A stretch of DNA of 64,000 nucleotides from Arcticibacter pallidicorallinus (GTDB lineage: Bacteria; Bacteroidota; Bacteroidia; Sphingobacteriales; Sphingobacteriaceae), in contig NZ_PVTH01000002.1 of assembly GCF_003002875.1 (NCBI RefSeq), forward strand, positions 62,001 through 126,000. Direction: 5' to 3'. The notes under the pieces were generated by a model. That model was not told where the DNA came from and made no database searches. It saw only the letters and a list, made by a program, of their open reading frames with translations. Each line of letters begins with the position of its first letter. Position 1 is the first letter of the stretch. Below, piece by piece: positions 1-64,000 of the stretch. The translations under genes were made by a program, and so were the position numbers.

Positions 1-72
1 CTCCTGAATTAAAATGATCAATCCCAAAAGGATACAGATGATAATGGCAACAATGATGATAACGTAAAACAT
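1..72 (-). CDS. secG: SecG preprotein translocase subunit, N-terminal fragment
   Basis: Reading the minus strand from an ATG at 70-72 gives 24 hydrophobic residues beginning MFYVIIIVAIII and ending LIILIQE before the window edge. This is the first transmembrane helix and the start of the conserved Q-rich loop of SecG, the small two-helix subunit of the SecYEG channel that assists SecA-driven export. It begins 9 bases after the stop of the TPR gene upstream, so it is the next gene of the same operon. Only the first helix is visible, so identity rests on this helix and the gene order LptE / TPR protein / SecG, which I recall as common in Bacteroidota. Confidence 0.75.
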   Translation of the reverse strand, partial: MFYVIIIVAIIICILLGLIILIQE

Positions 73-81
73 ATCTTATAA

Positions 82-1467
82 TTAGCTGATTCTCTTTTCT
101 AAATTCTGAATTTGGCTTGCAAAGTAACTACTTTTATCCGGATATTTCAAACTTAATTTCCTGTACGTCTCAATTGCTTTGTCGAAGAGCATCTGATCCG
201 TATATATTTTAGCTAAGGTTTCCGAAACCAGCTCCAGATTGTCTTCCGAACTTTTCCTGGCCTTGTTCTCCGTATCGACCTTTGCGGTGCTTGGAGGCTT
301 GATCTGTGGTTCTTCCTTAATGAATTTCTCAATAATAATATCTTCCTTTCGCTTTAACTCAAACTCAACCGTTGCGTTCGCGGCAATCGTGTTCAACTCC
401 GGCTGAATATGGAAAATATTCTCGATGATTTGCTGGTTCAGCAGGGGCGAAGCTACCGCTGTGCTAGTTCTTCTGCCAGGTGCTTTTGGCGCATAAGGCT
501 GATAGGTCTCCTCAAACTCCTTACGGGTTTTATGTAACCACCATAAGAAACTGTAAGGAAGGGAATCATCGTCGTATCTGGACACCTCCTCTTTTTCTTT
601 CTCAGCCAAAGGCTCTTTTTTTACAGCGCTTAGCTCTGTCTTAAGGGGGTCGATGGCAGATTTGTTAAATGTAAAGTAGTCGGATGACGCGATGCTTTCT
701 ACCGCTACATGATTCGCCGCCGCTTCTTCTTGCAGGGCCTCTTCCGCTGCTTCCTGAACCGGAAGTTCAGATTCAGGGATCACCGTTTCAATAAGTTCAT
801 CAGGATCTTGTTCAACCCAATCGTCCCCTGCCGTTGGTTCTTCCTGAACAGCTTCTTCGACGGTGCTTTCTGCAACGGAAAGTTTCGCAGGCGAATCCTG
901 CTCGCTGCTAAGTTCTTCCGACTCGTCTTGTTCTATATATTCTTCTATCAGCAGATCGTCTGTGCGTTCTTTGGGCGCAGATCCTGTCTCGTTATCTTGC
1001 TCCTCAATCGTCCCTTCCTGTCCAAATTCTGACCTTTCCGCCTCTACAAACTCCTCTATATCTGATTCGTGTCCTTCAATTGCTGCCGCCTCTGTTTCCG
1101 GGGTAACCGTTTCTATATCATGATACACTACTTCTCTCGCAATGGTTGGTGCCGAAAGTTCAGGCAGGCGGATATCTTCGCTTTCGTCTGACAAGTCAAA
1201 GTCCGGCTGGAAATACTGCGGTTCGTTCATGAACCGGTAAAGTACATCCCTTCTGGGAGCATATAGGGAAGCCTTTTTTAGATAACTTTCATAAGTGGAC
1301 TGATCCTCCGTGCGCAATGCAGAGGCATGTGCAAAATGTAGCGGCTGACAGTAAGGAAACTTTAAAACAAGGTATTTCAGTGCCGCCCTGTCTGCGTCCG
1401 TCCACTTTTCCGAGGGCGACAAAAACTTTAAAAATTCCTTGTTTCCTGATGCCTGAAGTTTTTCCAC
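82..1467 (-). CDS. Acidic tetratricopeptide-repeat protein of the lptE-secG operon
   Basis: 461 residues starting at a GTG codon (1465-1467). There is no signal peptide. The first ~75 residues form a folded block (start MEKLQASGNKEFLKF) that resembles helical repeats. Residues ~90-270 are very rich in Glu, Asp, Ser and Thr and look disordered. A basic/aromatic segment containing SLPYSFLWWLHKTRKEF follows, then a C-terminal single TPR-like hairpin (LAKIYTDQMLFDKAIETYRKL, about 412-432) and an ending QNLEKRIS. It sits 29 bp after lptE and 9 bp before secG, so it is probably co-transcribed with both. The function is unknown; the TPR suggests a protein-protein adaptor, perhaps for envelope biogenesis, which is inference from context. 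Confidence 0.8.
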   Translation of the reverse strand: MEKLQASGNKEFLKFLSPSEKWTDADRAALKYLVLKFPYCQPLHFAHASALRTEDQSTYESYLKKASLYAPRRDVLYRFMNEPQYFQPDFDLSDESEDIRLPELSAPTIAREVVYHDIETVTPETEAAAIEGHESDIEEFVEAERSEFGQEGTIEEQDNETGSAPKERTDDLLIEEYIEQDESEELSSEQDSPAKLSVAESTVEEAVQEEPTAGDDWVEQDPDELIETVIPESELPVQEAAEEALQEEAAANHVAVESIASSDYFTFNKSAIDPLKTELSAVKKEPLAEKEKEEVSRYDDDSLPYSFLWWLHKTRKEFEETYQPYAPKAPGRRTSTAVASPLLNQQIIENIFHIQPELNTIAANATVEFELKRKEDIIIEKFIKEEPQIKPPSTAKVDTENKARKSSEDNLELVSETLAKIYTDQMLFDKAIETYRKLSLKYPDKSSYFASQIQNLEKRIS

Positions 1468-1496
1468 GTTGTTTCGTTAAAGAGTAAATGCTTTGA

Positions 1497-2003
1497 TTAC
1501 CAGTTTGCAAAAGCCTTATTGAAGATATCTTCAGTAAGTAATTGATTGATCTCACGTATGGCAGACTGTTCCTGCGCCTGTACGTTACTTCCCGGTAGCT
1601 CCTTAAAACGCGTAAAGGATTGTTCAAAGCTGTTTTCATCATCGACGGAATTTACATATTTGACCTGAACCGTAATGCTGATCCGTGTCGCCTCTGCAAT
1701 TTCATTGCCGGTTACGGCAACGGGTCTGATGCTGTAATCTGTTATCCTTCCTTCAAAGTTTCCATCTCCATTATCCCTGGTGATGCTGAGGCTCGACTGA
1801 TTTCTGATCCTTTCTTTAAGCGCTTCAGTGAACTGCTGACTTAATCCAGGAACCACCAATGGCGCACTGTTTTCAAAAAACTGTACAGAGACGGTTTTCA
1901 TTCCCTCAGTCGAAGCTCCCGTAAAAGAGTATATTCCGCACGACTGAAATTGTAATAACAGCGGAATAAGAAAGAGGTAAGTTCTTTTCAATAATACGTT
2001 CAT
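1497..2003 (-). CDS. lptE: LptE-like LPS-assembly lipoprotein
   Basis: 168 residues. A hydrophobic signal peptide ends in a lipobox with the lipidated Cys at residue 22 (FQSCGIYSFTG), predicting an outer-membrane lipoprotein. The CGIYSFTGAS start, the following KTVSVQFFENSAPLV strand, and the SQQFTEALKERI helix match the Bacteroidota LptE family, the plug of the LptD channel that inserts lipopolysaccharide in the outer leaflet. The length is typical. It follows the sigma-54 regulator by 8 bp, so the two are probably co-transcribed. Identity comes from family resemblance; LptD is not in the window. Confidence 0.85.
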   Translation of the reverse strand: MNVLLKRTYLFLIPLLLQFQSCGIYSFTGASTEGMKTVSVQFFENSAPLVVPGLSQQFTEALKERIRNQSSLSITRDNGDGNFEGRITDYSIRPVAVTGNEIAEATRISITVQVKYVNSVDDENSFEQSFTRFKELPGSNVQAQEQSAIREINQLLTEDIFNKAFANW

Positions 2004-2011
2004 GTACTTGC

Positions 2012-3247
2012 TTAATTCAGGTTCAACTCTTTTATCTTCCTGTACAGGGTACGCTCAGAAATACCAAGCTCATTGGCGGCAAGCTTACGCTTTCCCTTAT
2101 GCTTTTTCAGTGCCTTCTTAATCAGGTCAGATTCTTTCTCTACCAGAGAAAGTGATTCTTCCACCTCTTCCGAATGCGGAACGTAGCTGAACTCGCTCTT
2201 CTTTTCTACTTCAGGCTTATGCAATACAAATGGTACTGCCGGAGCGATAGCCGGAAACTCGACATCCTGATACAGCTGCTTCACCATGTGGTGATTTTCA
2301 GCGATCGCCGCGGAGTTTCCTCCGCTCTTGATAATCTCCGCAACCAGCTTTTTTAATTCCAGCATATCACGTTTCATATCAAAAAGCACCTTATAGAGGA
2401 TGTCCCTCTCAGAAAAATCCTCTTTAGCATCCTGTTTAATCCGCATAGGCAGATTGCTTGTCCCTGCTTCCTGTGGAATGTACTGGAGGATACTTTGCCC
2501 TGTCAGGTTTCTGTCCTTCTCCAAAACAGCGATCTGTTCAGCCACATTCTTCAGCTGACGCACATTTCCCGGCCAGCTGTAATTGGTCAGGATGTGTCTC
2601 GCTTCCGGATCAAGCTGAACCGAAGGACTTCTGTATTTATGTGTAAAGTCTGCAATAAACTTGCGAAACAATAGATAGATATCTTCTTTGCGCTCTCTTA
2701 ACGGTGGAATTTTCAAGGGCACCGTACTCAAACGGTAGTAGAGGTCTTCCCTGAACTTACCGTTTTTAACTGCATCATAAACATCCACATTGGTAGCAGC
2801 AACCACACGTACGTCGGTCTTTTGTACTTTTGACGAACCCACACGAAGGTATTCACCCGATTCCAATATGCGAAGCAGTCGGGCCTGTGTCCCTATCGGG
2901 AGTTCCGCTACTTCATCCAGAAAGATCGTTCCCCCGTTTACCACCTCAAAATATCCCTTACGGGCTTCATGCGCACCAGTGAAGGACCCCTTTTCGTGAC
3001 CAAATAGCTCGGAGTCGATTGTTCCTTCAGGTATCGCACCACAGTTTACAGCAATAAAAGCCCCATGCTTACGCGCACTCATCTGGTGGATAATGTGCGA
3101 AAATACTTCTTTCCCGCTACCGCTTTCTCCTGTGATTAACACAGAAATATCGGTTGGGGCAACCTGCCTTGCAATATCTATAGCACGGTTCAGCAAGGGC
3201 GAGTTGCCGATAATGCCAAACCGGTTTTTTATATCCTGTGTATCCAT
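2012..3247 (-). CDS. Sigma-54-dependent transcriptional activator without receiver domain
   Basis: 411 residues. The AAA+ domain begins almost at the N-terminus (FGIIGNSPLL): Walker A GESGSGKE at 40-47, the sigma-54-contacting loop GSFTGA at 87-92 (canonical GAFTGA with A to S), Walker B GTIFLDE at ~106-112, and an arginine-rich sensor region FREDLYYRLS. The C-terminal ~40 residues are a Fis-type helix-turn-helix (LAANELGISERTLYRKIKEL). There is no response-regulator or GAF domain, so activity must be controlled by partner proteins, expression level or a stimulus acting on the ~110-residue linker (about 260-370). It lies between miaB (13 bp upstream) and lptE (8 bp downstream). Target promoters are unknown. 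Confidence 0.9.
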   Translation of the reverse strand: MDTQDIKNRFGIIGNSPLLNRAIDIARQVAPTDISVLITGESGSGKEVFSHIIHQMSARKHGAFIAVNCGAIPEGTIDSELFGHEKGSFTGAHEARKGYFEVVNGGTIFLDEVAELPIGTQARLLRILESGEYLRVGSSKVQKTDVRVVAATNVDVYDAVKNGKFREDLYYRLSTVPLKIPPLRERKEDIYLLFRKFIADFTHKYRSPSVQLDPEARHILTNYSWPGNVRQLKNVAEQIAVLEKDRNLTGQSILQYIPQEAGTSNLPMRIKQDAKEDFSERDILYKVLFDMKRDMLELKKLVAEIIKSGGNSAAIAENHHMVKQLYQDVEFPAIAPAVPFVLHKPEVEKKSEFSYVPHSEEVEESLSLVEKESDLIKKALKKHKGKRKLAANELGISERTLYRKIKELNLN

Positions 3248-3260
3248 GTATTAATCTAAA

Positions 3261-4682
3261 CTATCCAACAATTCTGCCGATTAACGTGGCAGGAGTACAA
3301 CGCTCAATCAGCACATTAACATACTGACCAGGCTTGAATCGCTCATCTACCGGAAATACAACTGTCGCGTTCTTATCATTCCTCCCTGAGTAGTCAAGAG
3401 CCGATTTTTTCGAGAAGTTCTCGATCAGGACCGTCTGTATTTCTCCGATCTGCTCCAACAGGCGCTCATGAGAGTGCTTTTGTTGCAGCTTGATGATCTC
3501 ATTGAATCTGCGGTTCTTCACATCTTCGGGCACATCGTCTGTGTATCGTTTCGCTGCCAATGTTCCCGGGCGTTCAGAATACATGAACATATAGGCAAAG
3601 TCGTATTTAACGAACTCCATCATGCTCAGCGTATCGGCATGCTCTTCTTCTGTTTCTGTACAAAAACCGGTGATCACATCGGTAGATATCGCGCATCCTG
3701 GCAAGATCCTTCTGATCGCTTCGACGCGCCCCATATACCATTCACGATCGTAAGTACGGTTCATGATATCCAGTACGCGGGAATTGCCCGACTGTACCGG
3801 AAGGTGAATGTATTTACAGATATTATCGTATTTAGCCATGGTGTACAACACCTCGTCTGTAATGTCTTTAGGATGCGATGTGGAGAAACGCACTCTCAGA
3901 TCAGGTCCTACTAAAGCAACCATCTCCAGCAGATTGGCGAAGTTTACCTTCTCCAGCTGATCTTCCGAAGTCCATTTGTAAGAATCGACGTTCTGTCCAA
4001 GTAAGGTAACCTCTTTATACCCCTGGGCATAAAGGTCTTTAGCCTCCTGAATGATCGAATGAGCATCCCGGCTGCGCTCCCTTCCTCTGGTGAACGGAAC
4101 GACGCAGAACGAACACATATTATCACAGCCTCTCATGATTGAGATGAAAGCAGTAATACCGTTCGTGTTCAGTCGCACAGGACTAATGTCAGCATAGGTC
4201 TCCTCTCTGGAGAGCAGCACGTTTACTGCACGATTCCCCTCATCGACCTGATCAATCAGATTAGGCAAGTCACGGTAAGCATCCGGTCCAATCACCACGT
4301 CGACCAATTTCTCCTCTTCCAAAAACTTAGCCTTCAGACGCTCGGCCATACAACCTAAAACGCCCACCATCATTCCCGGATTCTTGCTTTTAACGGCCTT
4401 GAATTCTTTCAGACGATTTCTTACTCTTTGCTCCGCATTTTCACGAATCGAGCATGTATTTATAAATATTACGTCAGCTTCTTTATAGTCAGATGTGGTT
4501 TTAAAACCCATATCTGTCATGATGGAGGCTACGATCTCACTGTCAGAAAAGTTCATAGCGCAGCCATAGCTTTCTATATACAACTTCCTGCCATTATTAA
4601 GCTCGGATGTTGCTTCCAGCAATAAGGCTTCACCTTGTCTCGCCTCGTCATGATCTTTCACGCCTATCTCCAAATTATGCAT
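3261..4682 (-). CDS. miaB: tRNA-2-methylthio-N6-dimethylallyladenosine synthase MiaB
   Basis: 473 residues. This radical-SAM methylthiotransferase adds the 2-methylthio group to isopentenyl-A37 of tRNAs reading U-starting codons. The N-terminal MTTase domain carries the auxiliary-cluster cysteines C41 (SYGCAMN), C77 (NTCSIRE) and C111 (GCMAERL). The radical SAM cluster is C186-x3-C190-x2-C193 ([21 protein letters not shown] without the last residue). The C-terminal ~65 residues form a TRAM domain ([10 protein letters not shown]...). All features of an active MiaB are present. It is the first gene of the minus-strand operon, with a TAnnTTTG-type promoter 23 bp upstream. Confidence 0.96.
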
Positions 4683-4704
4683 ATCAATCTTATTCTAAGA
4701 ACTG

Positions 4705-4712
4705 CAAAGGTA
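4705..4712 (-). promoter_or_regulatory. -7 promoter box of the miaB operon
   Basis: CAAAGGTA on the plus strand reads TACCTTTG on the minus strand, a perfect match to the Bacteroidota -7 element TAnnTTTG. It ends 23 bp before the miaB ATG. No clear -33 TTG at the standard 19-bp spacing was found. Confidence 0.55.
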
Positions 4713-4821
4713 GCAACAATTTAATAGTTTATGACATGTTGGCATACCTTAATTCAATCTCCCTGATCTTAATTGCGGGCTCCTCAAACAAGCTGAGTAC
4801 TATGCAGGTTAATGCATATAT

Positions 4822-6732
4822 ATGGCTGCAATCTGGCGTTTTTTTGTTTCATTCTGGAAGTGGATACTCATCATTCTGCTGGTTTTGCTGATCCTTCTCG
4901 CCGGCGGTGCCTGGTATTTGAGCAGCCGGTGGAAACCCTTGCTGGATACGCAGCTCAAGCAGTTGGTTTTAAACTCTTCAGACAGTTTATACCGGGTTGA
5001 ATATTCCGACCTTAAAATCAATTTGATCAGCGGGAACGCCTCCCTCAAAAACCTAAAGCTCATCCCCAATGAAAATCGCTACCGGGAGCTGGAAGCTCTG
5101 AAAAGGGCCCCCGACAATATGTACAACCTTCAGGTGGAAAGTTTCGACTTGGTTAACTTCCACCCCAGAAAATTATACGATACCAGAAAGCTCAATGTCG
5201 ACAGGATTGTGATTGACCAGCCTAAAATGATTATCACAAACAAACGGCAGCCATATAATAGACAAGCAGATACCACAGCTAAGAAGACATTGTATGAGAT
5301 GATCTCTAAGTCGCTCAAAGAGGTTCGTATATCTGATATTCAGTTAAAGGATATCGACTTCGTATTGATTAACAAAAGCACGCCAACAGAGAAAAAAACG
5401 GCTATCAAGAACCTAAATCTCACCGTCACAGACTTTCTGCTTGATTCATTGTCTGAGAAGGATAAGGACAGGTTCTATCATACCCGAAACGTGGATGTGG
5501 AGCTGAAGAACTATAAGATTGCGACGGCCGACAGCCTGTATCTCCTGAGATTCAAATCCGTTAAATTTTCCACAAAAGGCAGAAGTCTGGTGATGGATGA
5601 CGCCCGGATGGAACCCCGGTATAAAATACCTGCCTTTTATCGTAAGGTAAAAATGTCAAAAGACCGGTTCGACATCCGGTTTAATCAGATTGTACTTAAG
5701 GGAATAGACCTGGAGAAGCTTAAGCAAGAACAGCGATTCTTTGCCACAAGGATGGTTCTTGCCGACGGTAAGGTGGGTATCTATAACACCAATGCACTCC
5801 CTAAGAAGGTTACGAATAAAACCGGTAAGTTTCCGCATCAGCAATTGCAAAAGCTGGCACTTGATCTACGTATTGATACATTGCAGCTCCGCAGGGTCCA
5901 AATTGCCTACCAGGAGTTTAACAATAAGACAGGTAAAACAGGAACGATCTCCTTCGCCAATACGCGAGGGGCGATATACAACATTACGAACGACCGTCCC
6001 GCACTGGCTAAAAATAAATTTATGCGAGCGGAGTTATCAACGCTATTCATGGGCAAATCCAATCTGCATGTAACATTTAACTTCAATCTGACCGACAAAA
6101 ATGGAGCATTCACCTCCACCGGTACGCTCGGAGCAATGGACGGAAGAGCACTGAACCAGGTGACAAATCCACTCGCCATGGTCAGTGTTCAGTCGCTCAA
6201 CGTAAAGAAACTACAGTTCAATATCAGAGCAAATGAAAAGGTTGCCCGTGGAACAGTCCGGTTCTACTACTCCGATCTCAATATTCAGCTCTTAAAGATC
6301 GATGATGAAACCGGCCGTCTGAAAAAGCAGGGCTTAGTCTCTGGCATAGCGAACACCTTTGTTCTCAACGTAGGAAACCCAGATCCTAAGAACAACAACG
6401 TATTTACGGTTGGCAATATTTATTTTCAAAGGCCGCCCTCTTTTGCCTTCTTTAAATTTTACTGGAAAAGCTTACTTGAGGGAGTAAAGGAAAGTGTAGG
6501 GGTGAGCCGGGAAAAAGAGAACAGGATCAAGAATGTCGTCTCAAAGGTCGGTGATGTAGTCAGCGGTGTAAAATCAGACTTTGAAGCACTGAAAGAAAAA
6601 ATGAGGGACAATAAGCTTGAACGGGTGAAAAAACGTGAGCTGAAAAAGAAGGAGAAAAAAGCGAAAAAAGCCCAGGAGGAAGAAGCAAAGGAACTTGAAG
6701 CCAAAGCCGATAGTACGGCTTCCGAAGGCTAG
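4822..6732 (+). CDS. Large membrane-anchored AsmA-like protein
   Basis: 636 residues. An N-terminal transmembrane helix (about 11-30, WKWILIILLVLLILLAGG) is followed by a long periplasmic region rich in alternating beta-strand segments with repeated patterns such as DLKINLISGNASLKNLKL and NLNLTVTDFLLDS, typical of AsmA/DUF748-type bridge-like proteins. Residues ~570-636 are extremely charged (KKRELKKKEKKAKKAQEEEA) and probably helical. AsmA-like proteins are linked to lipid transport or outer-membrane homeostasis; that role here is inference. The gene is transcribed divergently from miaB and ends at a strong bidirectional terminator. The specific family is not certain. Confidence 0.75.
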   Translation: MAAIWRFFVSFWKWILIILLVLLILLAGGAWYLSSRWKPLLDTQLKQLVLNSSDSLYRVEYSDLKINLISGNASLKNLKLIPNENRYRELEALKRAPDNMYNLQVESFDLVNFHPRKLYDTRKLNVDRIVIDQPKMIITNKRQPYNRQADTTAKKTLYEMISKSLKEVRISDIQLKDIDFVLINKSTPTEKKTAIKNLNLTVTDFLLDSLSEKDKDRFYHTRNVDVELKNYKIATADSLYLLRFKSVKFSTKGRSLVMDDARMEPRYKIPAFYRKVKMSKDRFDIRFNQIVLKGIDLEKLKQEQRFFATRMVLADGKVGIYNTNALPKKVTNKTGKFPHQQLQKLALDLRIDTLQLRRVQIAYQEFNNKTGKTGTISFANTRGAIYNITNDRPALAKNKFMRAELSTLFMGKSNLHVTFNFNLTDKNGAFTSTGTLGAMDGRALNQVTNPLAMVSVQSLNVKKLQFNIRANEKVARGTVRFYYSDLNIQLLKIDDETGRLKKQGLVSGIANTFVLNVGNPDPKNNNVFTVGNIYFQRPPSFAFFKFYWKSLLEGVKESVGVSREKENRIKNVVSKVGDVVSGVKSDFEALKEKMRDNKLERVKKRELKKKEKKAKKAQEEEAKELEAKADSTASEG

Positions 6733-6740
6733 TTGGATAG

Positions 6741-6788
6741 ATATGTAAATAAAAAAGAGAGTATTCACCCTCTTTTTTATTTACATAT
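6741..6788. terminator. Bidirectional terminator with perfect 19-bp arms
   Basis: Left arm 6741-6759 and right arm 6770-6788 are exact reverse complements (ATATGTAAATAAAAAAGAG / its complement) around a 10-nt loop. Each arm gives a T-rich run on the exit side in either direction. It lies between the convergent ends of the AsmA-like gene and ilvE and can serve both. Confidence 0.85.
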
Positions 6789-6831
6789 CCGAAAGTGGTG
6801 CAGTTCGAGAACTGAACCAAATGAACGCATA

Positions 6832-7896
6832 TTATACTATATAATTCCACTCAAACGTGTCCGGTGTAATTCCGTAACGTATCTCATCCAGCGTCTTCAA
6901 CGCCTTCTTTGAAAACTCAGCATTTGCAGGATCAGGCAGTTCAAAGCGCTCACCATCCAGCGAAATAGCCGCAATAGGGGTGATTGTAGCCGCAGTCCCT
7001 ACACCGAAAGCTTCTGTCATGCGACCTTCTTTCAACGCAGCGATAACCTCTTCGACAGATACACGACGCTCTTCAACCGGAAGGTCCCAATGACGGGCCA
7101 ATGTCAATAGCGTATCTCTTGTAATACCTTCCAGGATTGTATCACGGGTAGAAGGAGTTACAATCTTACCATCGATTACAAATACTACGTTAGCAGTTCC
7201 AAGCTCCTCAATATAAGCATGATCTTTACCGTCTGTCCAGATCAGCTGATCATAGCCCTCTTTCATTGCTTCCAATGCAGGCAATAAAGATCCTGCATAG
7301 TTTCCGGCAGCCTTAGCAAATCCGAATCCACCTTCAGCAGAACGGGAAAACTTCGTTTCGATCTTAACATTCAACGGCTTTGAATAATAAGCTCCTACCG
7401 GACAGGCCAATACGATGAACTTATAAGACTTCGACGGCTGCACACCCAGGTAAGGGTCAGTCGAGAACATAAACGGACGGATATACAGCGAGTTGCCGTT
7501 GCCTTCAGGAATCCAGCCGCGGTCAATATCAACCAATGCTGCTATACTTTGAACGAAAATATCTCGCGGCAATTCAGGAGCACAAAGCCTTGCTGCAGAT
7601 TTATTGAAACGATCAGCATTCTTGTAAGGGCGGAAAATGACGGCTTTGCCATCAGCATGTTTGTAAACCTTCAGTCCTTCGAAAAACGCCTGGCCGTAAT
7701 GCAGCACAGACATAGCCGGACTAAAAGACATATCTCCATAAGGGACGATCTGAAAATTCTTCCACTCTCCATCCTCATAATCCGCCACGAACATGTGGTC
7801 GGTAAACACCTTCCCGAAAGGAAGATCCGCAAAGTCTGTCTCTTGTAACCGAGAAGCAGAAGTTTGGGTAATTTTTATATCTAACGTATCAGTCAC
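6832..7896 (-). CDS. ilvE: Branched-chain amino acid aminotransferase
   Basis: 354 residues from a GTG start (7894-7896). A class IV PLP-dependent transaminase that interconverts Leu/Ile/Val with their 2-oxo acids using glutamate. It belongs to the longer, eukaryote-like BCAT group: the motif GGFGFAKAAGNYAG contains the predicted PLP-binding lysine K195, and GQAFFEGLKVYK, LYIRPFMF and FGVGTAATITPI are conserved. It is monocistronic as far as can be seen: the next gene upstream (serB-like) ends about 100 bp away, and a terminator follows. No other ilv/leu genes are nearby. Confidence 0.95.
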   Translation of the reverse strand: MTDTLDIKITQTSASRLQETDFADLPFGKVFTDHMFVADYEDGEWKNFQIVPYGDMSFSPAMSVLHYGQAFFEGLKVYKHADGKAVIFRPYKNADRFNKSAARLCAPELPRDIFVQSIAALVDIDRGWIPEGNGNSLYIRPFMFSTDPYLGVQPSKSYKFIVLACPVGAYYSKPLNVKIETKFSRSAEGGFGFAKAAGNYAGSLLPALEAMKEGYDQLIWTDGKDHAYIEELGTANVVFVIDGKIVTPSTRDTILEGITRDTLLTLARHWDLPVEERRVSVEEVIAALKEGRMTEAFGVGTAATITPIAAISLDGERFELPDPANAEFSKKALKTLDEIRYGITPDTFEWNYIV

Positions 7897-7994
7897 GACA
7901 GTGTGTATTATGTTGTTGTATACAAAGTAACAGTTTTTTGGGGATTATTCACAGACTCAAGGCCTTACGATCGTCAAAAAAGCAAAAAATCTGA

Positions 7995-9287
7995 TTAAAA
8001 AAGAATCCTAAACTTAATCGTTTGGTCGATCTCCTTCAACTCTTTCAGTACCTGCTTGTCATAGCGGGCGCTTACGTCCGTAATGGCATAACCGATCTGC
8101 TCGTTGGTCATTAGGAATTGTCCCGAAATGTTGATGTTATGATTAGCATAAACATTATTGATCTGCGCCATGATCCCCGGAATATTCTTATGGATATGGA
8201 TCAGACGGTGAGCGTTGCCCACCTTCGGAAGCTGTAAGTTCGGGAAGTTGGAGCTCATATAAGTGTCGCCCTTATTAATGAAATCAGCCATTCGTTTAGG
8301 GATAAACTTGGCGTTTCTGGGGTTCTGCTTCTGGTCGTCAAAGATCACGATGCCCATTTCTGTAGCGATATCATGTGATATCTTGTTCTTGCTATTACCC
8401 AAATAGCCTATCGTCTTCAGTTTGATAGCCTTTAAAAGCTTGGCGTCACTTATTTTTTCTCCATCAGCCAGCAGGACCATCCCCACGTCACCAACATACT
8501 TGTCTTCAAAAGTCTCCTTATGACGAATAGAGAATCCGTCCTTTTTCAGAACCTGTATAGCTTCTTCCGGAACGTCACCTACAATGAGGCAAAGGATCCT
8601 GTTTTTAGGATAGGAGATAGCCTGAGGTAATTTATTAACATATAAAAACTCATCAAAGCTCGGCGTGATATGATCTGCTTTCTCCAAAATACTTTGTCGC
8701 GAAATGTTCTCCGTAAAAGCATAGAACTTCTGGATCAGTCCCGACTCCTTTAGCTGGAAGTCTGAATATCCGTCTCCGATACCGTAAATATTACCTTCCA
8801 GTTGCAGCTGCTTCAAAAGCTTCACCTTGCCCCCTTCCTGCGAAAGCGGGTTTTCCTGGTCATAGCCGGTTATATTACCTTCTTCATCAAAGGTGAAGGT
8901 ATTCGCATATATGTTTTCTATTTTGATATCAAAGGGCAGAACCACGGGCGTAATAAACTCCTTAAAGCCTCCCGACACGATCAAAACCTCGTCTGCGTGT
9001 TGTTTAAAGAACTCCCTGTTACGTGAAAAGGAAGCTGAAACTTTTTTCTTAAGCCTGCTGACAAGCTGTTTGAGGTGTTCCTGGTTGGCATGCAGTAGCT
9101 GCACCCTTTGGGTAAGGCTCTCTCTGAAAGACAAGCGGCCTTCCATGGCTGCATTGGTCAGATCCTCGATCTTTTTATAGATCTCTTCCCTATCGGGATG
9201 ATCGCTTAATGAAATTCGTACGAGTTCATCTAATGCCTCTACCTGGGTAAAGGTGCTGTCAAAATCAATGATGTAAAAATTCTTCAT
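7995..9287 (-). CDS. Phosphoserine phosphatase fused to SerA remnant and ACT domain
   Basis: 430 residues. Residues 1-215 are a HAD phosphatase of SerB type: motif I DFDST (D8, D10), motif II S105 (VSGGF), K154 (GGKVKLLK), and motif IV GDGYSD (D172, D176). This part should hydrolyse phosphoserine to serine. Residues ~229-327 resemble the first, substrate-binding lobe of phosphoglycerate dehydrogenase SerA (ILCLIVGDVPEEAIQVLKKD; KTIGYLGNSKNKI). Residues 337-430 resemble the end of SerA (FINKGDTYMSSNFPNLQLP) and its serine-binding ACT domain (HRLIHIHKNIPGIMAQINNVY). The ~180-residue NAD-binding catalytic domain between them is missing, so it cannot be a dehydrogenase. The reading frame is intact, so this is a designed-looking chimera, probably giving serine feedback control. 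Symbol left blank because of the fusion. Confidence 0.85.
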   Translation of the reverse strand: MKNFYIIDFDSTFTQVEALDELVRISLSDHPDREEIYKKIEDLTNAAMEGRLSFRESLTQRVQLLHANQEHLKQLVSRLKKKVSASFSRNREFFKQHADEVLIVSGGFKEFITPVVLPFDIKIENIYANTFTFDEEGNITGYDQENPLSQEGGKVKLLKQLQLEGNIYGIGDGYSDFQLKESGLIQKFYAFTENISRQSILEKADHITPSFDEFLYVNKLPQAISYPKNRILCLIVGDVPEEAIQVLKKDGFSIRHKETFEDKYVGDVGMVLLADGEKISDAKLLKAIKLKTIGYLGNSKNKISHDIATEMGIVIFDDQKQNPRNAKFIPKRMADFINKGDTYMSSNFPNLQLPKVGNAHRLIHIHKNIPGIMAQINNVYANHNINISGQFLMTNEQIGYAITDVSARYDKQVLKELKEIDQTIKFRILF

Positions 9288-9333
9288 TAAAATAGTTTGT
9301 ATTTAAAACCCGCGAAACCGGCTATTCTGAAAC

Positions 9334-10335
9334 TTATTCCTTTTGCAAGCGGTCGCGTCTATATGAATCCCTCAGATGTTCAGTGATTTCCCTGATAGAG
9401 CGGGAAATAGGCTTGAATCTTATCTCAGGCAGAAATTTTGAAAGTTTAGCCGACGAGTACGAAGATTTCTTAAAAGCACTTTTTGCCGTATCCCTTGTCA
9501 GGCTGTATTTTTTTCCTGTTAACACGGAGGCTATCTTAGCTCCCAGCCAGCCCAGGAACATTTTTTCCTTGCTCAGCTCCGTTTTCGGAACGGGCAGATC
9601 AAAGCACTTTGCCGTCTCAGAAAAAAGTTGCTCATAGCTCATGTTCTCTCCATTGACGATAAAACGCTCAGCGGAGATGTCGCTATCCATAAGCCGGATC
9701 ATCACTTTTGCCACATCTTCCACGTCTACAACGCCGAGTGAACCCGGTGTGTAATAGCGCAGCCCTGTGCGTACCAGTTCAAATAGCTTTCCGCTTCCCT
9801 TGTTACCCGCATTCTTACCGATGATCACCGAAGGATTAACGATGACAGCATTCAGCCCTTCCGCAATGCCCCGCCACACCTCCATTTCACTTTCGTACTT
9901 GGATATAGAGTAGCCCTTTTGCGTGCCATTGAACTCCCACTGATCTTTCTCAGTAGTTTCGCCGCCCGCTTTTGGATCACCCAGTGAAGCTACGGAACTA
10001 ACGTGCACTAACTTTTCGACATCGTTGAGCAGACAAAGATCGACCACGTGAGCCGTGCCTTCTTTGTTTACGCGAAGCATAATGCCCTTGTCGGCACTAT
10101 CAAAAGAGATCATGGCGCAGCAATGATAAACATGCGTAACGCCCTCGAAAGCCTTTTCAAGTGCGAAATAATCGAGAATGTCTGCGGTCACCCATTCAAT
10201 ACGGGGGAGATCTTCAAGAATGGTTGGAATGGTAGAATGAAGGCGCTTCAATGCCCTTACCGGCATGCCTCTGTCATGCAGCTGTTTAACTAATTCTGAA
10301 CCTAAAAAGCCTGTAGCGCCAGTAACTAAGATCAT
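9334..10335 (-). CDS. NAD(P)-dependent epimerase/reductase (extended SDR)
   Basis: 333 residues. An N-terminal Rossmann motif VTGATGFLGSELV (4-16) and a catalytic YSISK (GYSISKYESEME, about 145) mark an extended short-chain dehydrogenase of the dihydroflavonol-4-reductase/3-beta-HSD-like group. The conserved NPSVIIGKNAGNKGSG segment fits that group. The C-terminal end is basic. Substrate cannot be told from sequence. It ends 46 bp before the serB-like start and may share its transcript. A minus-strand -7 box lies 23 bp upstream. Confidence 0.85.
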   Translation of the reverse strand: MILVTGATGFLGSELVKQLHDRGMPVRALKRLHSTIPTILEDLPRIEWVTADILDYFALEKAFEGVTHVYHCCAMISFDSADKGIMLRVNKEGTAHVVDLCLLNDVEKLVHVSSVASLGDPKAGGETTEKDQWEFNGTQKGYSISKYESEMEVWRGIAEGLNAVIVNPSVIIGKNAGNKGSGKLFELVRTGLRYYTPGSLGVVDVEDVAKVMIRLMDSDISAERFIVNGENMSYEQLFSETAKCFDLPVPKTELSKEKMFLGWLGAKIASVLTGKKYSLTRDTAKSAFKKSSYSSAKLSKFLPEIRFKPISRSIREITEHLRDSYRRDRLQKE

Positions 10336-10358
10336 CCGGCAAAAATTGAATTTGCTTT

Positions 10359-10366
10359 CAAAAGTA
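10359..10366 (-). promoter_or_regulatory. -7 promoter box of the SDR gene
   Basis: CAAAAGTA on the plus strand reads TACTTTTG on the minus strand, matching TAnnTTTG, 23 bp before the ATG at 10335, in the 60-bp divergent gap. Confidence 0.5.
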
Positions 10367-10395
10367 ACTGAATTAAATGGATATTTGGAGCGAAT

Positions 10396-11580
10396 ATGTC
10401 TTTAGTTGATTTTTTCGTGCCGGTCGATGACCGCAAATTCGGTGCAGAAGCGGGGTTCTCTAGCAGCCAATTGGGTAGTCAGGTGAGCGTCTTTACGCAT
10501 CATTTTCCCGATCTTGAAGAGGGTACAGTAGATATCGTACTGTTTGGAGTGCTGGATGACCGCCATGCGGTGAATAACGAAGGTTGCGCACTGGCTCCTG
10601 ATTATATCCGCGAGAAGCTTTACAGTCTGCATGCCGGCGCTTTCAAGCCAAGGATTGCCGACCTGGGAAATATTAAAGCCGGACACACCGTTGCGGATAC
10701 CTATATCGCTGTTAAAACGGTTGTTGCCAACCTGGTAAAAAACAACATGGTACCGGTGATTATTGGAGGCGGACAAGATATCACGTACGCACAATACATG
10801 GCATACGAAGATCTGGAGCAGAAGGTCGACCTGGTTGTTATCGACAGCAAGTTTGATCTTGATGATATCGCTGACGACCCATCGATCGAAGCCTATTCGA
10901 ACTCTTATCTGAATAAAATCTTCTTACACCAGCCGAATTACCTGTTCAACTTCAGCAATATTGGTTATCAAACCTATTTTGTTAATCAGGACAGTCTGAG
11001 GGTCATGGAAAAATTGTTGTTCGATGTCAATCGCCTCGGCGATTTTTATAATAAAATATCCGTTGCCGAACCTATTATCCGTAATGCCAGCGTACTTAGC
11101 TTTGATATCTCGGCCATACGTTCTTCGGATGCAAAGGCAAACAGCAATGCAAGTCCAAACGGATTCTACGGCGAAGAAGCTTGTCAGTTGTGCCGTTATG
11201 CAGGTATGAGCGATAAGCTAAGCTCAATTGGTTTCTATGAGTTTAACCCCGCGTACGACAGCGAGGGTCAAAGCGCTATGCTGCTGGGTCAGATGATCTG
11301 GTACTTCATCGAAGGCTTTTACCAGCGAAAACGTGATTTTCCCTTACAACCGAAATCGCAGTACCTGATCTACCGGGCGACGCTTAAAGACGGATCACAC
11401 GAACTGGTATTCGTGAAAAGTAAAAAAACCGACCGCTGGTGGATGCAGGTGCCATACCCAACCGGACACTCCGGCAACGAGCGTTTTCACCTTGTACCTT
11501 GTCAATATGATGATTACCAGGATGCAGTAGCGGGCGAAATGCCCGACTTGTGGTGGAGAACCTTTCAGAAGCTGATCTGA
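10396..11580 (+). CDS. Arginase/formimidoylglutamase-fold protein with altered metal site
   Basis: 394 residues. The order of motifs follows the ureohydrolase (arginase/agmatinase/formimidoylglutamase) fold: VPVIIGGGQDIT (119-130), LVVIDSKFD (146-154) and VLSFDISAIRSSD (233-245). In active enzymes these are GGDHS, DAHxD and DxDxxDP, supplying two His and four Asp that bind Mn2+. Here Q127 replaces the first His and K152 the second, so the binuclear Mn site is probably absent or changed. A ~60-residue C-terminal extension (SQYLIYRATLKDGSHELVFVK) is not part of arginase. Databases often label such Bacteroidota proteins formimidoylglutamase. No histidine-degradation genes are nearby. Actual function unknown. 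Confidence 0.8.
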   Translation: MSLVDFFVPVDDRKFGAEAGFSSSQLGSQVSVFTHHFPDLEEGTVDIVLFGVLDDRHAVNNEGCALAPDYIREKLYSLHAGAFKPRIADLGNIKAGHTVADTYIAVKTVVANLVKNNMVPVIIGGGQDITYAQYMAYEDLEQKVDLVVIDSKFDLDDIADDPSIEAYSNSYLNKIFLHQPNYLFNFSNIGYQTYFVNQDSLRVMEKLLFDVNRLGDFYNKISVAEPIIRNASVLSFDISAIRSSDAKANSNASPNGFYGEEACQLCRYAGMSDKLSSIGFYEFNPAYDSEGQSAMLLGQMIWYFIEGFYQRKRDFPLQPKSQYLIYRATLKDGSHELVFVKSKKTDRWWMQVPYPTGHSGNERFHLVPCQYDDYQDAVAGEMPDLWWRTFQKLI

Positions 11581-11639
11581 GCTCATCGGTTTACCGTCAT
11601 ACACCCTTTCTTTATATTACATAAAGTTCCTGGCTTAAA

Positions 11640-11657
11640 CCGGCTGGCATCAGCCGG
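11640..11657. terminator. GC-rich hairpin downstream of the arginase-fold gene
   Basis: CCGGCTG GCAT CAGCCGG forms a 7-bp perfect stem with a 4-nt loop, 60 bp after the stop codon. No T-run follows, so it is a weak terminator candidate or part of the neighbouring repeat cluster. Confidence 0.35.
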
Positions 11658-11685
11658 AGATCAGCTGGTAAGCAGCTTGTGGGTT

Positions 11686-11785
11686 ATGCCACAGTGTAGC
11701 CGCCATGATGCCACAGTGATGCCACGTTTTACCGCAAAAAGGTGGCATCACTGTGGCCTCACCGTGGCATCACTGCGGCCTCACC
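11686..11785. repeat. Cluster of 22-bp repeats in inverted and tandem array
   Basis: ATGCCACAGTG occurs at 11686-11696 and again at 11708-11718, exactly 22 bp apart. On the other side of a 16-nt loop, two 22-bp units (11742-11763 and 11764-11785, GTGGCATCACTGTGGCCTCACC with one T/C difference) lie in direct tandem. The arms 11707-11725 and 11742-11760 pair over 19 bp with one mismatch. It occupies the 292-bp gap between the convergent ends of the arginase-fold gene and hmp and could fold as a large hairpin. No ORF or T-tract is associated. Confidence 0.8.
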
Positions 11786-11872
11786 TACTGGCTAGCCTCA
11801 AGCAGACCAGATGCTGTCCTAGCAAGGCCTATCGGCTTGTTACATAAAATAGACGAAGCGAGCTTCTGCTAA

Positions 11873-13075
11873 TTAGACTACCAGTACCGCCGGTCCAAAT
11901 TCCTCAAAATGAATTCGATCTTTATCGACATTCTGATCGAGGAGATAGTGATAATGCTTTTTGATAAACTCGCCGGGACCGCAGATGTAGTAGTCGGTAT
12001 CAGGATTAATTGCGTCCTGGATCTTTTCCAGGTCTACATAGCCTTCATAAAAATCATCTTCCAGATCATTTTCTATCGTATCATAAAAAGTGTGGATTTT
12101 CATTTTTCCATGTCTGGCACCGAGTTCTCTTACCACATTTTTAAAAGCATGAACAGCGTAACTTCTGGAGCCATGGATCCAGGTAATGTGTCTGTTCTTG
12201 CCAGACGCGATGGTGGATTCAAGCATGCAAATAAAGGGAGTCAAACCGACGCCGCCACTAACAAATACGACGGGATTGGTCTTTGTAGGGTCGAAGGTAA
12301 AATCCCCGGATGGTGGAGCCACTTCAATCACCCCGCCCTGCTGAACTTTATTATGCATCAGATTGCTGACATATCCTTCAGGACGGGTCGAGTTACCGTG
12401 CTCTTTCTTTATGGATATTCGGTAAAAGTCGCCATTTGGTGCAGCAGATAGACTATACTGCCTCGGCTGGAAAACCTTAAGTTCAGGAACGTATAGACGA
12501 ACAGTGATGTATTGACCTGGTAGAAAGTCGGCGACTTTCCCTCCATCGGAAGGGTAGAGATAAAACGAGGTAATCTCTTCAGACTCTTTTACCTTGTGCT
12601 TAACAACAAACGGTCGCCAACCGCTCCATCCGCCTTCTTTCTGCGCTGCGCTACTGTACAGATCAGCTTCCACGCCAATCATAATTCCCGCAAGCTGGTT
12701 ATAGGCAAGTCCCCACGCTTCAATAAGCTCAGCACTCGCCGCCTCTCCAAGTACTTCGGAGATAGATGCCAGCAGGTGTTTCCCCACAATCGCATATTGT
12801 TCCGGTCGTATATCCAGGCTTACATGTTTGTTGGCGATACGGTTTACCGCATGAGCCAGCACTGTAGGGTTGTCGATGTTCTCCGCATAAGCCAATACCG
12901 ACATGGCAAGCGCTGTGGGCTGGGCTCCGGTATGCTGATTTGCTGAGTTAAACACATTCCTCAACTCCGGATTGTGAGTCAGCATACGGTTATAGAAGTA
13001 AGTGGTTAACGCGACGCCATGCTCTCTCAGGATAGGGACAGTGCCCCTAACTAATTCTTTCTGTTCGTTTGTCAT
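11873..13075 (-). CDS. hmp: Flavohemoprotein (nitric oxide dioxygenase)
   Basis: 400 residues from the ATG at 13073-13075 (MTNEQKELVRGTVPIL); a longer in-frame reading to 13111 adds 12 residues unlike the family. Hmp oxidises NO to nitrate with O2 and NAD(P)H. Residues 1-140 form the globin domain (TTYFYNRMLTHNPELRNVFN; proximal His region NRIANKHVSL). Then come a FAD-binding reductase domain (FQPRQYSLSAAPN) and an NAD-binding domain (PVVFVSGGVGLTPFICMLE, YYICGPGEFI). Length is standard for the family. Divergent from an Rrf2-type regulator, as expected for NsrR-controlled hmp. Confidence 0.95.
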   Translation of the reverse strand: MTNEQKELVRGTVPILREHGVALTTYFYNRMLTHNPELRNVFNSANQHTGAQPTALAMSVLAYAENIDNPTVLAHAVNRIANKHVSLDIRPEQYAIVGKHLLASISEVLGEAASAELIEAWGLAYNQLAGIMIGVEADLYSSAAQKEGGWSGWRPFVVKHKVKESEEITSFYLYPSDGGKVADFLPGQYITVRLYVPELKVFQPRQYSLSAAPNGDFYRISIKKEHGNSTRPEGYVSNLMHNKVQQGGVIEVAPPSGDFTFDPTKTNPVVFVSGGVGLTPFICMLESTIASGKNRHITWIHGSRSYAVHAFKNVVRELGARHGKMKIHTFYDTIENDLEDDFYEGYVDLEKIQDAINPDTDYYICGPGEFIKKHYHYLLDQNVDKDRIHFEEFGPAVLVV

Positions 13076-13111
13076 ACTGTAGATATTAATACCTTTATAT
13101 ATTAAATACAA

Positions 13112-13147
13112 AAATAGATACTATCTTTTGAAACATCTAGTCTATTT
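13112..13147. promoter_or_regulatory. Putative Rrf2/NsrR operator between hmp and its regulator
   Basis: AAATAGA (13112-13118) and TCTATTT (13141-13147) are exact reverse complements, with partial further pairing towards the centre, in the 96-bp divergent gap. The position suits joint repression of hmp and autoregulation. Assignment is inference. Confidence 0.4.
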
Positions 13148-13155
13148 AATTTTTT

Positions 13156-13163
13156 TACTTTTG
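13156..13163 (+). promoter_or_regulatory. -7 promoter box of the Rrf2-type regulator
   Basis: TACTTTTG is a perfect TAnnTTTG box ending 8 bp before the ATG at 13172, so the transcript would have almost no 5' leader. It lies next to the right arm of the putative operator. Confidence 0.5.
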
Positions 13164-13171
13164 AACGTTTT

Positions 13172-13609
13172 ATGGCTATCTTTTCAAAAACCTGTGAGTA
13201 TGCAATCCGAGCTGTGTTTTACATTGCGCAGAAATCTGCTTTGGGCAGACGGGTAGGCATTAAGGAAATCGCTGCGGGCATTGATTCCCCGGAATTATAT
13301 TTAGGAAAAATTCTTCAAGACCTCAGTAGAAAAGGCCTGATCAGCTCGTTCAAAGGTCCGACAGGAGGATTTTTTATCGAAGAGCATGCTCTCCAGCGAT
13401 CTGTAAGTGAGATCGTAGAGGCAGTGGATGGCGACAGGCTTTTTTACGGCTGCGCGCTGGGATTGAAGCACTGTTCGGGAGATAATCCCTGCCCCTTACA
13501 TCATCAGTTCGAATCTATCAGGACTGAGATTCATGCTTTGCTGAAAAATACGACCATAGGAGCATTTAACGAGGAGTTGTTTCAGGGCTTGCTGACTTTG
13601 AAAAGGTGA
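13172..13609 (+). CDS. Rrf2-family (NsrR-like) iron-sulfur transcriptional regulator
   Basis: 145 residues. The N-terminal winged helix (MAIFSKTCEYAIRAVFYIAQ; recognition region around YLGKILQDLSRKGLISSFKG; wing GGF) is typical of Rrf2 proteins. Three cysteines C94, C101 and C107 (YGCALGLKHCSGDNPCPLH) have the spacing of Rrf2 iron-sulfur ligands as in NsrR and IscR. With the divergent hmp gene this points to a nitric oxide sensor that represses hmp until NO destroys its cluster. The cluster type and ligand cannot be told from the sequence. Confidence 0.88.
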   Translation: MAIFSKTCEYAIRAVFYIAQKSALGRRVGIKEIAAGIDSPELYLGKILQDLSRKGLISSFKGPTGGFFIEEHALQRSVSEIVEAVDGDRLFYGCALGLKHCSGDNPCPLHHQFESIRTEIHALLKNTTIGAFNEELFQGLLTLKR

Positions 13610-13773
13610 GGATTAACTGTATATCTTTAAAGTAAAGATTCAGTTTCATTATTTTATTGAAAGGAGCAAGATCTTGAAAGGACCTGAATGAATACTTTTA
13701 AATCTCTTAAATTCGTAGGTAAACGATCTGATTCCTGGTCATCAATTATAAACTAAATCCTTAAGCTAATCAC

Positions 13774-15393
13774 TTGAAGAATATCCTATTAACGGTTTTA
13801 TTGCTGCTAACCCAATACACCGCTTTCTCGATAACTGATCTCGACTCTTTATACAAGCGTCTTGACAAGGTTATGGACAACAGGCAGTTGTATATGGCCA
13901 ATAAGGAAGAAAAGATTCAGGGGATAAAGCAATTGCTGCATATTGAAAATCTGTCGCCTCAGCAGACCTATGATATTAATTTGAAGCTTTGCTATGAATA
14001 CAAAAAGTATAAATCAGATTCAGCCGTCTTTTACATTCTCAAGAACGTTCAGATAGGGAGGGATCTGGCAAATCAGTACTTGCGTAATAAGGCAGAGATT
14101 GAGTTGGCCTGGCTGTATTCGACAGCAGGTCTCTATATTGAGTCTAAGAACTTGCTGGACAATATCGAAAGGCGCACAATGGATCCGAGGCTGCTTGCCG
14201 ATTATTACGAATGTTATAATGAGTTTTGCAGTCACTACGGGCAGAGCAATAACAATATTTTGTACTATGCCAAAAGTGAGCTATACCGTGATTCTTTGCT
14301 GAAAGTAGTCGACCCGGCTTCTTTGAAATATCAGATAGTGTCTGCTGAAAACATCCTATACAAAGGTAAGCGGAGAGAGGCGGAAACTGCCTTGCTCTCT
14401 CTACTTGAAAAAACGACAGACAAGAACCCGGAACGTGCTGTGATCGCGTATTTGCTTGGTCGTATGTATATGGACGAGACAAAGATGGATTTGCAGAAAA
14501 AGTATTTTGCGGTTTCAGCTATCACCGATATAGAAAACTCCATTAAGGACAATGCCTCCCTGCAGAGTCTGGCCTTAACTTTTTATAAGGAAGATGATAT
14601 TGATCAGGCCTTCCGCTTTATCGAAGCAGCTGTAAACGATGCTCTTTTTTGCAATGTGCGATACAGAACGGTGGAAGGCTCTTCTTTCTACCCGATTATA
14701 AACGCCTCGTTTCAAGAAAAGGAAAAGAAGCAGAAAATGGAGTTTCGTTTATACCTTATTCTGATAAGCATTATGTCTTTGTTTCTTATTGCGGGTATCA
14801 TTTATACATACAAGCAGATGAAGCGCGTGTCAAAGATCCGCAGAGAACTGTTTAAAACCAATGAGAAGCTGAGCAAACTGAACTATCAATTACAACAGAC
14901 CAATGATAATCTTTCTGAATCAAACCACATTAAGGAAGAGTATATAGCTCATTTCTTTGACCTGTGTTCCACTTATATCGATAAGCTGGAGAATTACCGG
15001 AAAGCTTTACAAAAGAAAGCGTCGAATAATCAGCTTGAAGATTTGTTCAAAACGCTAAAATCGACCAGTATCGTCGAGACCGAGTTGGAAGAGCTGTACA
15101 AGAACTTCGACACGGTATTTTTAAATCTGTATCCTACTTTCGTGCGCGATTTTAATGTGCTTCTGGTAGCCGAAGAAAGGATTCAGCCGCGTCACGGGGA
15201 ACTCCTCAATACCGAACTCAGGATCTTTGCGCTGATCCGCTTGGGAATAACCGATAGCGTTAAGATTGCGAGTTTTCTCCGGTATTCCCTTCGGACAGTA
15301 TACAATTACCGAACCAAGGTTCGGAATAAAGCCATAGCCCGTGAAAGCTTTGAGGAGATGGTAAAAGAAATAGGGACACTTAAGCGCGATTAA
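13774..15393 (+). CDS. Membrane-bound TPR/HTH regulator of the PUL (DUF6377-type)
   Basis: 539 residues from a TTG codon directly followed by a signal peptide (MKNILLTVLLLLTQYTAFS). The periplasmic part (20-320) consists of helical repeats like TPRs. One transmembrane helix (about 325-344, LYLILISIMSLFLIAGIIYTY) is followed by a coiled coil (~350-390) and a cytosolic C-terminal LuxR-like helix-turn-helix (ELRIFALIRLGITDSVKIAS; YSLRTVYNYRTKVRNKA). This layout matches the DUF6377 regulators found beside SusC genes. It presumably senses glycan or a partner in the periplasm and controls the adjoining susC operon. The ligand is unknown. Confidence 0.85.
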   Translation: MKNILLTVLLLLTQYTAFSITDLDSLYKRLDKVMDNRQLYMANKEEKIQGIKQLLHIENLSPQQTYDINLKLCYEYKKYKSDSAVFYILKNVQIGRDLANQYLRNKAEIELAWLYSTAGLYIESKNLLDNIERRTMDPRLLADYYECYNEFCSHYGQSNNNILYYAKSELYRDSLLKVVDPASLKYQIVSAENILYKGKRREAETALLSLLEKTTDKNPERAVIAYLLGRMYMDETKMDLQKKYFAVSAITDIENSIKDNASLQSLALTFYKEDDIDQAFRFIEAAVNDALFCNVRYRTVEGSSFYPIINASFQEKEKKQKMEFRLYLILISIMSLFLIAGIIYTYKQMKRVSKIRRELFKTNEKLSKLNYQLQQTNDNLSESNHIKEEYIAHFFDLCSTYIDKLENYRKALQKKASNNQLEDLFKTLKSTSIVETELEELYKNFDTVFLNLYPTFVRDFNVLLVAEERIQPRHGELLNTELRIFALIRLGITDSVKIASFLRYSLRTVYNYRTKVRNKAIARESFEEMVKEIGTLKRD

Positions 15394-15415
15394 TCACTCA
15401 TCTCTCTCCCTCATT

Positions 15416-15492
15416 CAGTACTTTTTTTTGTCTTTTTTGTTCTCTAATCAATTGGTTATTAAGGTTTAGTGCTTTAATTCCAGTACTTTTTT
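15416..15492. repeat. Direct repeat CAGTACTTTTTT upstream of susC
   Basis: CAGTACTTTTTT at 15416-15427 and again at 15481-15492, 65 bp apart, each preceded by TTC or TCC. They lie upstream of the -7 box of the PUL and are candidate binding sites for the DUF6377 regulator. Confidence 0.4.
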
Positions 15493-15525
15493 AGTGCAAC
15501 AAAAATAAAGGGTCTTTTATGTCTT

Positions 15526-15533
15526 TACATTTG
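15526..15533 (+). promoter_or_regulatory. -7 promoter box of the first PUL operon
   Basis: TACATTTG matches TAnnTTTG, 86 bp before the susC ATG. No -33 TTG occurs at the usual distance, which fits a promoter needing an activator. Confidence 0.45.
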
Positions 15534-15618
15534 AGCTAACCAATAAGGCGAAGCCCAAATATCTACTTCTACCGCTTTGCTAAGATCAATTATTAACTAA
15601 CCACTAAATCATGAATCT

Positions 15619-18591
15619 ATGAGGCTTTTATTTACCAAAAGACTGTTACAGCTTTTTATCTTTTTCGGTTGTGCGGTACTGTCGCCTGCTTTCGCTCAGA
15701 ATTTTCGGGTAGAAGGAGTTGTGACGGATGCGGCCACCGGCGAAACGCTGATCGGGGTATCTGTGATTATGAAGGGGACAAAAACCGGAACCTCCTCAGG
15801 AGTCGATGGGCGCTATTCGCTGCCGAATGTAGCACCCGGCAGTGTATTGGTCGTTACCTATATCGGCTATGATCCTATGGAAATACCGGTTAACTCTGCC
15901 CGGATCGACATCCGGCTAAAAGCTTCCAACAACCAGTTGGAAGATGTCGTTGTTATTGGCTACGGATCTGTGAAAAGAAAAGACGTCACCACGGCAATTT
16001 CCAGTATTTCGACGAAGGATCTGGACCAGCGGCCGATCGTTTCTGCCGCCCAGGCGATTCAAGGGCGTGCAGCCGGGGTCTCGGTGATTCAACCTAACGG
16101 AACACCGGGAGCTGAAATGTCTATCCGCGTAAGGGGTACGACTTCCTTTAATGGAAGTAACGATCCGCTGTATGTTGTTGATGGTGTCCCTGTAGATAAC
16201 ATCAGGTTCCTGTCGCCCAATGACATAGAGAGCATGCAGATTTTGAAAGATGCTTCATCTGCGGCTATATATGGTTCTCGTGCGGCTAACGGCGTTATTC
16301 TGATCTCGACTAAGGCGGGGAAGAATGGCGATGCTAAAATTGCCTTTAACGCTCAGTTCACTCAGAACAAAGTTACCAATGAAATCGATGTCCTCAACTT
16401 TTCGCAGTACAGGGATCTGCAGAACGAAATAGGCCTTGTGACGCTTCCTGAAGGTCTGACCGATCAAACTGACTGGTTCGACGAAACTTATAAGACGGGG
16501 GAATTGCAGAATTACCAAGTATCCATTTCTGATGGCACGGAAAAGTTGAAATACTACCTTTCTGCCGGATACCTGAACGAGACCGGTGTGGTGAATACTT
16601 CGTTTTTTAAGCGATATAACGTTCGTGCAAATATTGATAACAAAGTGCGCAAATGGTTAAATATTGGGGCTAGTATTAATTATGCGGATTACTCAAGTAA
16701 TGGTGTGGCAACCGGTTTGGGGTCTAACAGAGGCGGGGTGGTTCTTTCGACAATTAATACGCCTACTTTTGCGCCGATTTGGGATCCGGAAAACCCAAAC
16801 CAGTATTATACTAATTTTTATGGCGTCAACATTACCAGCCCCCTTGAGAATATAGCCAGAAGCAGGCACAACAAAGACAGGGAAAACAGACTGATCGCTT
16901 CGGGAAATGCTTTATTTACTTTTACGCCGGAGATTGGGTTTAAGACATCCCTTACTGTTGACAGAAGGAATGCCCTCAATACCCGGTTCCTTGACCCAAT
17001 CTCTACTACATGGGGTAGAAATCAGCGAGGGGAGGCACTTGATGAACGCAACATGAACACTGTGCTGACATTCGACAATGTATTGAATTACAGCAAAACA
17101 TTTGATAAGCACAGTGTCGAAGCAATGGCGGGTTCCTCATTTACTGAATCTGACTACACAAGAAGTTATATCAACGGTTCTCATTTTAGAAACGATCTCA
17201 TACAAACATTGAACGTTGCGAATAAAATCGGCTGGACCAATACCGGATCGGAAGCCTCAGATTGGGCGATTATGTCTTTTTTCGGACGCGTAGCTTACAA
17301 TTACGATAGTAAGTATCTTTTGACCGCCAACATACGTTCAGATGGTTCTTCCAAGCTGCATCCTGATCATCGGTGGGGTTATTTTCCATCGGTCTCGGCG
17401 GCCTGGAGGCTTTCATCGGAAGACTTTATGGAGGGCGTGGAATGGTTGAATGACGTGAAAATCAGAGGTGGCTGGGGACAGACGGGGAACCAGTCGGGCA
17501 TCGGGGATTACGCTTTTTTACAGCGTTACAATATCCGTCGTATCGAGTGGTTTGTAACTGACCAGGAAAATGCCCTTCCTACAATCAGTCCTGCGAATCT
17601 TCGCACTCCTGATCTGACTTGGGAGACGACAACGCAGACCAATGTCGGCCTGGATTTCACCGCACTTAAGAATCGTGTGACTGTTAATCTTGATTATTAT
17701 TACAAGCGGACTACAGACATGCTGATGAATGTGTCCTTGCCCGCGGGAGCTGCAGTTGCAAGTACCATCGCCAGGAATGAGGGCGAGATGACCAATAAGG
17801 GTTTTGAAGTTCTGGTAAACACTCAGAATCTAACCGGTCCATTCACCTGGAGTACTGATTTTAATATATCCTTCAACCGGAATAGGCTGGAGAATCTAGA
17901 ACTGCAAAAGATCTATAGTGATGCTGTGACCAGCAATACCGTAAATGAGGCAGTCGTGAGGAATCAACCGGGACGTTCCTTAGGTGGATTTTTCGGTTAC
18001 ATCAGTGATGGGGTTGATCCGGAGACAGGTGAGCTGATGTATCGGGATCTGAATGGGGATTCGAAAATATCTTCAACAGATAGAACCTATATTGGAGATC
18101 CAAATGCCGATTTCATTTTCGGACTGACCAATTCATTTTCTTTCAAAAATTTCAACTTAAGTGTATTTCTTCAGGGATCTTACGGCAATGATATCTTCAA
18201 TGCCTCCAGAATGGAGACAGAGGGGATGTACGATGGTAAGAATCAATCCACAAGAGTATTAGATAGATGGCGGGTGCCAGGTCAGATCAAGGATGTGCCC
18301 AAGGCTAATTTTGACATCCGGAACTCCAGTTATTTTGTGGAAGACGGCAGTTATTTACGTGTGAAGAATGTCTCACTCTCCTATAATGTTCAAGGTCAGT
18401 TCTTGAAGAGATTGAACATAAACCGCCTGCAACCTTATATTTCTGCGAGTAACCTGCTCACCTGGACTAACTATTCAGGCATGGATCCGGAGGTGAACCA
18501 ATGGGGAAATAACGGGGCCGTTCAAGGGATAGACTGGGGCACCTACCCTCAGAGTAAATCATTTGTCCTCGGCGTTAATGTTGAATTTTAA
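15619..18591 (+). CDS. SusC/RagA TonB-linked outer membrane transporter (PUL 1)
   Basis: 990 residues. After a signal peptide (cleavage near SPAFAQ) comes a carboxypeptidase-regulatory-like domain (about 29-105, VEGVVTDAATGETLIGVSV), a TonB-box-like segment (DVVVIGYG), the plug (QAIQGRAAGVSV, YVVDGVPVDNI, YGSRAANGVILI) and the beta-barrel with the SusC C-terminus (NLLTWTNYSGMDPEV...). It imports glycan oligosaccharides together with the SusD lipoprotein encoded 12 bp downstream, powered by TonB. The gene opens the structural part of the PUL. Confidence 0.95.
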   Translation: MRLLFTKRLLQLFIFFGCAVLSPAFAQNFRVEGVVTDAATGETLIGVSVIMKGTKTGTSSGVDGRYSLPNVAPGSVLVVTYIGYDPMEIPVNSARIDIRLKASNNQLEDVVVIGYGSVKRKDVTTAISSISTKDLDQRPIVSAAQAIQGRAAGVSVIQPNGTPGAEMSIRVRGTTSFNGSNDPLYVVDGVPVDNIRFLSPNDIESMQILKDASSAAIYGSRAANGVILISTKAGKNGDAKIAFNAQFTQNKVTNEIDVLNFSQYRDLQNEIGLVTLPEGLTDQTDWFDETYKTGELQNYQVSISDGTEKLKYYLSAGYLNETGVVNTSFFKRYNVRANIDNKVRKWLNIGASINYADYSSNGVATGLGSNRGGVVLSTINTPTFAPIWDPENPNQYYTNFYGVNITSPLENIARSRHNKDRENRLIASGNALFTFTPEIGFKTSLTVDRRNALNTRFLDPISTTWGRNQRGEALDERNMNTVLTFDNVLNYSKTFDKHSVEAMAGSSFTESDYTRSYINGSHFRNDLIQTLNVANKIGWTNTGSEASDWAIMSFFGRVAYNYDSKYLLTANIRSDGSSKLHPDHRWGYFPSVSAAWRLSSEDFMEGVEWLNDVKIRGGWGQTGNQSGIGDYAFLQRYNIRRIEWFVTDQENALPTISPANLRTPDLTWETTTQTNVGLDFTALKNRVTVNLDYYYKRTTDMLMNVSLPAGAAVASTIARNEGEMTNKGFEVLVNTQNLTGPFTWSTDFNISFNRNRLENLELQKIYSDAVTSNTVNEAVVRNQPGRSLGGFFGYISDGVDPETGELMYRDLNGDSKISSTDRTYIGDPNADFIFGLTNSFSFKNFNLSVFLQGSYGNDIFNASRMETEGMYDGKNQSTRVLDRWRVPGQIKDVPKANFDIRNSSYFVEDGSYLRVKNVSLSYNVQGQFLKRLNINRLQPYISASNLLTWTNYSGMDPEVNQWGNNGAVQGIDWGTYPQSKSFVLGVNVEF

Positions 18592-18603
18592 GATATAACC
18601 ATT

Positions 18604-20124
18604 ATGAAACTTAAATATATCTATCAGGGATTGGCTTGCAGCTTTCTTTTAATAGCTGCTTCATGCTCCTTAGTGAAAGATCCTCTGGATACTTACTCGG
18701 ACGTAACAGAAGGCGTTAATGAAGAGGGAGCCCAGGTTGTCTTCAAAGACAAGGCAGCCGTTCAAAGCCATCTCACCACTTTGTATAACCAGATGAGAGA
18801 CCGCCAGGAACACTGGTACCTTGATCTTTTATTGATTGCAGAATCACATTCAGACAACGCATATGCCGGAACAACGGGAGCGGAGGTAGTTCCATTTGAA
18901 ACGAACTCCATTGAAGGATCAAATTCGGTGATTAACAGGGATTGGAACAGGTATATGGAGGATGTTGCCCGTGCGAACCGTTTGATCAATAACGTAGACT
19001 CAGTAGTTGACAATAGCTTTAGTCCCGCTGAAAGAGAGCAAATTAAATCACAAGGCAAGATCTTCAGGGCTATGGTACTGTTTGACATGGTCCGCCTCTG
19101 GGGAGACATCCCGGTAATCACCAAAGAAGCAGGAGACATCACGTCTGAAACCATAGGTGAAGTGTATGATGATTATTTTCCCGCTCAAAATACGGAAGAA
19201 GAAGCCTATAAGCAGATTGAGAAGGATCTGACAGAGGCATTGGTATCCGCGCCGGAGAATAATGCTGCGAACAAAACCCTCTTCACAAAGTCTGTTGCCC
19301 GTACACTGCTTGCTAAGGTATATGCGGAGAAGCCGATCCGCGACTATGGTAAGGTTGTCCAGTACGCGGATGAACTTGCCGCTGATGGCTTTGACCTGGT
19401 AGCAGATTTCAGCGATCTTTTCGGTATGAACGCAGCCACCACAGACGCGAAAGCGAGGAATACCCAAGAATCTATTTTAGAAGCGCAATTCGTGTCAGGA
19501 AATGGCAATTGGGTAACCTGGATGCTTGGACGGGATCTGACAAATTATAACAACAACTTCACCTGGGCTAAATGGATCACTCCTTCGCGCAGTTTGATCA
19601 AGGCCTTTCAGGATGAAGGTGACCAGGAGCGTTTTGCAGAATCGATTGTGTACTACCAAACAACATGGAGCAACTATTATCCATCAAATAATTATCCCTT
19701 CATGTATAAAACCCGCTCTGCGTTTAACAGTATAATCAAATACAGGTATGCGGATGTGCTGTTATTAAAAGCTGAAGCGCTGATCATGGGGCCAAATGCT
19801 AATCTCTCTGCCGCTGCTGAAATTATCGACAGGGTTCGTGAACGGGCCGGACTGGCTAAGCTGCCGAATGCTGTGCGCAGCAATAAGGACGCCATGGTGA
19901 CCGCCCTCTTAAAAGAGCGGCGCCTGGAACTGGCTTTCGAAGGTCAGCGCTGGTTCGACCTGGTCCGTTTGAACAAGGTTGAAGAAGTGATGAATGCTGT
20001 CTATGCCAAAGACACCGGAAGAAGGCCGCTTACTTATCCATTTAATCAAACATCTTACCGCCTTCCTATTCCACAGGCTGTTATTGACCAAAATCCTAAA
20101 CTAATCCAGAACCCTGGCTACTAA
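18604..20124 (+). CDS. SusD/RagB glycan-binding outer membrane lipoprotein (PUL 1)
   Basis: 506 residues. Signal peptide with lipobox and lipid Cys at 21 (LIAASCSLVKDP). SusD hallmarks are the TPR-rich helices (RAMVLFDMVRLWGDIPVI), YADVLLLKAEALI and the C-terminal RRLELAFEGQRWFDLVR. It caps the SusC barrel and captures the oligosaccharide. Binding specificity cannot be read from sequence; the following GH30 suggests a beta-glucan. Confidence 0.95.
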   Translation: MKLKYIYQGLACSFLLIAASCSLVKDPLDTYSDVTEGVNEEGAQVVFKDKAAVQSHLTTLYNQMRDRQEHWYLDLLLIAESHSDNAYAGTTGAEVVPFETNSIEGSNSVINRDWNRYMEDVARANRLINNVDSVVDNSFSPAEREQIKSQGKIFRAMVLFDMVRLWGDIPVITKEAGDITSETIGEVYDDYFPAQNTEEEAYKQIEKDLTEALVSAPENNAANKTLFTKSVARTLLAKVYAEKPIRDYGKVVQYADELAADGFDLVADFSDLFGMNAATTDAKARNTQESILEAQFVSGNGNWVTWMLGRDLTNYNNNFTWAKWITPSRSLIKAFQDEGDQERFAESIVYYQTTWSNYYPSNNYPFMYKTRSAFNSIIKYRYADVLLLKAEALIMGPNANLSAAAEIIDRVRERAGLAKLPNAVRSNKDAMVTALLKERRLELAFEGQRWFDLVRLNKVEEVMNAVYAKDTGRRPLTYPFNQTSYRLPIPQAVIDQNPKLIQNPGY

Positions 20125-20133
20125 TCCGACATC

Positions 20134-21633
20134 ATGAAAAAGTATCTAACAAATTCTAAAAGCATAGCACTGGCGTTTTGCCTTCTGGGCTCAATTGTCA
20201 CGGCCTGTGGTACAGATAAAAACGAACCCTCAAATCCTCCTGAGCCGGAGGTTCCTGTAAGTGGCGACGTCACCATCTATGTGACTACGAATACACGTTC
20301 CCAAGATTTCGCAAAGAAGTTCGTTGATTTCAGCACCAAATCCAACATGTCGCCTAATACCATTACATTGAATCCTTCCCAGACCTATCAGTCAATAGAA
20401 GGATTCGGGGCAGCAATAACTGGTTCAACCTGTTATAATTTGTTGAAAATGGCACCGGCTGACAGGGCCAAATTTTTAAAGGAGACGTTTTCCGAAACGG
20501 AGGGAATGGGTCAGAGCTACATCCGCATAGCAATTGGATGTTCGGACTTCTCATTAAGTGAATACACATGCTGGGATACCCCCGGAATCGAGAACTTCGG
20601 GCTTCAAAACGAGGAGATAAACTATATCATTCCTGTGTTGAAAGAAATACTTGCGATCAATCCAAATCTGAAGATTCTGGGTTCTCCCTGGACTAGTCCT
20701 CGTTGGATGAAGGTCAATAACCTGACCGACCTGCAACCGTTCAATTCCTGGACGAGTGGCCAGCTTAATCCGGTCCATTATCAGGATTACGGTACCTATT
20801 TCGTGAAATGGATTCAAGCAATGGCCGCAAACGGTGTCAAGATTTCTGCTGTCACTCCGCAGAATGAACCTTTGAACAGAAAGAACTCCGCATCTCTTTA
20901 TATGGGATGGGACGAGCAGTTGGCTTTCATTAAAACCGCTTTGGGTCCGAAGTTAAAAGCAGCAGGTCTTGATACCAAGATTTATGTTTTTGACCACAAT
21001 TACAATTATGATAATATCGCTTCGCAAAATGACTATCCGGCGAAAATTTATGAGGACGCTGCAGCCGCAGCATTTATCACAGGAGCTGCTTACCACAATT
21101 ATGGCGGAGACAAAGCTGAGCTTCTGGATATCCAGGCGAAACGTCCAGACAAGGAACTGATCTTTACGGAAACCTCTATTGGTACATGGAATGATGGTCA
21201 GAATCTGGCAACCCGCCTCATGGAAGATATGAAAGAAGTTGGTTTAGGAACAATTAACAACTGGAGCAGGGCGGTAATCGTATGGAATCTGATGCTCGAT
21301 ACAGAGCGGGGGCCAAACAGGGATGGTGGTTGCCAGACCTGTTACGGCGCTGTAGACCTCAATAAGGCAGACTATAAAACGATAAAAAGGAATTCGCATT
21401 ATTATGTCATCGGTCACTTGTCATCCGTCGTTAAGCCGGGTGCAGTCCGTATCGGTGCAAGCGGATACTCTGCTGCGGGGCTAACCTATTCAGCGTTTAA
21501 GAACACTGACGGGACTTTTGCCCTGGTTCTGCTCAACGACACAAATGAGCTCAGAAAAATTACTTTAAGTGAGGGAGCGAAACATTTCAGCTATGACGTG
21601 CCCGCAAAATCTGTTGTTTCTTATCGTTGGTAA
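20134..21633 (+). CDS. Glycoside hydrolase family 30 lipoprotein (likely endo-beta-1,6-glucanase)
   Basis: 499 residues. Lipoprotein signal with Cys at 25 (VTACGTDKNEP) predicts a surface enzyme. The GH30 (beta/alpha)8 barrel shows IEGFGAAITGS (~90-100), LGSPWTSPRWMK, the acid/base E245 in TPQNEPL and the nucleophile E346 in IFTETS. The C-terminal beta side domain (SSVVKPGAVRIGASG...) is also present. GH30 subfamily 3 enzymes are endo-beta-1,6-glucanases, and PULs with GH30 plus GH3 degrade pustulan-like beta-1,6-glucan. The specificity is inference from neighbours and would need testing. Confidence 0.9.
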   Translation: MKKYLTNSKSIALAFCLLGSIVTACGTDKNEPSNPPEPEVPVSGDVTIYVTTNTRSQDFAKKFVDFSTKSNMSPNTITLNPSQTYQSIEGFGAAITGSTCYNLLKMAPADRAKFLKETFSETEGMGQSYIRIAIGCSDFSLSEYTCWDTPGIENFGLQNEEINYIIPVLKEILAINPNLKILGSPWTSPRWMKVNNLTDLQPFNSWTSGQLNPVHYQDYGTYFVKWIQAMAANGVKISAVTPQNEPLNRKNSASLYMGWDEQLAFIKTALGPKLKAAGLDTKIYVFDHNYNYDNIASQNDYPAKIYEDAAAAAFITGAAYHNYGGDKAELLDIQAKRPDKELIFTETSIGTWNDGQNLATRLMEDMKEVGLGTINNWSRAVIVWNLMLDTERGPNRDGGCQTCYGAVDLNKADYKTIKRNSHYYVIGHLSSVVKPGAVRIGASGYSAAGLTYSAFKNTDGTFALVLLNDTNELRKITLSEGAKHFSYDVPAKSVVSYRW

Positions 21634-21650
21634 TAACAAAGAATAGTATT

Positions 21651-22982
21651 ATGAAGACATATATAGGTATCCTGCTTATTGCATTGGGGATGATGCTTTT
21701 CAATTCCTGCAAAAAAAATGAAGCAGTAGCACTGGGCAATCCTGTTATTACGCCTAAATCTGAATTTACGGCAGCCCAGTTTGGAGACAGCTTGCAATTT
21801 CGCGTTGAGGTTTCTGACGAGGAGATCCCGCTTTCGACTTTAAAAGCACAGTTATTCTACAGCGATGAGATGGTGTCGGAGACAGTGATCCGGACCAAAA
21901 CCAATGGCGAGTATACAGGCAAGGTTTTTGTCCCATTCTACGCGAATATCCCCGACGGCACAGCGACGTTGAAACTGGTGCTTCAAAATACCAGCCTCAC
22001 TATCTCCGAGAAAGAACTTGAGATATCCTTGACCAGACCTGATTTTCCTTTCCTGACTTTGGTAACCGCAAGTGGCGAACACCGTATGGATCGCGTGGGC
22101 CTGCATGAATATGCAGCTACCAGGGTTTTTCCATTCTCCGTTAAGGGTTATATCAAAGCTCCTAAGGTCGGAACTTCAGGAAATGAAATGACTTTTGGCT
22201 GGGAAGATAATGCTGTCGCTATCGGTTCCACGACGGAAATCCCTTTCTCCAATTCCTCATCAGGAACGTATTCCATCACATTCAATACGTTCAGCTACCA
22301 AGCTTCTCCTTTTATTATCGCTTATGCTGTGAACGGTACGGTAATGGACAGGATTGACGATAACAGGTTTAAGGTTGATCTGGCATTAAGCCAGGCACAG
22401 GAAGTTACTATAGATGGTATCGAAGACCTCAGCAACTGGTTCGTTGATCCGGACTATTTCAGTAAAGATGCTAACGGTAAGCTTACATTTCTGCCTGTTG
22501 GAGGAAAATACCGTATTACGGCAAACTTCACCCTTAAACACTTTATCGTGGAAGCGATGAACGGATCAGGTCTGGCAACCTTACAACCTGATGGGACAGG
22601 TGCAATTTGGATTATCGGTGAGGGTATCGGTAAGCCGGGCATTGCCACGAATCAGGTAGGCTGGAACACAGATAATGCACTGTGTATGGCTCCGATTGGT
22701 AATAAAAAATATCAGGTTACAGGCGTTGCGGGAACCACGTTTAAGGCTGATAATATCAACTTTAAATTTTTCCATCAAAAAGGCTGGGGTGGTGAATATA
22801 AGCACGCTAATATATCCACAAAGAGCGACCTGATCTTTATCGGAGATGGTGCCAATGGAAGGGATTCAGGGAATCTGGGCATTGTTTCAGGTAAAGCTTT
22901 AGAAGTAGGAGCTACCTATGTTTTTACTGTTGATCTGAGTGCAGGTAATGACAAAGCGGTGCTGACTGTAACAAAGAAATAG
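21651..22982 (+). CDS. Surface glycan-binding lipoprotein of PUL 1
   Basis: 443 residues from the ATG at 21651, 17 bp after the GH30 stop; a possible start at 21627 would overlap the GH30 gene and add residues before the signal peptide. Lipobox Cys at 20 (LFNSCKKNEA). It is all-beta: an N-terminal Ig-like domain (SEFTAAQFGDSLQFRVEVSD without last residue), a central region with LSNWFVDPDYFSKDANGKLT, and a C-terminal domain ATYVFTVDLSAGNDKAVLTV. This layout resembles surface glycan-binding proteins of Bacteroides beta-glucan loci (DUF5125/DUF5121-type, from memory). No catalytic motifs. Role: holding polysaccharide at the cell surface for GH30. Confidence 0.8.
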   Translation: MKTYIGILLIALGMMLFNSCKKNEAVALGNPVITPKSEFTAAQFGDSLQFRVEVSDEEIPLSTLKAQLFYSDEMVSETVIRTKTNGEYTGKVFVPFYANIPDGTATLKLVLQNTSLTISEKELEISLTRPDFPFLTLVTASGEHRMDRVGLHEYAATRVFPFSVKGYIKAPKVGTSGNEMTFGWEDNAVAIGSTTEIPFSNSSSGTYSITFNTFSYQASPFIIAYAVNGTVMDRIDDNRFKVDLALSQAQEVTIDGIEDLSNWFVDPDYFSKDANGKLTFLPVGGKYRITANFTLKHFIVEAMNGSGLATLQPDGTGAIWIIGEGIGKPGIATNQVGWNTDNALCMAPIGNKKYQVTGVAGTTFKADNINFKFFHQKGWGGEYKHANISTKSDLIFIGDGANGRDSGNLGIVSGKALEVGATYVFTVDLSAGNDKAVLTVTKK

Positions 22983-23000
22983 AATATTGTGTTTATCAGA

Positions 23001-23036
23001 TATTGTGAGCTGGTTTGACAAGACCGGCTCACAATA
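23001..23036 (+). promoter_or_regulatory. Intra-operon RNA hairpin between SGBP and esterase genes
   Basis: 23001-23014 pairs with 23023-23036 (TATTGTGAGCTGGT / ACCGGCTCACAATA), 14 bp with one G-U pair, loop of 8 nt. No T-run follows, so it is more likely an mRNA-stabilising or processing stem than a full terminator. Confidence 0.5.
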
Positions 23037-23065
23037 ATATTTGATAACAGTTAAACTAAACGATT

Positions 23066-23881
23066 GTGAAGCAATTTCGAATTATTCTTCTATTGCTGCT
23101 ACTGGTAGCTCATGTGACCGGTCAAACTTCTGACGAGACTCGCTATTCTACAAAGAAAGATGTGTTTTACATCGGAAATGAGGAAACGGATGCTTATAGA
23201 AAAGAGCGATGTAATCTGGATATTTATTACCCGTTGAACAAAAAGAAATTTCCAACTGTAGTGTGGTTTCACGGCGGTGGGTTAGAGTTTTCTCAAAAGG
23301 AAATTCCCATACAATTGCAGAATAAGGGAATCGCGGTAGTGGGTGTAAATTACCGCCTCAGTCCAAAAGCAAAAAATCCAGCCTATACAGAAGACGCGGC
23401 TGAAGCGCTTGCCTGGGTTTTCAAGCACATAGAGCAGTTTGGCGGAGATCCATCTCAAATCTATGTTGCCGGTCATTCTGCAGGGGCGTATCTCGCGCTA
23501 ATGATAGGAATGGATAAATCTTACCTTAACAAGCACGGTATCGATGCAGACAAGATTAAGGGACTTATACCGATAAGTGGTCAAACGGCAACCCACTATA
23601 CAATTCGGAAGGAGAGAGGACTGAATATGAAGGTCCCGGTCACAGACCGATATGCCCCGCTGACGTTGGTACGCACAAATATTCCTCCGATGTTATTGAT
23701 CACTGGCGACAGAGCGCTTGAACTAACTTCCAGATATGAAGAGAACCTATATCTGCTTTCACTTTTAAAGGATGCCGGAAATCAGAAAGTAACGATCTAT
23801 GAGCTCTCAGGATTCGATCACGGAACTGTTTTGGCACCAGCCTGCAGTCTTCTATTAGAATGGATAAAATACATTAAGTAA
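23066..23881 (+). CDS. Secreted alpha/beta-hydrolase (esterase) of PUL 1
   Basis: 271 residues from a GTG codon at 23066. A signal peptide (MKQFRIILLLLLLVAHVTGQ) sends it to the periplasm. The oxyanion-hole HGGG (69-72) and the nucleophile elbow GHSAG with S138 mark a hormone-sensitive-lipase/BD-FAE-type carboxylesterase; the likely catalytic His is in SGFDHGT (about 252). Such enzymes remove acetyl or feruloyl groups from glycans, so the target polysaccharide may be acylated. This is inference from the locus. It ends 11 bp before the GH3 gene. Confidence 0.88.
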   Translation: MKQFRIILLLLLLVAHVTGQTSDETRYSTKKDVFYIGNEETDAYRKERCNLDIYYPLNKKKFPTVVWFHGGGLEFSQKEIPIQLQNKGIAVVGVNYRLSPKAKNPAYTEDAAEALAWVFKHIEQFGGDPSQIYVAGHSAGAYLALMIGMDKSYLNKHGIDADKIKGLIPISGQTATHYTIRKERGLNMKVPVTDRYAPLTLVRTNIPPMLLITGDRALELTSRYEENLYLLSLLKDAGNQKVTIYELSGFDHGTVLAPACSLLLEWIKYIK

Positions 23882-23892
23882 TTAGATAAATC

Positions 23893-26112
23893 ATGTTCAA
23901 ACCAATTAAACTGTTTTCTACCGTATTATTAATAGTCGGCCTGCTCGTAAACGTTGCGGCGCAGGAGAGCTTACCCGTTTATCTGAATGAAGCCAAACCT
24001 ATGGAGCAGCGGATCGAAGATGCTTTGTCGCGCATGACGCTGGAGGAAAAAGTAGCCATGGTTCATGCACAGTCAAAGTTTAGCTCTGCAGGAGTTCCTC
24101 GTCTGGGCATCCCGGAAAACTGGATGACAGACGGACCTCATGGAATTCGCGCGGAAGTTTTTTGGGATGAGTGGGATCAGGCAGGATGGACGAATGATTC
24201 ATGTATTGCGTTCCCTGCTTTAACTTGTCTCGCCGCTACCTGGAATAAAGACATGTCGGCTCTTTACGGGAAAGTAATCGGGGAGGAAGCCCGTTACCGA
24301 AATAAGAATGTGTTGTTAGGTCCGGGTGTGAATATCTATCGTACACCCCTTAACGGGCGAAATTTCGAATATATGGGGGAGGATCCATTCCTTGCTTCCA
24401 AAATGGTTGTTCCTTATATTCAGGGAGTTCAATCAAGTGGTGTAGCGGCCTGTGTGAAGCACTACGCATTGAATAATCAGGAAATTGACCGGCACACGGT
24501 AAACGTTAATATTGATGATCGCACGCTTTATGAAATCTACCTTCCGGCCTTTAAAGCGGCTGTTCAGGAAGGAGGGGCATGGGCAATTATGGGTGCGTAC
24601 AATAAGTATAAAGGCCAATGGGCAGGTCAGAATCAGTTTCTGCTAAACGATATTCTTCGCGGCGAATGGAAGTTCGATGGCGTTGTGGTATCTGACTGGG
24701 GTGGTATAAACGATACCAAGCAAGCCATCTATCATGGCTTAGATATGGAATTCGGTTCCTGGACCGATGGTCTTTCAAAAGGTGCATCCAATGCTTACGA
24801 TAACTACTATCTCGCTGATCCTTTTCTTAAGTTGATAAGGTCGGGAGAGGTTAAGGTAGAAGAAGTGGATAAGAAAGTACGCAACATTCTTCGGCTGGTG
24901 TTCCGTACGAACATGAATACAAAACGCCCATTTGGATCTTTCGGTACGGAAGAACATGCTCTTGCCGGACGTAAGATTGCACAGGATGGGATAGTACTGT
25001 TAAAAAACAACAATAATACTTTACCCATTAACTTGTCAAAAGCAAAGAAGATTGCCGTGATAGGAGAGAACGCTATTAAGGTGATGACCGTAGGTGGGGG
25101 TAGTTCTTCGTTGAAGGCAAAGTATGAGATTTCCCCATTAGACGGTATAAAGAGTCGTGTCGGAAAAGATGCTGAAGTTGTTTTCGCCAGAGGATATGTT
25201 GGCGAGAAGCCGAAGTCACAAGATGGATTGAAAACCGGCGATGTGGAAGAAACACGCTCAGCCGAGGAGCTGAGTAAGGAAGCTCTGGAATTAGCAAAAA
25301 CTGCAGACTTTGTTGTATTCGTAGGTGGCCTGAATAAAAACAATGGACAGGACAGCGAAGGCAACGATCGCAAGTCTTTGGGCCTACCCTATAGCCAGGA
25401 TAAATTGATCACTGAGCTGGCGAAAGTGAACAAGAATCTGGCCGTAGTGATGATATCGGGTAATGCGGTGGCGATGCCCTGGGTTAAGGAAGTTCCATCA
25501 ATTGTTCAGGGCTGGTACCTGGGAACAGAAGCCGGAAGCGCTCTGGCCTCTGTGCTGGTGGGTGATGTGAATCCCTCTGGCAAGCTGCCCTTTACGTTTC
25601 CTGTCAAACTCGATGATAACGGAGCTCACAAGCTAGGTGATTACCCAGGAAACGGCGAGCAGACTTACCACGAAGGAATTTTCGTAGGGTACCGTTGGGC
25701 AGATAAGCAAAACGTTAAACCGCTGTTCAGTTTCGGTCATGGTTTAAGTTATACCAGCTTCGAATATGGCAAAGTGACTGCTGATAAAAAGGACATGGCG
25801 GCGGATGGGAATATCACGTTCTCAGTTGATGTAAGGAATACAGGAAAGCGGGATGGACAGGAAGTGGTGCAGTTATACATCCATGACGTGAAGTCATCTG
25901 TTCCGCGGCCGGTTAAAGAATTGAAAGATTTTCAGAAAGTCAGCCTAAAAGCGGGTGAGACGAAGACGGTAAAGTTTACGATTGATAAGACAGCTCTGAG
26001 CTTTTTCGATGCAGCTAAACATGACTGGGTAGCGGAAGCGGGAGATTTTAAGGCTTTAATCGGAGCTTCTTCGACTGATATCAGACAGACGGTTGGCTTT
26101 AAACTGTTGTAA
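23893..26112 (+). CDS. Glycoside hydrolase family 3 beta-glucosidase (PUL 1)
   Basis: 739 residues. Signal peptide (about 1-24). The GH3 N-terminal barrel has LGIPENWMTDGPHGIR, KHYALNNQEIDRHTVN and VVVSDWGG, with predicted nucleophile D268. Then the alpha/beta sandwich domain (LPINLSKAKKIAVIGENA) and a C-terminal fibronectin III-like domain (VDVRNTGKRDGQEVVQLYI). It should release glucose from the oligosaccharides imported by SusCD in the periplasm. Last gene of PUL 1; only an A/T-rich inverted repeat (GGAAAAA/TTTTTCC near 26131-26156) follows. Confidence 0.95.
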   Translation: MFKPIKLFSTVLLIVGLLVNVAAQESLPVYLNEAKPMEQRIEDALSRMTLEEKVAMVHAQSKFSSAGVPRLGIPENWMTDGPHGIRAEVFWDEWDQAGWTNDSCIAFPALTCLAATWNKDMSALYGKVIGEEARYRNKNVLLGPGVNIYRTPLNGRNFEYMGEDPFLASKMVVPYIQGVQSSGVAACVKHYALNNQEIDRHTVNVNIDDRTLYEIYLPAFKAAVQEGGAWAIMGAYNKYKGQWAGQNQFLLNDILRGEWKFDGVVVSDWGGINDTKQAIYHGLDMEFGSWTDGLSKGASNAYDNYYLADPFLKLIRSGEVKVEEVDKKVRNILRLVFRTNMNTKRPFGSFGTEEHALAGRKIAQDGIVLLKNNNNTLPINLSKAKKIAVIGENAIKVMTVGGGSSSLKAKYEISPLDGIKSRVGKDAEVVFARGYVGEKPKSQDGLKTGDVEETRSAEELSKEALELAKTADFVVFVGGLNKNNGQDSEGNDRKSLGLPYSQDKLITELAKVNKNLAVVMISGNAVAMPWVKEVPSIVQGWYLGTEAGSALASVLVGDVNPSGKLPFTFPVKLDDNGAHKLGDYPGNGEQTYHEGIFVGYRWADKQNVKPLFSFGHGLSYTSFEYGKVTADKKDMAADGNITFSVDVRNTGKRDGQEVVQLYIHDVKSSVPRPVKELKDFQKVSLKAGETKTVKFTIDKTALSFFDAAKHDWVAEAGDFKALIGASSTDIRQTVGFKLL

Positions 26113-26204
26113 AAGCTGAGAACGGAGAGGAAAAAATAAATTTTCACTTTTTCCAGGCAAATGTGCGAATTTGTTACATTCGCGCTTACCTAAATTTTAA
26201 TCAA

Positions 26205-26507
26205 GTGAAGAAATTTTTATCTAAATCTCTAGTTGCAGTATTGTTATGCTGCACATTCAGTTCATGCGCAACTATTTTTGGCGGGCCTGTCACTCAGGCA
26301 CAGAGAACGAAGCCTTTGCCGGGAGAAGCTTCACGACCGATAAGGGCAGTTGCATTAATTGCGGATATTCTTCTTTTCTGGCCTGGTGCTGTTGTTGATT
26401 TTGCTACGGGAGCCATCTACAAGCCTGACGGTGCGGCAAAGATTCAGAAGAGTGACGAGAAGAAAGAGAGTTCAGCTAGCGCAGGTGCTAGTAATAATCT
26501 GAATTGA
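26205..26507 (+). CDS. Small YceK-like lipoprotein of unknown function
   Basis: 100 residues from a GTG at 26205, chosen because it leaves a normal lipoprotein signal peptide (MKKFLSKSLVAVLLCCTFSSC) with lipid Cys at 21; an upstream ATG at 26163 would prepend 14 residues and spoil the signal. The mature part CATIFGGPVTQAQRTKPLPG is followed by a hydrophobic stretch (AVALIADILLFWPGAVVDFATGAIYKP), which resembles small lipoproteins of the YceK/DUF1375 kind. A Lys/Glu/Ser/Ala tail ends it. A terminator lies 12 bp downstream. Function unknown. Confidence 0.75.
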   Translation: MKKFLSKSLVAVLLCCTFSSCATIFGGPVTQAQRTKPLPGEASRPIRAVALIADILLFWPGAVVDFATGAIYKPDGAAKIQKSDEKKESSASAGASNNLN

Positions 26508-26518
26508 TTATTAATGAA

Positions 26519-26546
26519 AGGCCGGGTTACTCCCGGTCTTTTTTGT
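26519..26546 (+). terminator. Rho-independent terminator after the small lipoprotein gene
   Basis: GGCCGGG TTACT CCCGGTC type stem (7 bp with one G-U pair) followed by TTTTTT, starting 12 bp after the stop codon. Confidence 0.85.
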
Positions 26547-26667
26547 GAGGATGCTGCGTTTTTATTTGTGATGTGTGCCGTTCCAATTGGCGGACTTATA
26601 AAAAGTTTCGATCTTCGGCGAAACACTAATTAGGGGAATCATGCGTTTCCATGTATATTTATTTATA

Positions 26668-27804
26668 ATGAAGAAATCACTATTTACGGTATTGGCATTA
26701 TCGCCGCTCATGCTATTTGCTCAGGATACGCCATATAAAATTAGGGGCAAAGTGGGTTCGTTCAACTCACCAGCTAAAGTGTACCTGATATATCAGAACG
26801 GCGCGGCTTCCGTAACGGACTCAGCTGTAGTTAGTAATGGTAATTTTAGCTTTCAGGGAGCTATCTCTGAACCAAGTTCGGGTGTTATGATTATGGATCC
26901 AAAAGGTGTGGGGCTGGATTCTTTAAAATCAACCTCACAGCCTGATGTGCTTATGATCTATGTTGATAAGGGAGAATATGCTATTGAGGGCAAAGACTCT
27001 TTATCTACTGCCTCGATCAAAGGAAGTAAGGCGAATACCGAAAATAAAATCCTGAATGGGAGGCTCAAGGATTTGTCTGCCCAGTTCAGGGCGCTTGACG
27101 CGGAGTACCAGGCCGCATCAGCAGAGCAGAAGGGTTCACAGGAATTTGTTGGCGGTTTGCAGGGGAGGCTGGAGAAGTTGCAGGTGAGGCAAAAGGAGAT
27201 ACTGACACAATTCGTCAAAGAGAATCCGGAAAGTTACGTGAGCGTGAATTCTATTTTGTCTATCGCCGGTCGTGATCCGCAGTTTGGCGAAATCGATCCA
27301 TTGGTTAAGTCGCTCAGCCCTGCTCTGCAAAAGGCCTCTGCTTTACAGCCTTTGTTAATGGGTATGGAGGCGTCGAAGAAGACATCTGTAGGTGCTATGG
27401 CAATGGATTTTACTCAGAATGACCCCAACGGAAAACCAGTGAAGCTGTCTGATTTTAAAGGTAAATATGTATTGCTTGATTTTTGGGCTTCGTGGTGTGG
27501 TCCCTGCAGGGATGAAAACCCCAACGTAGTGCAGGCATATAACAAATTTAAGGACAAGAACTTTACGGTACTGGGCGTCTCATTGGATCGCCAGAATCAG
27601 CGTGATGCGTGGTTAAAGGCGGTAAAGGATGACGGCTTAACCTGGACACAGGTTTCAGATCTGAAATTCTGGAATAATGAGGTTGCCAGAATGTATAATA
27701 TTCGTTCGATTCCTCAGAATTATCTAATTGATCCAAGCGGAAAGATCGTTGCTGTGAATCTTCGTGGTGCTGCTCTTGAACAAAAGCTTGCTGAAATTTT
27801 GTAA
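26668..27804 (+). CDS. TlpA/ResA-like thioredoxin with DUF4369 domain
   Basis: 378 residues from ATG 26668, which places a signal peptide (MKKSLFTVLALSPLMLFAQ) at the N-terminus; the upstream ATG at 26641 adds 9 residues before it. Residues ~22-120 are the beta-rich DUF4369 domain, residues ~125-230 a helical linker, and the rest is a thioredoxin fold with the redox motif WASWCGPCRDE (C277, C280) and a cis-Pro (RSIPQNYLI). It is a periplasmic disulfide reductase or oxidase of the TlpA group, common in many copies in Sphingobacteriaceae. The partner is unknown. A long bidirectional terminator follows. Confidence 0.92.
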   Translation: MKKSLFTVLALSPLMLFAQDTPYKIRGKVGSFNSPAKVYLIYQNGAASVTDSAVVSNGNFSFQGAISEPSSGVMIMDPKGVGLDSLKSTSQPDVLMIYVDKGEYAIEGKDSLSTASIKGSKANTENKILNGRLKDLSAQFRALDAEYQAASAEQKGSQEFVGGLQGRLEKLQVRQKEILTQFVKENPESYVSVNSILSIAGRDPQFGEIDPLVKSLSPALQKASALQPLLMGMEASKKTSVGAMAMDFTQNDPNGKPVKLSDFKGKYVLLDFWASWCGPCRDENPNVVQAYNKFKDKNFTVLGVSLDRQNQRDAWLKAVKDDGLTWTQVSDLKFWNNEVARMYNIRSIPQNYLIDPSGKIVAVNLRGAALEQKLAEIL

Positions 27805-27815
27805 GGGGGATATAA

Positions 27816-27863
27816 AAAAAGAGGGAGGGGGCTAATTTAGATATTAGTCCCCTCCCTCTTTTT
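27816..27863. terminator. Bidirectional terminator between TlpA-like gene and purD
   Basis: Left 27816-27830 and right 27849-27863 (AAAAAGAGGGAGGGG and its complement) are perfect. The stem extends inward by one G-T pair and CTAAT/ATTAG, leaving a 6-nt loop. T-runs are available in both directions for the convergent genes. Confidence 0.88.
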
Positions 27864-27878
27864 AAGGGTTTTGGCTTA

Positions 27879-29153
27879 TCAGATCAGGTCGAATCCGATA
27901 TCTGCACGGAAGTAACGGCCATCAAAATAAATCCTGCCTGCGTCTGCGACGGCCTGCTGTACTGCATCAAACAAGTTGTCTTGTAGTGATGTGATAGCCA
28001 GAACACGTCCGCCGGAGGTTTTTACCAGACTATCTTCAAGTACAGTGCCGGCATGAAATGGGAGTGAATCCCTCAGGTTCTCGATTCCGGAGATCGTCTT
28101 GCCTTTCATGTATTCTCCGGGATAACCGCCGGAAACCAGCATAACTGTTGCCGCAGTCTTATCTGAAATCTTCAGTTCCTTCTCCGCAAGATTTTCGTTC
28201 GCGACCCCGAGCAGCAAATCAAGAAAATCGCTTTCAATTCTTGGGATAACGCTTTCCGTTTCCGGATCACCCATGCGTACGTTATATTCAATCACGTATG
28301 GTTCGCCATCTGTATTCATTAATCCGATAAAAATAAAGCCTTTATATGGGATCTGATCGATCTTTAGTCCGTTGATCGTCGGACGGATAATATCGTTTTC
28401 CACTTTGTCCATGAACGCCTTGTCAGCGAAAGGAACCGGGGAGATAGATCCCATACCACCCGTGTTCAGGCCAGTGTCTCCTTCTCCGATGCGCTTGTAG
28501 TCTTTCGCTTCGGGCAGAATCTTATACGAGTGTCCGTCTGTTAAAACGAAAACAGACAGTTCGATTCCTGTTAAAAATTCTTCAATGACCACTTTGCTGC
28601 TTGCTTCGCCAAATTTGGCATCCTGAAGCATGGCGATTAACTCTGCCTGCGCTTCTTCGGTAGTCTGGCAGATCAATACACCTTTTCCTGCGGCTAATCC
28701 GTCTGCTTTTAATACGACGGGAAGCTTATGTGTCTCGAGGTATGAAAGGCCTTCATTAAGTGTATTAATTGTGAAGGATGCAGAAGCTGCAGTTGGGATG
28801 AAGTGGCGACGCATGAAAGCTTTTGAGTATTCTTTGCTGCCTTCGAGTTTAGCTCCTTCCTGGCGGGGGCCAATTACCGGAATGCTTTTCAAATCTTCAT
28901 CCGCGAGGAAAAAATCATGAATTCCTTTTACGAGGGGCTCTTCGGGGCCGACTACAACCAGGTTTATGTTATTATCCAGAACGAAACGGCGTACCCCTTT
29001 GAAGTCCGTTGGGTTCAAATTAACATTCTGACCGAATGCAGCAGTTCCGGCATTTCCCGGAGCTATGAATAATTCGTTGCAGAGGGGACTCTGAGTTATT
29101 TTCCAGGCAAAAGCACTTTCCCTTCCGCCTGAACCAAGTAAAAGAATGTTCAT
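27879..29153 (-). CDS. purD: Phosphoribosylamine-glycine ligase (GAR synthetase)
   Basis: 424 residues. PurD joins glycine to phosphoribosylamine with ATP, the second step of purine synthesis. N-terminal MNILLLGSGGRESAFAWKI, then the ATP-grasp domain (LPVVLKADGLAAGKGVLIC, GGMGSISPVPF, YNVRMGDPETE) and the C-terminal domain (GGRVLAITSLQDN). Length matches E. coli PurD (429). No other pur genes adjoin it. The gap upstream carries the control region of the second SusCD pair on the other strand. Confidence 0.96.
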   Translation of the reverse strand: MNILLLGSGGRESAFAWKITQSPLCNELFIAPGNAGTAAFGQNVNLNPTDFKGVRRFVLDNNINLVVVGPEEPLVKGIHDFFLADEDLKSIPVIGPRQEGAKLEGSKEYSKAFMRRHFIPTAASASFTINTLNEGLSYLETHKLPVVLKADGLAAGKGVLICQTTEEAQAELIAMLQDAKFGEASSKVVIEEFLTGIELSVFVLTDGHSYKILPEAKDYKRIGEGDTGLNTGGMGSISPVPFADKAFMDKVENDIIRPTINGLKIDQIPYKGFIFIGLMNTDGEPYVIEYNVRMGDPETESVIPRIESDFLDLLLGVANENLAEKELKISDKTAATVMLVSGGYPGEYMKGKTISGIENLRDSLPFHAGTVLEDSLVKTSGGRVLAITSLQDNLFDAVQQAVADAGRIYFDGRYFRADIGFDLI

Positions 29154-29363
29154 GTAGCAAAGATATAGGAAATGAGGAAAGTATGAAGCGGTTTATGATG
29201 ATGGGGGATGATATGCACTTAGAAGCATTGATTTAATTTTCATATTAGAACGCCCGGGTAGTTGTTATTGGAGAAATTGACGATTTTGTGTATGCATAAT
29301 TTAGAGAATGAGAGTCTTTGGGGTGTGAGGATAAAGGAGCTGTTTTTTTTTGTAACTATTTGA

Positions 29364-29377
29364 TGCAATCGGTTGCA
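29364..29377. promoter_or_regulatory. LacI/PurR-type operator-like palindrome overlapping the -33 box
   Basis: TGCAATCGGTTGCA fits the LacI-family operator pattern TGNAANCGNTTNCA at every fixed position. It covers the -33 TTG (29373-29375) of the promoter, the right place for repression. The repressor is not in this window. Confidence 0.55.
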
Positions 29378-29402
29378 ATTATTTGTTTTATTATTATGTT
29401 TG
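29373..29402 (+). promoter_or_regulatory. Promoter of the second susC/susD pair
   Basis: TTG at 29373-29375 (-33), a 19-bp spacer, and TATGTTTG at 29395-29402 matching the -7 TAnnTTTG. Both elements and the spacing agree with the Bacteroidota housekeeping sigma consensus. Confidence 0.65.
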
Positions 29403-29473
29403 CTCTAACCAAAAATACAGTCGTAAGAATTTTACCTATATAAACTTTAACCAGCAAAGACCAATAACATCTA

Positions 29474-29489
29474 ATGCAAACGTTCGCAT
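29474..29489. promoter_or_regulatory. Second LacI-type operator-like palindrome in the leader
   Basis: ATGCAAACGTTCGCAT is a 16-bp palindrome with one mismatched pair, AACGTT at its centre; it matches TGNAANCGNTTNCA except for one base. Centre-to-centre distance to the first site is 111 bp. It could bind the same repressor as roadblock or loop partner. Confidence 0.5.
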
Positions 29490-29628
29490 AAACAACTTAA
29501 CCATAAATTCGCTTACTTATTAACCAATAAACTATGCAAGAAGAAATACCTATCCTGCTTTCAAAAGAATTGAGCAATCGATTTCTAACAACCAAGAATT
29601 AGTTCCCAAACAACCATGAAATTCCATT

Positions 29629-32600
29629 ATGAAAAGAATTAGACTTTCTAAGAACTGGGGCGGAGTATTCCTCCTGCTTGTTCTGCCTCTATTAACATTC
29701 GCGCAGAATGTTACTGTCACTGGTAAGGTTACCGATGAAAAAGGTGAAACTTTACCTGGTGCAAGCGTTAAAGCCAGATCAGGAACTGGCTCAACATCGA
29801 CTGATGTAAACGGTGCTTTCAGGCTTTCCGTTCCAGCAAATGAAACTACTATTGTAGTGACATTTATGGGATACCAGGAAAAGCAAGTATCTATTGCGGG
29901 TAATAAGACCAATCTGAATATCGCCATGGTGCCATCATCCCAGGATCTGGAAGAGGTCGTGGTGATCGGTTATGGTACACAGCGCGCGGAAGCGGTAACG
30001 GGTTCGGTAGCTTCAATACGGGGAGATGCTGTAAGAGAAGTGCCTTCAGCTAACATTACCCAGGCGCTGCAAGGACGTCTTCCTGGCGTAGATATGACGC
30101 AGACATCCAGCAGGCCTGGTGCTGGGATGCAAATCAGAATTCGTGGAACGCGCTCCCTGAATGCGGATCCAAACTCCGGACAGGATGCCCCCTTTGTGGT
30201 ATTAGATGGAATTCCGTTTTCTGGTTCTATCAATGATATCGATCCTAACAGCATTAAGAGCGTTGATATCCTTAAGGATGCGTCAGCAACAGCTATTTAT
30301 GGCTCACGCGGTGCAAACGGTGTTATCCTCGTGACTACAAACAGAGGACAAAAGGGACAAGATGCAAAAGTATCGTATAACTCGTTCTACGGCTTTAAAA
30401 ATGTGTTCTCCCAATTCCCAATGATGAACGGACCGGAGTTTGCTGCATTGAGGACTTATGCTACCCAAACGCAAAAGGAACTTGGTATAGGTTCTTTCGC
30501 TCCTTCCGAGGATGAACTGGAGAATGCGAATACAAACTGGCAAGATTTGCTTTACCGCACAGCCAAGACCATGAGTCATGATGTGAACCTTTCAAAAGGT
30601 TCTGAAAAAGGAAACTTCTCCGTAGGGGTTGGTTACTATCGTGATGAATCTGTACTTCCGACCAATGACTTCAGCCGATACTCCTTCCGCGCAGCTGTGG
30701 ATCAGGAGGCAGGAAAGTATTTTCGTTTCGGACTTACATCCAACAACAGTTATACAGTTACAGAGGGTAACCAGGTGGGTGTAGGGGATGCTCTGGGAGC
30801 TTCTCCGCTAGCTTCACCCTATGATGCCGATGGTAACCTGAAGCGTTCTACTTTCGCTTCTCAGGATCCTTACAAGGTGTGGACCAAGGAATCGATCGAG
30901 GCTGTAAAGGATAGCTGGCTTAGCGAGTCGAAGGGTTTGGGTTCATATAATAACATGTATGGAGAAGTCCAAGTTCCATGGGTTCAGGGTTTAAAGGCGC
31001 GTGTAAATTTAGGCCTTAATATTCGTCAGACTACTGGAGGTAATTTTACTGGAAGAGGAGTGACAAGCCCTACCAACCCCAATGAATTGTCATCTGCCGG
31101 AATAAATAATTCGACCATGACAGACTGGGCGATTGAAAACCTACTTACTTATGACCGTAAGTTTGGTAAGCATGAGTTTAACGCTGTCGGCTTGTACTCT
31201 GCTCAGGAAAATACTTTCTATCGTTCAGATATTTCTGTAACGGATATTACTGCAGAGCATTTCCAATATTTCAATTTAGGACAGGCGCAAGGAAACATCA
31301 CTATCAATCCAAATAATCAAGGACATACAGTATGGGGCTTACAGTCCTGGATGGGACGTCTGATGTACAACTTTGATAATCGTTACATGTTAGCGGCAAC
31401 CTTGCGTGCAGACGGTTCTTCAAGGCTTGCACCGGGACATAAATGGCATACTTATCCAGCTGTATCGGCAGGATGGAACATTGCGCAGGAGTCCTTTATG
31501 GAAAACCTTACTCAGATCAGCCAGTTAAAGCTTCGTGTCGGTTATGGTGTTACCTCCAACCAGGCCGTTGCGCCTTATGCAACGCTTGGCAGACTTGCTA
31601 CCCGCTTTTATAACTTCGGTGATAACGGAGAGGATAGCTACGACACGGGTTATATCATTTCTGAGCTTCCCAATGAACAATTGGGCTGGGAGTTTACCAA
31701 TACCTGGAATTTTGGATTGGACTTTGGATTATTCGGCGGACGTTTAAGCGGTACCGTGGAATATTATAAGCAGCACACTAAAGATATTCTTTTGAGAGTT
31801 GATCTACCTCCTACAACAGGAGTAGGTAATTTTACAAGCAATATAGGTGAGACTGAAAACAAGGGCTTCGAACTATCACTTAACGGGACTATCATCGACA
31901 ACCCTAAAGGTTTTAGATGGGAAGCCGGGTTTAATATTTACCTGAACCGAAACAAACTATTGGCTCTGACATCAGGCGCAGACAGGAATGAAGGTAACTG
32001 GTGGTTTGTTGGACACCCTATAAATGTAATCTATGATTACGAAAGACAAGGCCTTTGGCAAGCAGAAGATCCGCACTTGAAGGTTCTTGAACCCGGTGGA
32101 AACGTGGGAATGATCAAAGTGAAGTATACTGGCGAATATGACGATAACGGAGTTCCGGTAAGAGCAATTGGTGCAGCTGACAGGCAGATTATTGATTTCG
32201 ACCCTAAATTCCAGGGAGGCTTTAATACACGTCTATCTTACAAAGGTTTCGATTTGAGTATGGTAGCAGCGTTCCGTAACGGTGGTACCCTTATTTCTAC
32301 TCTTCATGGCGGTACAAGTTACCTTAACTTGCTTAACGGACGTCATAACAACGTTAATGTGGATTATTGGACACCGGAAAACACTGACGCCAAATATCCA
32401 AGACCAGGAGGAATCACTGCTGCAGATAACCCGAAATACATGAGTACCATGAGCTATTTCGACGCGTCTTATCTGAAGATCAGAACAATTTCCTTAGGTT
32501 ATAACCTTAGTGGAAAGTGGATGGAAAGTGCAGGAATTGGTCAGGCAAGAATATATTTCACAGCTCAAAATCCATTTGTTCTGTTCTCTCCATATTACAA

Positions 32601-32745
32601 AGAAACAGGTATGGATCCGGAAGCCAACTCATATGGAAACCAAAACCAGGCAGTGACTACTCAAATCGTACAGCGCCTTCCAGTAGTCGGAACTAACGTT
32701 CCATCTACCCGGAACTATTTGCTTGGAATTAATTTCACTTTTTAA
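29629..32745 (+). CDS. SusC/RagA TonB-linked outer membrane transporter (pair 2)
   Basis: 1038 residues. Signal peptide (LLVLPLLTFAQ), carboxypeptidase-regulatory-like domain (about 28-105, VTGKVTDEKGETLPGASVK), TonB-box-like EEVVVIGYG, plug (ITQALQGRLPGVDM, VVLDGIPFSG, AIYGSRGANGVILV) and the C-terminal barrel ending NYLLGINFTF. It imports an unknown nutrient together with the SusD 11 bp downstream. Unlike PUL 1, no glycoside hydrolase is linked, so the substrate cannot be guessed. LacI-type sites upstream suggest sugar-responsive repression. Confidence 0.95.
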   Translation: MKRIRLSKNWGGVFLLLVLPLLTFAQNVTVTGKVTDEKGETLPGASVKARSGTGSTSTDVNGAFRLSVPANETTIVVTFMGYQEKQVSIAGNKTNLNIAMVPSSQDLEEVVVIGYGTQRAEAVTGSVASIRGDAVREVPSANITQALQGRLPGVDMTQTSSRPGAGMQIRIRGTRSLNADPNSGQDAPFVVLDGIPFSGSINDIDPNSIKSVDILKDASATAIYGSRGANGVILVTTNRGQKGQDAKVSYNSFYGFKNVFSQFPMMNGPEFAALRTYATQTQKELGIGSFAPSEDELENANTNWQDLLYRTAKTMSHDVNLSKGSEKGNFSVGVGYYRDESVLPTNDFSRYSFRAAVDQEAGKYFRFGLTSNNSYTVTEGNQVGVGDALGASPLASPYDADGNLKRSTFASQDPYKVWTKESIEAVKDSWLSESKGLGSYNNMYGEVQVPWVQGLKARVNLGLNIRQTTGGNFTGRGVTSPTNPNELSSAGINNSTMTDWAIENLLTYDRKFGKHEFNAVGLYSAQENTFYRSDISVTDITAEHFQYFNLGQAQGNITINPNNQGHTVWGLQSWMGRLMYNFDNRYMLAATLRADGSSRLAPGHKWHTYPAVSAGWNIAQESFMENLTQISQLKLRVGYGVTSNQAVAPYATLGRLATRFYNFGDNGEDSYDTGYIISELPNEQLGWEFTNTWNFGLDFGLFGGRLSGTVEYYKQHTKDILLRVDLPPTTGVGNFTSNIGETENKGFELSLNGTIIDNPKGFRWEAGFNIYLNRNKLLALTSGADRNEGNWWFVGHPINVIYDYERQGLWQAEDPHLKVLEPGGNVGMIKVKYTGEYDDNGVPVRAIGAADRQIIDFDPKFQGGFNTRLSYKGFDLSMVAAFRNGGTLISTLHGGTSYLNLLNGRHNNVNVDYWTPENTDAKYPRPGGITAADNPKYMSTMSYFDASYLKIRTISLGYNLSGKWMESAGIGQARIYFTAQNPFVLFSPYYKETGMDPEANSYGNQNQAVTTQIVQRLPVVGTNVPSTRNYLLGINFTF

Positions 32746-32756
32746 AATTATTAGTT

Positions 32757-34700
32757 ATGCAAACGTTATATAAAATACTAGCAGTTGCAGGTCTGTTATT
32801 TTCAACCGGATGTAAAGATATCCTTGAAGAGACACCTCGGGATCGGTTTGAGCCCGGCTTCTTTAAGACAGAAGAAGGTGTAAGAGGAGGGTTGACCGGT
32901 CTTTACGCAGGCCTTCGCAGACTTTATGGACAGCCCTATTATTACAATGCTACAGAAACGGGTACTGATGAATATACGTACGGCTCTCAAGCCGATGGGA
33001 ACTTCCGTGCAGCAGATTTGTCAGGCTTAGGTATCCCTGATGCTCAAAACAGTCGCTGGGATGTGCTCTGGAATACCGCTTATTCGAACATCAATTCTTC
33101 AAGCGGAATCATTACCAATGGGACTGAAGCTAATATGCCCGCTGCAATGATTGCAGAAGCCAGATTCTTCCGTTCTTTCAGTTACTTTTTACTTGTTCAG
33201 ACATTCGGGGGCGTTCCTCTTGATCTGGGTGGTGGCGAATTGGCGTACAATACTGCTCCAACTTTGAGCTCGGTTCGAAACACCGTACCCGAAGTTTATA
33301 CAAAAGGTATATTTCCTGATTTACTTCAGGCTATTAATGACCTTCCTGACAATCCGCGTTTGATCGGTGCCGTTACAAAAAATGTCGCCCGTTTGACGCT
33401 GGCTAAGGCCTATCTTACTTACGGCTGGTGGCTTCAAAACCCTAACAGCGTGCCGACTTACCCTGAGACTCCGCGAACTGACCCCGACGGGCGTGATCCA
33501 CAGTTTTACTTTCAGAAAGCGTACGATCTTGCGGTAGAGGGTATTAATAACCCCGGGCCGTATGCACTTCAGCCTACATTTTATGATGTGAACCTTGCTC
33601 AAAACGACCGTAATAATGAGATCATGCTTTGGGCAGACCATACTGAGTCAAATGCTCAATACAGCGAGAGTAATATTACCGGATGGGACGGTGGTGAGGC
33701 ACAAAACCAAGCGGTCTGGATGGTTACCTGGTATTTCCATTCTCTTAAAGCCAGCAGAACTACAGGTACATGGAATCCTGCTGACGCGTTGTTTAGAACG
33801 GTACAGGCTGGTCAGTCGTATAGCCGTCCATGGATGCGTATGGCGCCTCCAATCGATGTATTTACTAAGACGTTTGCAGATAAAACGACTGATTCACGAT
33901 TCAATGGAACATTCACCACGGCTTACCGGGGTACATGGTATCTAAACGCTAGCCGTGCCTCAGAAATGACTTTATATGGCGCTAATTTCCTGCCTATAAA
34001 TCAAAATGAGAAAGTAATGTCGTTCCTGACCACTGACCCGGGAGGCATCAATTACAATGAGTCTCAGGCTACATATAAGGATGGAACAGAAGCCGGTTAT
34101 TTGCCAGGAAGGGCTGATTATGTGGTACCTCTGGATAAGATTTCAAGAAACATTTATCCGGGTCTTTGGAAGCTAGGTAGTTACCGTAAATCAAGTGATT
34201 ATAATGATGACAAGATTGCGAGCTCACGTCCTTTCAATATCTTGAAATTCTCTGAGTTTTACTTTGTAGCTGCAGAGGCTGCTGTAAAGGGAGCCAACGT
34301 ACAAGCTGGTAAAACTGCCAGAGATTTGATTAATGTAATCCGCGGACGTGCAGGGAAGTGGAAATTCGACGTAGCGGAAAATGTCGCCAAAGTTGAGGAT
34401 AATTCCGCAGCAATGATAGCTTCAACGCCTGCCACAATTGATGTAAACTACATCTTAGATGAGCGTTCACGTGAATATTTTGGCGAGGGCTATCGCTGGC
34501 ACGATCTGGCCCGTACCCAAAAATGGGAAGAATATGCTGGGTCTTATCGTATTTCATCAGTTGCTGGTGCTGCACCCACTGTTGTTCAGCGTTCCCTGCC
34601 TAAGTACCTTTATTTACGTCCCATTCCGCAAGGACAACTCGATAGGATGAGTGGGGATGCCGACGCCAAGGCTAAGTACCAAAACCCTGGTTATGATTAA
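32757..34700 (+). CDS. SusD/RagB outer membrane lipoprotein (pair 2)
   Basis: 647 residues, larger than the PUL 1 SusD. Lipobox Cys at 19 (LFSTGCKDILEETP). SusD features: GGLTGLYAGLRRLYG, ARFFRSFSYFLLVQTFGGVPL, KFSEFYFVAAEAAVKGA and RSREYFGEGYRWHDLARTQK with the C-terminal YLYLRPIPQGQLDRM. It is the substrate-capturing partner of the preceding SusC. A strong terminator follows 26 bp after the stop, so the transcript is bicistronic. Confidence 0.94.
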   Translation: MQTLYKILAVAGLLFSTGCKDILEETPRDRFEPGFFKTEEGVRGGLTGLYAGLRRLYGQPYYYNATETGTDEYTYGSQADGNFRAADLSGLGIPDAQNSRWDVLWNTAYSNINSSSGIITNGTEANMPAAMIAEARFFRSFSYFLLVQTFGGVPLDLGGGELAYNTAPTLSSVRNTVPEVYTKGIFPDLLQAINDLPDNPRLIGAVTKNVARLTLAKAYLTYGWWLQNPNSVPTYPETPRTDPDGRDPQFYFQKAYDLAVEGINNPGPYALQPTFYDVNLAQNDRNNEIMLWADHTESNAQYSESNITGWDGGEAQNQAVWMVTWYFHSLKASRTTGTWNPADALFRTVQAGQSYSRPWMRMAPPIDVFTKTFADKTTDSRFNGTFTTAYRGTWYLNASRASEMTLYGANFLPINQNEKVMSFLTTDPGGINYNESQATYKDGTEAGYLPGRADYVVPLDKISRNIYPGLWKLGSYRKSSDYNDDKIASSRPFNILKFSEFYFVAAEAAVKGANVQAGKTARDLINVIRGRAGKWKFDVAENVAKVEDNSAAMIASTPATIDVNYILDERSREYFGEGYRWHDLARTQKWEEYAGSYRISSVAGAAPTVVQRSLPKYLYLRPIPQGQLDRMSGDADAKAKYQNPGYD

Positions 34701-34726
34701 TCTGACGGATTTTTATTAAATATTAT

Positions 34727-34756
34727 GGCTGCTCATTTATGAGCAGCCTTTTTTTT
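34727..34756 (+). terminator. Rho-independent terminator after second susD
   Basis: GGCTGCTCA (34727-34735), loop TTTA, TGAGCAGCC (34740-34748), then eight T. Perfect 9-bp stem. Confidence 0.92.
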
Positions 34757-34812
34757 GCGCAAGGCATAAGGATCACCACTAAGGGTGGAGGCGGAATGCG
34801 GGAAAAGTCGTT

Positions 34813-35736
34813 TTATAAGAGGGAGTAATTTATACGATCTTCTTTTGGATAGATTTTAGTCAGTTTCAAAAGCTCCTCTTTCTTTTTGAGAAGCATCTTT
34901 CTTTTTTTAATCTCTCGAATAACGAATGGCTTAACTTCTATCAAATCTGGTAATCTACTGCCGGATTCTTCTTCTTTTAACATTATGATAATATCATTGT
35001 TGACAGCGACGGGAAAAGAGATCTGTCCTGCCTTCATGGAAAATAATAGTCTTTTCAATGTATCAGGAAAGGCTTTGCTATCAAATTGAACCTTTTGATG
35101 CCGTTTGGAGGTGATCAAGCCTTTTAGTACGGATTTATCGTTATCTCCGGAGAATTGAAGTTTTATTTTCCCCGACATGGCATCTTCTCTATTGCGAAAG
35201 GCGAATAACGAATATCTCACATGAGTCGGTTTAATCATTTTCATCTTTATCGAATCATAACTATGAGCCACTTCGGCGATTGAAACAGGAAGTGTGTCTG
35301 CCAAGAGCTCCTTTTCATATTTGGTATACACCAGCTGGTCTTTAAAGTTCTTTTTGTCGAGAATAAACTTAGGGTCTTTGTTCAAACCGAATTTTTCGGC
35401 ATCTGCCTTGGTAAAGGGGCTGTAAGCTATGGTGGATAGACAATGCTGAATATTAGTTGGATTTTTTAAAGGGGCCCTCACCGGTAAGCTATTGTAATAG
35501 GTGATAAAATCTTCTACCAGAACCAGTTGTTTATGTTCATTAGGCAGTCGGTAACTGGCTATGACCTTCTTTAATAGGTCTGAAAATTCTTTCTTCTCAA
35601 GCGTGCTTAGAGATTTGGATGAATTTATTCTACTAAATGTCGCAGATAGGATTTCCTGTTCTATATTTAATTGTGATTGCTGCTGTATACGATCGTAGTA
35701 TTTTTTTAATAACTCCTGCCTCAGTCTTGTCTCCAT
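34813..35736 (-). CDS. C-terminal part of a parvulin-like isomerase, probably 5'-truncated
   Basis: 307 residues from the first ATG (35734-35736). No signal peptide is present. The last third (RLLFSMKAGQISFPVAVNNDIIIMLKEEES and the following Lys-rich helix) resembles the end of a parvulin PPIase/SurA-like domain. The frame stays open 54 codons upstream to a TAG at 35899-35901, and that stretch (KSIVELKKGQTSSLFKIANS, YYLVYLEDIYDLP) also looks like parvulin-domain coding sequence, but it has no ATG, GTG or TTG codon. So the gene seems to have lost its 5' part and its signal peptide. It may be a decaying remnant. It is expressed, if at all, from the 405-bp gap before secA. Confidence 0.6.
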   Translation of the reverse strand: METRLRQELLKKYYDRIQQQSQLNIEQEILSATFSRINSSKSLSTLEKKEFSDLLKKVIASYRLPNEHKQLVLVEDFITYYNSLPVRAPLKNPTNIQHCLSTIAYSPFTKADAEKFGLNKDPKFILDKKNFKDQLVYTKYEKELLADTLPVSIAEVAHSYDSIKMKMIKPTHVRYSLFAFRNREDAMSGKIKLQFSGDNDKSVLKGLITSKRHQKVQFDSKAFPDTLKRLLFSMKAGQISFPVAVNNDIIIMLKEEESGSRLPDLIEVKPFVIREIKKRKMLLKKKEELLKLTKIYPKEDRINYSLL

Positions 35737-36140
35737 TTGGCTTTCGTTTAAGGCAGCATTCGGCAGATCATATATATCTTCGAGATATACGAGGTAATAG
35801 CTATTTGCTATTTTAAATAAAGACGAAGTCTGGCCTTTTTTAAGTTCGACGATAGATTTATTCTCTGACCAAAGGCTTGTAAACGGCCGCCTCTCTAACT
35901 ATTTAATAAACTTACAAGACGCTTCGGGGAAGATGAGTGTAGTTTACCTATTATTATGGAATGTGGTAAACCGTTGTATCTGATCCCGCTTAACAATAAA
36001 GGTGTCGGAGTGATTTAATGGTGATAACCCTCTTCTAAATCAATCCAAATCATTAATTTCGCTCATTATTATGTCAAATTGGCTGATGCGCTTTATGATG
36101 GCGCAATTGTTGGTCAATTCAGACCATTATTAAATTACAC
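35737..36140. other. Gap upstream of secA containing 5' remnant of the isomerase gene
   Basis: 35737-35898 continues the minus-strand isomerase frame without a start codon. 35899-36140 shows no gene on either strand; the only structure is an inverted repeat GTTTACC (35942-35948) / GGTAAAC (35965-35971). The secA promoter must lie in this stretch, but no clear TAnnTTTG was found. Confidence 0.5.
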
Positions 36141-39100
36141 ATGTTAGGATTTTTAAATAAATTATTCGGAAGTAAATCTGATCGCGATATAAAACAGATT
36201 CAACCTATCGTTGAAAAGATCAAAGCGGTTTACCCAACTCTGGCGATCTTATCGGACGATGAGTTGAGGGGAAAGACATTCACATTCAAAAATATCATCA
36301 AGGAAGCTCTCGCTGAGATCGACAAAGAAATATCGAGCCTGAAAGAACAAGCGGAGGCTCCAGAGCTTTCGATGGATGCGAAAACTGACCTGTATGAGTC
36401 GATTGACAGGCTGATCAAGGATCGTGATAAAGAGTTGGAGCGGGTACTGATGGATATTCTTCCTGAGGGCTTTGCAGTGGTTAAGGAAACGGCCCGCAGA
36501 CTTACTGAGAACAAGAAAATTGTTGTAACAGCTACGGATTTTGACCGGGAGCTCGCCGCACGCAAGCCGAACGTTGTTATAGAGGGAGATAAGGCGATTC
36601 ACCATAATAAATGGATGGCCGCAGGAACAGAGGTTACCTGGAATATGGTGCATTATGATGTTCAGCTGATTGGTGGTATTGTTTTGCACCAGGGTAAGAT
36701 TGCCGAAATGGCGACTGGTGAGGGTAAGACATTGGTGGGAACTTTACCTGCTTATCTGAATGCGCTTGCTGGAAACGGCGTGCACATCGTTACGGTGAAT
36801 GACTATCTGGCAAGACGTGACTCCGAGTGGAATGGTCCATTGTTTGAATTTCACGGTTTGTCTGTAGACTGTATTGACAAACATCAGCCGAATTCTCCTG
36901 AGCGTCGTAAAGCTTACCTGGCAGATATAACTTTCGGTACAAATAATGAGTTCGGCTTTGACTACCTGAGAGATAATATGACTCAGAACAGGGAGAGCCA
37001 GGTACAGCGCAAGCTGCACTTTGCGATGGTGGATGAGGTTGACTCGGTATTGATCGATGACGCCCGTACTCCTTTGATCATATCCGGACCTATTCCTAAA
37101 GGTGACGAACATGAGTTTTACGACCTTAAACCAAGGATCGAAAGATTGGTGAATGTTCAAAAGAATTATGTAACCGGAGTTTTGAATGAAGCCAAGAAGC
37201 TTATCGCTGAAGGCAAGACCGGTCCTACAGAGGGTGGTTTAGCCTTATTGCGTGCTCACCGTGGCTTACCTAAGAACAAAGCGTTGATCAAGTTCCTGAG
37301 CGAGTCTGGTATTAAGCAGATCCTGATGAAGAGTGAAAACTATCACATGCAGGATCAAAGCAAGGAAATGCCTAAGGCAGATGCTGAGTTATTTTTCGTT
37401 ATTGACGAGAAACATAATCAGGTTGAGCTGACGGAGAAAGGTATTGAGCTGATCACTACATCAGGTGAAGATGTGAACTTCTTCGTGATGCCGGATGTAG
37501 GTACGGAGATTGCTGATATCGAGAAATCAACTTTGAGCAATGAGGATAAGATCGCTAAGAAAGATGAGTTGATGCGTGATTTCTCCATCAAGTCTGAACG
37601 TATACACTCTGTTAACCAGTTACTGAAGGCTTACACTTTGTTCGAGCGTGATGTTGAATATATCATTGACGAAGGTAAGATCAAAATTGTAGATGAGCAG
37701 ACCGGTCGTATCATGGATGGCCGTCGTTACTCTGATGGTTTACACCAGGCTATTGAGGCTAAGGAAAATGTTAAGGTTGAGGATGCCACGCAGACTTACG
37801 CGACCATCACACTACAGAACTACTTCAGAATGTACCACAAGCTTTGTGGTATGACGGGTACAGCTGTTACTGAGGCGGGTGAGCTTTGGCAGATTTACAA
37901 GCTAGACGTTGTTGAAATTCCGACTAACGTTGTGAATCAGCGTAAAGACATGGAGGATAAGGTTTATCGGACCATGCGTGAAAAATATAATGCGGTTGCG
38001 GACGAGATCACTGCTTTGACCCAGGCGGGCAGACCGGTTCTGGTGGGTACCACATCAGTGGAGATTTCGGAGTTGCTGAGCCGGATGCTGAAACTTAGGG
38101 GTATCAAGCACAACGTATTGAATGCGAAGTTGCACCAGAGAGAGGCAGACATTGTTGCAGAAGCAGGTACTGCAGGTACGGTTACGATCGCTACAAATAT
38201 GGCTGGTCGTGGTACGGATATTAAGCTTGGCGAAGGTGTGAAAGCTGCGGGAGGTTTGGCGATTGTGGGTACTGAGCGCCATGAATCCAGACGTGTTGAC
38301 CGCCAGTTGCGTGGTCGTGCGGGACGTCAGGGTGACCCTGGATCATCTCAGTTCTTCGTGTCGTTGGAAGATAACCTGATGCGTTTGTTCGGTTCTGAAA
38401 GGATTGCAAATATTATGCTTCGGATGGGAATCGAAGAAGGCGAAGTGATTCAGCATTCTATGATCACCCGTTCGATTGAGAGAGCACAGAGAAAAGTGGA
38501 GGAGAATAACTACGGTATACGTAAGCGTTTGCTGGAGTATGATGACGTGATGAACTCTCAACGTACTGTGGTTTACACAAAACGGCGTAATGCTCTATTT
38601 GGCGAACGTCTGGAGGTGGATTTGAGCAACACGTTCTACGATACGGTAGAGGATATTGTGTCTGAATACAAGGAGACTGCGAATTATGAAGGTTTCCAGC
38701 TGGAGATCATTCGTGTGTTTTCACTGGATGCTGAGATCGATCATAAGGAATTTGCCGAAACATCCATTGCTAAACTAACAGATCGTCTCTTTGCAAAGGT
38801 TTCTGAGTTCTATGCGAGAAAGAAAGAATCGATAGCCGCACAGGCGTTACCTGTATTGCAACAGGTATATCAGGAGCGCGGGGATATGATTGAAAATATC
38901 ATCGTTCCGTTTACTGATGGCATTCGCGGACTGCAGGTTACTGCTAATCTGAAGAAGGCAGTAGAATCTAACGGTCGCGAAGTGTTCAGGGTATTTGAGA
39001 AGACCGTTGTTCTGGCTTTGATTGACGATGCCTGGAAAGAGCATTTGCGCGAGATGGACGAGCTTAAGCAGTCTGTACAGAATGCTGTTTATGAGCAGAA

Positions 39101-39455
39101 AGATCCATTGGTAATCTATAAGATGGAGGCGTTTAATCTCTTCAAGCAGATGTTGATCTCTGTGAATAAGGATGTGGTTAGTTTCTTGTATAAAGGCGGA
39201 ATTCCGATGCAGGAATCTGAAGATGTGCGTGAAGCAAGACCTCAGCCTAAGCAAGACCTCTCGAATCTGAAGGTTTCAAAACCTGAACTTGCCGCGGTTG
39301 CAAATGATCCAAGTGGTATGCCAGGTATGGAAGATACCCGCGAAACTCAGAAGCAGATGCCTGTACGTGCAGAGCAAAAAATTGGTAGAAACGATCCATG
39401 TCCTTGCGGAAGTGGCAAGAAATATAAAAACTGTCATGGTGCGGGCTTAGAATAA
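36141..39455 (+). CDS. secA: Preprotein translocase ATPase SecA
   Basis: 1104 residues, longer than E. coli SecA (901), as usual in Bacteroidota, which carry insertions in the first nucleotide-binding and linker regions. Walker [12 protein letters not shown] (about 190-200), DEAD-type [20 protein letters not shown], second RecA-like domain [15 protein letters not shown] and [14 protein letters not shown], and a C-terminal zinc-binding SEC-C motif [17 protein letters not shown]. It drives unfolded preproteins through SecYEG. First gene of a co-directional run ending at 44955. Confidence 0.98.
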
Positions 39456-39460
39456 ATAAG

Positions 39461-40645
39461 ATGCTAAAAGACAATATCCGGCAATTGGCGGAGAGTATTC
39501 ACGGCGATGTAATTACACATCGCCGTTTTCTGCATTCTAACCCTGAACTATCGTTTCAGGAATACCAAACGTCTGCATTTGTGAAGTCCTGTTTGGATGA
39601 GCTGGGGATCGAGTGGCATCCTCTTGCCGGTACCGGAGTGGTCGGTATCATAAAAGGAGATAAACCCTCTGACCAGGTTATTGCGCTTCGTGGCGATATG
39701 GATGCTTTGCCGATAACCGAGGCAAACGATGTTCCTTATAAATCGAAAAACGAGGGTGTGATGCATGCATGCGGACATGATGTCCATACCTCTTCGCTCC
39801 TGGGAACAGCGCGCATTCTTCAAAGCTTGAAAGCAGAGTTCGGAGGGACGATTAAGCTGATATTTCAACCGGGTGAGGAGAAGCTTCCAGGGGGTGCCAA
39901 TATGATGATCCAGGAGGGAGTACTCGAAAATCCGAAACCGCAGGCTATTTTAGGTCAGCATGTCATGCCGCTGATTAAGGCTGGTAAGATTGGTATGCGG
40001 GCGGGGAAGTACATGGCATCTACGGATGAGATCTATGTAACTGTAAAAGGTAAAGGTGGACATGGTGCCCAACCACAACAAAATATTGATCCTGTAGTTA
40101 TAGCCGCAAATATTATTGTTTCCCTACAGCAGATTGTCAGTCGCGCTGCGGACCCCCGCTTGCCCACTGTTTTGTCTTTCGGAAAGGTAATTGCCAATGG
40201 GGCAACCAATGTAATACCTAACGAGGTGTACATGGAGGGGACGTTCAGGACACTGGATGAGAAGTGGCGGGCAGAAGCGCACCGGCGGATGAAAAAGATG
40301 GCTGAATCTATCGCAGAAGGTATGGGCGGAACCTGTGAATTTAATATTGTAAACGGTTATCCGTTCCTGATTAATGAGGAAAAGCTGACTGCGGAGATAC
40401 GTCTTCATGCTGAAGACTATCTTGGGAAAGAAAACGTTGAAGATCTGGATATCTGGATGGCTGCCGAAGATTTCGCTTATTATTCTCAGGTAACGGATGC
40501 GTGTTTTTATAGACTGGGTATACGAAATGAGGAAAAAGGTATCACTTCTTCGGTGCATACTCCAACTTTTGATATTGATGAGTCTGCCCTAGTATGCAGC
40601 ACAGGCTTAATGGCCTATCTGGCAATAAAGCGTTTAGGAAATTAA
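39461..40645 (+). CDS. M20-family amidohydrolase
   Basis: 394 residues. A zinc or manganese carboxypeptidase-like hydrolase of the M20D subgroup (hippurate hydrolase, IAA-amino acid hydrolase, N-acetyldiaminopimelate deacetylase): metal-binding MHACGHDVHTSSLLG, the catalytic Glu in FQPGEEKLPGGA, a dimerisation domain, and SVHTPTFDIDE near the end. No signal peptide, so cytoplasmic. It begins 5 bp after the secA stop. The substrate is an N-acyl amino acid, not further specified. Confidence 0.9.
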   Translation: MLKDNIRQLAESIHGDVITHRRFLHSNPELSFQEYQTSAFVKSCLDELGIEWHPLAGTGVVGIIKGDKPSDQVIALRGDMDALPITEANDVPYKSKNEGVMHACGHDVHTSSLLGTARILQSLKAEFGGTIKLIFQPGEEKLPGGANMMIQEGVLENPKPQAILGQHVMPLIKAGKIGMRAGKYMASTDEIYVTVKGKGGHGAQPQQNIDPVVIAANIIVSLQQIVSRAADPRLPTVLSFGKVIANGATNVIPNEVYMEGTFRTLDEKWRAEAHRRMKKMAESIAEGMGGTCEFNIVNGYPFLINEEKLTAEIRLHAEDYLGKENVEDLDIWMAAEDFAYYSQVTDACFYRLGIRNEEKGITSSVHTPTFDIDESALVCSTGLMAYLAIKRLGN

Positions 40646-40646
40646 A

Positions 40647-41588
40647 ATGATAAAAAGACTGATCTTATTTCTTTTAATGATCGTTAGTGCAGTACAGGCG
40701 CAGGAATTTAAGCGCTTTAATCCGGACACAGTACTCACCGTGCAACTGGATTCTGCAGTAAGCATTGTCGGTGAGAGGATCAATGTGCAGATGTTTATCA
40801 ACAAGGTTACTTCTGACACCAGCTTCTACGAGGCTTTCCGAAATATGAAGCGTTACAGCTTTACAGCGGAAAATCGTGTGTTCACTTTCGATAAGAAAAA
40901 CAGAACAGAAGGAAAGATCTACCGTAAGATCTTTCATAACAATTCCGGAAAATACCGCCAGGAAGTTGTGGCTAAGCAGGATAGCGGTAAGTTATTGAAG
41001 AAGAACGGTAAATATCAGTTATATACCGTCGAGATGTTTGACTATATCTTCATGAACGCCTATAACTCAGACTTCGTAAAAGCGGAGACTTCTGATGATA
41101 GTAAAAAGAAAGGCAACGAGTCTTATAAGGATAAGCTTAAGACGCTTCTCTTTACTCCCGGAAAACCGGTAAAGGGCGTTCCGATTATCGGCGATAAGAC
41201 GCAGATCTTTAGCGCCAACATGAGGCAGTACTATGATTATACCTTTTTCAACGGAACCTATCTGGATTCCATTCCCATTTACACATTCAGGGTTAAGGTT
41301 AAGGAGGATTTGTCGGGATGGACGAAACGGGGTCTCATGATCAAGGAATTGAATACGATCTTCGACAAAAGAAATATGCAGATCCTGGGCCGTTCCGTTG
41401 ATATGAACTATGGGAATCTGGCATTTGATTTTGATGTGAAGATGAACATCGAAATGGGGTATTTTGACAATGGAGAATCGATTTTGCCGACCAAGATATC
41501 TTACCAGGGTAACTGGGATATTCCATTGAAGAAAGAAGAAAGAGCAAGCTTCCTGATCCTCCATAAAGGCTATAAGAAAGAAAAGTAG
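40647..41588 (+). CDS. Secreted conserved protein of unknown function
   Basis: 313 residues. Signal peptide MIKRLILFLLMIVSAVQAQ. The mature part alternates beta strands and ends in a segment with aromatic motifs (GYFDNGESILPTKISYQGNWD) and a basic tail. No known catalytic motif was recognised. It starts one base after the amidohydrolase stop codon and 12 bp before dnaG, so it is co-transcribed with both. Likely periplasmic or outer membrane associated. Confidence 0.75.
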   Translation: MIKRLILFLLMIVSAVQAQEFKRFNPDTVLTVQLDSAVSIVGERINVQMFINKVTSDTSFYEAFRNMKRYSFTAENRVFTFDKKNRTEGKIYRKIFHNNSGKYRQEVVAKQDSGKLLKKNGKYQLYTVEMFDYIFMNAYNSDFVKAETSDDSKKKGNESYKDKLKTLLFTPGKPVKGVPIIGDKTQIFSANMRQYYDYTFFNGTYLDSIPIYTFRVKVKEDLSGWTKRGLMIKELNTIFDKRNMQILGRSVDMNYGNLAFDFDVKMNIEMGYFDNGESILPTKISYQGNWDIPLKKEERASFLILHKGYKKEK

Positions 41589-41600
41589 CAGGTTTTTTTT

Positions 41601-43511
41601 ATGATTCCAAAAGAGACAGTCGATAAGATCCTTGAGGCAGCGCGGATTGAAGAGGTGGTGGGTGACTTTGTGCATCTCAAGAAGAGAGGTACCAGTCTCA
41701 TCGGCTTGTGTCCTTTTCATAATGAAGCTACTCCATCCTTCCACGTTTCCGTAAGCAAGGGTATCTTTAAATGTTTTGGCTGTGGAAAGGGTGGTGACTC
41801 CACGCGGTTTATCATGGACCATGAGAAAGCATCTTATCCGGAAGCTTTACGATACATAGCGAATAAGTACAATATTGAGATTGAGGAGGTTATTCAATCT
41901 CCGGAGAGGCAGGAAGCCGATCAGCGCCGTGAAAGTCTTTATGTAATTTCGGCGCGTGCCGGGAAGTTCTTCCAGGATGTCATGTGGAACACTGAAGAGG
42001 GGAAGACCATCGGGCTGGGTTATTTTCGGGAACGTGGTTTTCGTGATGATGTTCTGAAGAAGTTTGAGCTTGGTTATTCACCAGATTCATGGGATGCGTT
42101 CATCGAGACTGCCCTCAAAGAAGGTTACAAGGAGAATTTTATCGAAGAAGCCGGACTGGCAATAAGGAACGACAAGGGGAGGCTGTACGACAGATTCAGA
42201 GCCCGGGTGTTGTTTCCTATACACAGCTTCACTGGCAGGATCATTGGATTTGGCGGAAGGACGCTCAAGACTGACAAAAAGGTTCCTAAATATGTAAACT
42301 CACCGGAGAGTGAGATCTACCATAAGTCGGACGTTCTATATGGTCTTTATTTCGCGAAGAAGGCTATACGCGATGCAGATAACTGCTATCTCGTTGAGGG
42401 ATATGCTGATGTATTGTCTGTACATCAGGCCGGAATCGAAAATGTTGTTGCTTCATCAGGCACATCATTGACATCCGCACAAGTCCGCTTAATAGGTCGA
42501 TTTACCAAAAATATCACTATTCTTTATGACGGTGATGCCGCGGGTATAAAGGCCTCTTTGCGTGGGCTTGATATGATCCTGGAAGAAGGACTTAATGTAC
42601 GGGTGGTGTTGTTTCCGGACGGACATGACCCTGACTCGTATGTACATAGTCTGGGTAGTGCCGCCTTTAAAAGCCATATTGAAAAGAATCAGAAGGACTT
42701 TATTTTATTCAAGACATCAGTTTTATTAAAAGATGCTGGCAACGATCCTATAAAAAGGGCCGGGGTAATCAGGGAGGTAGTGGAGAGCATTGCCAAGATT
42801 CCGGACAGCATCAAGGCATCTGTATTTGTCAGAGAGTGCAGCTCGCTCATGCAGATTGATGAGCGATCACTGATTACGGAACTTAACAAGCTTAGGCAGG
42901 GCAAGCTGAAAGCTCCCCGACATGAAGAGCCTGTGCCATTGCCACCCCCCGATGAAGTTGATCTTGGTAACGAGCTGCGTGCGGTTGACCAGCTTCAGGA
43001 GAAGGAGATTGTGCGTTTGTTACTCACTTATGGTCATGAACTGGTGCATTGGGATGGGATAACAGATACTTATATCGCTCCTTATGTGATCTCCAATATG
43101 GCGGATGTATCCTTTGAAGACGTCGTATGCAAAACCATCATTGACGAATATGCATCCCGTATTGAACAAGGTGAGTTGCCGACGGTTCAGGATTTTATTC
43201 AGAGTCAGGATCAACGCGTCGCGGATCTTGCGGTTTCGCTGATATCATCACCGTATGTGCTCAGTGATAACTGGTATGAAAAGCGGAAGATCTATGTTAA
43301 GAATGAGACGGAGAATATGCGGGCAACTATTCTTGGTGGAATATTCCACCTGAAAAAGAGAAAGGTTGACGATATTCTGAAGAGCATTCGCGATGAGATA
43401 CAGAACGAAAAAGATGAAGATAACCAGATGATTCTGATGCAGCGGTATTTGAGAGTGAAAGAGGTTGAGAAGGGGATCAATAACTTTTTAGGCTCTGTAG
43501 TTGTAAAGTAA
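41601..43511 (+). CDS. dnaG: DNA primase
   Basis: 636 residues. Makes RNA primers at the replication fork. The N-terminal CHC2 zinc finger has C37, H40, C58 and C61 (LCPFHNEATPSF, FKCFGCGKGGDS). The TOPRIM catalytic core includes YLVEGYADVLSVHQAG and ILYDGDAAGIKASLRGLD with the acidic residues for metal binding. The C-terminal ~180 residues are the DnaB-helicase-binding helical domain. Its stop codon overlaps the yraN start (TAATG). Confidence 0.97.
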   Translation: MIPKETVDKILEAARIEEVVGDFVHLKKRGTSLIGLCPFHNEATPSFHVSVSKGIFKCFGCGKGGDSTRFIMDHEKASYPEALRYIANKYNIEIEEVIQSPERQEADQRRESLYVISARAGKFFQDVMWNTEEGKTIGLGYFRERGFRDDVLKKFELGYSPDSWDAFIETALKEGYKENFIEEAGLAIRNDKGRLYDRFRARVLFPIHSFTGRIIGFGGRTLKTDKKVPKYVNSPESEIYHKSDVLYGLYFAKKAIRDADNCYLVEGYADVLSVHQAGIENVVASSGTSLTSAQVRLIGRFTKNITILYDGDAAGIKASLRGLDMILEEGLNVRVVLFPDGHDPDSYVHSLGSAAFKSHIEKNQKDFILFKTSVLLKDAGNDPIKRAGVIREVVESIAKIPDSIKASVFVRECSSLMQIDERSLITELNKLRQGKLKAPRHEEPVPLPPPDEVDLGNELRAVDQLQEKEIVRLLLTYGHELVHWDGITDTYIAPYVISNMADVSFEDVVCKTIIDEYASRIEQGELPTVQDFIQSQDQRVADLAVSLISSPYVLSDNWYEKRKIYVKNETENMRATILGGIFHLKKRKVDDILKSIRDEIQNEKDEDNQMILMQRYLRVKEVEKGINNFLGSVVVK

Positions 43512-43870
43512 TGGCCCTGCATAATCAGCTTGGAAAATATGGGGAAGAGCTTGCAGCTGATTATCTTAGAGATTCGGGGTTCCGGATTATAGCGATGAAC
43601 TGGACGTTTGGGAAGGCAGAGGTAGACATAATCGCTTCTATTGATCGTTATATAGTGTTTGTGGAGGTTAAAACACGTTCGGGGACGGAATTTGGATTGC
43701 CGGAAGACTTTGTTTCGCCTTCTAAGCAAAAACGCCTGCAGTGGGCCGCCGAAGGCTATATTTATCAGCACGATTACAGGGGCGAAGTGCGTTTTGATAT
43801 TGTATCGGTCCTTTTCGACGAACGGGGTAAATATAGAATTAATCATATTGAGGACGCCTTTTGGGGTTAG
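43511..43870 (+). CDS. YraN family (UPF0102) putative endonuclease
   Basis: 119 residues. The small PD-(D/E)XK-like UPF0102 family: LGKYGEELAADYLRDSGF, the acidic WTFGKAEVDIIA and VFVEVKTRSGTEFGLPEDFVS, the last holding the E-x-K signature. The role is thought to be nucleic-acid processing but remains unproven. The start overlaps the dnaG stop codon by one base, indicating translational coupling. Confidence 0.93.
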   Translation: MALHNQLGKYGEELAADYLRDSGFRIIAMNWTFGKAEVDIIASIDRYIVFVEVKTRSGTEFGLPEDFVSPSKQKRLQWAAEGYIYQHDYRGEVRFDIVSVLFDERGKYRINHIEDAFWG

Positions 43871-43893
43871 GTCCTTGTTAACTTTAGTATTTG

Positions 43894-44955
43894 ATGAAAA
43901 AAGCTGTTGTTCTATTTGTCTTGTTTATTTCGGTATTTGTTTCATGTAAAAGAGAGCTGACCAGTTCGGCTTATTTTCTGCTTCCTGAGGAAGGAAGCAG
44001 GGTGAAGAAGGGAAGTGAAATTACATTGAAATTATCCGGCGACGCGGGGTCTTTTGATTCCGTGCAGTATTTGCTGGATACAACCTATGTTGGAAGTAAA
44101 CTGGACACCAGTTCTTTGAAGGTTTCTTCGCAATCTTTGGCTCTGGGAATCCGGACTGTAACAGCCCGGGTATACAATGGTGAGAACGTAAAGGAAACAA
44201 CGACTAACATTGTTGTCTTGCCAGAGAAGGATCCGACCCGATATACTTACGAGGTTGTAAACACCTTTCCGCATGATCCATCTGCTTATACACAAGGGCT
44301 GGAATATCAGGACGGGATTTTTTATGAAAGTGACGGCGGATACGCATCTGAAGGTGATATAGGTGGTTCAAGTCTTCGAAAGGTTGATCCGGCCAGCGGT
44401 AAAGTGTTGAAGAACTTGGATATGCCGGATAACGTTTTTGCTGAAGGACTTACTTTGGTGGGAGACAAACTTATTCAACTGACCTGGGAGAACCGTATCG
44501 GCTTTGTTTATAATAAAGACAGTTTTGAGAAGCTTGCGGAATTTCCTTATCAGGAGAGTCAACAGGGTTGGGGACTCTGTTTCGACGGCAATAAGATTTA
44601 CAAGTCAGACGGGACAAACCGGATTTATACGCTTAACAAGGACAGCTATGTAGAAGAAGGCTACATACAGGTATATGATCAGAATGGACCACTTGATAGT
44701 TTGAACGAACTGGAGTGGATCGATGGGCAAATCTATGCTAATGTTTATCAGTATGACAGAATCGTAAGGATCGATCCATCTACCGGTGCTGTTACAGCAG
44801 ATATCAATATGACAGGTCTTCTTCCTGCCAAAGACCGTTCCGAAGATACCGATGTACTGAATGGAATAGCTTGGGACGCCAAGGGCAAACGGTTATTTGT
44901 TACGGGGAAGAAGTGGAATACGATGTTTGAAATAAGACTTAAAGAAGTGCAGTAA
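43894..44955 (+). CDS. Glutamine cyclotransferase-like lipoprotein
   Basis: 353 residues from the ATG at 43894 (a TTG just before it would add one residue). Lipobox Cys at 18 (FVSCKREL). Residues ~30-115 are an Ig-like domain (SYFLLPEEGSRV-like strands), then a beta-propeller of the plant/bacterial glutaminyl-peptide cyclotransferase family: YTQGLEYQDGIFYESDGGYA, NVFAEGLTLVGDKLIQLTW, LNELEWIDGQIYANVYQYD. It would convert N-terminal glutamine to pyroglutamate on exported proteins or peptides. Followed by a strong terminator that closes the secA run. Confidence 0.9.
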   Translation: MKKAVVLFVLFISVFVSCKRELTSSAYFLLPEEGSRVKKGSEITLKLSGDAGSFDSVQYLLDTTYVGSKLDTSSLKVSSQSLALGIRTVTARVYNGENVKETTTNIVVLPEKDPTRYTYEVVNTFPHDPSAYTQGLEYQDGIFYESDGGYASEGDIGGSSLRKVDPASGKVLKNLDMPDNVFAEGLTLVGDKLIQLTWENRIGFVYNKDSFEKLAEFPYQESQQGWGLCFDGNKIYKSDGTNRIYTLNKDSYVEEGYIQVYDQNGPLDSLNELEWIDGQIYANVYQYDRIVRIDPSTGAVTADINMTGLLPAKDRSEDTDVLNGIAWDAKGKRLFVTGKKWNTMFEIRLKEVQ

Positions 44956-44958
44956 AAG

Positions 44959-44989
44959 AAAAAGGCCGGACTTAAGTTCGGCCTTTTTT
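44959..44989. terminator. Bidirectional terminator between cyclotransferase gene and pgi
   Basis: AAAAAGGCCGGA pairs with TTCGGCCTTTTT (12 bp, one G-T pair) around a CTTAAG loop; T-run on the plus side, A-run on the other. It serves the convergent genes. Confidence 0.88.
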
Positions 44990-45000
44990 ATAACACTCTA

Positions 45001-46650
45001 TTAAGATCTCCAGTTCTTGTACCTGTTGATGAGTCCGTTTGTTGATGAGTCGTGTGACTGTATGAGCTGGTTATCTTTCAATTCGGGCAGGATCTTGTTT
45101 GCCAACTGTTTGCCTAGCTCAACACCCCACTGGTCGAAGCTGAAGACATTCCAGATGATTCCTTGCACAAAGATCTTATGCTCATACATGGCGATCATCG
45201 CTCCGAGCGTTTCTGGCGTGATCTTCTTAATCAAGAATGAGTTCGTAGGCCTGTTTCCAAGGAATACCTTGAAAGCGGCCAGCTTAGCAATCTCTACATC
45301 CGATTTTCCTGCGGCTTTCAATTCTGCAGTAACTTCTTCTTCGGTTTTGCCATTCATTAAGGCTTCGGTTTGAGCGAAGAAGTTAGAAAGTAACAGATTG
45401 TGATGGTCGCCGATTGGGTTATGTGATTGTGCCGGAGCAATAAAATCGCAAGGGATCAGCTTAGTACCCTGATGAATAAGCTGATAAAAAGCATGCTGGC
45501 CGTTCGTTCCGGGTTCTCCCCAGATGATTGGTCCGGTCTCATAGCTCACTGCATTTCCGTTGCGATCAACGTATTTACCGTTGCTCTCCATGTCTCCTTG
45601 CTGGAAGTATGCTGCGAAGCGGTGCATATATTGGTCGTAAGGAAGGATGGCATGACTTTCAGCCTCAAAGAAGTTGTTATACCATATTCCTAAAAGTGCC
45701 AGGATAACTGGTATATTCTGCTCAAATTCTGTTTCGCGGAAATGCGTGTCCATCGCATGTGCGCCCGATAAGAGTGATTTAAAGTTTTGGAAGCCTATTC
45801 CAAGCGCTATAGAGGTGCCTATTGCACTCCACAGGGAATATCGGCCACCCACCCAATCCCAAAAGCCGAACATATTATTGGTATCGATTCCGAATTCAGC
45901 AACTGCCTTTGCATTGGTAGAGAGTGCTGCGAAGTGTTTGGCTACGTCTGCTTCTGAAGCGCCTGACTCTAAAAACCATTTCCGCGCGGAATGGGCATTA
46001 GCCATCGTTTCCTGAGTAGTAAAGGTCTTGGAGGCGATGAGGAACAGTGTCGTCTCAGGGTTCAGTGATTTTAGCGTTTCGGCAATATGCGTACCATCCA
46101 CATTGGAAACAAAGTGGAGGTTCAGGTGATTTTTGTAGGCCTTAAGTGCTTCAGTAACCATCACGGGGCCCAGATCAGAACCTCCTATACCTACGTTTAC
46201 CACGTCGGTTATCGGTTTTCCGGTATAACCCTTCCAGGAGCCGGATATTACTGAGTCGGTGAACTGCTCCATCTTGCTGAGCACATCGTTTATATCGGGC
46301 ATGATATCCTGGCCATCGACTATAACCGGCGAGTTACTCTGGTTACGGAGGGCGGTGTGGAGAACAGCGCGTCCTTCCGTTTCGTTAATCGCTTCGCCAT
46401 TGAACATCGCGTTGATCGCCTCTTCCAATCCGCATTCGTTCGCCAGCTGGATGAGTAGGGCCATCGTTTTGTCGGTAATACGATTTTTAGAATAATCGAG
46501 CAAGATATCATTGAATTCAATCGAGAATTTTTCAAAACGCGAAGGATCTTCGGCAAACAGCTCTTTTAAGTGTTTTTCGCTGATGTCGATCAGATGATCA
46601 GAAAGATATTGGTAAGATTTTGTATCTGTGAAGTTTACTTTAGGAAGCAT
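45001..46650 (-). CDS. pgi: Glucose-6-phosphate isomerase
   Basis: 549 residues, close to E. coli Pgi. Interconverts glucose-6-phosphate and fructose-6-phosphate. Motifs [49 protein letters not shown] and [13 protein letters not shown] are characteristic, with the catalytic base Glu in [16 protein letters not shown]...-type context (E within the [17 protein letters not shown] segment) and His in GQHAFYQ. Divergent from prfB across a 55-bp gap. Confidence 0.97.
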
Positions 46651-46693
46651 AGGCTTTTATTTTAAGCGAATATAAAACTCCTTTTTTAATTTC

Positions 46694-46701
46694 TACCTTT
46701 G
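46694..46701 (+). promoter_or_regulatory. -7 promoter box of prfB abutting its start codon
   Basis: TACCTTTG matches TAnnTTTG perfectly and ends four bases before the ATG at 46706, predicting a leaderless or near-leaderless prfB transcript. Confidence 0.55.
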
Positions 46702-46705
46702 CTCC

Positions 46706-47783
46706 ATGACTAAAGAACAATTGCAGGATTTGAGGGATAGAGCAGCTTCCCTGAGGAGGCATCTTTGACATTGACCGGAAGCTAGATGAATTACATCAGG
46801 AGCAGGAATTATCACTGACGCCTGATTTCTGGGACAGCCCTAAGAATGCAGAGAAAGTTTTGCACTCTATACAATCAAAAAAAGTTTGGACAGACGGTAT
46901 TATCAAGGTCGAAACGGCTATTGAAGATACAGCGGTCATGCTGGAGTTCTTTCAGGCAGGCGAGGCCGATGAGGCGGAACTGAAAGAGCAGTATGCCAAT
47001 ACGCTCGAGATTCTAGGTGAGCTGGAGTTTAAAAATATGCTCAGCTCAGAGGAAGATCAGTTGAATGCCGTACTACAGATTACAGCCGGTGCCGGGGGAA
47101 CGGAAAGCTGTGACTGGGCATACATGCTTATGCGAATGTATATCATGTGGGCAGAAAAGAATGGCTACAAGGTATCTGAGCAGGATTTGCAGGAAGGTGA
47201 AGTGGCGGGGATCAAATCGGTTACGCTACAGATCGACGGAGAATTTGCTTATGGTTATCTGAAAGGAGAGACAGGAGTACACCGTCTAGTGCGGATTTCA
47301 CCATTTGACTCAAATGCCAAAAGACATACTTCCTTTGCATCTGTGTATGTATATCCATTAGTTGATGATACGATCCAAATAGATGTTAATCCGGCTGATA
47401 TCGAGTTTGAAACTTTCCGCTCAGGTGGGGCAGGAGGACAAAATGTGAACAAAGTCGAGACTGCTGTTCGTCTGTATCACAAGCCATCTGGTATTATCAT
47501 CAAGAACCAGGAGTCTCGTTCGCAGTTGCAGAACAAGGAAAACGCAATCCGCTTGTTGAAGTCGCAACTATACGAGGCGGAGCTTCGCAAGCGAATGGAG
47601 ACCACCGCGGCGATAGAGGGTTCAAAGAAAAAAATAGAATGGGGATCGCAGATTCGAAACTATGTACTGCACCCTTATAAATTAGTCAAGGACCTTCGGA
47701 CCAATCATGAGACCTCTAACGCCCAGGCTGTTTTAGATGGTGATCTGAACGAGTTTTTGAAAGCGTATTTGATGGAGTTTTAA
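46706..47783 (+). CDS. prfB: Peptide chain release factor 2 (programmed +1 frameshift)
   Basis: RF2 ends translation at UGA and UAA. ATG at 46706 opens a 20-codon reading frame ([20 protein letters not shown]) that meets UGA at 46766-46768. Skipping one base after CTT continues at GAC (46767) for 338 residues to the stop at 47783, giving 358 residues in all. The second frame has the RF2 SPF tripeptide ([12 protein letters not shown]) and the GGQ motif ([14 protein letters not shown]). Low RF2 leads to pausing at UGA and shifting, an autoregulation. It is not a pseudogene. Downstream a hairpin overlaps the converging gene. Confidence 0.97.
46754..46769 (+). promoter_or_regulatory. prfB programmed frameshift signal
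   Basis: AGGAGG (46754-46759), three bases CAT, then CTT TGA C (46763-46769). Spacing is identical to the E. coli signal (Shine-Dalgarno-like hexamer, 3 nt, slippery CUU, UGAC). Confidence 0.93.
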
Positions 47784-47787
47784 GTGT

Positions 47788-47811
47788 CAACCCTCTGTGT
47801 TTAGAGGGTTG
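47788..47811. terminator. Hairpin between prfB and the SirB1-like gene
   Basis: CAACCCTCT (47788-47796) and AGAGGGTTG (47803-47811) form a perfect 9-bp stem with a 6-nt loop, between convergent genes and covering the stop codon of the minus-strand gene. No good T-run follows, so efficiency is uncertain. Confidence 0.5.
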
Positions 47812-48670
47812 GGGCTTGCCCTTCGACAGCCTCAATTAATTCAGCAATTTCCTGAACCTTGGTTTCATTCCCCGATTTTACATAGGAGGATGTAAGGTTT
47901 CTTAACACCCTTCTAATGATGTCTAGGTTGGAACAAGGTTCATAGTAATGCTTCTCCGGCTTCAAATTCAATTGCTTCAGGAAAGAGTCGACGTCTCTTT
48001 TGCCAAAAATGAAGCCTTTATTAAAAGCGTTGATATAAAAGACGATCTGTTCATCTGCAGGGGTGTCTTCCGCTTCGTCCACAAAGGCGAGAATAAAATG
48101 CTGAGGCAGGTTTACTCCATAAATGGGGATGTCGAGCTTCTGTGCAATAATCGAATAGATCACTGCGAGTGATATCTGATTGCCTTTCTTACTCTCCAGA
48201 ACCTGGCTGATGTAGGAGTTGTTCGGGTCCTGATGGTTGCTTGTGTTGCCGGAGAAACCAAAAACCTGGTAAAATACGTGGTTGATCAGCTTAACTTTTT
48301 CAGCAGGACTCATCTCATAGATCATTTGCATCCAGACTTCCCGTTTAATCTCTTCTATCTGGTTAATGATTTTCTGAGGATCCATGTCGGGGTATTGATA
48401 CCGGTTAATGATGATCATCCCCTCGAGGATATCAAATGCTCCACTCTGATACCAAAGCTTAAGCTCGTTTTTTACATCGGAAAACTGGATCTTATGTACG
48501 AGATTCTCTATTCTCTGTTGAACAAGACCATCGAACGAATGCTCCCATGACGACTCAAGGAACCCTATTATTCCATTTCCGTAAGACAATAATCGTTCTT
48601 CTACATGCCTGGATATGTCTTCGTCGGGGTCATCCAGCAACTTAACCAGTGCTTCTAATTCCTTATTCAT
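47801..48670 (-). CDS. SirB1-like transglutaminase-core family protein
   Basis: 289 residues. The first ~90 residues are helical, and the middle holds the SirB1/PF13369-type core: SYISQVLESKKGNQISLAVI, YGVNLPQHFILAF, with Asn-rather-than-Cys context (GNQISL), so the usual transglutaminase Cys is absent and no enzymatic role is expected. A C-terminal tail ends the protein after VRNLTSSYVKSGNE-like helices (TPR-like in the family). Function in Bacteroidota is unknown. Divergent from the methyltransferase with a 46-bp gap. Confidence 0.85.
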   Translation of the reverse strand: MNKELEALVKLLDDPDEDISRHVEERLLSYGNGIIGFLESSWEHSFDGLVQQRIENLVHKIQFSDVKNELKLWYQSGAFDILEGMIIINRYQYPDMDPQKIINQIEEIKREVWMQMIYEMSPAEKVKLINHVFYQVFGFSGNTSNHQDPNNSYISQVLESKKGNQISLAVIYSIIAQKLDIPIYGVNLPQHFILAFVDEAEDTPADEQIVFYINAFNKGFIFGKRDVDSFLKQLNLKPEKHYYEPCSNLDIIRRVLRNLTSSYVKSGNETKVQEIAELIEAVEGQAPTL

Positions 48671-48701
48671 TGACTAATCTATGTTTTAAATCGAATTTAG
48701 C

Positions 48702-48709
48702 TAATTTTG
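48702..48709 (+). promoter_or_regulatory. -7 promoter box of the methyltransferase gene
   Basis: TAATTTTG, a perfect TAnnTTTG box, ends 7 bases before the ATG at 48717; the transcript would be nearly leaderless. Confidence 0.5.
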
Positions 48710-48716
48710 TGCCCTC

Positions 48717-49502
48717 ATGATTAATACTCAGCTACTCAAATCTTATATTAAACATCGTCTGACTGCAAAAACGCGCCATGGTGTACATTCGCCGTTTGTA
48801 TACCGCCTGATTGACGAGGTCATCTATAACTTCAAACCCCGGAAAGAATACCGGGAAATTGAGTCGTTAAGGGAGAAGCTACTAAAAGATGAACGTTTTA
48901 TAACGATCACTGACCTCGGTGCAGGTTCTCATGTCAATAATAATAAGCAGAAGCAGGTAAAGCAACTTGCCAAAAACGCGTTAAAGACGCCTAAACTAGC
49001 ACAATTAATATACAGACTAGTTAACGAGCATAAGCCCGCAAATATTATCGAGCTTGGAACGTGTTTGGGATTGACTACCGCTTACATGGCGAAAGCGGGA
49101 ACCGGAGCAAACATCATCAGTATTGAAGGTTGCCCCGAGACGGCCGCTGTTGCGAAAGAGAATCTTGACGCGTTAAATGTGCATAATGCCGAGGTTAGGA
49201 CTGGTGATTTTGATGAGCGTTTCCCTGAAGTTATAGATCAGGTTGACAAGCTGGATTTTGTCTTCATTGACGGTAATCACAGAAAAGAGGCTACATTGAA
49301 CTACTTCAGATGGTGTCTTCCTAAAGTACACGAAGGAAGCGTACTTATTTTTGATGATATCTATTGGAGTAAGGGTATGGAAGAGGCCTGGAAAGAAATT
49401 AAGGCGCACCCTCAGGTTACGGTCAGCATCGATCTGTTCTGGGTAGGTGTAGTTTACTTTAAGCGGGGACAGGTCAAGGAGGATTTTAAAGTTAAATTTT
49501 AG
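48717..49502 (+). CDS. Class I SAM-dependent methyltransferase (O-methyltransferase-like)
   Basis: 261 residues. The SAM-binding motif I is IIELGTCLGLTTAYMA (about 105-120), with the acidic residue in ISIEGCPETAAVA, and the FVFIDGNHRKEATLNYF segment resembles catechol/caffeoyl-CoA-type O-methyltransferases. The N-terminal ~90 residues (MINTQLLKSYIKHRLTAKTR, HGVHSPFVYRL) are an extension seen in Bacteroidota homologues. Substrate unknown. Its TAG overlaps the TAA of the convergent outer membrane gene by 3-4 bases (49499-49502). Confidence 0.85.
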   Translation: MINTQLLKSYIKHRLTAKTRHGVHSPFVYRLIDEVIYNFKPRKEYREIESLREKLLKDERFITITDLGAGSHVNNNKQKQVKQLAKNALKTPKLAQLIYRLVNEHKPANIIELGTCLGLTTAYMAKAGTGANIISIEGCPETAAVAKENLDALNVHNAEVRTGDFDERFPEVIDQVDKLDFVFIDGNHRKEATLNYFRWCLPKVHEGSVLIFDDIYWSKGMEEAWKEIKAHPQVTVSIDLFWVGVVYFKRGQVKEDFKVKF

Positions 49503-50632
49503 AAGGCTTCTGCCAGCGCGAGATAGAAACCCGTCTGCCGTGGTTCGCCCGGACGCTTTTCACCCACGGCATAGTCCATCCGCAGCGTTAGTCCGCGTCC
49601 CGGATCTGCGAAGTACCTGATTCCCGCTCCGTAGTTGGGCTTCAAATCGGAGAAGCGAAAGTCGTTGTTTTTAAATACGGTGCCAGTTCCTCCGAAAGCC
49701 GCAGCCGCGAATCTTTTGACAAAGCGGTAACGAAGTTCAGCATGGGCTGTTACCAGATTTTGATCCCGGTACCTGCCGGTGTAATAACCTCTCATGATTT
49801 GATCGTTGCCCAGTTGTGGCAGCAGGTAAAATGGAAGTTTCTTGCCATACAGGCCCTGAAATGTAGATTGAAAGCCTAGGACCATTTTTTCGTTGAGGCT
49901 TCGGAAGTTTCTGTAATCTGCCTTTATCAAGCTTCCGGTAAAATTATCTGACCCGAAGAAGTTAGGGGCGTACGAATAATTTAGCCTTAAATAATTCCCA
50001 CTTGTGGTGTAGTTGACCGCATTTCTCGTGTCAAGGATGATGGAAGTACCGAGGTAAAGAACTTTCCCTGAACTTTGTAGATGATAGCCGTCGGAATCGA
50101 AAACACCGCCCGATTGTTTGTCGCTATATTCATAGTTCTCGAAGCCAGCGTTAAAACCTGCGTATAGCCCATTGGTAATTTTTCTTTCAGCTTCCGCACT
50201 TACTACGATGAGACGTTGTTCGATCGGATCCTTTTGTGATTGCAGTGTTTTACTGCCGACGCCATAGAAATCGAAAGGAAACTTTTTGTAGCGTAGAGTT
50301 CCGGCGAAATGGTATTTGTTGCCGGAAGTCCAGATATCGGGCTTTACTACAAAATTGCTTTGCTTTTTTGTAGTAAAAGTAACGATTCCGTTTATGGTTG
50401 AACTCCGTGTTGTTGTATCCAGTTTATCCGTATAAAAAGAAATGATGGAAAGGCCACCGAACTCCAGTCCGGTTTCCTGGGAGTAAGCCGCAGCGGGCAA
50501 AGCTATTATACTTGTTCTCCGGCTTGTATCGCTATCATTGGCAAGAATTCTTTTGATAAGCTTCACTTGCGCGGTACAAATCGAAATCTTTAATAATAAA
50601 AAACAAAATAGAAATGCGGTGCTTTTCTTCAT
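49499..50632 (-). CDS. Outer membrane beta-barrel protein (surface antigen D15/Omp85-like)
   Basis: 377 residues. Signal peptide (MKKSTAFLFCFLLLKISICTAQ). The rest is amphipathic beta strands with Omp85 C-terminal barrel signatures (NAVNYTTSGNYLRLNYSYA, GGTGTVFKNNDFRF-type, GAGIRYFADPGRGLTLRMDY) and a C-terminal aromatic residue (ALAEAF). No POTRA domains are visible, so it is a barrel-only member related to BamA/TamA/patatin-associated barrels. Role unknown. Confidence 0.85.
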   Translation of the reverse strand: MKKSTAFLFCFLLLKISICTAQVKLIKRILANDSDTSRRTSIIALPAAAYSQETGLEFGGLSIISFYTDKLDTTTRSSTINGIVTFTTKKQSNFVVKPDIWTSGNKYHFAGTLRYKKFPFDFYGVGSKTLQSQKDPIEQRLIVVSAEAERKITNGLYAGFNAGFENYEYSDKQSGGVFDSDGYHLQSSGKVLYLGTSIILDTRNAVNYTTSGNYLRLNYSYAPNFFGSDNFTGSLIKADYRNFRSLNEKMVLGFQSTFQGLYGKKLPFYLLPQLGNDQIMRGYYTGRYRDQNLVTAHAELRYRFVKRFAAAAFGGTGTVFKNNDFRFSDLKPNYGAGIRYFADPGRGLTLRMDYAVGEKRPGEPRQTGFYLALAEAF

Positions 50633-50667
50633 GTGCTGCGAAGATAGTTTTCATAGGTTAAAAATGC

Positions 50668-50675
50668 TACTTTTG
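50668..50675 (+). promoter_or_regulatory. -7 promoter box of the deoxyhypusine synthase homologue
   Basis: TACTTTTG matches TAnnTTTG, 18 bp before the ATG at 50694, with a T-rich -33 region at about the expected distance. Confidence 0.5.
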
Positions 50676-50693
50676 CATCTTTAAATAGAAAAA

Positions 50694-51668
50694 ATGGAAA
50701 GAGGACCTATTTCAAAGTTTATTGAGAAGAATTATCTGCATTTTAATTCTGCAGCATTAGTAGATGCAGCCAAAGGATACGAAGATTATCTGGAAGAAGG
50801 AGGAAAAATGATGATCACCCTGGCCGGTGCTATGAGTACAGCAGAGCTAGGTATTTCTTTGGCTGAGATGATTCGTCAGGACAAAGTAGCTATTATCAGC
50901 TGTACAGGTGCCAACCTGGAGGAGGATATCATGAATCTGGTCGCTCATTCCCATTATAAAAGGGTGCCCAACTACCGTGATCTTAGTCCGCAAGACGAGT
51001 GGGATCTTTTAGAGAATCACTACAACCGGGTAACCGATACCTGTATCCCTGAAGAAGAAGCTTTCAGAAGGATCCAGCAGCATATACATAAGATCTGGGT
51101 AGATGCAGAAGCGGCAGGGGAACGTTATTTTCCACACGAGTACATGTACAAACTATTGAACAGCGGTGTGCTGGAGCAGTATTACGAGATTGACCCAAAG
51201 AACTCCTGGATGCTGGCCGCTGCTGAGAAGAACCTGCCTATCGTAGTTCCCGGATGGGAAGATTCAACTATGGGTAACATTTTTGCATCTTACGTCATTA
51301 AGCAGGAGTTGAAAGCCTCAACGATGAAGAGCGGAATTGAGTACATGGGCTATTTGGCAGACTGGTATATCAAGAACTCAGACGGTAAAGGTGTTGGATT
51401 CTTCCAGATTGGTGGAGGTATCGCCGGAGACTTCCCGATTTGTGTCGTACCTATGTTATACCAAGATCTAGAAATGGAAAATATACCATTCTGGGGCTAT
51501 TTCTGTCAGATCTCAGATTCGACCACATCATACGGATCGTACTCAGGAGCGGTGCCAAATGAAAAGATCACATGGGGTAAATTGGACATCAAGACGCCTA
51601 AATTCATTGTGGAGTCTGATGCTACAATTGTAGCGCCACTTATTTTCGCGTGGATACTTAAGCAATAG
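50694..51668 (+). CDS. Deoxyhypusine synthase family protein
   Basis: 324 residues. The NAD-dependent DHS family transfers the aminobutyl group of spermidine to lysine of eIF5A in eukaryotes and archaea. Bacteria lack eIF5A, so here the acceptor must be different, perhaps a polyamine (homospermidine-type chemistry). Conserved blocks are MMITLAGAMSTAELGISLAE, IISCTGANLEEDI, the FFQIGGGIAGDFPI region and the active lysine K296 in ITWGKLD, matching the lysine of human DHS (SWGKI). All catalytic features seem intact. It stands alone between an OMP gene and the act operon. Confidence 0.9.
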   Translation: MERGPISKFIEKNYLHFNSAALVDAAKGYEDYLEEGGKMMITLAGAMSTAELGISLAEMIRQDKVAIISCTGANLEEDIMNLVAHSHYKRVPNYRDLSPQDEWDLLENHYNRVTDTCIPEEEAFRRIQQHIHKIWVDAEAAGERYFPHEYMYKLLNSGVLEQYYEIDPKNSWMLAAAEKNLPIVVPGWEDSTMGNIFASYVIKQELKASTMKSGIEYMGYLADWYIKNSDGKGVGFFQIGGGIAGDFPICVVPMLYQDLEMENIPFWGYFCQISDSTTSYGSYSGAVPNEKITWGKLDIKTPKFIVESDATIVAPLIFAWILKQ

Positions 51669-51813
51669 TTCTGTTTAGATGCGTGAGGCCGCTAGGTTCT
51701 CGTTGCAAAATGCTCTTTAAAATTACTCTGAAGCCTAATTTATACCGTTGTTTAGAACGAATATAAATTAGTTTTCAGGGTCATAAAAGTGTCACAGATC
51801 ATTTAATTAATTA

Positions 51814-51821
51814 TACTTTTG
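51814..51821 (+). promoter_or_regulatory. -7 promoter box of the act-cox operon
   Basis: TACTTTTG matches TAnnTTTG, 69 bp before the actA ATG, in the 221-bp gap after the DHS-like gene. No clear -33 box. Confidence 0.5.
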
Positions 51822-51889
51822 TCATCCGAATTCGTGATTTGAAGCATGAATTTCAATTTTACATATAAATTAAAGCGTAAAATAGCAAT

Positions 51890-53254
51890 ATGAGAAGCAT
51901 CTCATTGATTTTTAGAAGTGTTGTAAAACCATTCATTTTTATTTCTGCTCTAAGTTTAGGTGTTCAGGGATTTGCACAGGAAGTTCCAGCGTTGCAAGCT
52001 GAAGAAGCTGCAACAGCGGATGCTGCTCCTGCTGAGGCTGCAGCGGCGCCGTCGAAGGGCGACCCGGCTGCAGGTGCTGCGATCTATAAACAAAAGTGTA
52101 CATCCTGTCACGCAATAGACCGCGCTGTAGTTGGTCCTGCGTTGAAGGGAATGAGCGAGAGGCATGATGAGCAATGGTTAATCAAGTGGATCAGAAATTC
52201 CCAGGCTTTAGTAGCGTCGGGTGATCCTGCTGCGGTAAAAGTATTCGAAGAATACAATAAGGTGGTGATGACACCATTTCCGGAGTTGACTGATGATGAT
52301 ATCGTTAATATCATCGCTTATGTTCAGACTGAAGGCGATAAGCCTGCGGCTCCGGCAGGAGGTGCAGCTGCAGGAGCTGAAGGTGCTGTAAGCGGAGACT
52401 CCGGAGAGGTGAGCAACTTTATGCTGGGAGGATTAATCCTGGTGGTGCTAATTACTTTACTGGTTATTCTGGTATTAAACCGCGTTATCAAAACTCTTGA
52501 CAGAGTAATCCTTCAGAAGAAAGGAATCGCTGTTGAAGAAGATGGTGTTGTTTCAACTAAGGAAACTGCTTACGAGAAGATCAGAAGACTTTCTAAAAAC
52601 AAGAAGCTTGTATTCTTTACTATTCTTCTGGTGGTAATCTTATTAGGTTCCTGGGGATGGAAAGCCATGTGGAATACAGGGGTACATCAGGGATATCAGC
52701 CTGAGCAGCCAATTAAATACTCTCACCAATTGCATGCGGGTACGTTGAAGATTGATTGCCAGTATTGCCATACCGGTGCATATAAATCAAAAAATGCGAC
52801 TATTCCGTCTTTGAATGTTTGTATGAACTGCCATAACTATGTGCAGGCAACGGATAAGTACAACGGTGAGATATCTCCTGAAATTATGAAGATATACAAG
52901 GCGTTGGATTACAACCCTGATACCAAGGAATATGGTCCAAATCAGAAGCCTATTCAGTGGGTTCGTATTCATAACCTTCCAGACTTCGCTTATTTCAATC
53001 ACTCTCAGCACGTTTCTGTAGCAGGTATTGAGTGTCAGCAGTGTCACGGTCCGATCCAGACTATGGAGGAAGTTTATCAGTATTCCCCTCTAACAATGAA
53101 ATGGTGTATTAACTGTCACCGTGAGCACGATGTGAACACTGAAGGTAACGGCTATTACGACAAGGTTGTAGAGGTTCATGACTTACTAAAACAAGGGAAG
53201 AAAGTTACTCCTGCAGTGTTAGGTGGTCTTGAGTGTGGTAAATGTCATTATTAA
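51890..53254 (+). CDS. actA: Alternative complex III subunit ActA fused to a mono-heme cytochrome c domain
   Basis: 454 residues. ActA is the multiheme cytochrome of the quinol:electron-acceptor oxidoreductase. Signal peptide (1-30), Ala/Glu-rich linker, then a class I cytochrome c domain with CTSCH (C70, C73, H74) and its Met ligand region (VVMTPFPELTDDDIVNIIAY). A transmembrane helix (179-197), a cytosolic loop and a second helix (241-256) precede the periplasmic pentaheme part with CQYCH, CMNCH, CQQCH, CINCH and CGKCH. So six CxxCH sites instead of the five usual in ActA. First gene of the operon. Confidence 0.93.
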   Translation: MRSISLIFRSVVKPFIFISALSLGVQGFAQEVPALQAEEAATADAAPAEAAAAPSKGDPAAGAAIYKQKCTSCHAIDRAVVGPALKGMSERHDEQWLIKWIRNSQALVASGDPAAVKVFEEYNKVVMTPFPELTDDDIVNIIAYVQTEGDKPAAPAGGAAAGAEGAVSGDSGEVSNFMLGGLILVVLITLLVILVLNRVIKTLDRVILQKKGIAVEEDGVVSTKETAYEKIRRLSKNKKLVFFTILLVVILLGSWGWKAMWNTGVHQGYQPEQPIKYSHQLHAGTLKIDCQYCHTGAYKSKNATIPSLNVCMNCHNYVQATDKYNGEISPEIMKIYKALDYNPDTKEYGPNQKPIQWVRIHNLPDFAYFNHSQHVSVAGIECQQCHGPIQTMEEVYQYSPLTMKWCINCHREHDVNTEGNGYYDKVVEVHDLLKQGKKVTPAVLGGLECGKCHY

Positions 53255-53289
53255 TATTAAACTTACAGATACAGTTACATATAGCTTAA

Positions 53290-56200
53290 ATGAAGAGCAA
53301 TAAAAAATACTGGAAAGGTTTAGAAGAACTGAAGAGCTCTCCTGAATTTGTAGAGAAAAATAAAAATGAATTCGCTGAGCAGATTCCTTTGGAGGATGTT
53401 TTAAGCGAAGGAGGTTTGAACACGGTTGCGCCGAGACGTGATTTCTTAAAGGCGCTGGGATTTGGTTTAGGTGCTGTTTCTTTGGCTGCATGCCAGACTG
53501 CTCCAATACATAAGTCTATTCCTTATCTGGTAAAACCTGAAGACGTAACACCTGGTGTGGCGAATTATTATGTTTCCAGTTATAATGGTCAAAGCATTTT
53601 GGTTAAGACCAGGGAAGGTCGTCCCATCAAAATCGAGCCAAATGAGAAAAGCTTGTTTGGTAATACCGGAACAGATGCAGCTACTCAGGCAGCTATTCTG
53701 GACCTGTATGATGTTTCCAAGCTAAAAGGTCCAAAACTAGATGGTGCAGACACTAGCTGGGATAAAATTGATTCTTTCGTCAAAGGTGAATTAAATAAGC
53801 TTCAGGCATCAGGCAAGAAGATCCGCATCGTGTCTTCCAGTATTTCAAGTCCTTCAGCGAAGAGTGTTATTGCAGAGTTTATCACGCAATATCCGAATAC
53901 TGTTCATGTTCAGGTTGATGCCGTTTCTTATAGCGGTATCCTTCAGGCAAATGCAAACAGCTTCGGAAAGGCAGTTATACCAAGTTACCGCTTTGACAGG
54001 GCAGACGTTATCGTAAGTATTTCAGCCGACTTTTTAGGTACATGGATCTCGGGTGAGGAGTTTACTAAACAATATGTAGGTAACCGTAACTCTGCCTCTT
54101 TGAAGAAAGGAAAGATGTCCAGACATATCCAGTTTGAAACGGGTATGAGCCTGACAGGAACGAATGCTGATTCACGTATTCCGGTTAAGCCTTCTGAAGA
54201 GGGACCTGCAATCATTGCATTATACAACGAAGTGACCGGTGGTCAGCTTCCAGGTGCTCAGGCGCTGGCTTCAAACACAGCCGCTAACACTGCTATTAAG
54301 CTTGCTGCAAAAGAATTACTTCAGGCAAGAGGGCGTGCGCTGGTTGTTTCGGGATCAAATGATGTGTCCATACAAACCGTTGTTAATGCTATCAACTCGG
54401 CATTAGGCAGTTACGGTACTACAATCGATCTGGATAACCAGATAAATAATTACGCCGGCAATGACGCCGCATTCTCGTCTTTTGTTAAAGAGATGAACAA
54501 TGGTGAAGTTGGTGCCGTATTCTTCATGGGCAGCAATCCAGCTTACGATTATTCAGATCCTAAGCTTTTCACTGACGCACTTGCAAAAGTACCTTTGCGT
54601 GTTTCTTTCTCAGACAGAGAAGATGAGACTGCAAGCTTATGTACTGTTCTAGCACCAACGTCATGCTTTCTGGAATCATGGGGTGACGAAAGCGCGGTAG
54701 AAGGATATTTTACGATTGTCCAGCCGACTATCAACCCTGTTTTCAATACAAGACAAGCTGAGCAAAGTCTCTTGGCATGGTCTGAAAACCCACAGAAAAA
54801 CTATTACCAGTATGTGAAGTCATACTGGGAGAAAAATATCCTGCCAGGCGCAGGTAAATCCTGGAAAGATCTGTTACAGGCAGGTTTTGTATACACAGGA
54901 GCTAAGCCTGCCGGTAGCTACGCTTTTGCAGGTGATCTGACGGGTGTTGCTCAAACTATTGTTTCACAAAGTAAAGCTCTTGCTAAGGATATAGAAGTAC
55001 ACTTATACCAAAACGGTGCAATGAAGGATGGTCGTTATGCGAATAACGCGTTCCTTCAGGAGTTACCTGACGCTGTTTCGAAAGTAACCTGGGATAATTA
55101 CGCTGCTGTTGCTCCAAAGTTTGCTGAAGAGCAGGGATGGAGCGAATTTGACCTGGTTGAAATCAAAGGCGAAAATGGTTACACCATTGTGTTGCCATTG
55201 CTTCTTCAGCCTGGACAAGCGCGAGGTACTGTTTCCATTGCTGTTGGATACGGTCGCACGAAGGCTGGTCAGATTGGTAAGGTTGGAGAGAACGCCTATC
55301 CGTTAGCTAAAGTGGCTAATGGTTCTGTACAGTTCCATACTACCGCTGCGATCAGCAAGACTGGTGGAAAGTATGAGCTTGCTCAAACGCAGACTCACCA
55401 CTCGTACGAAGGTAGAAATATCGTTCGCGAAACAACATTTGCGGATTACAAGAAAGATCCTCACGCAGGAACTACGGCGCATGGAGCGGCACACCATAAT
55501 TATGATCTATGGCCTGAGCATAAAAAGATCGGTCATAACTGGGTTATGGCTATCGATCTGAATGCTTGTACAGGTTGTGGTTCATGTATCGTTGCTTGTA
55601 ACGTTGAAAACAATATCCCGGTAGTGGGTCGTGACGAGGTTAGAAACCGTCGTGATATGCACTGGATCAGGATTGACCGTTACTACAGCTTCAACGATGG
55701 TGGCAAATCTGTAACGAAGGAAGACGAGATAAGCGAGTTGGAAAATATGGATAATATATCCGTAGTTCACCAGCCGATGCTTTGTCAGCACTGTGATCAC
55801 GCGCCATGCGAAACAGTATGTCCGGTTATTGCTACCATGCACTCATCTGACGGATTGAACCATATGGCTTATAACCGTTGCGTGGGTACTCGTTACTGTG
55901 CGAACAACTGTCCTTATAAAGTTCGTCGTTTCAACTGGTTTAACTACTGGAATGATTCACGTTTTGATAATTACCTGAACAATGAATTCACTCAGCTTTT
56001 ACTGAACCCGGATGTGACTACACGTTCAAGAGGGGTTATGGAGAAATGCTCTATGTGTATTCAGCGTATCCAGGGCGGCAGATTAGCGGCTAAGTTAGAG
56101 AAGCGTGCTCTCGTAGATGGTGAAATACAGATGGCTTGTCAGCAAGCTTGTTCAGCAAACGCGATTATCTTCGGAGATATGAACGATCCTGAATCAGCAG

Positions 56201-56307
56201 TAAGTAAAGCTCTGCGTAATGAGCGTACATACTATGTGCTGGAGGAGATCAATACTATGCCAGGTATCGGCTACCAGACAAAGGTTAGAAACATAGTAGA
56301 AGCGTAA
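53290..56307 (+). CDS. actB: Alternative complex III subunit ActB (molybdopterin-like/iron-sulfur)
   Basis: 1005 residues. The N-terminal Tat signal has the twin arginine R49-R50 (RRDFLKALG). A large molybdopterin-oxidoreductase-like part (~80-650) lacks the residues for a molybdenum cofactor, as known for ActB. The C-terminal ferredoxin part has four cysteine clusters: CTGCGSCIVACNVENNIPVV, CQHCDHAPCETVCP, CVGTRYCANNCPYKVRR and CSMCIQRIQGG...CQQACS, expected to hold three 4Fe-4S and one 3Fe-4S. It passes electrons from the quinol site in ActC to ActA. 35 bp after actA. Confidence 0.95.
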   Translation: MKSNKKYWKGLEELKSSPEFVEKNKNEFAEQIPLEDVLSEGGLNTVAPRRDFLKALGFGLGAVSLAACQTAPIHKSIPYLVKPEDVTPGVANYYVSSYNGQSILVKTREGRPIKIEPNEKSLFGNTGTDAATQAAILDLYDVSKLKGPKLDGADTSWDKIDSFVKGELNKLQASGKKIRIVSSSISSPSAKSVIAEFITQYPNTVHVQVDAVSYSGILQANANSFGKAVIPSYRFDRADVIVSISADFLGTWISGEEFTKQYVGNRNSASLKKGKMSRHIQFETGMSLTGTNADSRIPVKPSEEGPAIIALYNEVTGGQLPGAQALASNTAANTAIKLAAKELLQARGRALVVSGSNDVSIQTVVNAINSALGSYGTTIDLDNQINNYAGNDAAFSSFVKEMNNGEVGAVFFMGSNPAYDYSDPKLFTDALAKVPLRVSFSDREDETASLCTVLAPTSCFLESWGDESAVEGYFTIVQPTINPVFNTRQAEQSLLAWSENPQKNYYQYVKSYWEKNILPGAGKSWKDLLQAGFVYTGAKPAGSYAFAGDLTGVAQTIVSQSKALAKDIEVHLYQNGAMKDGRYANNAFLQELPDAVSKVTWDNYAAVAPKFAEEQGWSEFDLVEIKGENGYTIVLPLLLQPGQARGTVSIAVGYGRTKAGQIGKVGENAYPLAKVANGSVQFHTTAAISKTGGKYELAQTQTHHSYEGRNIVRETTFADYKKDPHAGTTAHGAAHHNYDLWPEHKKIGHNWVMAIDLNACTGCGSCIVACNVENNIPVVGRDEVRNRRDMHWIRIDRYYSFNDGGKSVTKEDEISELENMDNISVVHQPMLCQHCDHAPCETVCPVIATMHSSDGLNHMAYNRCVGTRYCANNCPYKVRRFNWFNYWNDSRFDNYLNNEFTQLLLNPDVTTRSRGVMEKCSMCIQRIQGGRLAAKLEKRALVDGEIQMACQQACSANAIIFGDMNDPESAVSKALRNERTYYVLEEINTMPGIGYQTKVRNIVEA

Positions 56308-56337
56308 TTGATTTCAGAATAGAATTTTAAAAAGATT

Positions 56338-57810
56338 ATGTCAGCACATAACGAATCAATATTAAGAGAACCATTAATCACCGGAAAGAATATAACCTAT
56401 TCTAAGATTACTGAGGATGTTCTGGTTCCTGTTGAGAACAAGCCCAATAAGGCATGGTGGATCGGCTTTGGTATTGCCGTAATTTTAGCACTTACCTGGG
56501 TTGTCACCATCAGCTATACTTTCTGGGTTGGATTAGGTACCTGGGGACTGAACAAGACTGTTGGTTGGGCATGGGATATCACCGGCTTCGTTTGGTGGGT
56601 AGGTATTGGTCACGCGGGAACACTTATTTCGGCGGTACTCCTTCTCTTCAGACAGAACTGGAGAAACTCGATTAACCGGTCTGCAGAAGCCATGACCATT
56701 TTCGCGGTTATTTGTGCCGCCACCTATATCATCGCCCACATGGGTCGCCCGTGGTTAGCTTACTGGGTGTTTCCATTGCCGAATCAATTCGGGTCATTAT
56801 GGGTTAACTTTAACTCGCCGCTGATCTGGGACGTATTTGCGATTTCTACTTATTTTTCTGTATCGCTAGTTTTCTGGTACACAGGTTTGCTTCCGGATAT
56901 TGCAACTATTCGTGACAGAGCGACCGGTCTCAGACGCAGAATATATTCTATCCTTTCTTTTGGATGGGCAGGATCTGTAAAAAACTGGCAGCGTTTTGAG
57001 TCAGTATCTCTGATTCTGGCAGGTATTTCTACTCCACTTGTATTGTCGGTACACACTATTGTATCCTTCGACTTTGCAACCTCACTGGAGCCAGGATGGC
57101 ACACTACTATTTTCCCTCCATACTTCGTTGCCGGAGCTATTTTCTCAGGTTTCGCAATGGTGCAGACGCTGTTGTTGATTGCCCGTAAGGTGATGAAATG
57201 GGAGAACTACATTACCATGTTCCATATTGAATCGATGAACGTTATTATTATCGTTACTGGTTCAATAGTGGGTGTAGCTTACCTGACTGAGTTATTTATT
57301 GCATGGTATTCAGGAGTTGAGTACGAACAATATGCATTTTTGAACCGTATCAGCGGTCCATACTGGTGGGCTTACTGGTGTATGATGACGTGTAACGTTA
57401 TATCTCCGCAGCTGTTCTGGTTCAAGAAGATCCGTACTAGTATATGGGCATCATGGGTTCTTTCTATTGTTGTGAACATCGGTATGTGGTTTGAGCGTTT
57501 CGTTATTATCGTTACCTCTCTTCACCGCGATTATCTTCCATCAAGCTGGGCTATGTTCTACCCTACAACGATCGATATCTTGCTATTCGTAGGTTCCATC
57601 GGTGTATTCTTTACTCTGTTCCTTCTGTTCCTTCGGGTACTTCCTGGTATTGCAATGGCAGAGGTAAAACTCATCCTGAAGAGCTCAAGTGATCAGGTGA
57701 AGCAAAAGCTGATCAGAGAGGGTAAAGTTGAAAAGTCTCATGGCGAATACTACCAGGAGTCTTTGGAAAAATATGATAGTGTTTCAAAAAGTGATTACGC
57801 TAAAAGCTAA
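56338..57810 (+). CDS. actC: Alternative complex III subunit ActC (NrfD-like, quinol site)
   Basis: 490 residues with about ten transmembrane helices (starting [20 protein letters not shown]). The NrfD/PsrC-like fold carries the menaquinol-oxidising site; sequence hallmarks are [39 protein letters not shown] and [20 protein letters not shown]-type residues of the family. 30 bp after actB and 3 bp before actD, so translation is closely coupled. Confidence 0.95.
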
Positions 57811-57813
57811 ACA

Positions 57814-58350
57814 ATGAGCAACGTAAAATATATATTAGGTCATTTTGAAGATCCTGATGAGATGATGCACGGGATCGACAAACTACAGGAGAATAATATC
57901 GGTATTTATGATGTGTATACTCCGATGCCGATTCACGGGATAGAAGATAAGCTAGGCTACAAGCGTTCCAGACTTCCGATTGCCGCATTCTGCTTTGGAA
58001 TTACAGGTACAGTTCTGGGATTTTCCATGATATATTATATGCTGGTTTATGACTGGCCTATGAATATAGGAGGGAAGCCCGCGTTTGCGATGCCCGACTT
58101 TATTCCTATCATGTTTGAGCTTACTATTTTATTTGCTGCATATGGCATGATGTTTACCTTCTTTTACGCAAATCACTTCTTCCCTGGCCGTGCGCCTCGG
58201 GTGATGGACTTGCGGGCTACGGACGATCGCTTTGTAATTGCTATTGATGCAAAGACCAATCCATATCCGGATAAAATTGAAAACTTGTTAAAAGATGCAG
58301 GCGCTGTTGAAGTTATGCACAACGAAAGGAAGTATGTTAGTTATGAATAA
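57814..58350 (+). CDS. actD: Alternative complex III subunit ActD (DUF3341)
   Basis: 178 residues. A soluble N-terminal part (KYILGHFEDPDEMMHGIDKL) and two transmembrane helices (about 56-80 and 101-122). It matches DUF3341 proteins, which make up ActD. Its stop codon (58348-58350) overlaps the actE start (58343). Confidence 0.93.
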   Translation: MSNVKYILGHFEDPDEMMHGIDKLQENNIGIYDVYTPMPIHGIEDKLGYKRSRLPIAAFCFGITGTVLGFSMIYYMLVYDWPMNIGGKPAFAMPDFIPIMFELTILFAAYGMMFTFFYANHFFPGRAPRVMDLRATDDRFVIAIDAKTNPYPDKIENLLKDAGAVEVMHNERKYVSYE

Positions 58351-58930
58351 GCTCAGGATATTTAGCGCTGCATTGATAGCCGTGGCAGGATCGGCTGTGG
58401 TGTCTTCATGTGGTGGTGATAAACAGAATCCGGGACTCGAATTCGCCCGTAATATGTACGATCCGATTGCATACAATCCGGATCAGCCCAATAAGAACTT
58501 TGCAAACGGTCAGACTGCGCAGTTGCCACCATCAGGAACTACGCCTGTGGGTTATGATAAAGTTGACGAGTATCCGAATACAAATGAAGGATATCTTGCT
58601 GCCAGCAATAATCTTGTTAATCCGCTGACTAGAAACAAGCAAAATTTGACTGAGGGTAAGAACCTTTATCTGCATATGTGTTCACAATGTCACGGCCCTC
58701 AGGGAAATGGCGACGGAACGATCGTCGCGTTGGAGAAGTTTCCTCCTCCACCGTCTTATTCAAAAGGTAATTCTTCCAGAGGCGGTGCTATGAAAGACTT
58801 AACTGACGGAAAGATTTTTCACACGATCACATACGGTTTAAACCTTATGGGACCTCACCGTGCACAGCTTGATCCTACCGAGAGGTGGAAAATTGTTATG
58901 TACGTTAAAGAATTGCAAAAACTTCAATAA
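58343..58930 (+). CDS. actE: Alternative complex III mono-heme cytochrome ActE
   Basis: 195 residues from the ATG at 58343, chosen because it gives a lipoprotein signal (MNKLRIFSAALIAVAGSAVV, lipid Cys at 23). The upstream in-frame start at 58295 would overlap actD more. One heme c site CSQCH (YLHMCSQCHGPQGNGDG) and a Met-containing loop (NLMGPHRAQL) define a class I cytochrome c. It carries electrons from ActA to the oxidase. Confidence 0.93.
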   Translation: MNKLRIFSAALIAVAGSAVVSSCGGDKQNPGLEFARNMYDPIAYNPDQPNKNFANGQTAQLPPSGTTPVGYDKVDEYPNTNEGYLAASNNLVNPLTRNKQNLTEGKNLYLHMCSQCHGPQGNGDGTIVALEKFPPPPSYSKGNSSRGGAMKDLTDGKIFHTITYGLNLMGPHRAQLDPTERWKIVMYVKELQKLQ

Positions 58931-58948
58931 GTTAATGTTTTAAGCGAA

Positions 58949-60184
58949 ATGGGAACTCACAATCATCACACACATAATTTTACACAGCAATACGAATTCT
59001 CCGGTAAAGCAAAAACCTGGAGTTTGGTTGCGATTCTGATCGGCGTTGTTGCATTAGCATATGGCTTTTTGCTGGATCCGTCAGAACATCATACTGAACG
59101 TACATTTGCCAATCTTCTTTTGATGGGCTACTACTTTACTTGTGTATGTGCAGCAGGGGCGTTCTTCGTCGCATTGCAGCTAGTTACACAGTCGGGATGG
59201 TCAGCTGGCTTAATCCGCATACCTCAGGCATTTGCAAATGTGCTGCCTGTTGCATCAATTATTTTGATCATCATTTGTGCAGCGGGTTTATTCTCTCACA
59301 ATTTATACCATCATTGGTATCATGAAGGTATCGCCGAAGTTGGGCACGCTAATTATGATCCGATCATCGCCAAGAAAGTCGCGTATCTTAACGCTCCCTT
59401 CTTTTTGATCCGACTGGTTATATTTCTGGCTATTTATTCTGCTTTTGCCTTGATGCTAACGAAGTATTCAAACAATGAGGATACGGTTGGAGGCCTTGGG
59501 AACTATAAGAAGAGTTTCAAAACGTCGGCTATATTTTTGGTGATTTTCGGTTTCACGACCCCTATCTGGTCTTTCGATACGATCATGTCATTAGAGGCTC
59601 ATTGGTTTTCAACCATGTTTGGTTGGTATAATTTTGCAGCCATGTGGGTTAGTGGCCTTTGCGCGATTACCATCACCATTATTTTGTTGAAGAAGGCTGG
59701 TTATTTAAGCTGGGTGAACCACAACCATTTGCATGATCTGGGTAAATTTATATTTGCTTTCTCTATATTCTGGACATATGTATGGTTCGCACAATTCTTA
59801 TTGATATGGTATGCGAATATGCCTGAGGAAACCGTTTACTTCTTTAAGAGGTGGGAGCCTGAGTATAAGCCATGGTTTTGGTTAAATATTGTAATCAACT
59901 TCCTTGCTCCAGTATTGATCTTGATGACCCGCGATTCAAAGAGACGTACCAATACACTACTCGTGGTATGTATCGTTTTACTTTGCGGACATTGGTTAGA
60001 TTATTATTTGATGATAATGCCCGGAACGGTTGAAAGCCACAGGGACTTCGGAATTACTGAAATTGGAACAGCGATCGGTTTTGCTGGGTTATTCAGCTTT
60101 TTAATGCTGTCTCAGTTAGCAAAGAAACCGTTGGTTGCAAAAAATCATCCATTCCTTGAAGAAAGTTTACATCATTCTGTATAA
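58949..60184 (+). CDS. actF: Alternative complex III subunit ActF
   Basis: 411 residues, about ten transmembrane helices (WSLVAILIGVVALAYGFLLD onward). Paralogue of ActC by fold; it holds no obvious quinol site but completes the membrane arm. N-terminal His/Asn-rich segment (MGTHNHHTHNFTQQYEF). 18 bp after actE and 40 bp before coxB. Confidence 0.93.
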   Translation: MGTHNHHTHNFTQQYEFSGKAKTWSLVAILIGVVALAYGFLLDPSEHHTERTFANLLLMGYYFTCVCAAGAFFVALQLVTQSGWSAGLIRIPQAFANVLPVASIILIIICAAGLFSHNLYHHWYHEGIAEVGHANYDPIIAKKVAYLNAPFFLIRLVIFLAIYSAFALMLTKYSNNEDTVGGLGNYKKSFKTSAIFLVIFGFTTPIWSFDTIMSLEAHWFSTMFGWYNFAAMWVSGLCAITITIILLKKAGYLSWVNHNHLHDLGKFIFAFSIFWTYVWFAQFLLIWYANMPEETVYFFKRWEPEYKPWFWLNIVINFLAPVLILMTRDSKRRTNTLLVVCIVLLCGHWLDYYLMIMPGTVESHRDFGITEIGTAIGFAGLFSFLMLSQLAKKPLVAKNHPFLEESLHHSV

Positions 60185-60224
60185 GTAGACAAGAACAAGG
60201 ATTCACATTAGAATTGTATAAAAA

Positions 60225-61556
60225 ATGCGTTTTAATAAATTATTTAAGATCAGAAACTTAATTGCTGTACTTGCCATCGGCTTTATGGCTACCGCTGTAT
60301 CGGTTTCCGCACAGGATTCTACCGCTGTCACAAGCACAACGGAAACATCTGCAGCATCTCCGGTAGCGGCTTCGGCAACAGATGCGGCCGATATGGACGC
60401 ATTTGCTAGTGAGCTAGTGAAAGTGAGTGAGTCGGCTACGTCTGATGATGCCAGTACCTTGGCAGCGGCTGACGAGGTAGTAGATAACAGTACGCTGTAT
60501 AAAACAGCTAGCTATTATACAATCCTGTTTTTGCTGGTTTGTATTTTCCTTGCGATTATCGGAAAAATTCTAAGGGTCTACGAGCTTACGCGTGAAATTC
60601 AAGGAAAGGAAGGCGCTCTTAACTGGAATACTATTCAGGGAGGAATCTTCATCGCGTTCCTGATTCTTGGTCTTTATGGAACTTATTGGAGCTATGACGT
60701 CTGGGGATATGTGGTAACAAACGAGTCAGCGTCGGTCCATGGCGATAGAATTGACAGTATGATGCTTACGACAGTAGCAATTACTACTTTGGTGTTCGTT
60801 ATTACACAAATCCTGTTATTCTGGTTCATTTTCAAGTACCGCGGAAGTACAGCTAGAAAAGCTTACTACTATCCGCATAATAACGCCATCGAGCGCCTCT
60901 GGACTATCGTTCCTGCATTTGTTCTTACGATTCTTGTTGTTTTTGGTTTTTTCACCTGGAGGAGTATCACTAACCCACCGGAGGCTGATCAGAAGGCTGC
61001 ATTATCTGTAGAGGTAACTGGTGAGCAATTTAAGTGGAATGTTCGTTACGCTGGAGCGGATAACGAGTTAGGTGTTCGTAATTATAAATTGACGACCCCA
61101 ACGAACACTCTGGGTATTGATTATGCCGACAAAAAGAGCTGGGACGATCGGTTAGGTCCTGAGATTGTGTTACCGGTAAACAAGCCTGTACGTGTCACTA
61201 TTCACTCTAAAGACGTTCTTCACAGTTTCTACATGCCTGAGTTCAGAGTACAAATGAACGCTGTTCCGGGTATGCCGACCTACTTTCAGTTTACGCCTAA
61301 GTTGACGACTGAAGAGATGCGTGAGAAGAAGGGTAATCCAGCATTCGACTACGTTTTGTTGTGCGCGAAGATCTGTGGATCTGGTCACTATAACATGCAG
61401 TACAAGGTTAAGGTAGTTAGCGAGCAAGAATATAACGAATGGATCGTTAAGCAACCTCTTTTCTTCAACGATGATATGAAGAAAGAAATGCAACAAAAAG
61501 TGGCGTCTTCAGTAAAAGAAGCTGCGGTGGACAACAAATTAGCTTTAAATAATTAG
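60225..61556 (+). CDS. coxB: Cytochrome c oxidase subunit II
   Basis: 443 residues, longer than usual because of a signal peptide (FMATAVSVSAQ), an Ala/Ser/Thr-rich stretch and extra helices (~98-117, ~137-155) before the standard pair of transmembrane helices (~184-205 and ~228-250). The CuA cupredoxin domain has VTGEQFKWNVRY, a copper His in VLHSFYMPEFRVQ and the CuA loop C380-A-K-I-C384-x3-H388 with M391. The usual Glu between the cysteines is Lys here. It takes electrons from the ActE/ActA cytochromes. Confidence 0.95.
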   Translation: MRFNKLFKIRNLIAVLAIGFMATAVSVSAQDSTAVTSTTETSAASPVAASATDAADMDAFASELVKVSESATSDDASTLAAADEVVDNSTLYKTASYYTILFLLVCIFLAIIGKILRVYELTREIQGKEGALNWNTIQGGIFIAFLILGLYGTYWSYDVWGYVVTNESASVHGDRIDSMMLTTVAITTLVFVITQILLFWFIFKYRGSTARKAYYYPHNNAIERLWTIVPAFVLTILVVFGFFTWRSITNPPEADQKAALSVEVTGEQFKWNVRYAGADNELGVRNYKLTTPTNTLGIDYADKKSWDDRLGPEIVLPVNKPVRVTIHSKDVLHSFYMPEFRVQMNAVPGMPTYFQFTPKLTTEEMREKKGNPAFDYVLLCAKICGSGHYNMQYKVKVVSEQEYNEWIVKQPLFFNDDMKKEMQQKVASSVKEAAVDNKLALNN

Positions 61557-61577
61557 TAAATCAGATAGATCGATAAT

Positions 61578-63476
61578 ATGTCAAGCACAGCGATTAATCA
61601 TACATTAGAACATTCAGGGCATTCACATGATGACCACGGTCACCATGAGCAATCTTTCCTGACTAAGTATGTTTTCAGCCAGGATCATAAAATGATCGCA
61701 AAACAATTCCTTATTACCGGTATCATTATGGCCGTTATAGGAATGCTTCTTTCTATTCTGTTCCGTATCCAGTTGGGCTGGCCGGATCAGAGTTTTCCGT
61801 TAATGGAAACGTTCCTGGGAAAATGGGCAGAAGGAGGAAGAATCAAACCCGATTTCTACCTGTCACTCGTCACAATTCACGGTACCATCATGGTATTCTT
61901 TGTGTTGACGGCAGGTTTGAGCGGAACCTTCAGTAACCTGTTGATCCCTCTGCAAATTGGGGCAAGAGATATGGCCTCTCCCATAGCGAATATGATTTCG
62001 TTCTGGTTCTTCTTTATCGCTTGTGTGATAATGATGGCGTCATTCTTTGTAGAAAGTGGACCTGCTAGTGCTGGTTGGACGATTTATCCTCCTTTATCCG
62101 CATTGCCTACAGCTATTTCAGGTTCTGGAACAGGTATGACTTTATGGTTGATAAGTATGGTGTTTTTCATTGCTTCGTCTTTGATCGGTGCACTAAACTA
62201 TATCACTACCATCTTAAATATGCGTACTAAGGGTATGGATTTGTGGAAAATGCCTCTTACCATTTGGGCATTATTTCTAACCGCGATTTTGGGAACATTA
62301 TCATTTCCTGTGCTTGTAGCAGGGGTTGTGTTATTGATATTTGACCGTAGTGTGGGCACCAGTTTCTATTTATCTGATCTGGTTGTTCAGGGACAGGTTT
62401 TACCGCAGCAAGGTGGTAGTCCAATCTTGTTCCAGCACTTATTCTGGTTCCTTGGACACCCGGAGGTTTACATCGTTATTATGCCTGCTCTGGGTATTAC
62501 ATCTGAGGTAATCGCAACGAACGCGCGTAAACCTATCTTTGGTTACCATGCGATGGTTTACTCTCTGATCGGTATCACGGTATTGTCTTTCATCGTTTGG
62601 GGACACCACATGTTTGTGACGGGTATGAGTCCGTTTTTAGGGGGTGTATTTATGATCACCACACTAATTATTGCGGTTCCATCAGCGGTTAAGACATTCA
62701 ACTACCTGGCAACTTTGTGGAGAGGAAATATCCGTTTCACACCAGCTATGCTTTTTGCTATCGGTTTGGTGTCCTTTTTCATCTCTGGTGGTCTTACCGG
62801 TATCTTCCTTGGGAATGCAGCTTTAGATATCAACCTACATGATACTTACTTTGTTGTTGCTCACTTCCACCTTGTAATGGGATCTGCAGCGATCTGCGGT
62901 ATGCTTTGCGGAGTTTACCATTGGTATCCAAAGATGTTTGGACGCATGATGGATGATAAACTAGGATACTTACACTTCTGGTTCACCTTTATAGGGGCTT
63001 ATCTGGTATTCTTCCCAATGCACTTTATGGGTCTCGACGGCGTTCCAAGAAGATATTATGCGTTCACGGAGTTCGAATTCATGAAAGAGTGGTTAACTGT
63101 TAACACTTTTGTGTCTTGGGCTGCTATTATTGCCGCTCTTGGTCAGGTTGCCTTTTTATGGAACTTCTTTTACTCAATCTGGTACGGCAAGAAGGCTACG
63201 CAAAACCCTTGGCAATCCAACACGCTTGAGTGGACTACTCCGGTAGAGCATTTACATGGCAACTGGCCTGGTGAGATTCCGACTGTTTACCGTTGGCCAT
63301 ATGATTATAGTAAGCCTGGTCATCACGAAGATTTTATTCTTCAGACTATACCATTCTCTGAGACGATGAGCTCGAACTTCCCGCATGACTTTGAGGGAAA
63401 TCCGGAGGCGGAGCGTATTCAGCTAGAATGGCAAAAGAATCAGGAAGCAGAACGACTAGCTGCTAATAAAGCTTAG
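61578..63476 (+). CDS. coxA: Cytochrome c oxidase subunit I
   Basis: 632 residues, twelve or more helices. Heme-copper oxidase core: a heme a ligand in LVTIHGTIMVFF, CuB ligands WFLGHPEVYIVIMP and WGHHMFVTGM, and heme ligands HDTYFVVAHFHLVMG. GHPEVY gives the Tyr-His cross-link of the A-type oxidase family. The His-rich N-terminus (HSGHSHDDHGHHEQ) is unusual but common in this group and could bind metal. It reduces O2 to water and pumps protons. Confidence 0.97.
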   Translation: MSSTAINHTLEHSGHSHDDHGHHEQSFLTKYVFSQDHKMIAKQFLITGIIMAVIGMLLSILFRIQLGWPDQSFPLMETFLGKWAEGGRIKPDFYLSLVTIHGTIMVFFVLTAGLSGTFSNLLIPLQIGARDMASPIANMISFWFFFIACVIMMASFFVESGPASAGWTIYPPLSALPTAISGSGTGMTLWLISMVFFIASSLIGALNYITTILNMRTKGMDLWKMPLTIWALFLTAILGTLSFPVLVAGVVLLIFDRSVGTSFYLSDLVVQGQVLPQQGGSPILFQHLFWFLGHPEVYIVIMPALGITSEVIATNARKPIFGYHAMVYSLIGITVLSFIVWGHHMFVTGMSPFLGGVFMITTLIIAVPSAVKTFNYLATLWRGNIRFTPAMLFAIGLVSFFISGGLTGIFLGNAALDINLHDTYFVVAHFHLVMGSAAICGMLCGVYHWYPKMFGRMMDDKLGYLHFWFTFIGAYLVFFPMHFMGLDGVPRRYYAFTEFEFMKEWLTVNTFVSWAAIIAALGQVAFLWNFFYSIWYGKKATQNPWQSNTLEWTTPVEHLHGNWPGEIPTVYRWPYDYSKPGHHEDFILQTIPFSETMSSNFPHDFEGNPEAERIQLEWQKNQEAERLAANKA

Positions 63477-63492
63477 TCATCTCAATATAAAG

Positions 63493-63543
63493 AGGGGTAT
63501 CTGCACTAAGTATTACTTACAGGTACCCCTTTTCATATTGATT
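63493..63543 (+). terminator. Weak hairpin between coxA and ctaB
   Basis: AGGGGTATCTG (63493-63503) pairs with CAGGTACCCCT (63530-63540), 11 bp with one G-T pair, loop of 26 nt, followed by TTT. May lower read-through into ctaB. Confidence 0.45.
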
Positions 63544-63583
63544 CATCATCAGTGCGTGAGCTCTGTTTTTTTGGAATATTTGA

Positions 63584-64000
63584 GTGAGTGAGGAATCTTT
63601 TATATCAGACTTTAAAAAGTTAATCAAGCTTAGGCTTACCCTTCTTGTTGTTTTCTCTGCATCTGTATCGTTTTTAATAGGTAGCAAAGAGCAAGAATCA
63701 ATTAATTGGATAAACTGGGCGATTTTAACATTAGGTGGATTTTTAGTCGCAGGTGCGGCAAACGGTTTTAATGAAATAATCGAGAAGGATTTGGACAAGC
63801 TAATGTCGCGTACTAGCGATAGGCCCATCCCTTCTGGAAGGATGACAACCGGACAGGCTTTGGTACTTAGTTTGTTCATGGCGATCGCGGGGACACTTAT
63901 TCTTCTTCGATTGAACATGATTACAGGTGTGCTTTCTGTTTTTTCGATTTTGCTATACGCTATGGTGTATACGCCTTCGAAAAGAAAGTCGCCGATTGCT
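63584..64000 (+). CDS. ctaB: Protoheme IX farnesyltransferase (heme O synthase), N-terminal part
   Basis: 139 residues of an open frame running off the window. A TGA at 63581-63583 directly precedes a GTG at 63584, which is the only upstream start in frame; the following residues VSEESFISDFKKLIKLRLT form the family N-terminus. The UbiA-type prenyltransferase motif ANGFNEIIEKDLDKLMSRT with the expected N/D residues and TSDRPIPSGRM mark CtaB/CyoE, which farnesylates heme b for the oxidase encoded just upstream. No strong ribosome site is visible. Confidence 0.9.
   Translation, partial: MSEESFISDFKKLIKLRLTLLVVFSASVSFLIGSKEQESINWINWAILTLGGFLVAGAANGFNEIIEKDLDKLMSRTSDRPIPSGRMTTGQALVLSLFMAIAGTLILLRLNMITGVLSVFSILLYAMVYTPSKRKSPIA

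Follow-up and report, generated by a model that had tools for sequence, protein, structure and literature searches.

In the phosphoglycerate dehydrogenase SerA, the NAD-binding domain sits inserted within the substrate-binding domain, so that its excision leaves a continuous, smaller domain. In the type II enzyme of Escherichia coli, serine binds at the interface between two ACT domains through His344, Asn346 and Asn364', the other subunit interface being formed by the NAD-binding domain (PMC6300728, excerpt). According to the same excerpt, ACT-less type III SerA is not regulated by serine, and in ACT-bearing SerAs that are insensitive to serine these residues are altered. An ACT-bearing phosphoserine phosphatase inhibited by L-serine is also known, the mycobacterial SerB2, whose domain order is ACT-ACT-PSP (PMC4270767, PMC10564941, excerpts). 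For the Mycobacterium tuberculosis protein, the IC50 of L-serine is 0.78 uM with the whole enzyme and 823.7 uM with the phosphatase domain alone (PMC4270767, excerpt). Free-standing HAD-IB phosphoserine phosphatases (human PSPH, 1nnl; M. jannaschii, 1f5s; 3kd3) have the HAD-IB core and motifs in common with the protein described here, and unlike it they carry neither an ACT domain nor a SerA part. Finally, full SerB-SerA fusions of Bacteroidota, such as L093 from a MAG titled Cytophagales bacterium UBA9432, have the identical domain order and ~45-63% identity over residues 326-430, but unlike the 430-aa protein they keep the whole dehydrogenase (~630 aa).

The gene studied here lies at 7995-9287 of the window, which is the whole stretch of 64,000 nucleotides that was analysed. 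On the minus strand this interval is one intact frame of 430 aa with an ATG start and no internal stops; the plus strand across it is broken by stops. Its closest named relatives are from Arcticibacter (88-89% identity), and the others are mostly from Sphingobacterium, Pedobacter and "Sphingobacteriaceae bacterium". Our family f1 is taken as Sphingobacteriaceae because the nearest named relatives belong to Arcticibacter, a genus of that family. No second copy of the gene was found in its own genome at E <=0.001. Over 32 named loci, some of them incomplete, the neighbours include an epimerase gene (29 loci), an arginase-family gene (29) and an ilvE-like gene (12), and no serine-pathway partner was found. 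Elsewhere in the window, two divergent frames occupy 11873-13609: the one on the minus strand resembles a flavohaemoprotein and the small one on the plus strand an Rrf2-like regulator, both named by eye. The features of the gene are as follows:

7995-9287, minus: whole gene; HAD-IB phosphatase, SerA substrate-binding domain and ACT domain, without the NAD-binding domain
8625-9287, minus: HAD-IB phosphatase domain, residues 1-221, predicted phosphoserine phosphatase (Pfam, 1nnl, 3kd3)
9258-9266, minus: HAD motif I, D8-F9-D10, invariant in a 32-row alignment
8760-8774, minus: HAD acidic motif, D172 and D176, invariant
8319-8603, minus: SerA substrate-binding domain, N-terminal segment, residues 229-323, with R60/R62 lost (fusion alignment, fold)
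8310-8315, minus: excision scar, residues 325/326, where full fusions have ~191 extra residues (NAD-binding domain)
8271-8312, minus: SerA substrate-binding domain, C-terminal segment, residues 326-339, inside a predicted helix (325-339)
8217-8270, minus: linker, residues 340-357, of low model confidence (pLDDT <50 at 339-353)
7998-8216, minus: ACT domain, residues 358-430 (PF22629, 7.2e-12; NF008759, 5.4e-41 over 326-429)
8184-8192, minus: predicted serine-binding pair H366/N368, equivalent to E. coli SerA H344/N346 (kept in 72/72 and 36/36)
8130-8132, minus: predicted serine-binding N386, equivalent to E. coli SerA N364 (kept in 72/72 and 36/36)

The substrate-binding fold, the ACT domain and the H344/N346/N364 triad are shared with E. 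coli type II SerA (1psd/2p9g). The latter also has the NAD-binding domain, R240/E269/H292 and R60, whereas the 430-aa protein has none of these, and by its sequence it is not a dehydrogenase.

The SerA-derived half and the apparent parent fusion

Residues 326-430 correspond to the SerA C-terminus and ACT domain: their match to NF008759 is a partial one, below the whole-protein cut-off, and E. coli SerA 1yba matches them at 9.9e-20. Residues 229-323 give weak single-sequence scores against the SerA N-lobe (PF00389, E 0.025, below cut-off; 1wwk, E 0.011), and they are assigned to it because the fusion alignment and the fold agree. Full SerB-SerA fusions align over residues ~3-326 at 39-50% identity, and the predicted substrate-binding segment superposes on E. 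coli SerA 2p9g (chain range 7..330) over 118 residues at 1.9 A and Z 16.3, from a model of mean pLDDT 79.5. In this model, the two parts of the discontinuous substrate-binding domain seem to come together even though the NAD-binding domain is missing. The initial annotation had likened residues 229-327 to the SerA substrate-binding lobe and the C-terminus to the SerA terminal strand and ACT domain. Both likenesses are borne out, and the segment 229-345, which it feared might be unrelated to the N-lobe, is related to it.

The catalytic residues R240, E269 and H292 are absent from the 430-aa protein, a Pfam search of which gave no match to the NAD-binding domain (PF02826), and the substrate-binding fold is present in the predicted model. 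Since the frame is intact, the domain has indeed gone without a frameshift, as first described; the loss of ~180 residues then proposed stands as a loss, its size against the fusions being ~191. The Gly-Gly hinge of E. coli SerA (336-337) is not conserved in the short forms, and it is missing in most intact fusions too. The full-length model has a pTM of 0.56 and the linker ahead of the ACT domain is of low confidence, so no predicted arrangement of the domains is trustworthy.

Matches to the 430-aa protein were found in 42 of 60 relatives, and in 132 of 396 genomes of the class (E <=0.001), some of these through the SerA ACT domain alone. Among the matches listed, those from families beyond f1 are frames of ~600-690 aa that match residues ~3-326, and then 326-430 some 190 residues later. 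The Pfam order on L093 is HAD, then 2-Hacid_dh with 2-Hacid_dh_C inside it, then ACT. The 430-aa protein is therefore the fusion minus its NAD-binding domain. By its sequence, the gene most likely descends from a complete SerB-SerA fusion, and we infer that the fusion came first because the short form has SerA segments on either side of the gap, in order. Thus, of the original proposal that a phosphatase had been joined to a SerA lacking its catalytic domain, the architecture holds and the origin is recast; comparing domain orders across families does reveal the full dehydrogenase elsewhere, in what appears to be the ancestral state.

Among 296 genomes sampled from the phylum, one from another class (G900, family f112) has a full SerB-SerA fusion, so the fusion is not limited to the window's class. 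This fusion (L140), used in the tree only, is the closest tree relative of the f1 short forms (82% support). In the same sample, free SerB occurs in four genomes of other classes (G862, G914, G903, G911). Two loci of genus g75 in family f12 (L099 in G089, L100 in G223) have SerB and SerA as separate adjoining genes, whose SerB parts nest within the fusion clade in the tree, which makes a fission of the fusion probable. At L101 (G312, family f2; 1000-2379) there is a SerA with ACT alone, in a 460-aa frame, and no match to the phosphatase part was found in that genome at E <=0.001.

Distribution, residue loss and the stand-alone SerA

Within f1, 294 of 301 genomes match the gene, in 20 of 22 genera and with a best E <=3.9e-185 in each; seven do not. 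Each of the f1 matches listed (to E 9.4e-207) spans residues ~1-430, and for those scoring below them contiguity rests on score. One f1 genome that is 99% complete (G582) has a close ACT-less SerA and no match to the short-form phosphatase. Outside the family, a short-form gene with 63-64% identity to the window's lies at 2791-4131 of L141 (G377, family f36). The other matching members of f36 match weakly (best E about 1e-21 to 1e-25), and in G377 the gene was possibly acquired by horizontal transfer.

The residues that were lost and kept were compared between 63 short-form rows, 62 of them from f1 genomes or named f1 records and one from f36 (L052, G377), and 43 full-length fusions. The first count leaves out L090 (partial) and identical copies, and the second omits frames <590 aa, among them L059/G146, which lies at the end of a contig. 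R60, K141, R240, E269 and H292 are all kept in 36 of the 43 aligned fusions; the remaining seven, six from f11 and one from f25, have lost some catalytic residues. In f11, R60 is lost in 6/6, R240 has become Y and H292 has become R, N or Q, with E269 kept in 3/6, and the spacing between two fixed points is 172-174 residues versus 198-199 in the 36 intact fusions. The f25 fusion (L055, G060) has G at both R60 and R240 in a domain that is full length and retains its glycine motif, and its dehydrogenase half is possibly a pseudo-dehydrogenase. In f14 the domain is deleted in both sequences, one of which is a truncated frame. This gives 72 members without an intact dehydrogenase (63 short forms, six f11, two f14 and one f25).

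The triad equivalent to H344/N346/N364 is kept in all 72 of them and in all 36 intact fusions, a retention for which ancestry or the structure of the ACT domain could be partly responsible. None of the 63 short forms retains R60 or R62 of the 3-phosphoglycerate site, the residue at R60 being A in 33, G in 20, D in eight, and S and Q in one each. The drift of the segments was measured at matched HAD identity. At 60-70%, the substrate-binding N segment and the ACT domain are respectively 50.7% and 64.2% identical in short forms (61 pairs), 66.2% and 63.9% in intact fusions (81 pairs), and 33.7% and 64.8% in f11 (3 pairs). At 70-80%, the values are 54.0% and 67.5% in short forms (1578 pairs), 78.9% and 80.7% in intact fusions (16 pairs only), and 31.5% and 68.5% in f11 (10 pairs). 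The substrate-binding segment therefore drifts once catalysis is gone. The ACT domain holds at HAD identities of 60-70% and is lower in short forms at 70-80%, where pairs of intact fusions are few. For the substrate-binding lobe, which has lost its ligand residues, a role as spacer or scaffold is more likely than one in sensing. The earlier suggestion that the SerA parts were kept as a regulatory module thus gains from the constraint on them and from the invariant triad, and becomes less likely only as regards sensing by the substrate-binding lobe.

The genome itself has a candidate for the lost activity. A SerC (NF003764, 493.6 bits; cut-off 253) is followed directly by a SerA-like dehydrogenase of 316 aa (P0002), which scores 297 bits with the PGDH model TIGR01327, below the cut-off of 454, and in which a Pfam search found no ACT domain. 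The pair lies on another contig (C6) than the short-form phosphatase (C2), and judging from its sequence this SerA could take over the missing dehydrogenase step. Among 76 selected genomes, 43 carry a close relative of this SerA (E <=1e-60), counts that are not phylogenetically independent. It is present in f1 (12/12), f11 (6/7, five of those six with the fusion), f14 (2/2, one being split over two frames) and f25 (1/1), as well as in f4 (4/4), f10 (6/6), genus g36 of f12 (5/5), f53 (4/4), and f41, f45 and f46 (1/1 each). It was found in none of the selected genomes of f2 (8), f15 (11), f48 (3), f67 (4), genus g75 of f12 (3) or f36 (3). In G050, G091, G219 and G283 the best match to the ACT-less SerA is the fused ACT-bearing SerA, and in G089 it is a free ACT-bearing SerA. 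The dehydrogenase is intact in 21/21 aligned fusions of f2, f15, f48 and f67; these families were represented by 26 genomes, of which G116, G266, G363 and G414 did not enter the alignment and G312 contributes a frame with SerA alone. In f4, f10, f12-g36, f45, f46 and f53, the fusions that were aligned are intact, and an ACT-less SerA is present as well. Loss of the dehydrogenase was therefore seen almost exclusively in genomes with an ACT-less SerA. G349 (f11) is the exception: the dehydrogenase half of its fusion is dead, and it has no close ACT-less SerA (best 31% identity). Because of this genome and of the families with an intact fusion beside an ACT-less SerA, replacement is not a sufficient cause.

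How many times the dehydrogenase was lost can be approached through the tree and the scar. Family f14 is placed inside another clade with 100% ultrafast bootstrap, and the deeper nodes have low support (42-82%). The scar is eight residues long in 62/63 short forms and four in one, and four in both f14 rows. An AU test on 59 of the 70 tree rows did not reject f1 and f14 as one clade (p 0.080, delta lnL 31); O_L138 and O_L139, left out of it, form a long branch adjoining f11 in the tree, a placement treated as an artefact. From these alignments, the f1 and f14 deletions are likely independent. It is quite conceivable, though we stop short of calling it probable, that in at least three and perhaps four lineages the fusion lost its dehydrogenase and kept its serine sensor, moving feedback from the first to the last step. 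Such losses by subtraction would have taken the form of deletion in f1 and f14, while in f11 and f25 the catalytic residues would have decayed. If this is true, repeated loss of the dehydrogenase with the sensor kept means that the sensor has been selected for the phosphatase alone.

A probable serine sensor on a phosphatase, and the alternatives

We consider it reasonably probable that the gene encodes a Sphingobacteriaceae phosphoserine phosphatase which kept the serine sensor of SerA, placing feedback at the last step. The analysis shows that every part is homologous to the fusion and that one domain is gone, and it gives the residues retained, the partner genes and the folds predicted. This suggests that feedback control was kept and that another gene took over the former catalytic task. 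In the proposed course of events, the NAD-binding domain would have been removed in frame long ago, the two substrate-binding segments closing up and carrying the ACT domain, and the separate ACT-less SerA beside serC would cover the dehydrogenase step. The ACT domains of two subunits would then pair as in E. coli SerA, and with the NAD-binding interface gone, this pair would be the remaining SerA-type contact between subunits. It would bind two L-serines, with H366/N368 contributed by one chain and N386 by its partner, and the serine-bound state would lower phosphatase activity on phosphoserine. If the route and sign of the effect are as supposed, serine-bound ACT would restrain the phosphatase, giving feedback at the final step in a way that resembles mycobacterial SerB2. 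Regulation of the phosphatase half may already have existed in the full fusion, and the deletion would then have required no innovation. SerB2 may be an analogue in its working. The arrangement differs, since SerB2 has two N-terminal ACT domains and the 430-aa protein has an N-terminal phosphatase and a single C-terminal ACT on a SerA lobe.

The SerA-derived tail might instead only dimerise or stabilise the phosphatase, serine control having been lost and the triad being kept by structure or inertia. In E. coli SerA, subunits do meet through their ACT domains (PMC6300728, excerpt). The short forms lack a conserved hinge, the linker is modelled with low confidence, and 16 of the 73 ACT columns are invariant across all 72 members, which extends constraint beyond the triad. 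Nevertheless, the triad is kept 72 times out of 72, in four families without an intact dehydrogenase and in the f36 short form, whereas the serine-insensitive ACT-bearing SerAs described in the excerpt of PMC6300728 have altered triad residues. Dimerisation without sensing is thus rather unlikely.

Less likely still, and in our view improbable, is that the substrate-binding/ACT module acts in trans, docking on the ACT-less SerA or on SerC and bringing serine control or channelling. The stand-alone SerA does lack an ACT domain in Pfam, and the short form retains a substrate-binding domain that is predicted to fold and is under purifying selection (dN/dS 0.009-0.060, with 3/8 pairs unsaturated there). 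The genes lie on separate contigs, however, within the short forms conservation is lowest in the substrate-binding N segment, and the other subunit interface of E. coli SerA, its NAD-binding domain (PMC6300728, excerpt), is gone here.

The substrate of the phosphatase half must also be considered. Pfam HAD PF12710 matches it at 4.3e-8, human PSP (1nnl) at 1.8e-19 and, by Foldseek, 3kd3 at 1.9e-15. The HAD-IB subfamily model TIGR01488 gives 71.8 bits, above its 45-bit cut-off, and D8, D10, S105, K154, D172 and D176 are invariant in the alignments, D8-F9-D10 being retained also in the HAD-bearing rows of a wider alignment that cover the motif. The N-terminal SerB-type HAD phosphatase recognised at the outset from D8/D10, S105 and D172 is therein upheld. 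The serB model TIGR00338 matches at 1.2e-18 and 67.5 bits, missing its equivalog cut-off of 144.15 bits, a curator's score attained in just 7 of 14 control genomes; the domain is therefore classed as a HAD-IB phosphatase and predicted phosphoserine phosphatase. E17 and R61 are invariant too, and align with E29 and R65 of human PSP, which we take to be its amino and carboxyl ligands. A different phosphate as the substrate of the HAD domain, for example histidinol phosphate, is very improbable. Annotated phosphoserine phosphatases of four bacteria have been proposed as histidinol phosphatases (PMC5764234, excerpt), and the missed serB cut-off would fit, but the parent form has its phosphatase fused to SerA, E17 and R61 do not vary, and no other SerB-like gene of similar score was found in the genome, where the runner-up is an 854-aa frame at 22.9 bits.

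An assembly deletion or a decaying pseudogene, which the sharp in-frame gap relative to other families might have evoked, can be discarded, given whole-length matches in 294/301 f1 genomes and a dN/dS <=0.06 in every segment of the unsaturated pairs. Three of the eight pairs are unsaturated in every segment; silent sites are saturated between the window gene and its nearest named relatives, so that dN/dS rests on other pairs. The deletion confined to this assembly against which the initial annotation had warned did not materialise, as family homologues also lack the dehydrogenase domain.

Significance of the short form

No description of the SerB-SerA fusion or of the short form was recognised in the open-licence PMC papers searched. 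The excerpts of PMC5715807 and PMC2705460 concern a different fusion, PGDH-PSAT, and the "SerB fused" of the PMC3630210 excerpt is an epitope tag. In the part of its Table 1 at hand, GapMind (PMC7311316) lists neither SerA nor SerB as a gap in Pedobacter GW460-11-11-14-LB5; a gene of this type is therefore probably accepted as SerB without remark. Because ACT-regulated phosphoserine phosphatases are already known, the new part is the architecture and its history. The case calls for caution in annotating genes of this kind from their C-terminal SerA match. What we describe looks like a regulatory domain that has outlived its enzyme and is now attached to a different one from that pathway; living lineages still include the intact parent, fusions whose catalytic residues have decayed, and the clean deletion. 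The prediction is that a bacterial family would control serine synthesis at its last step.
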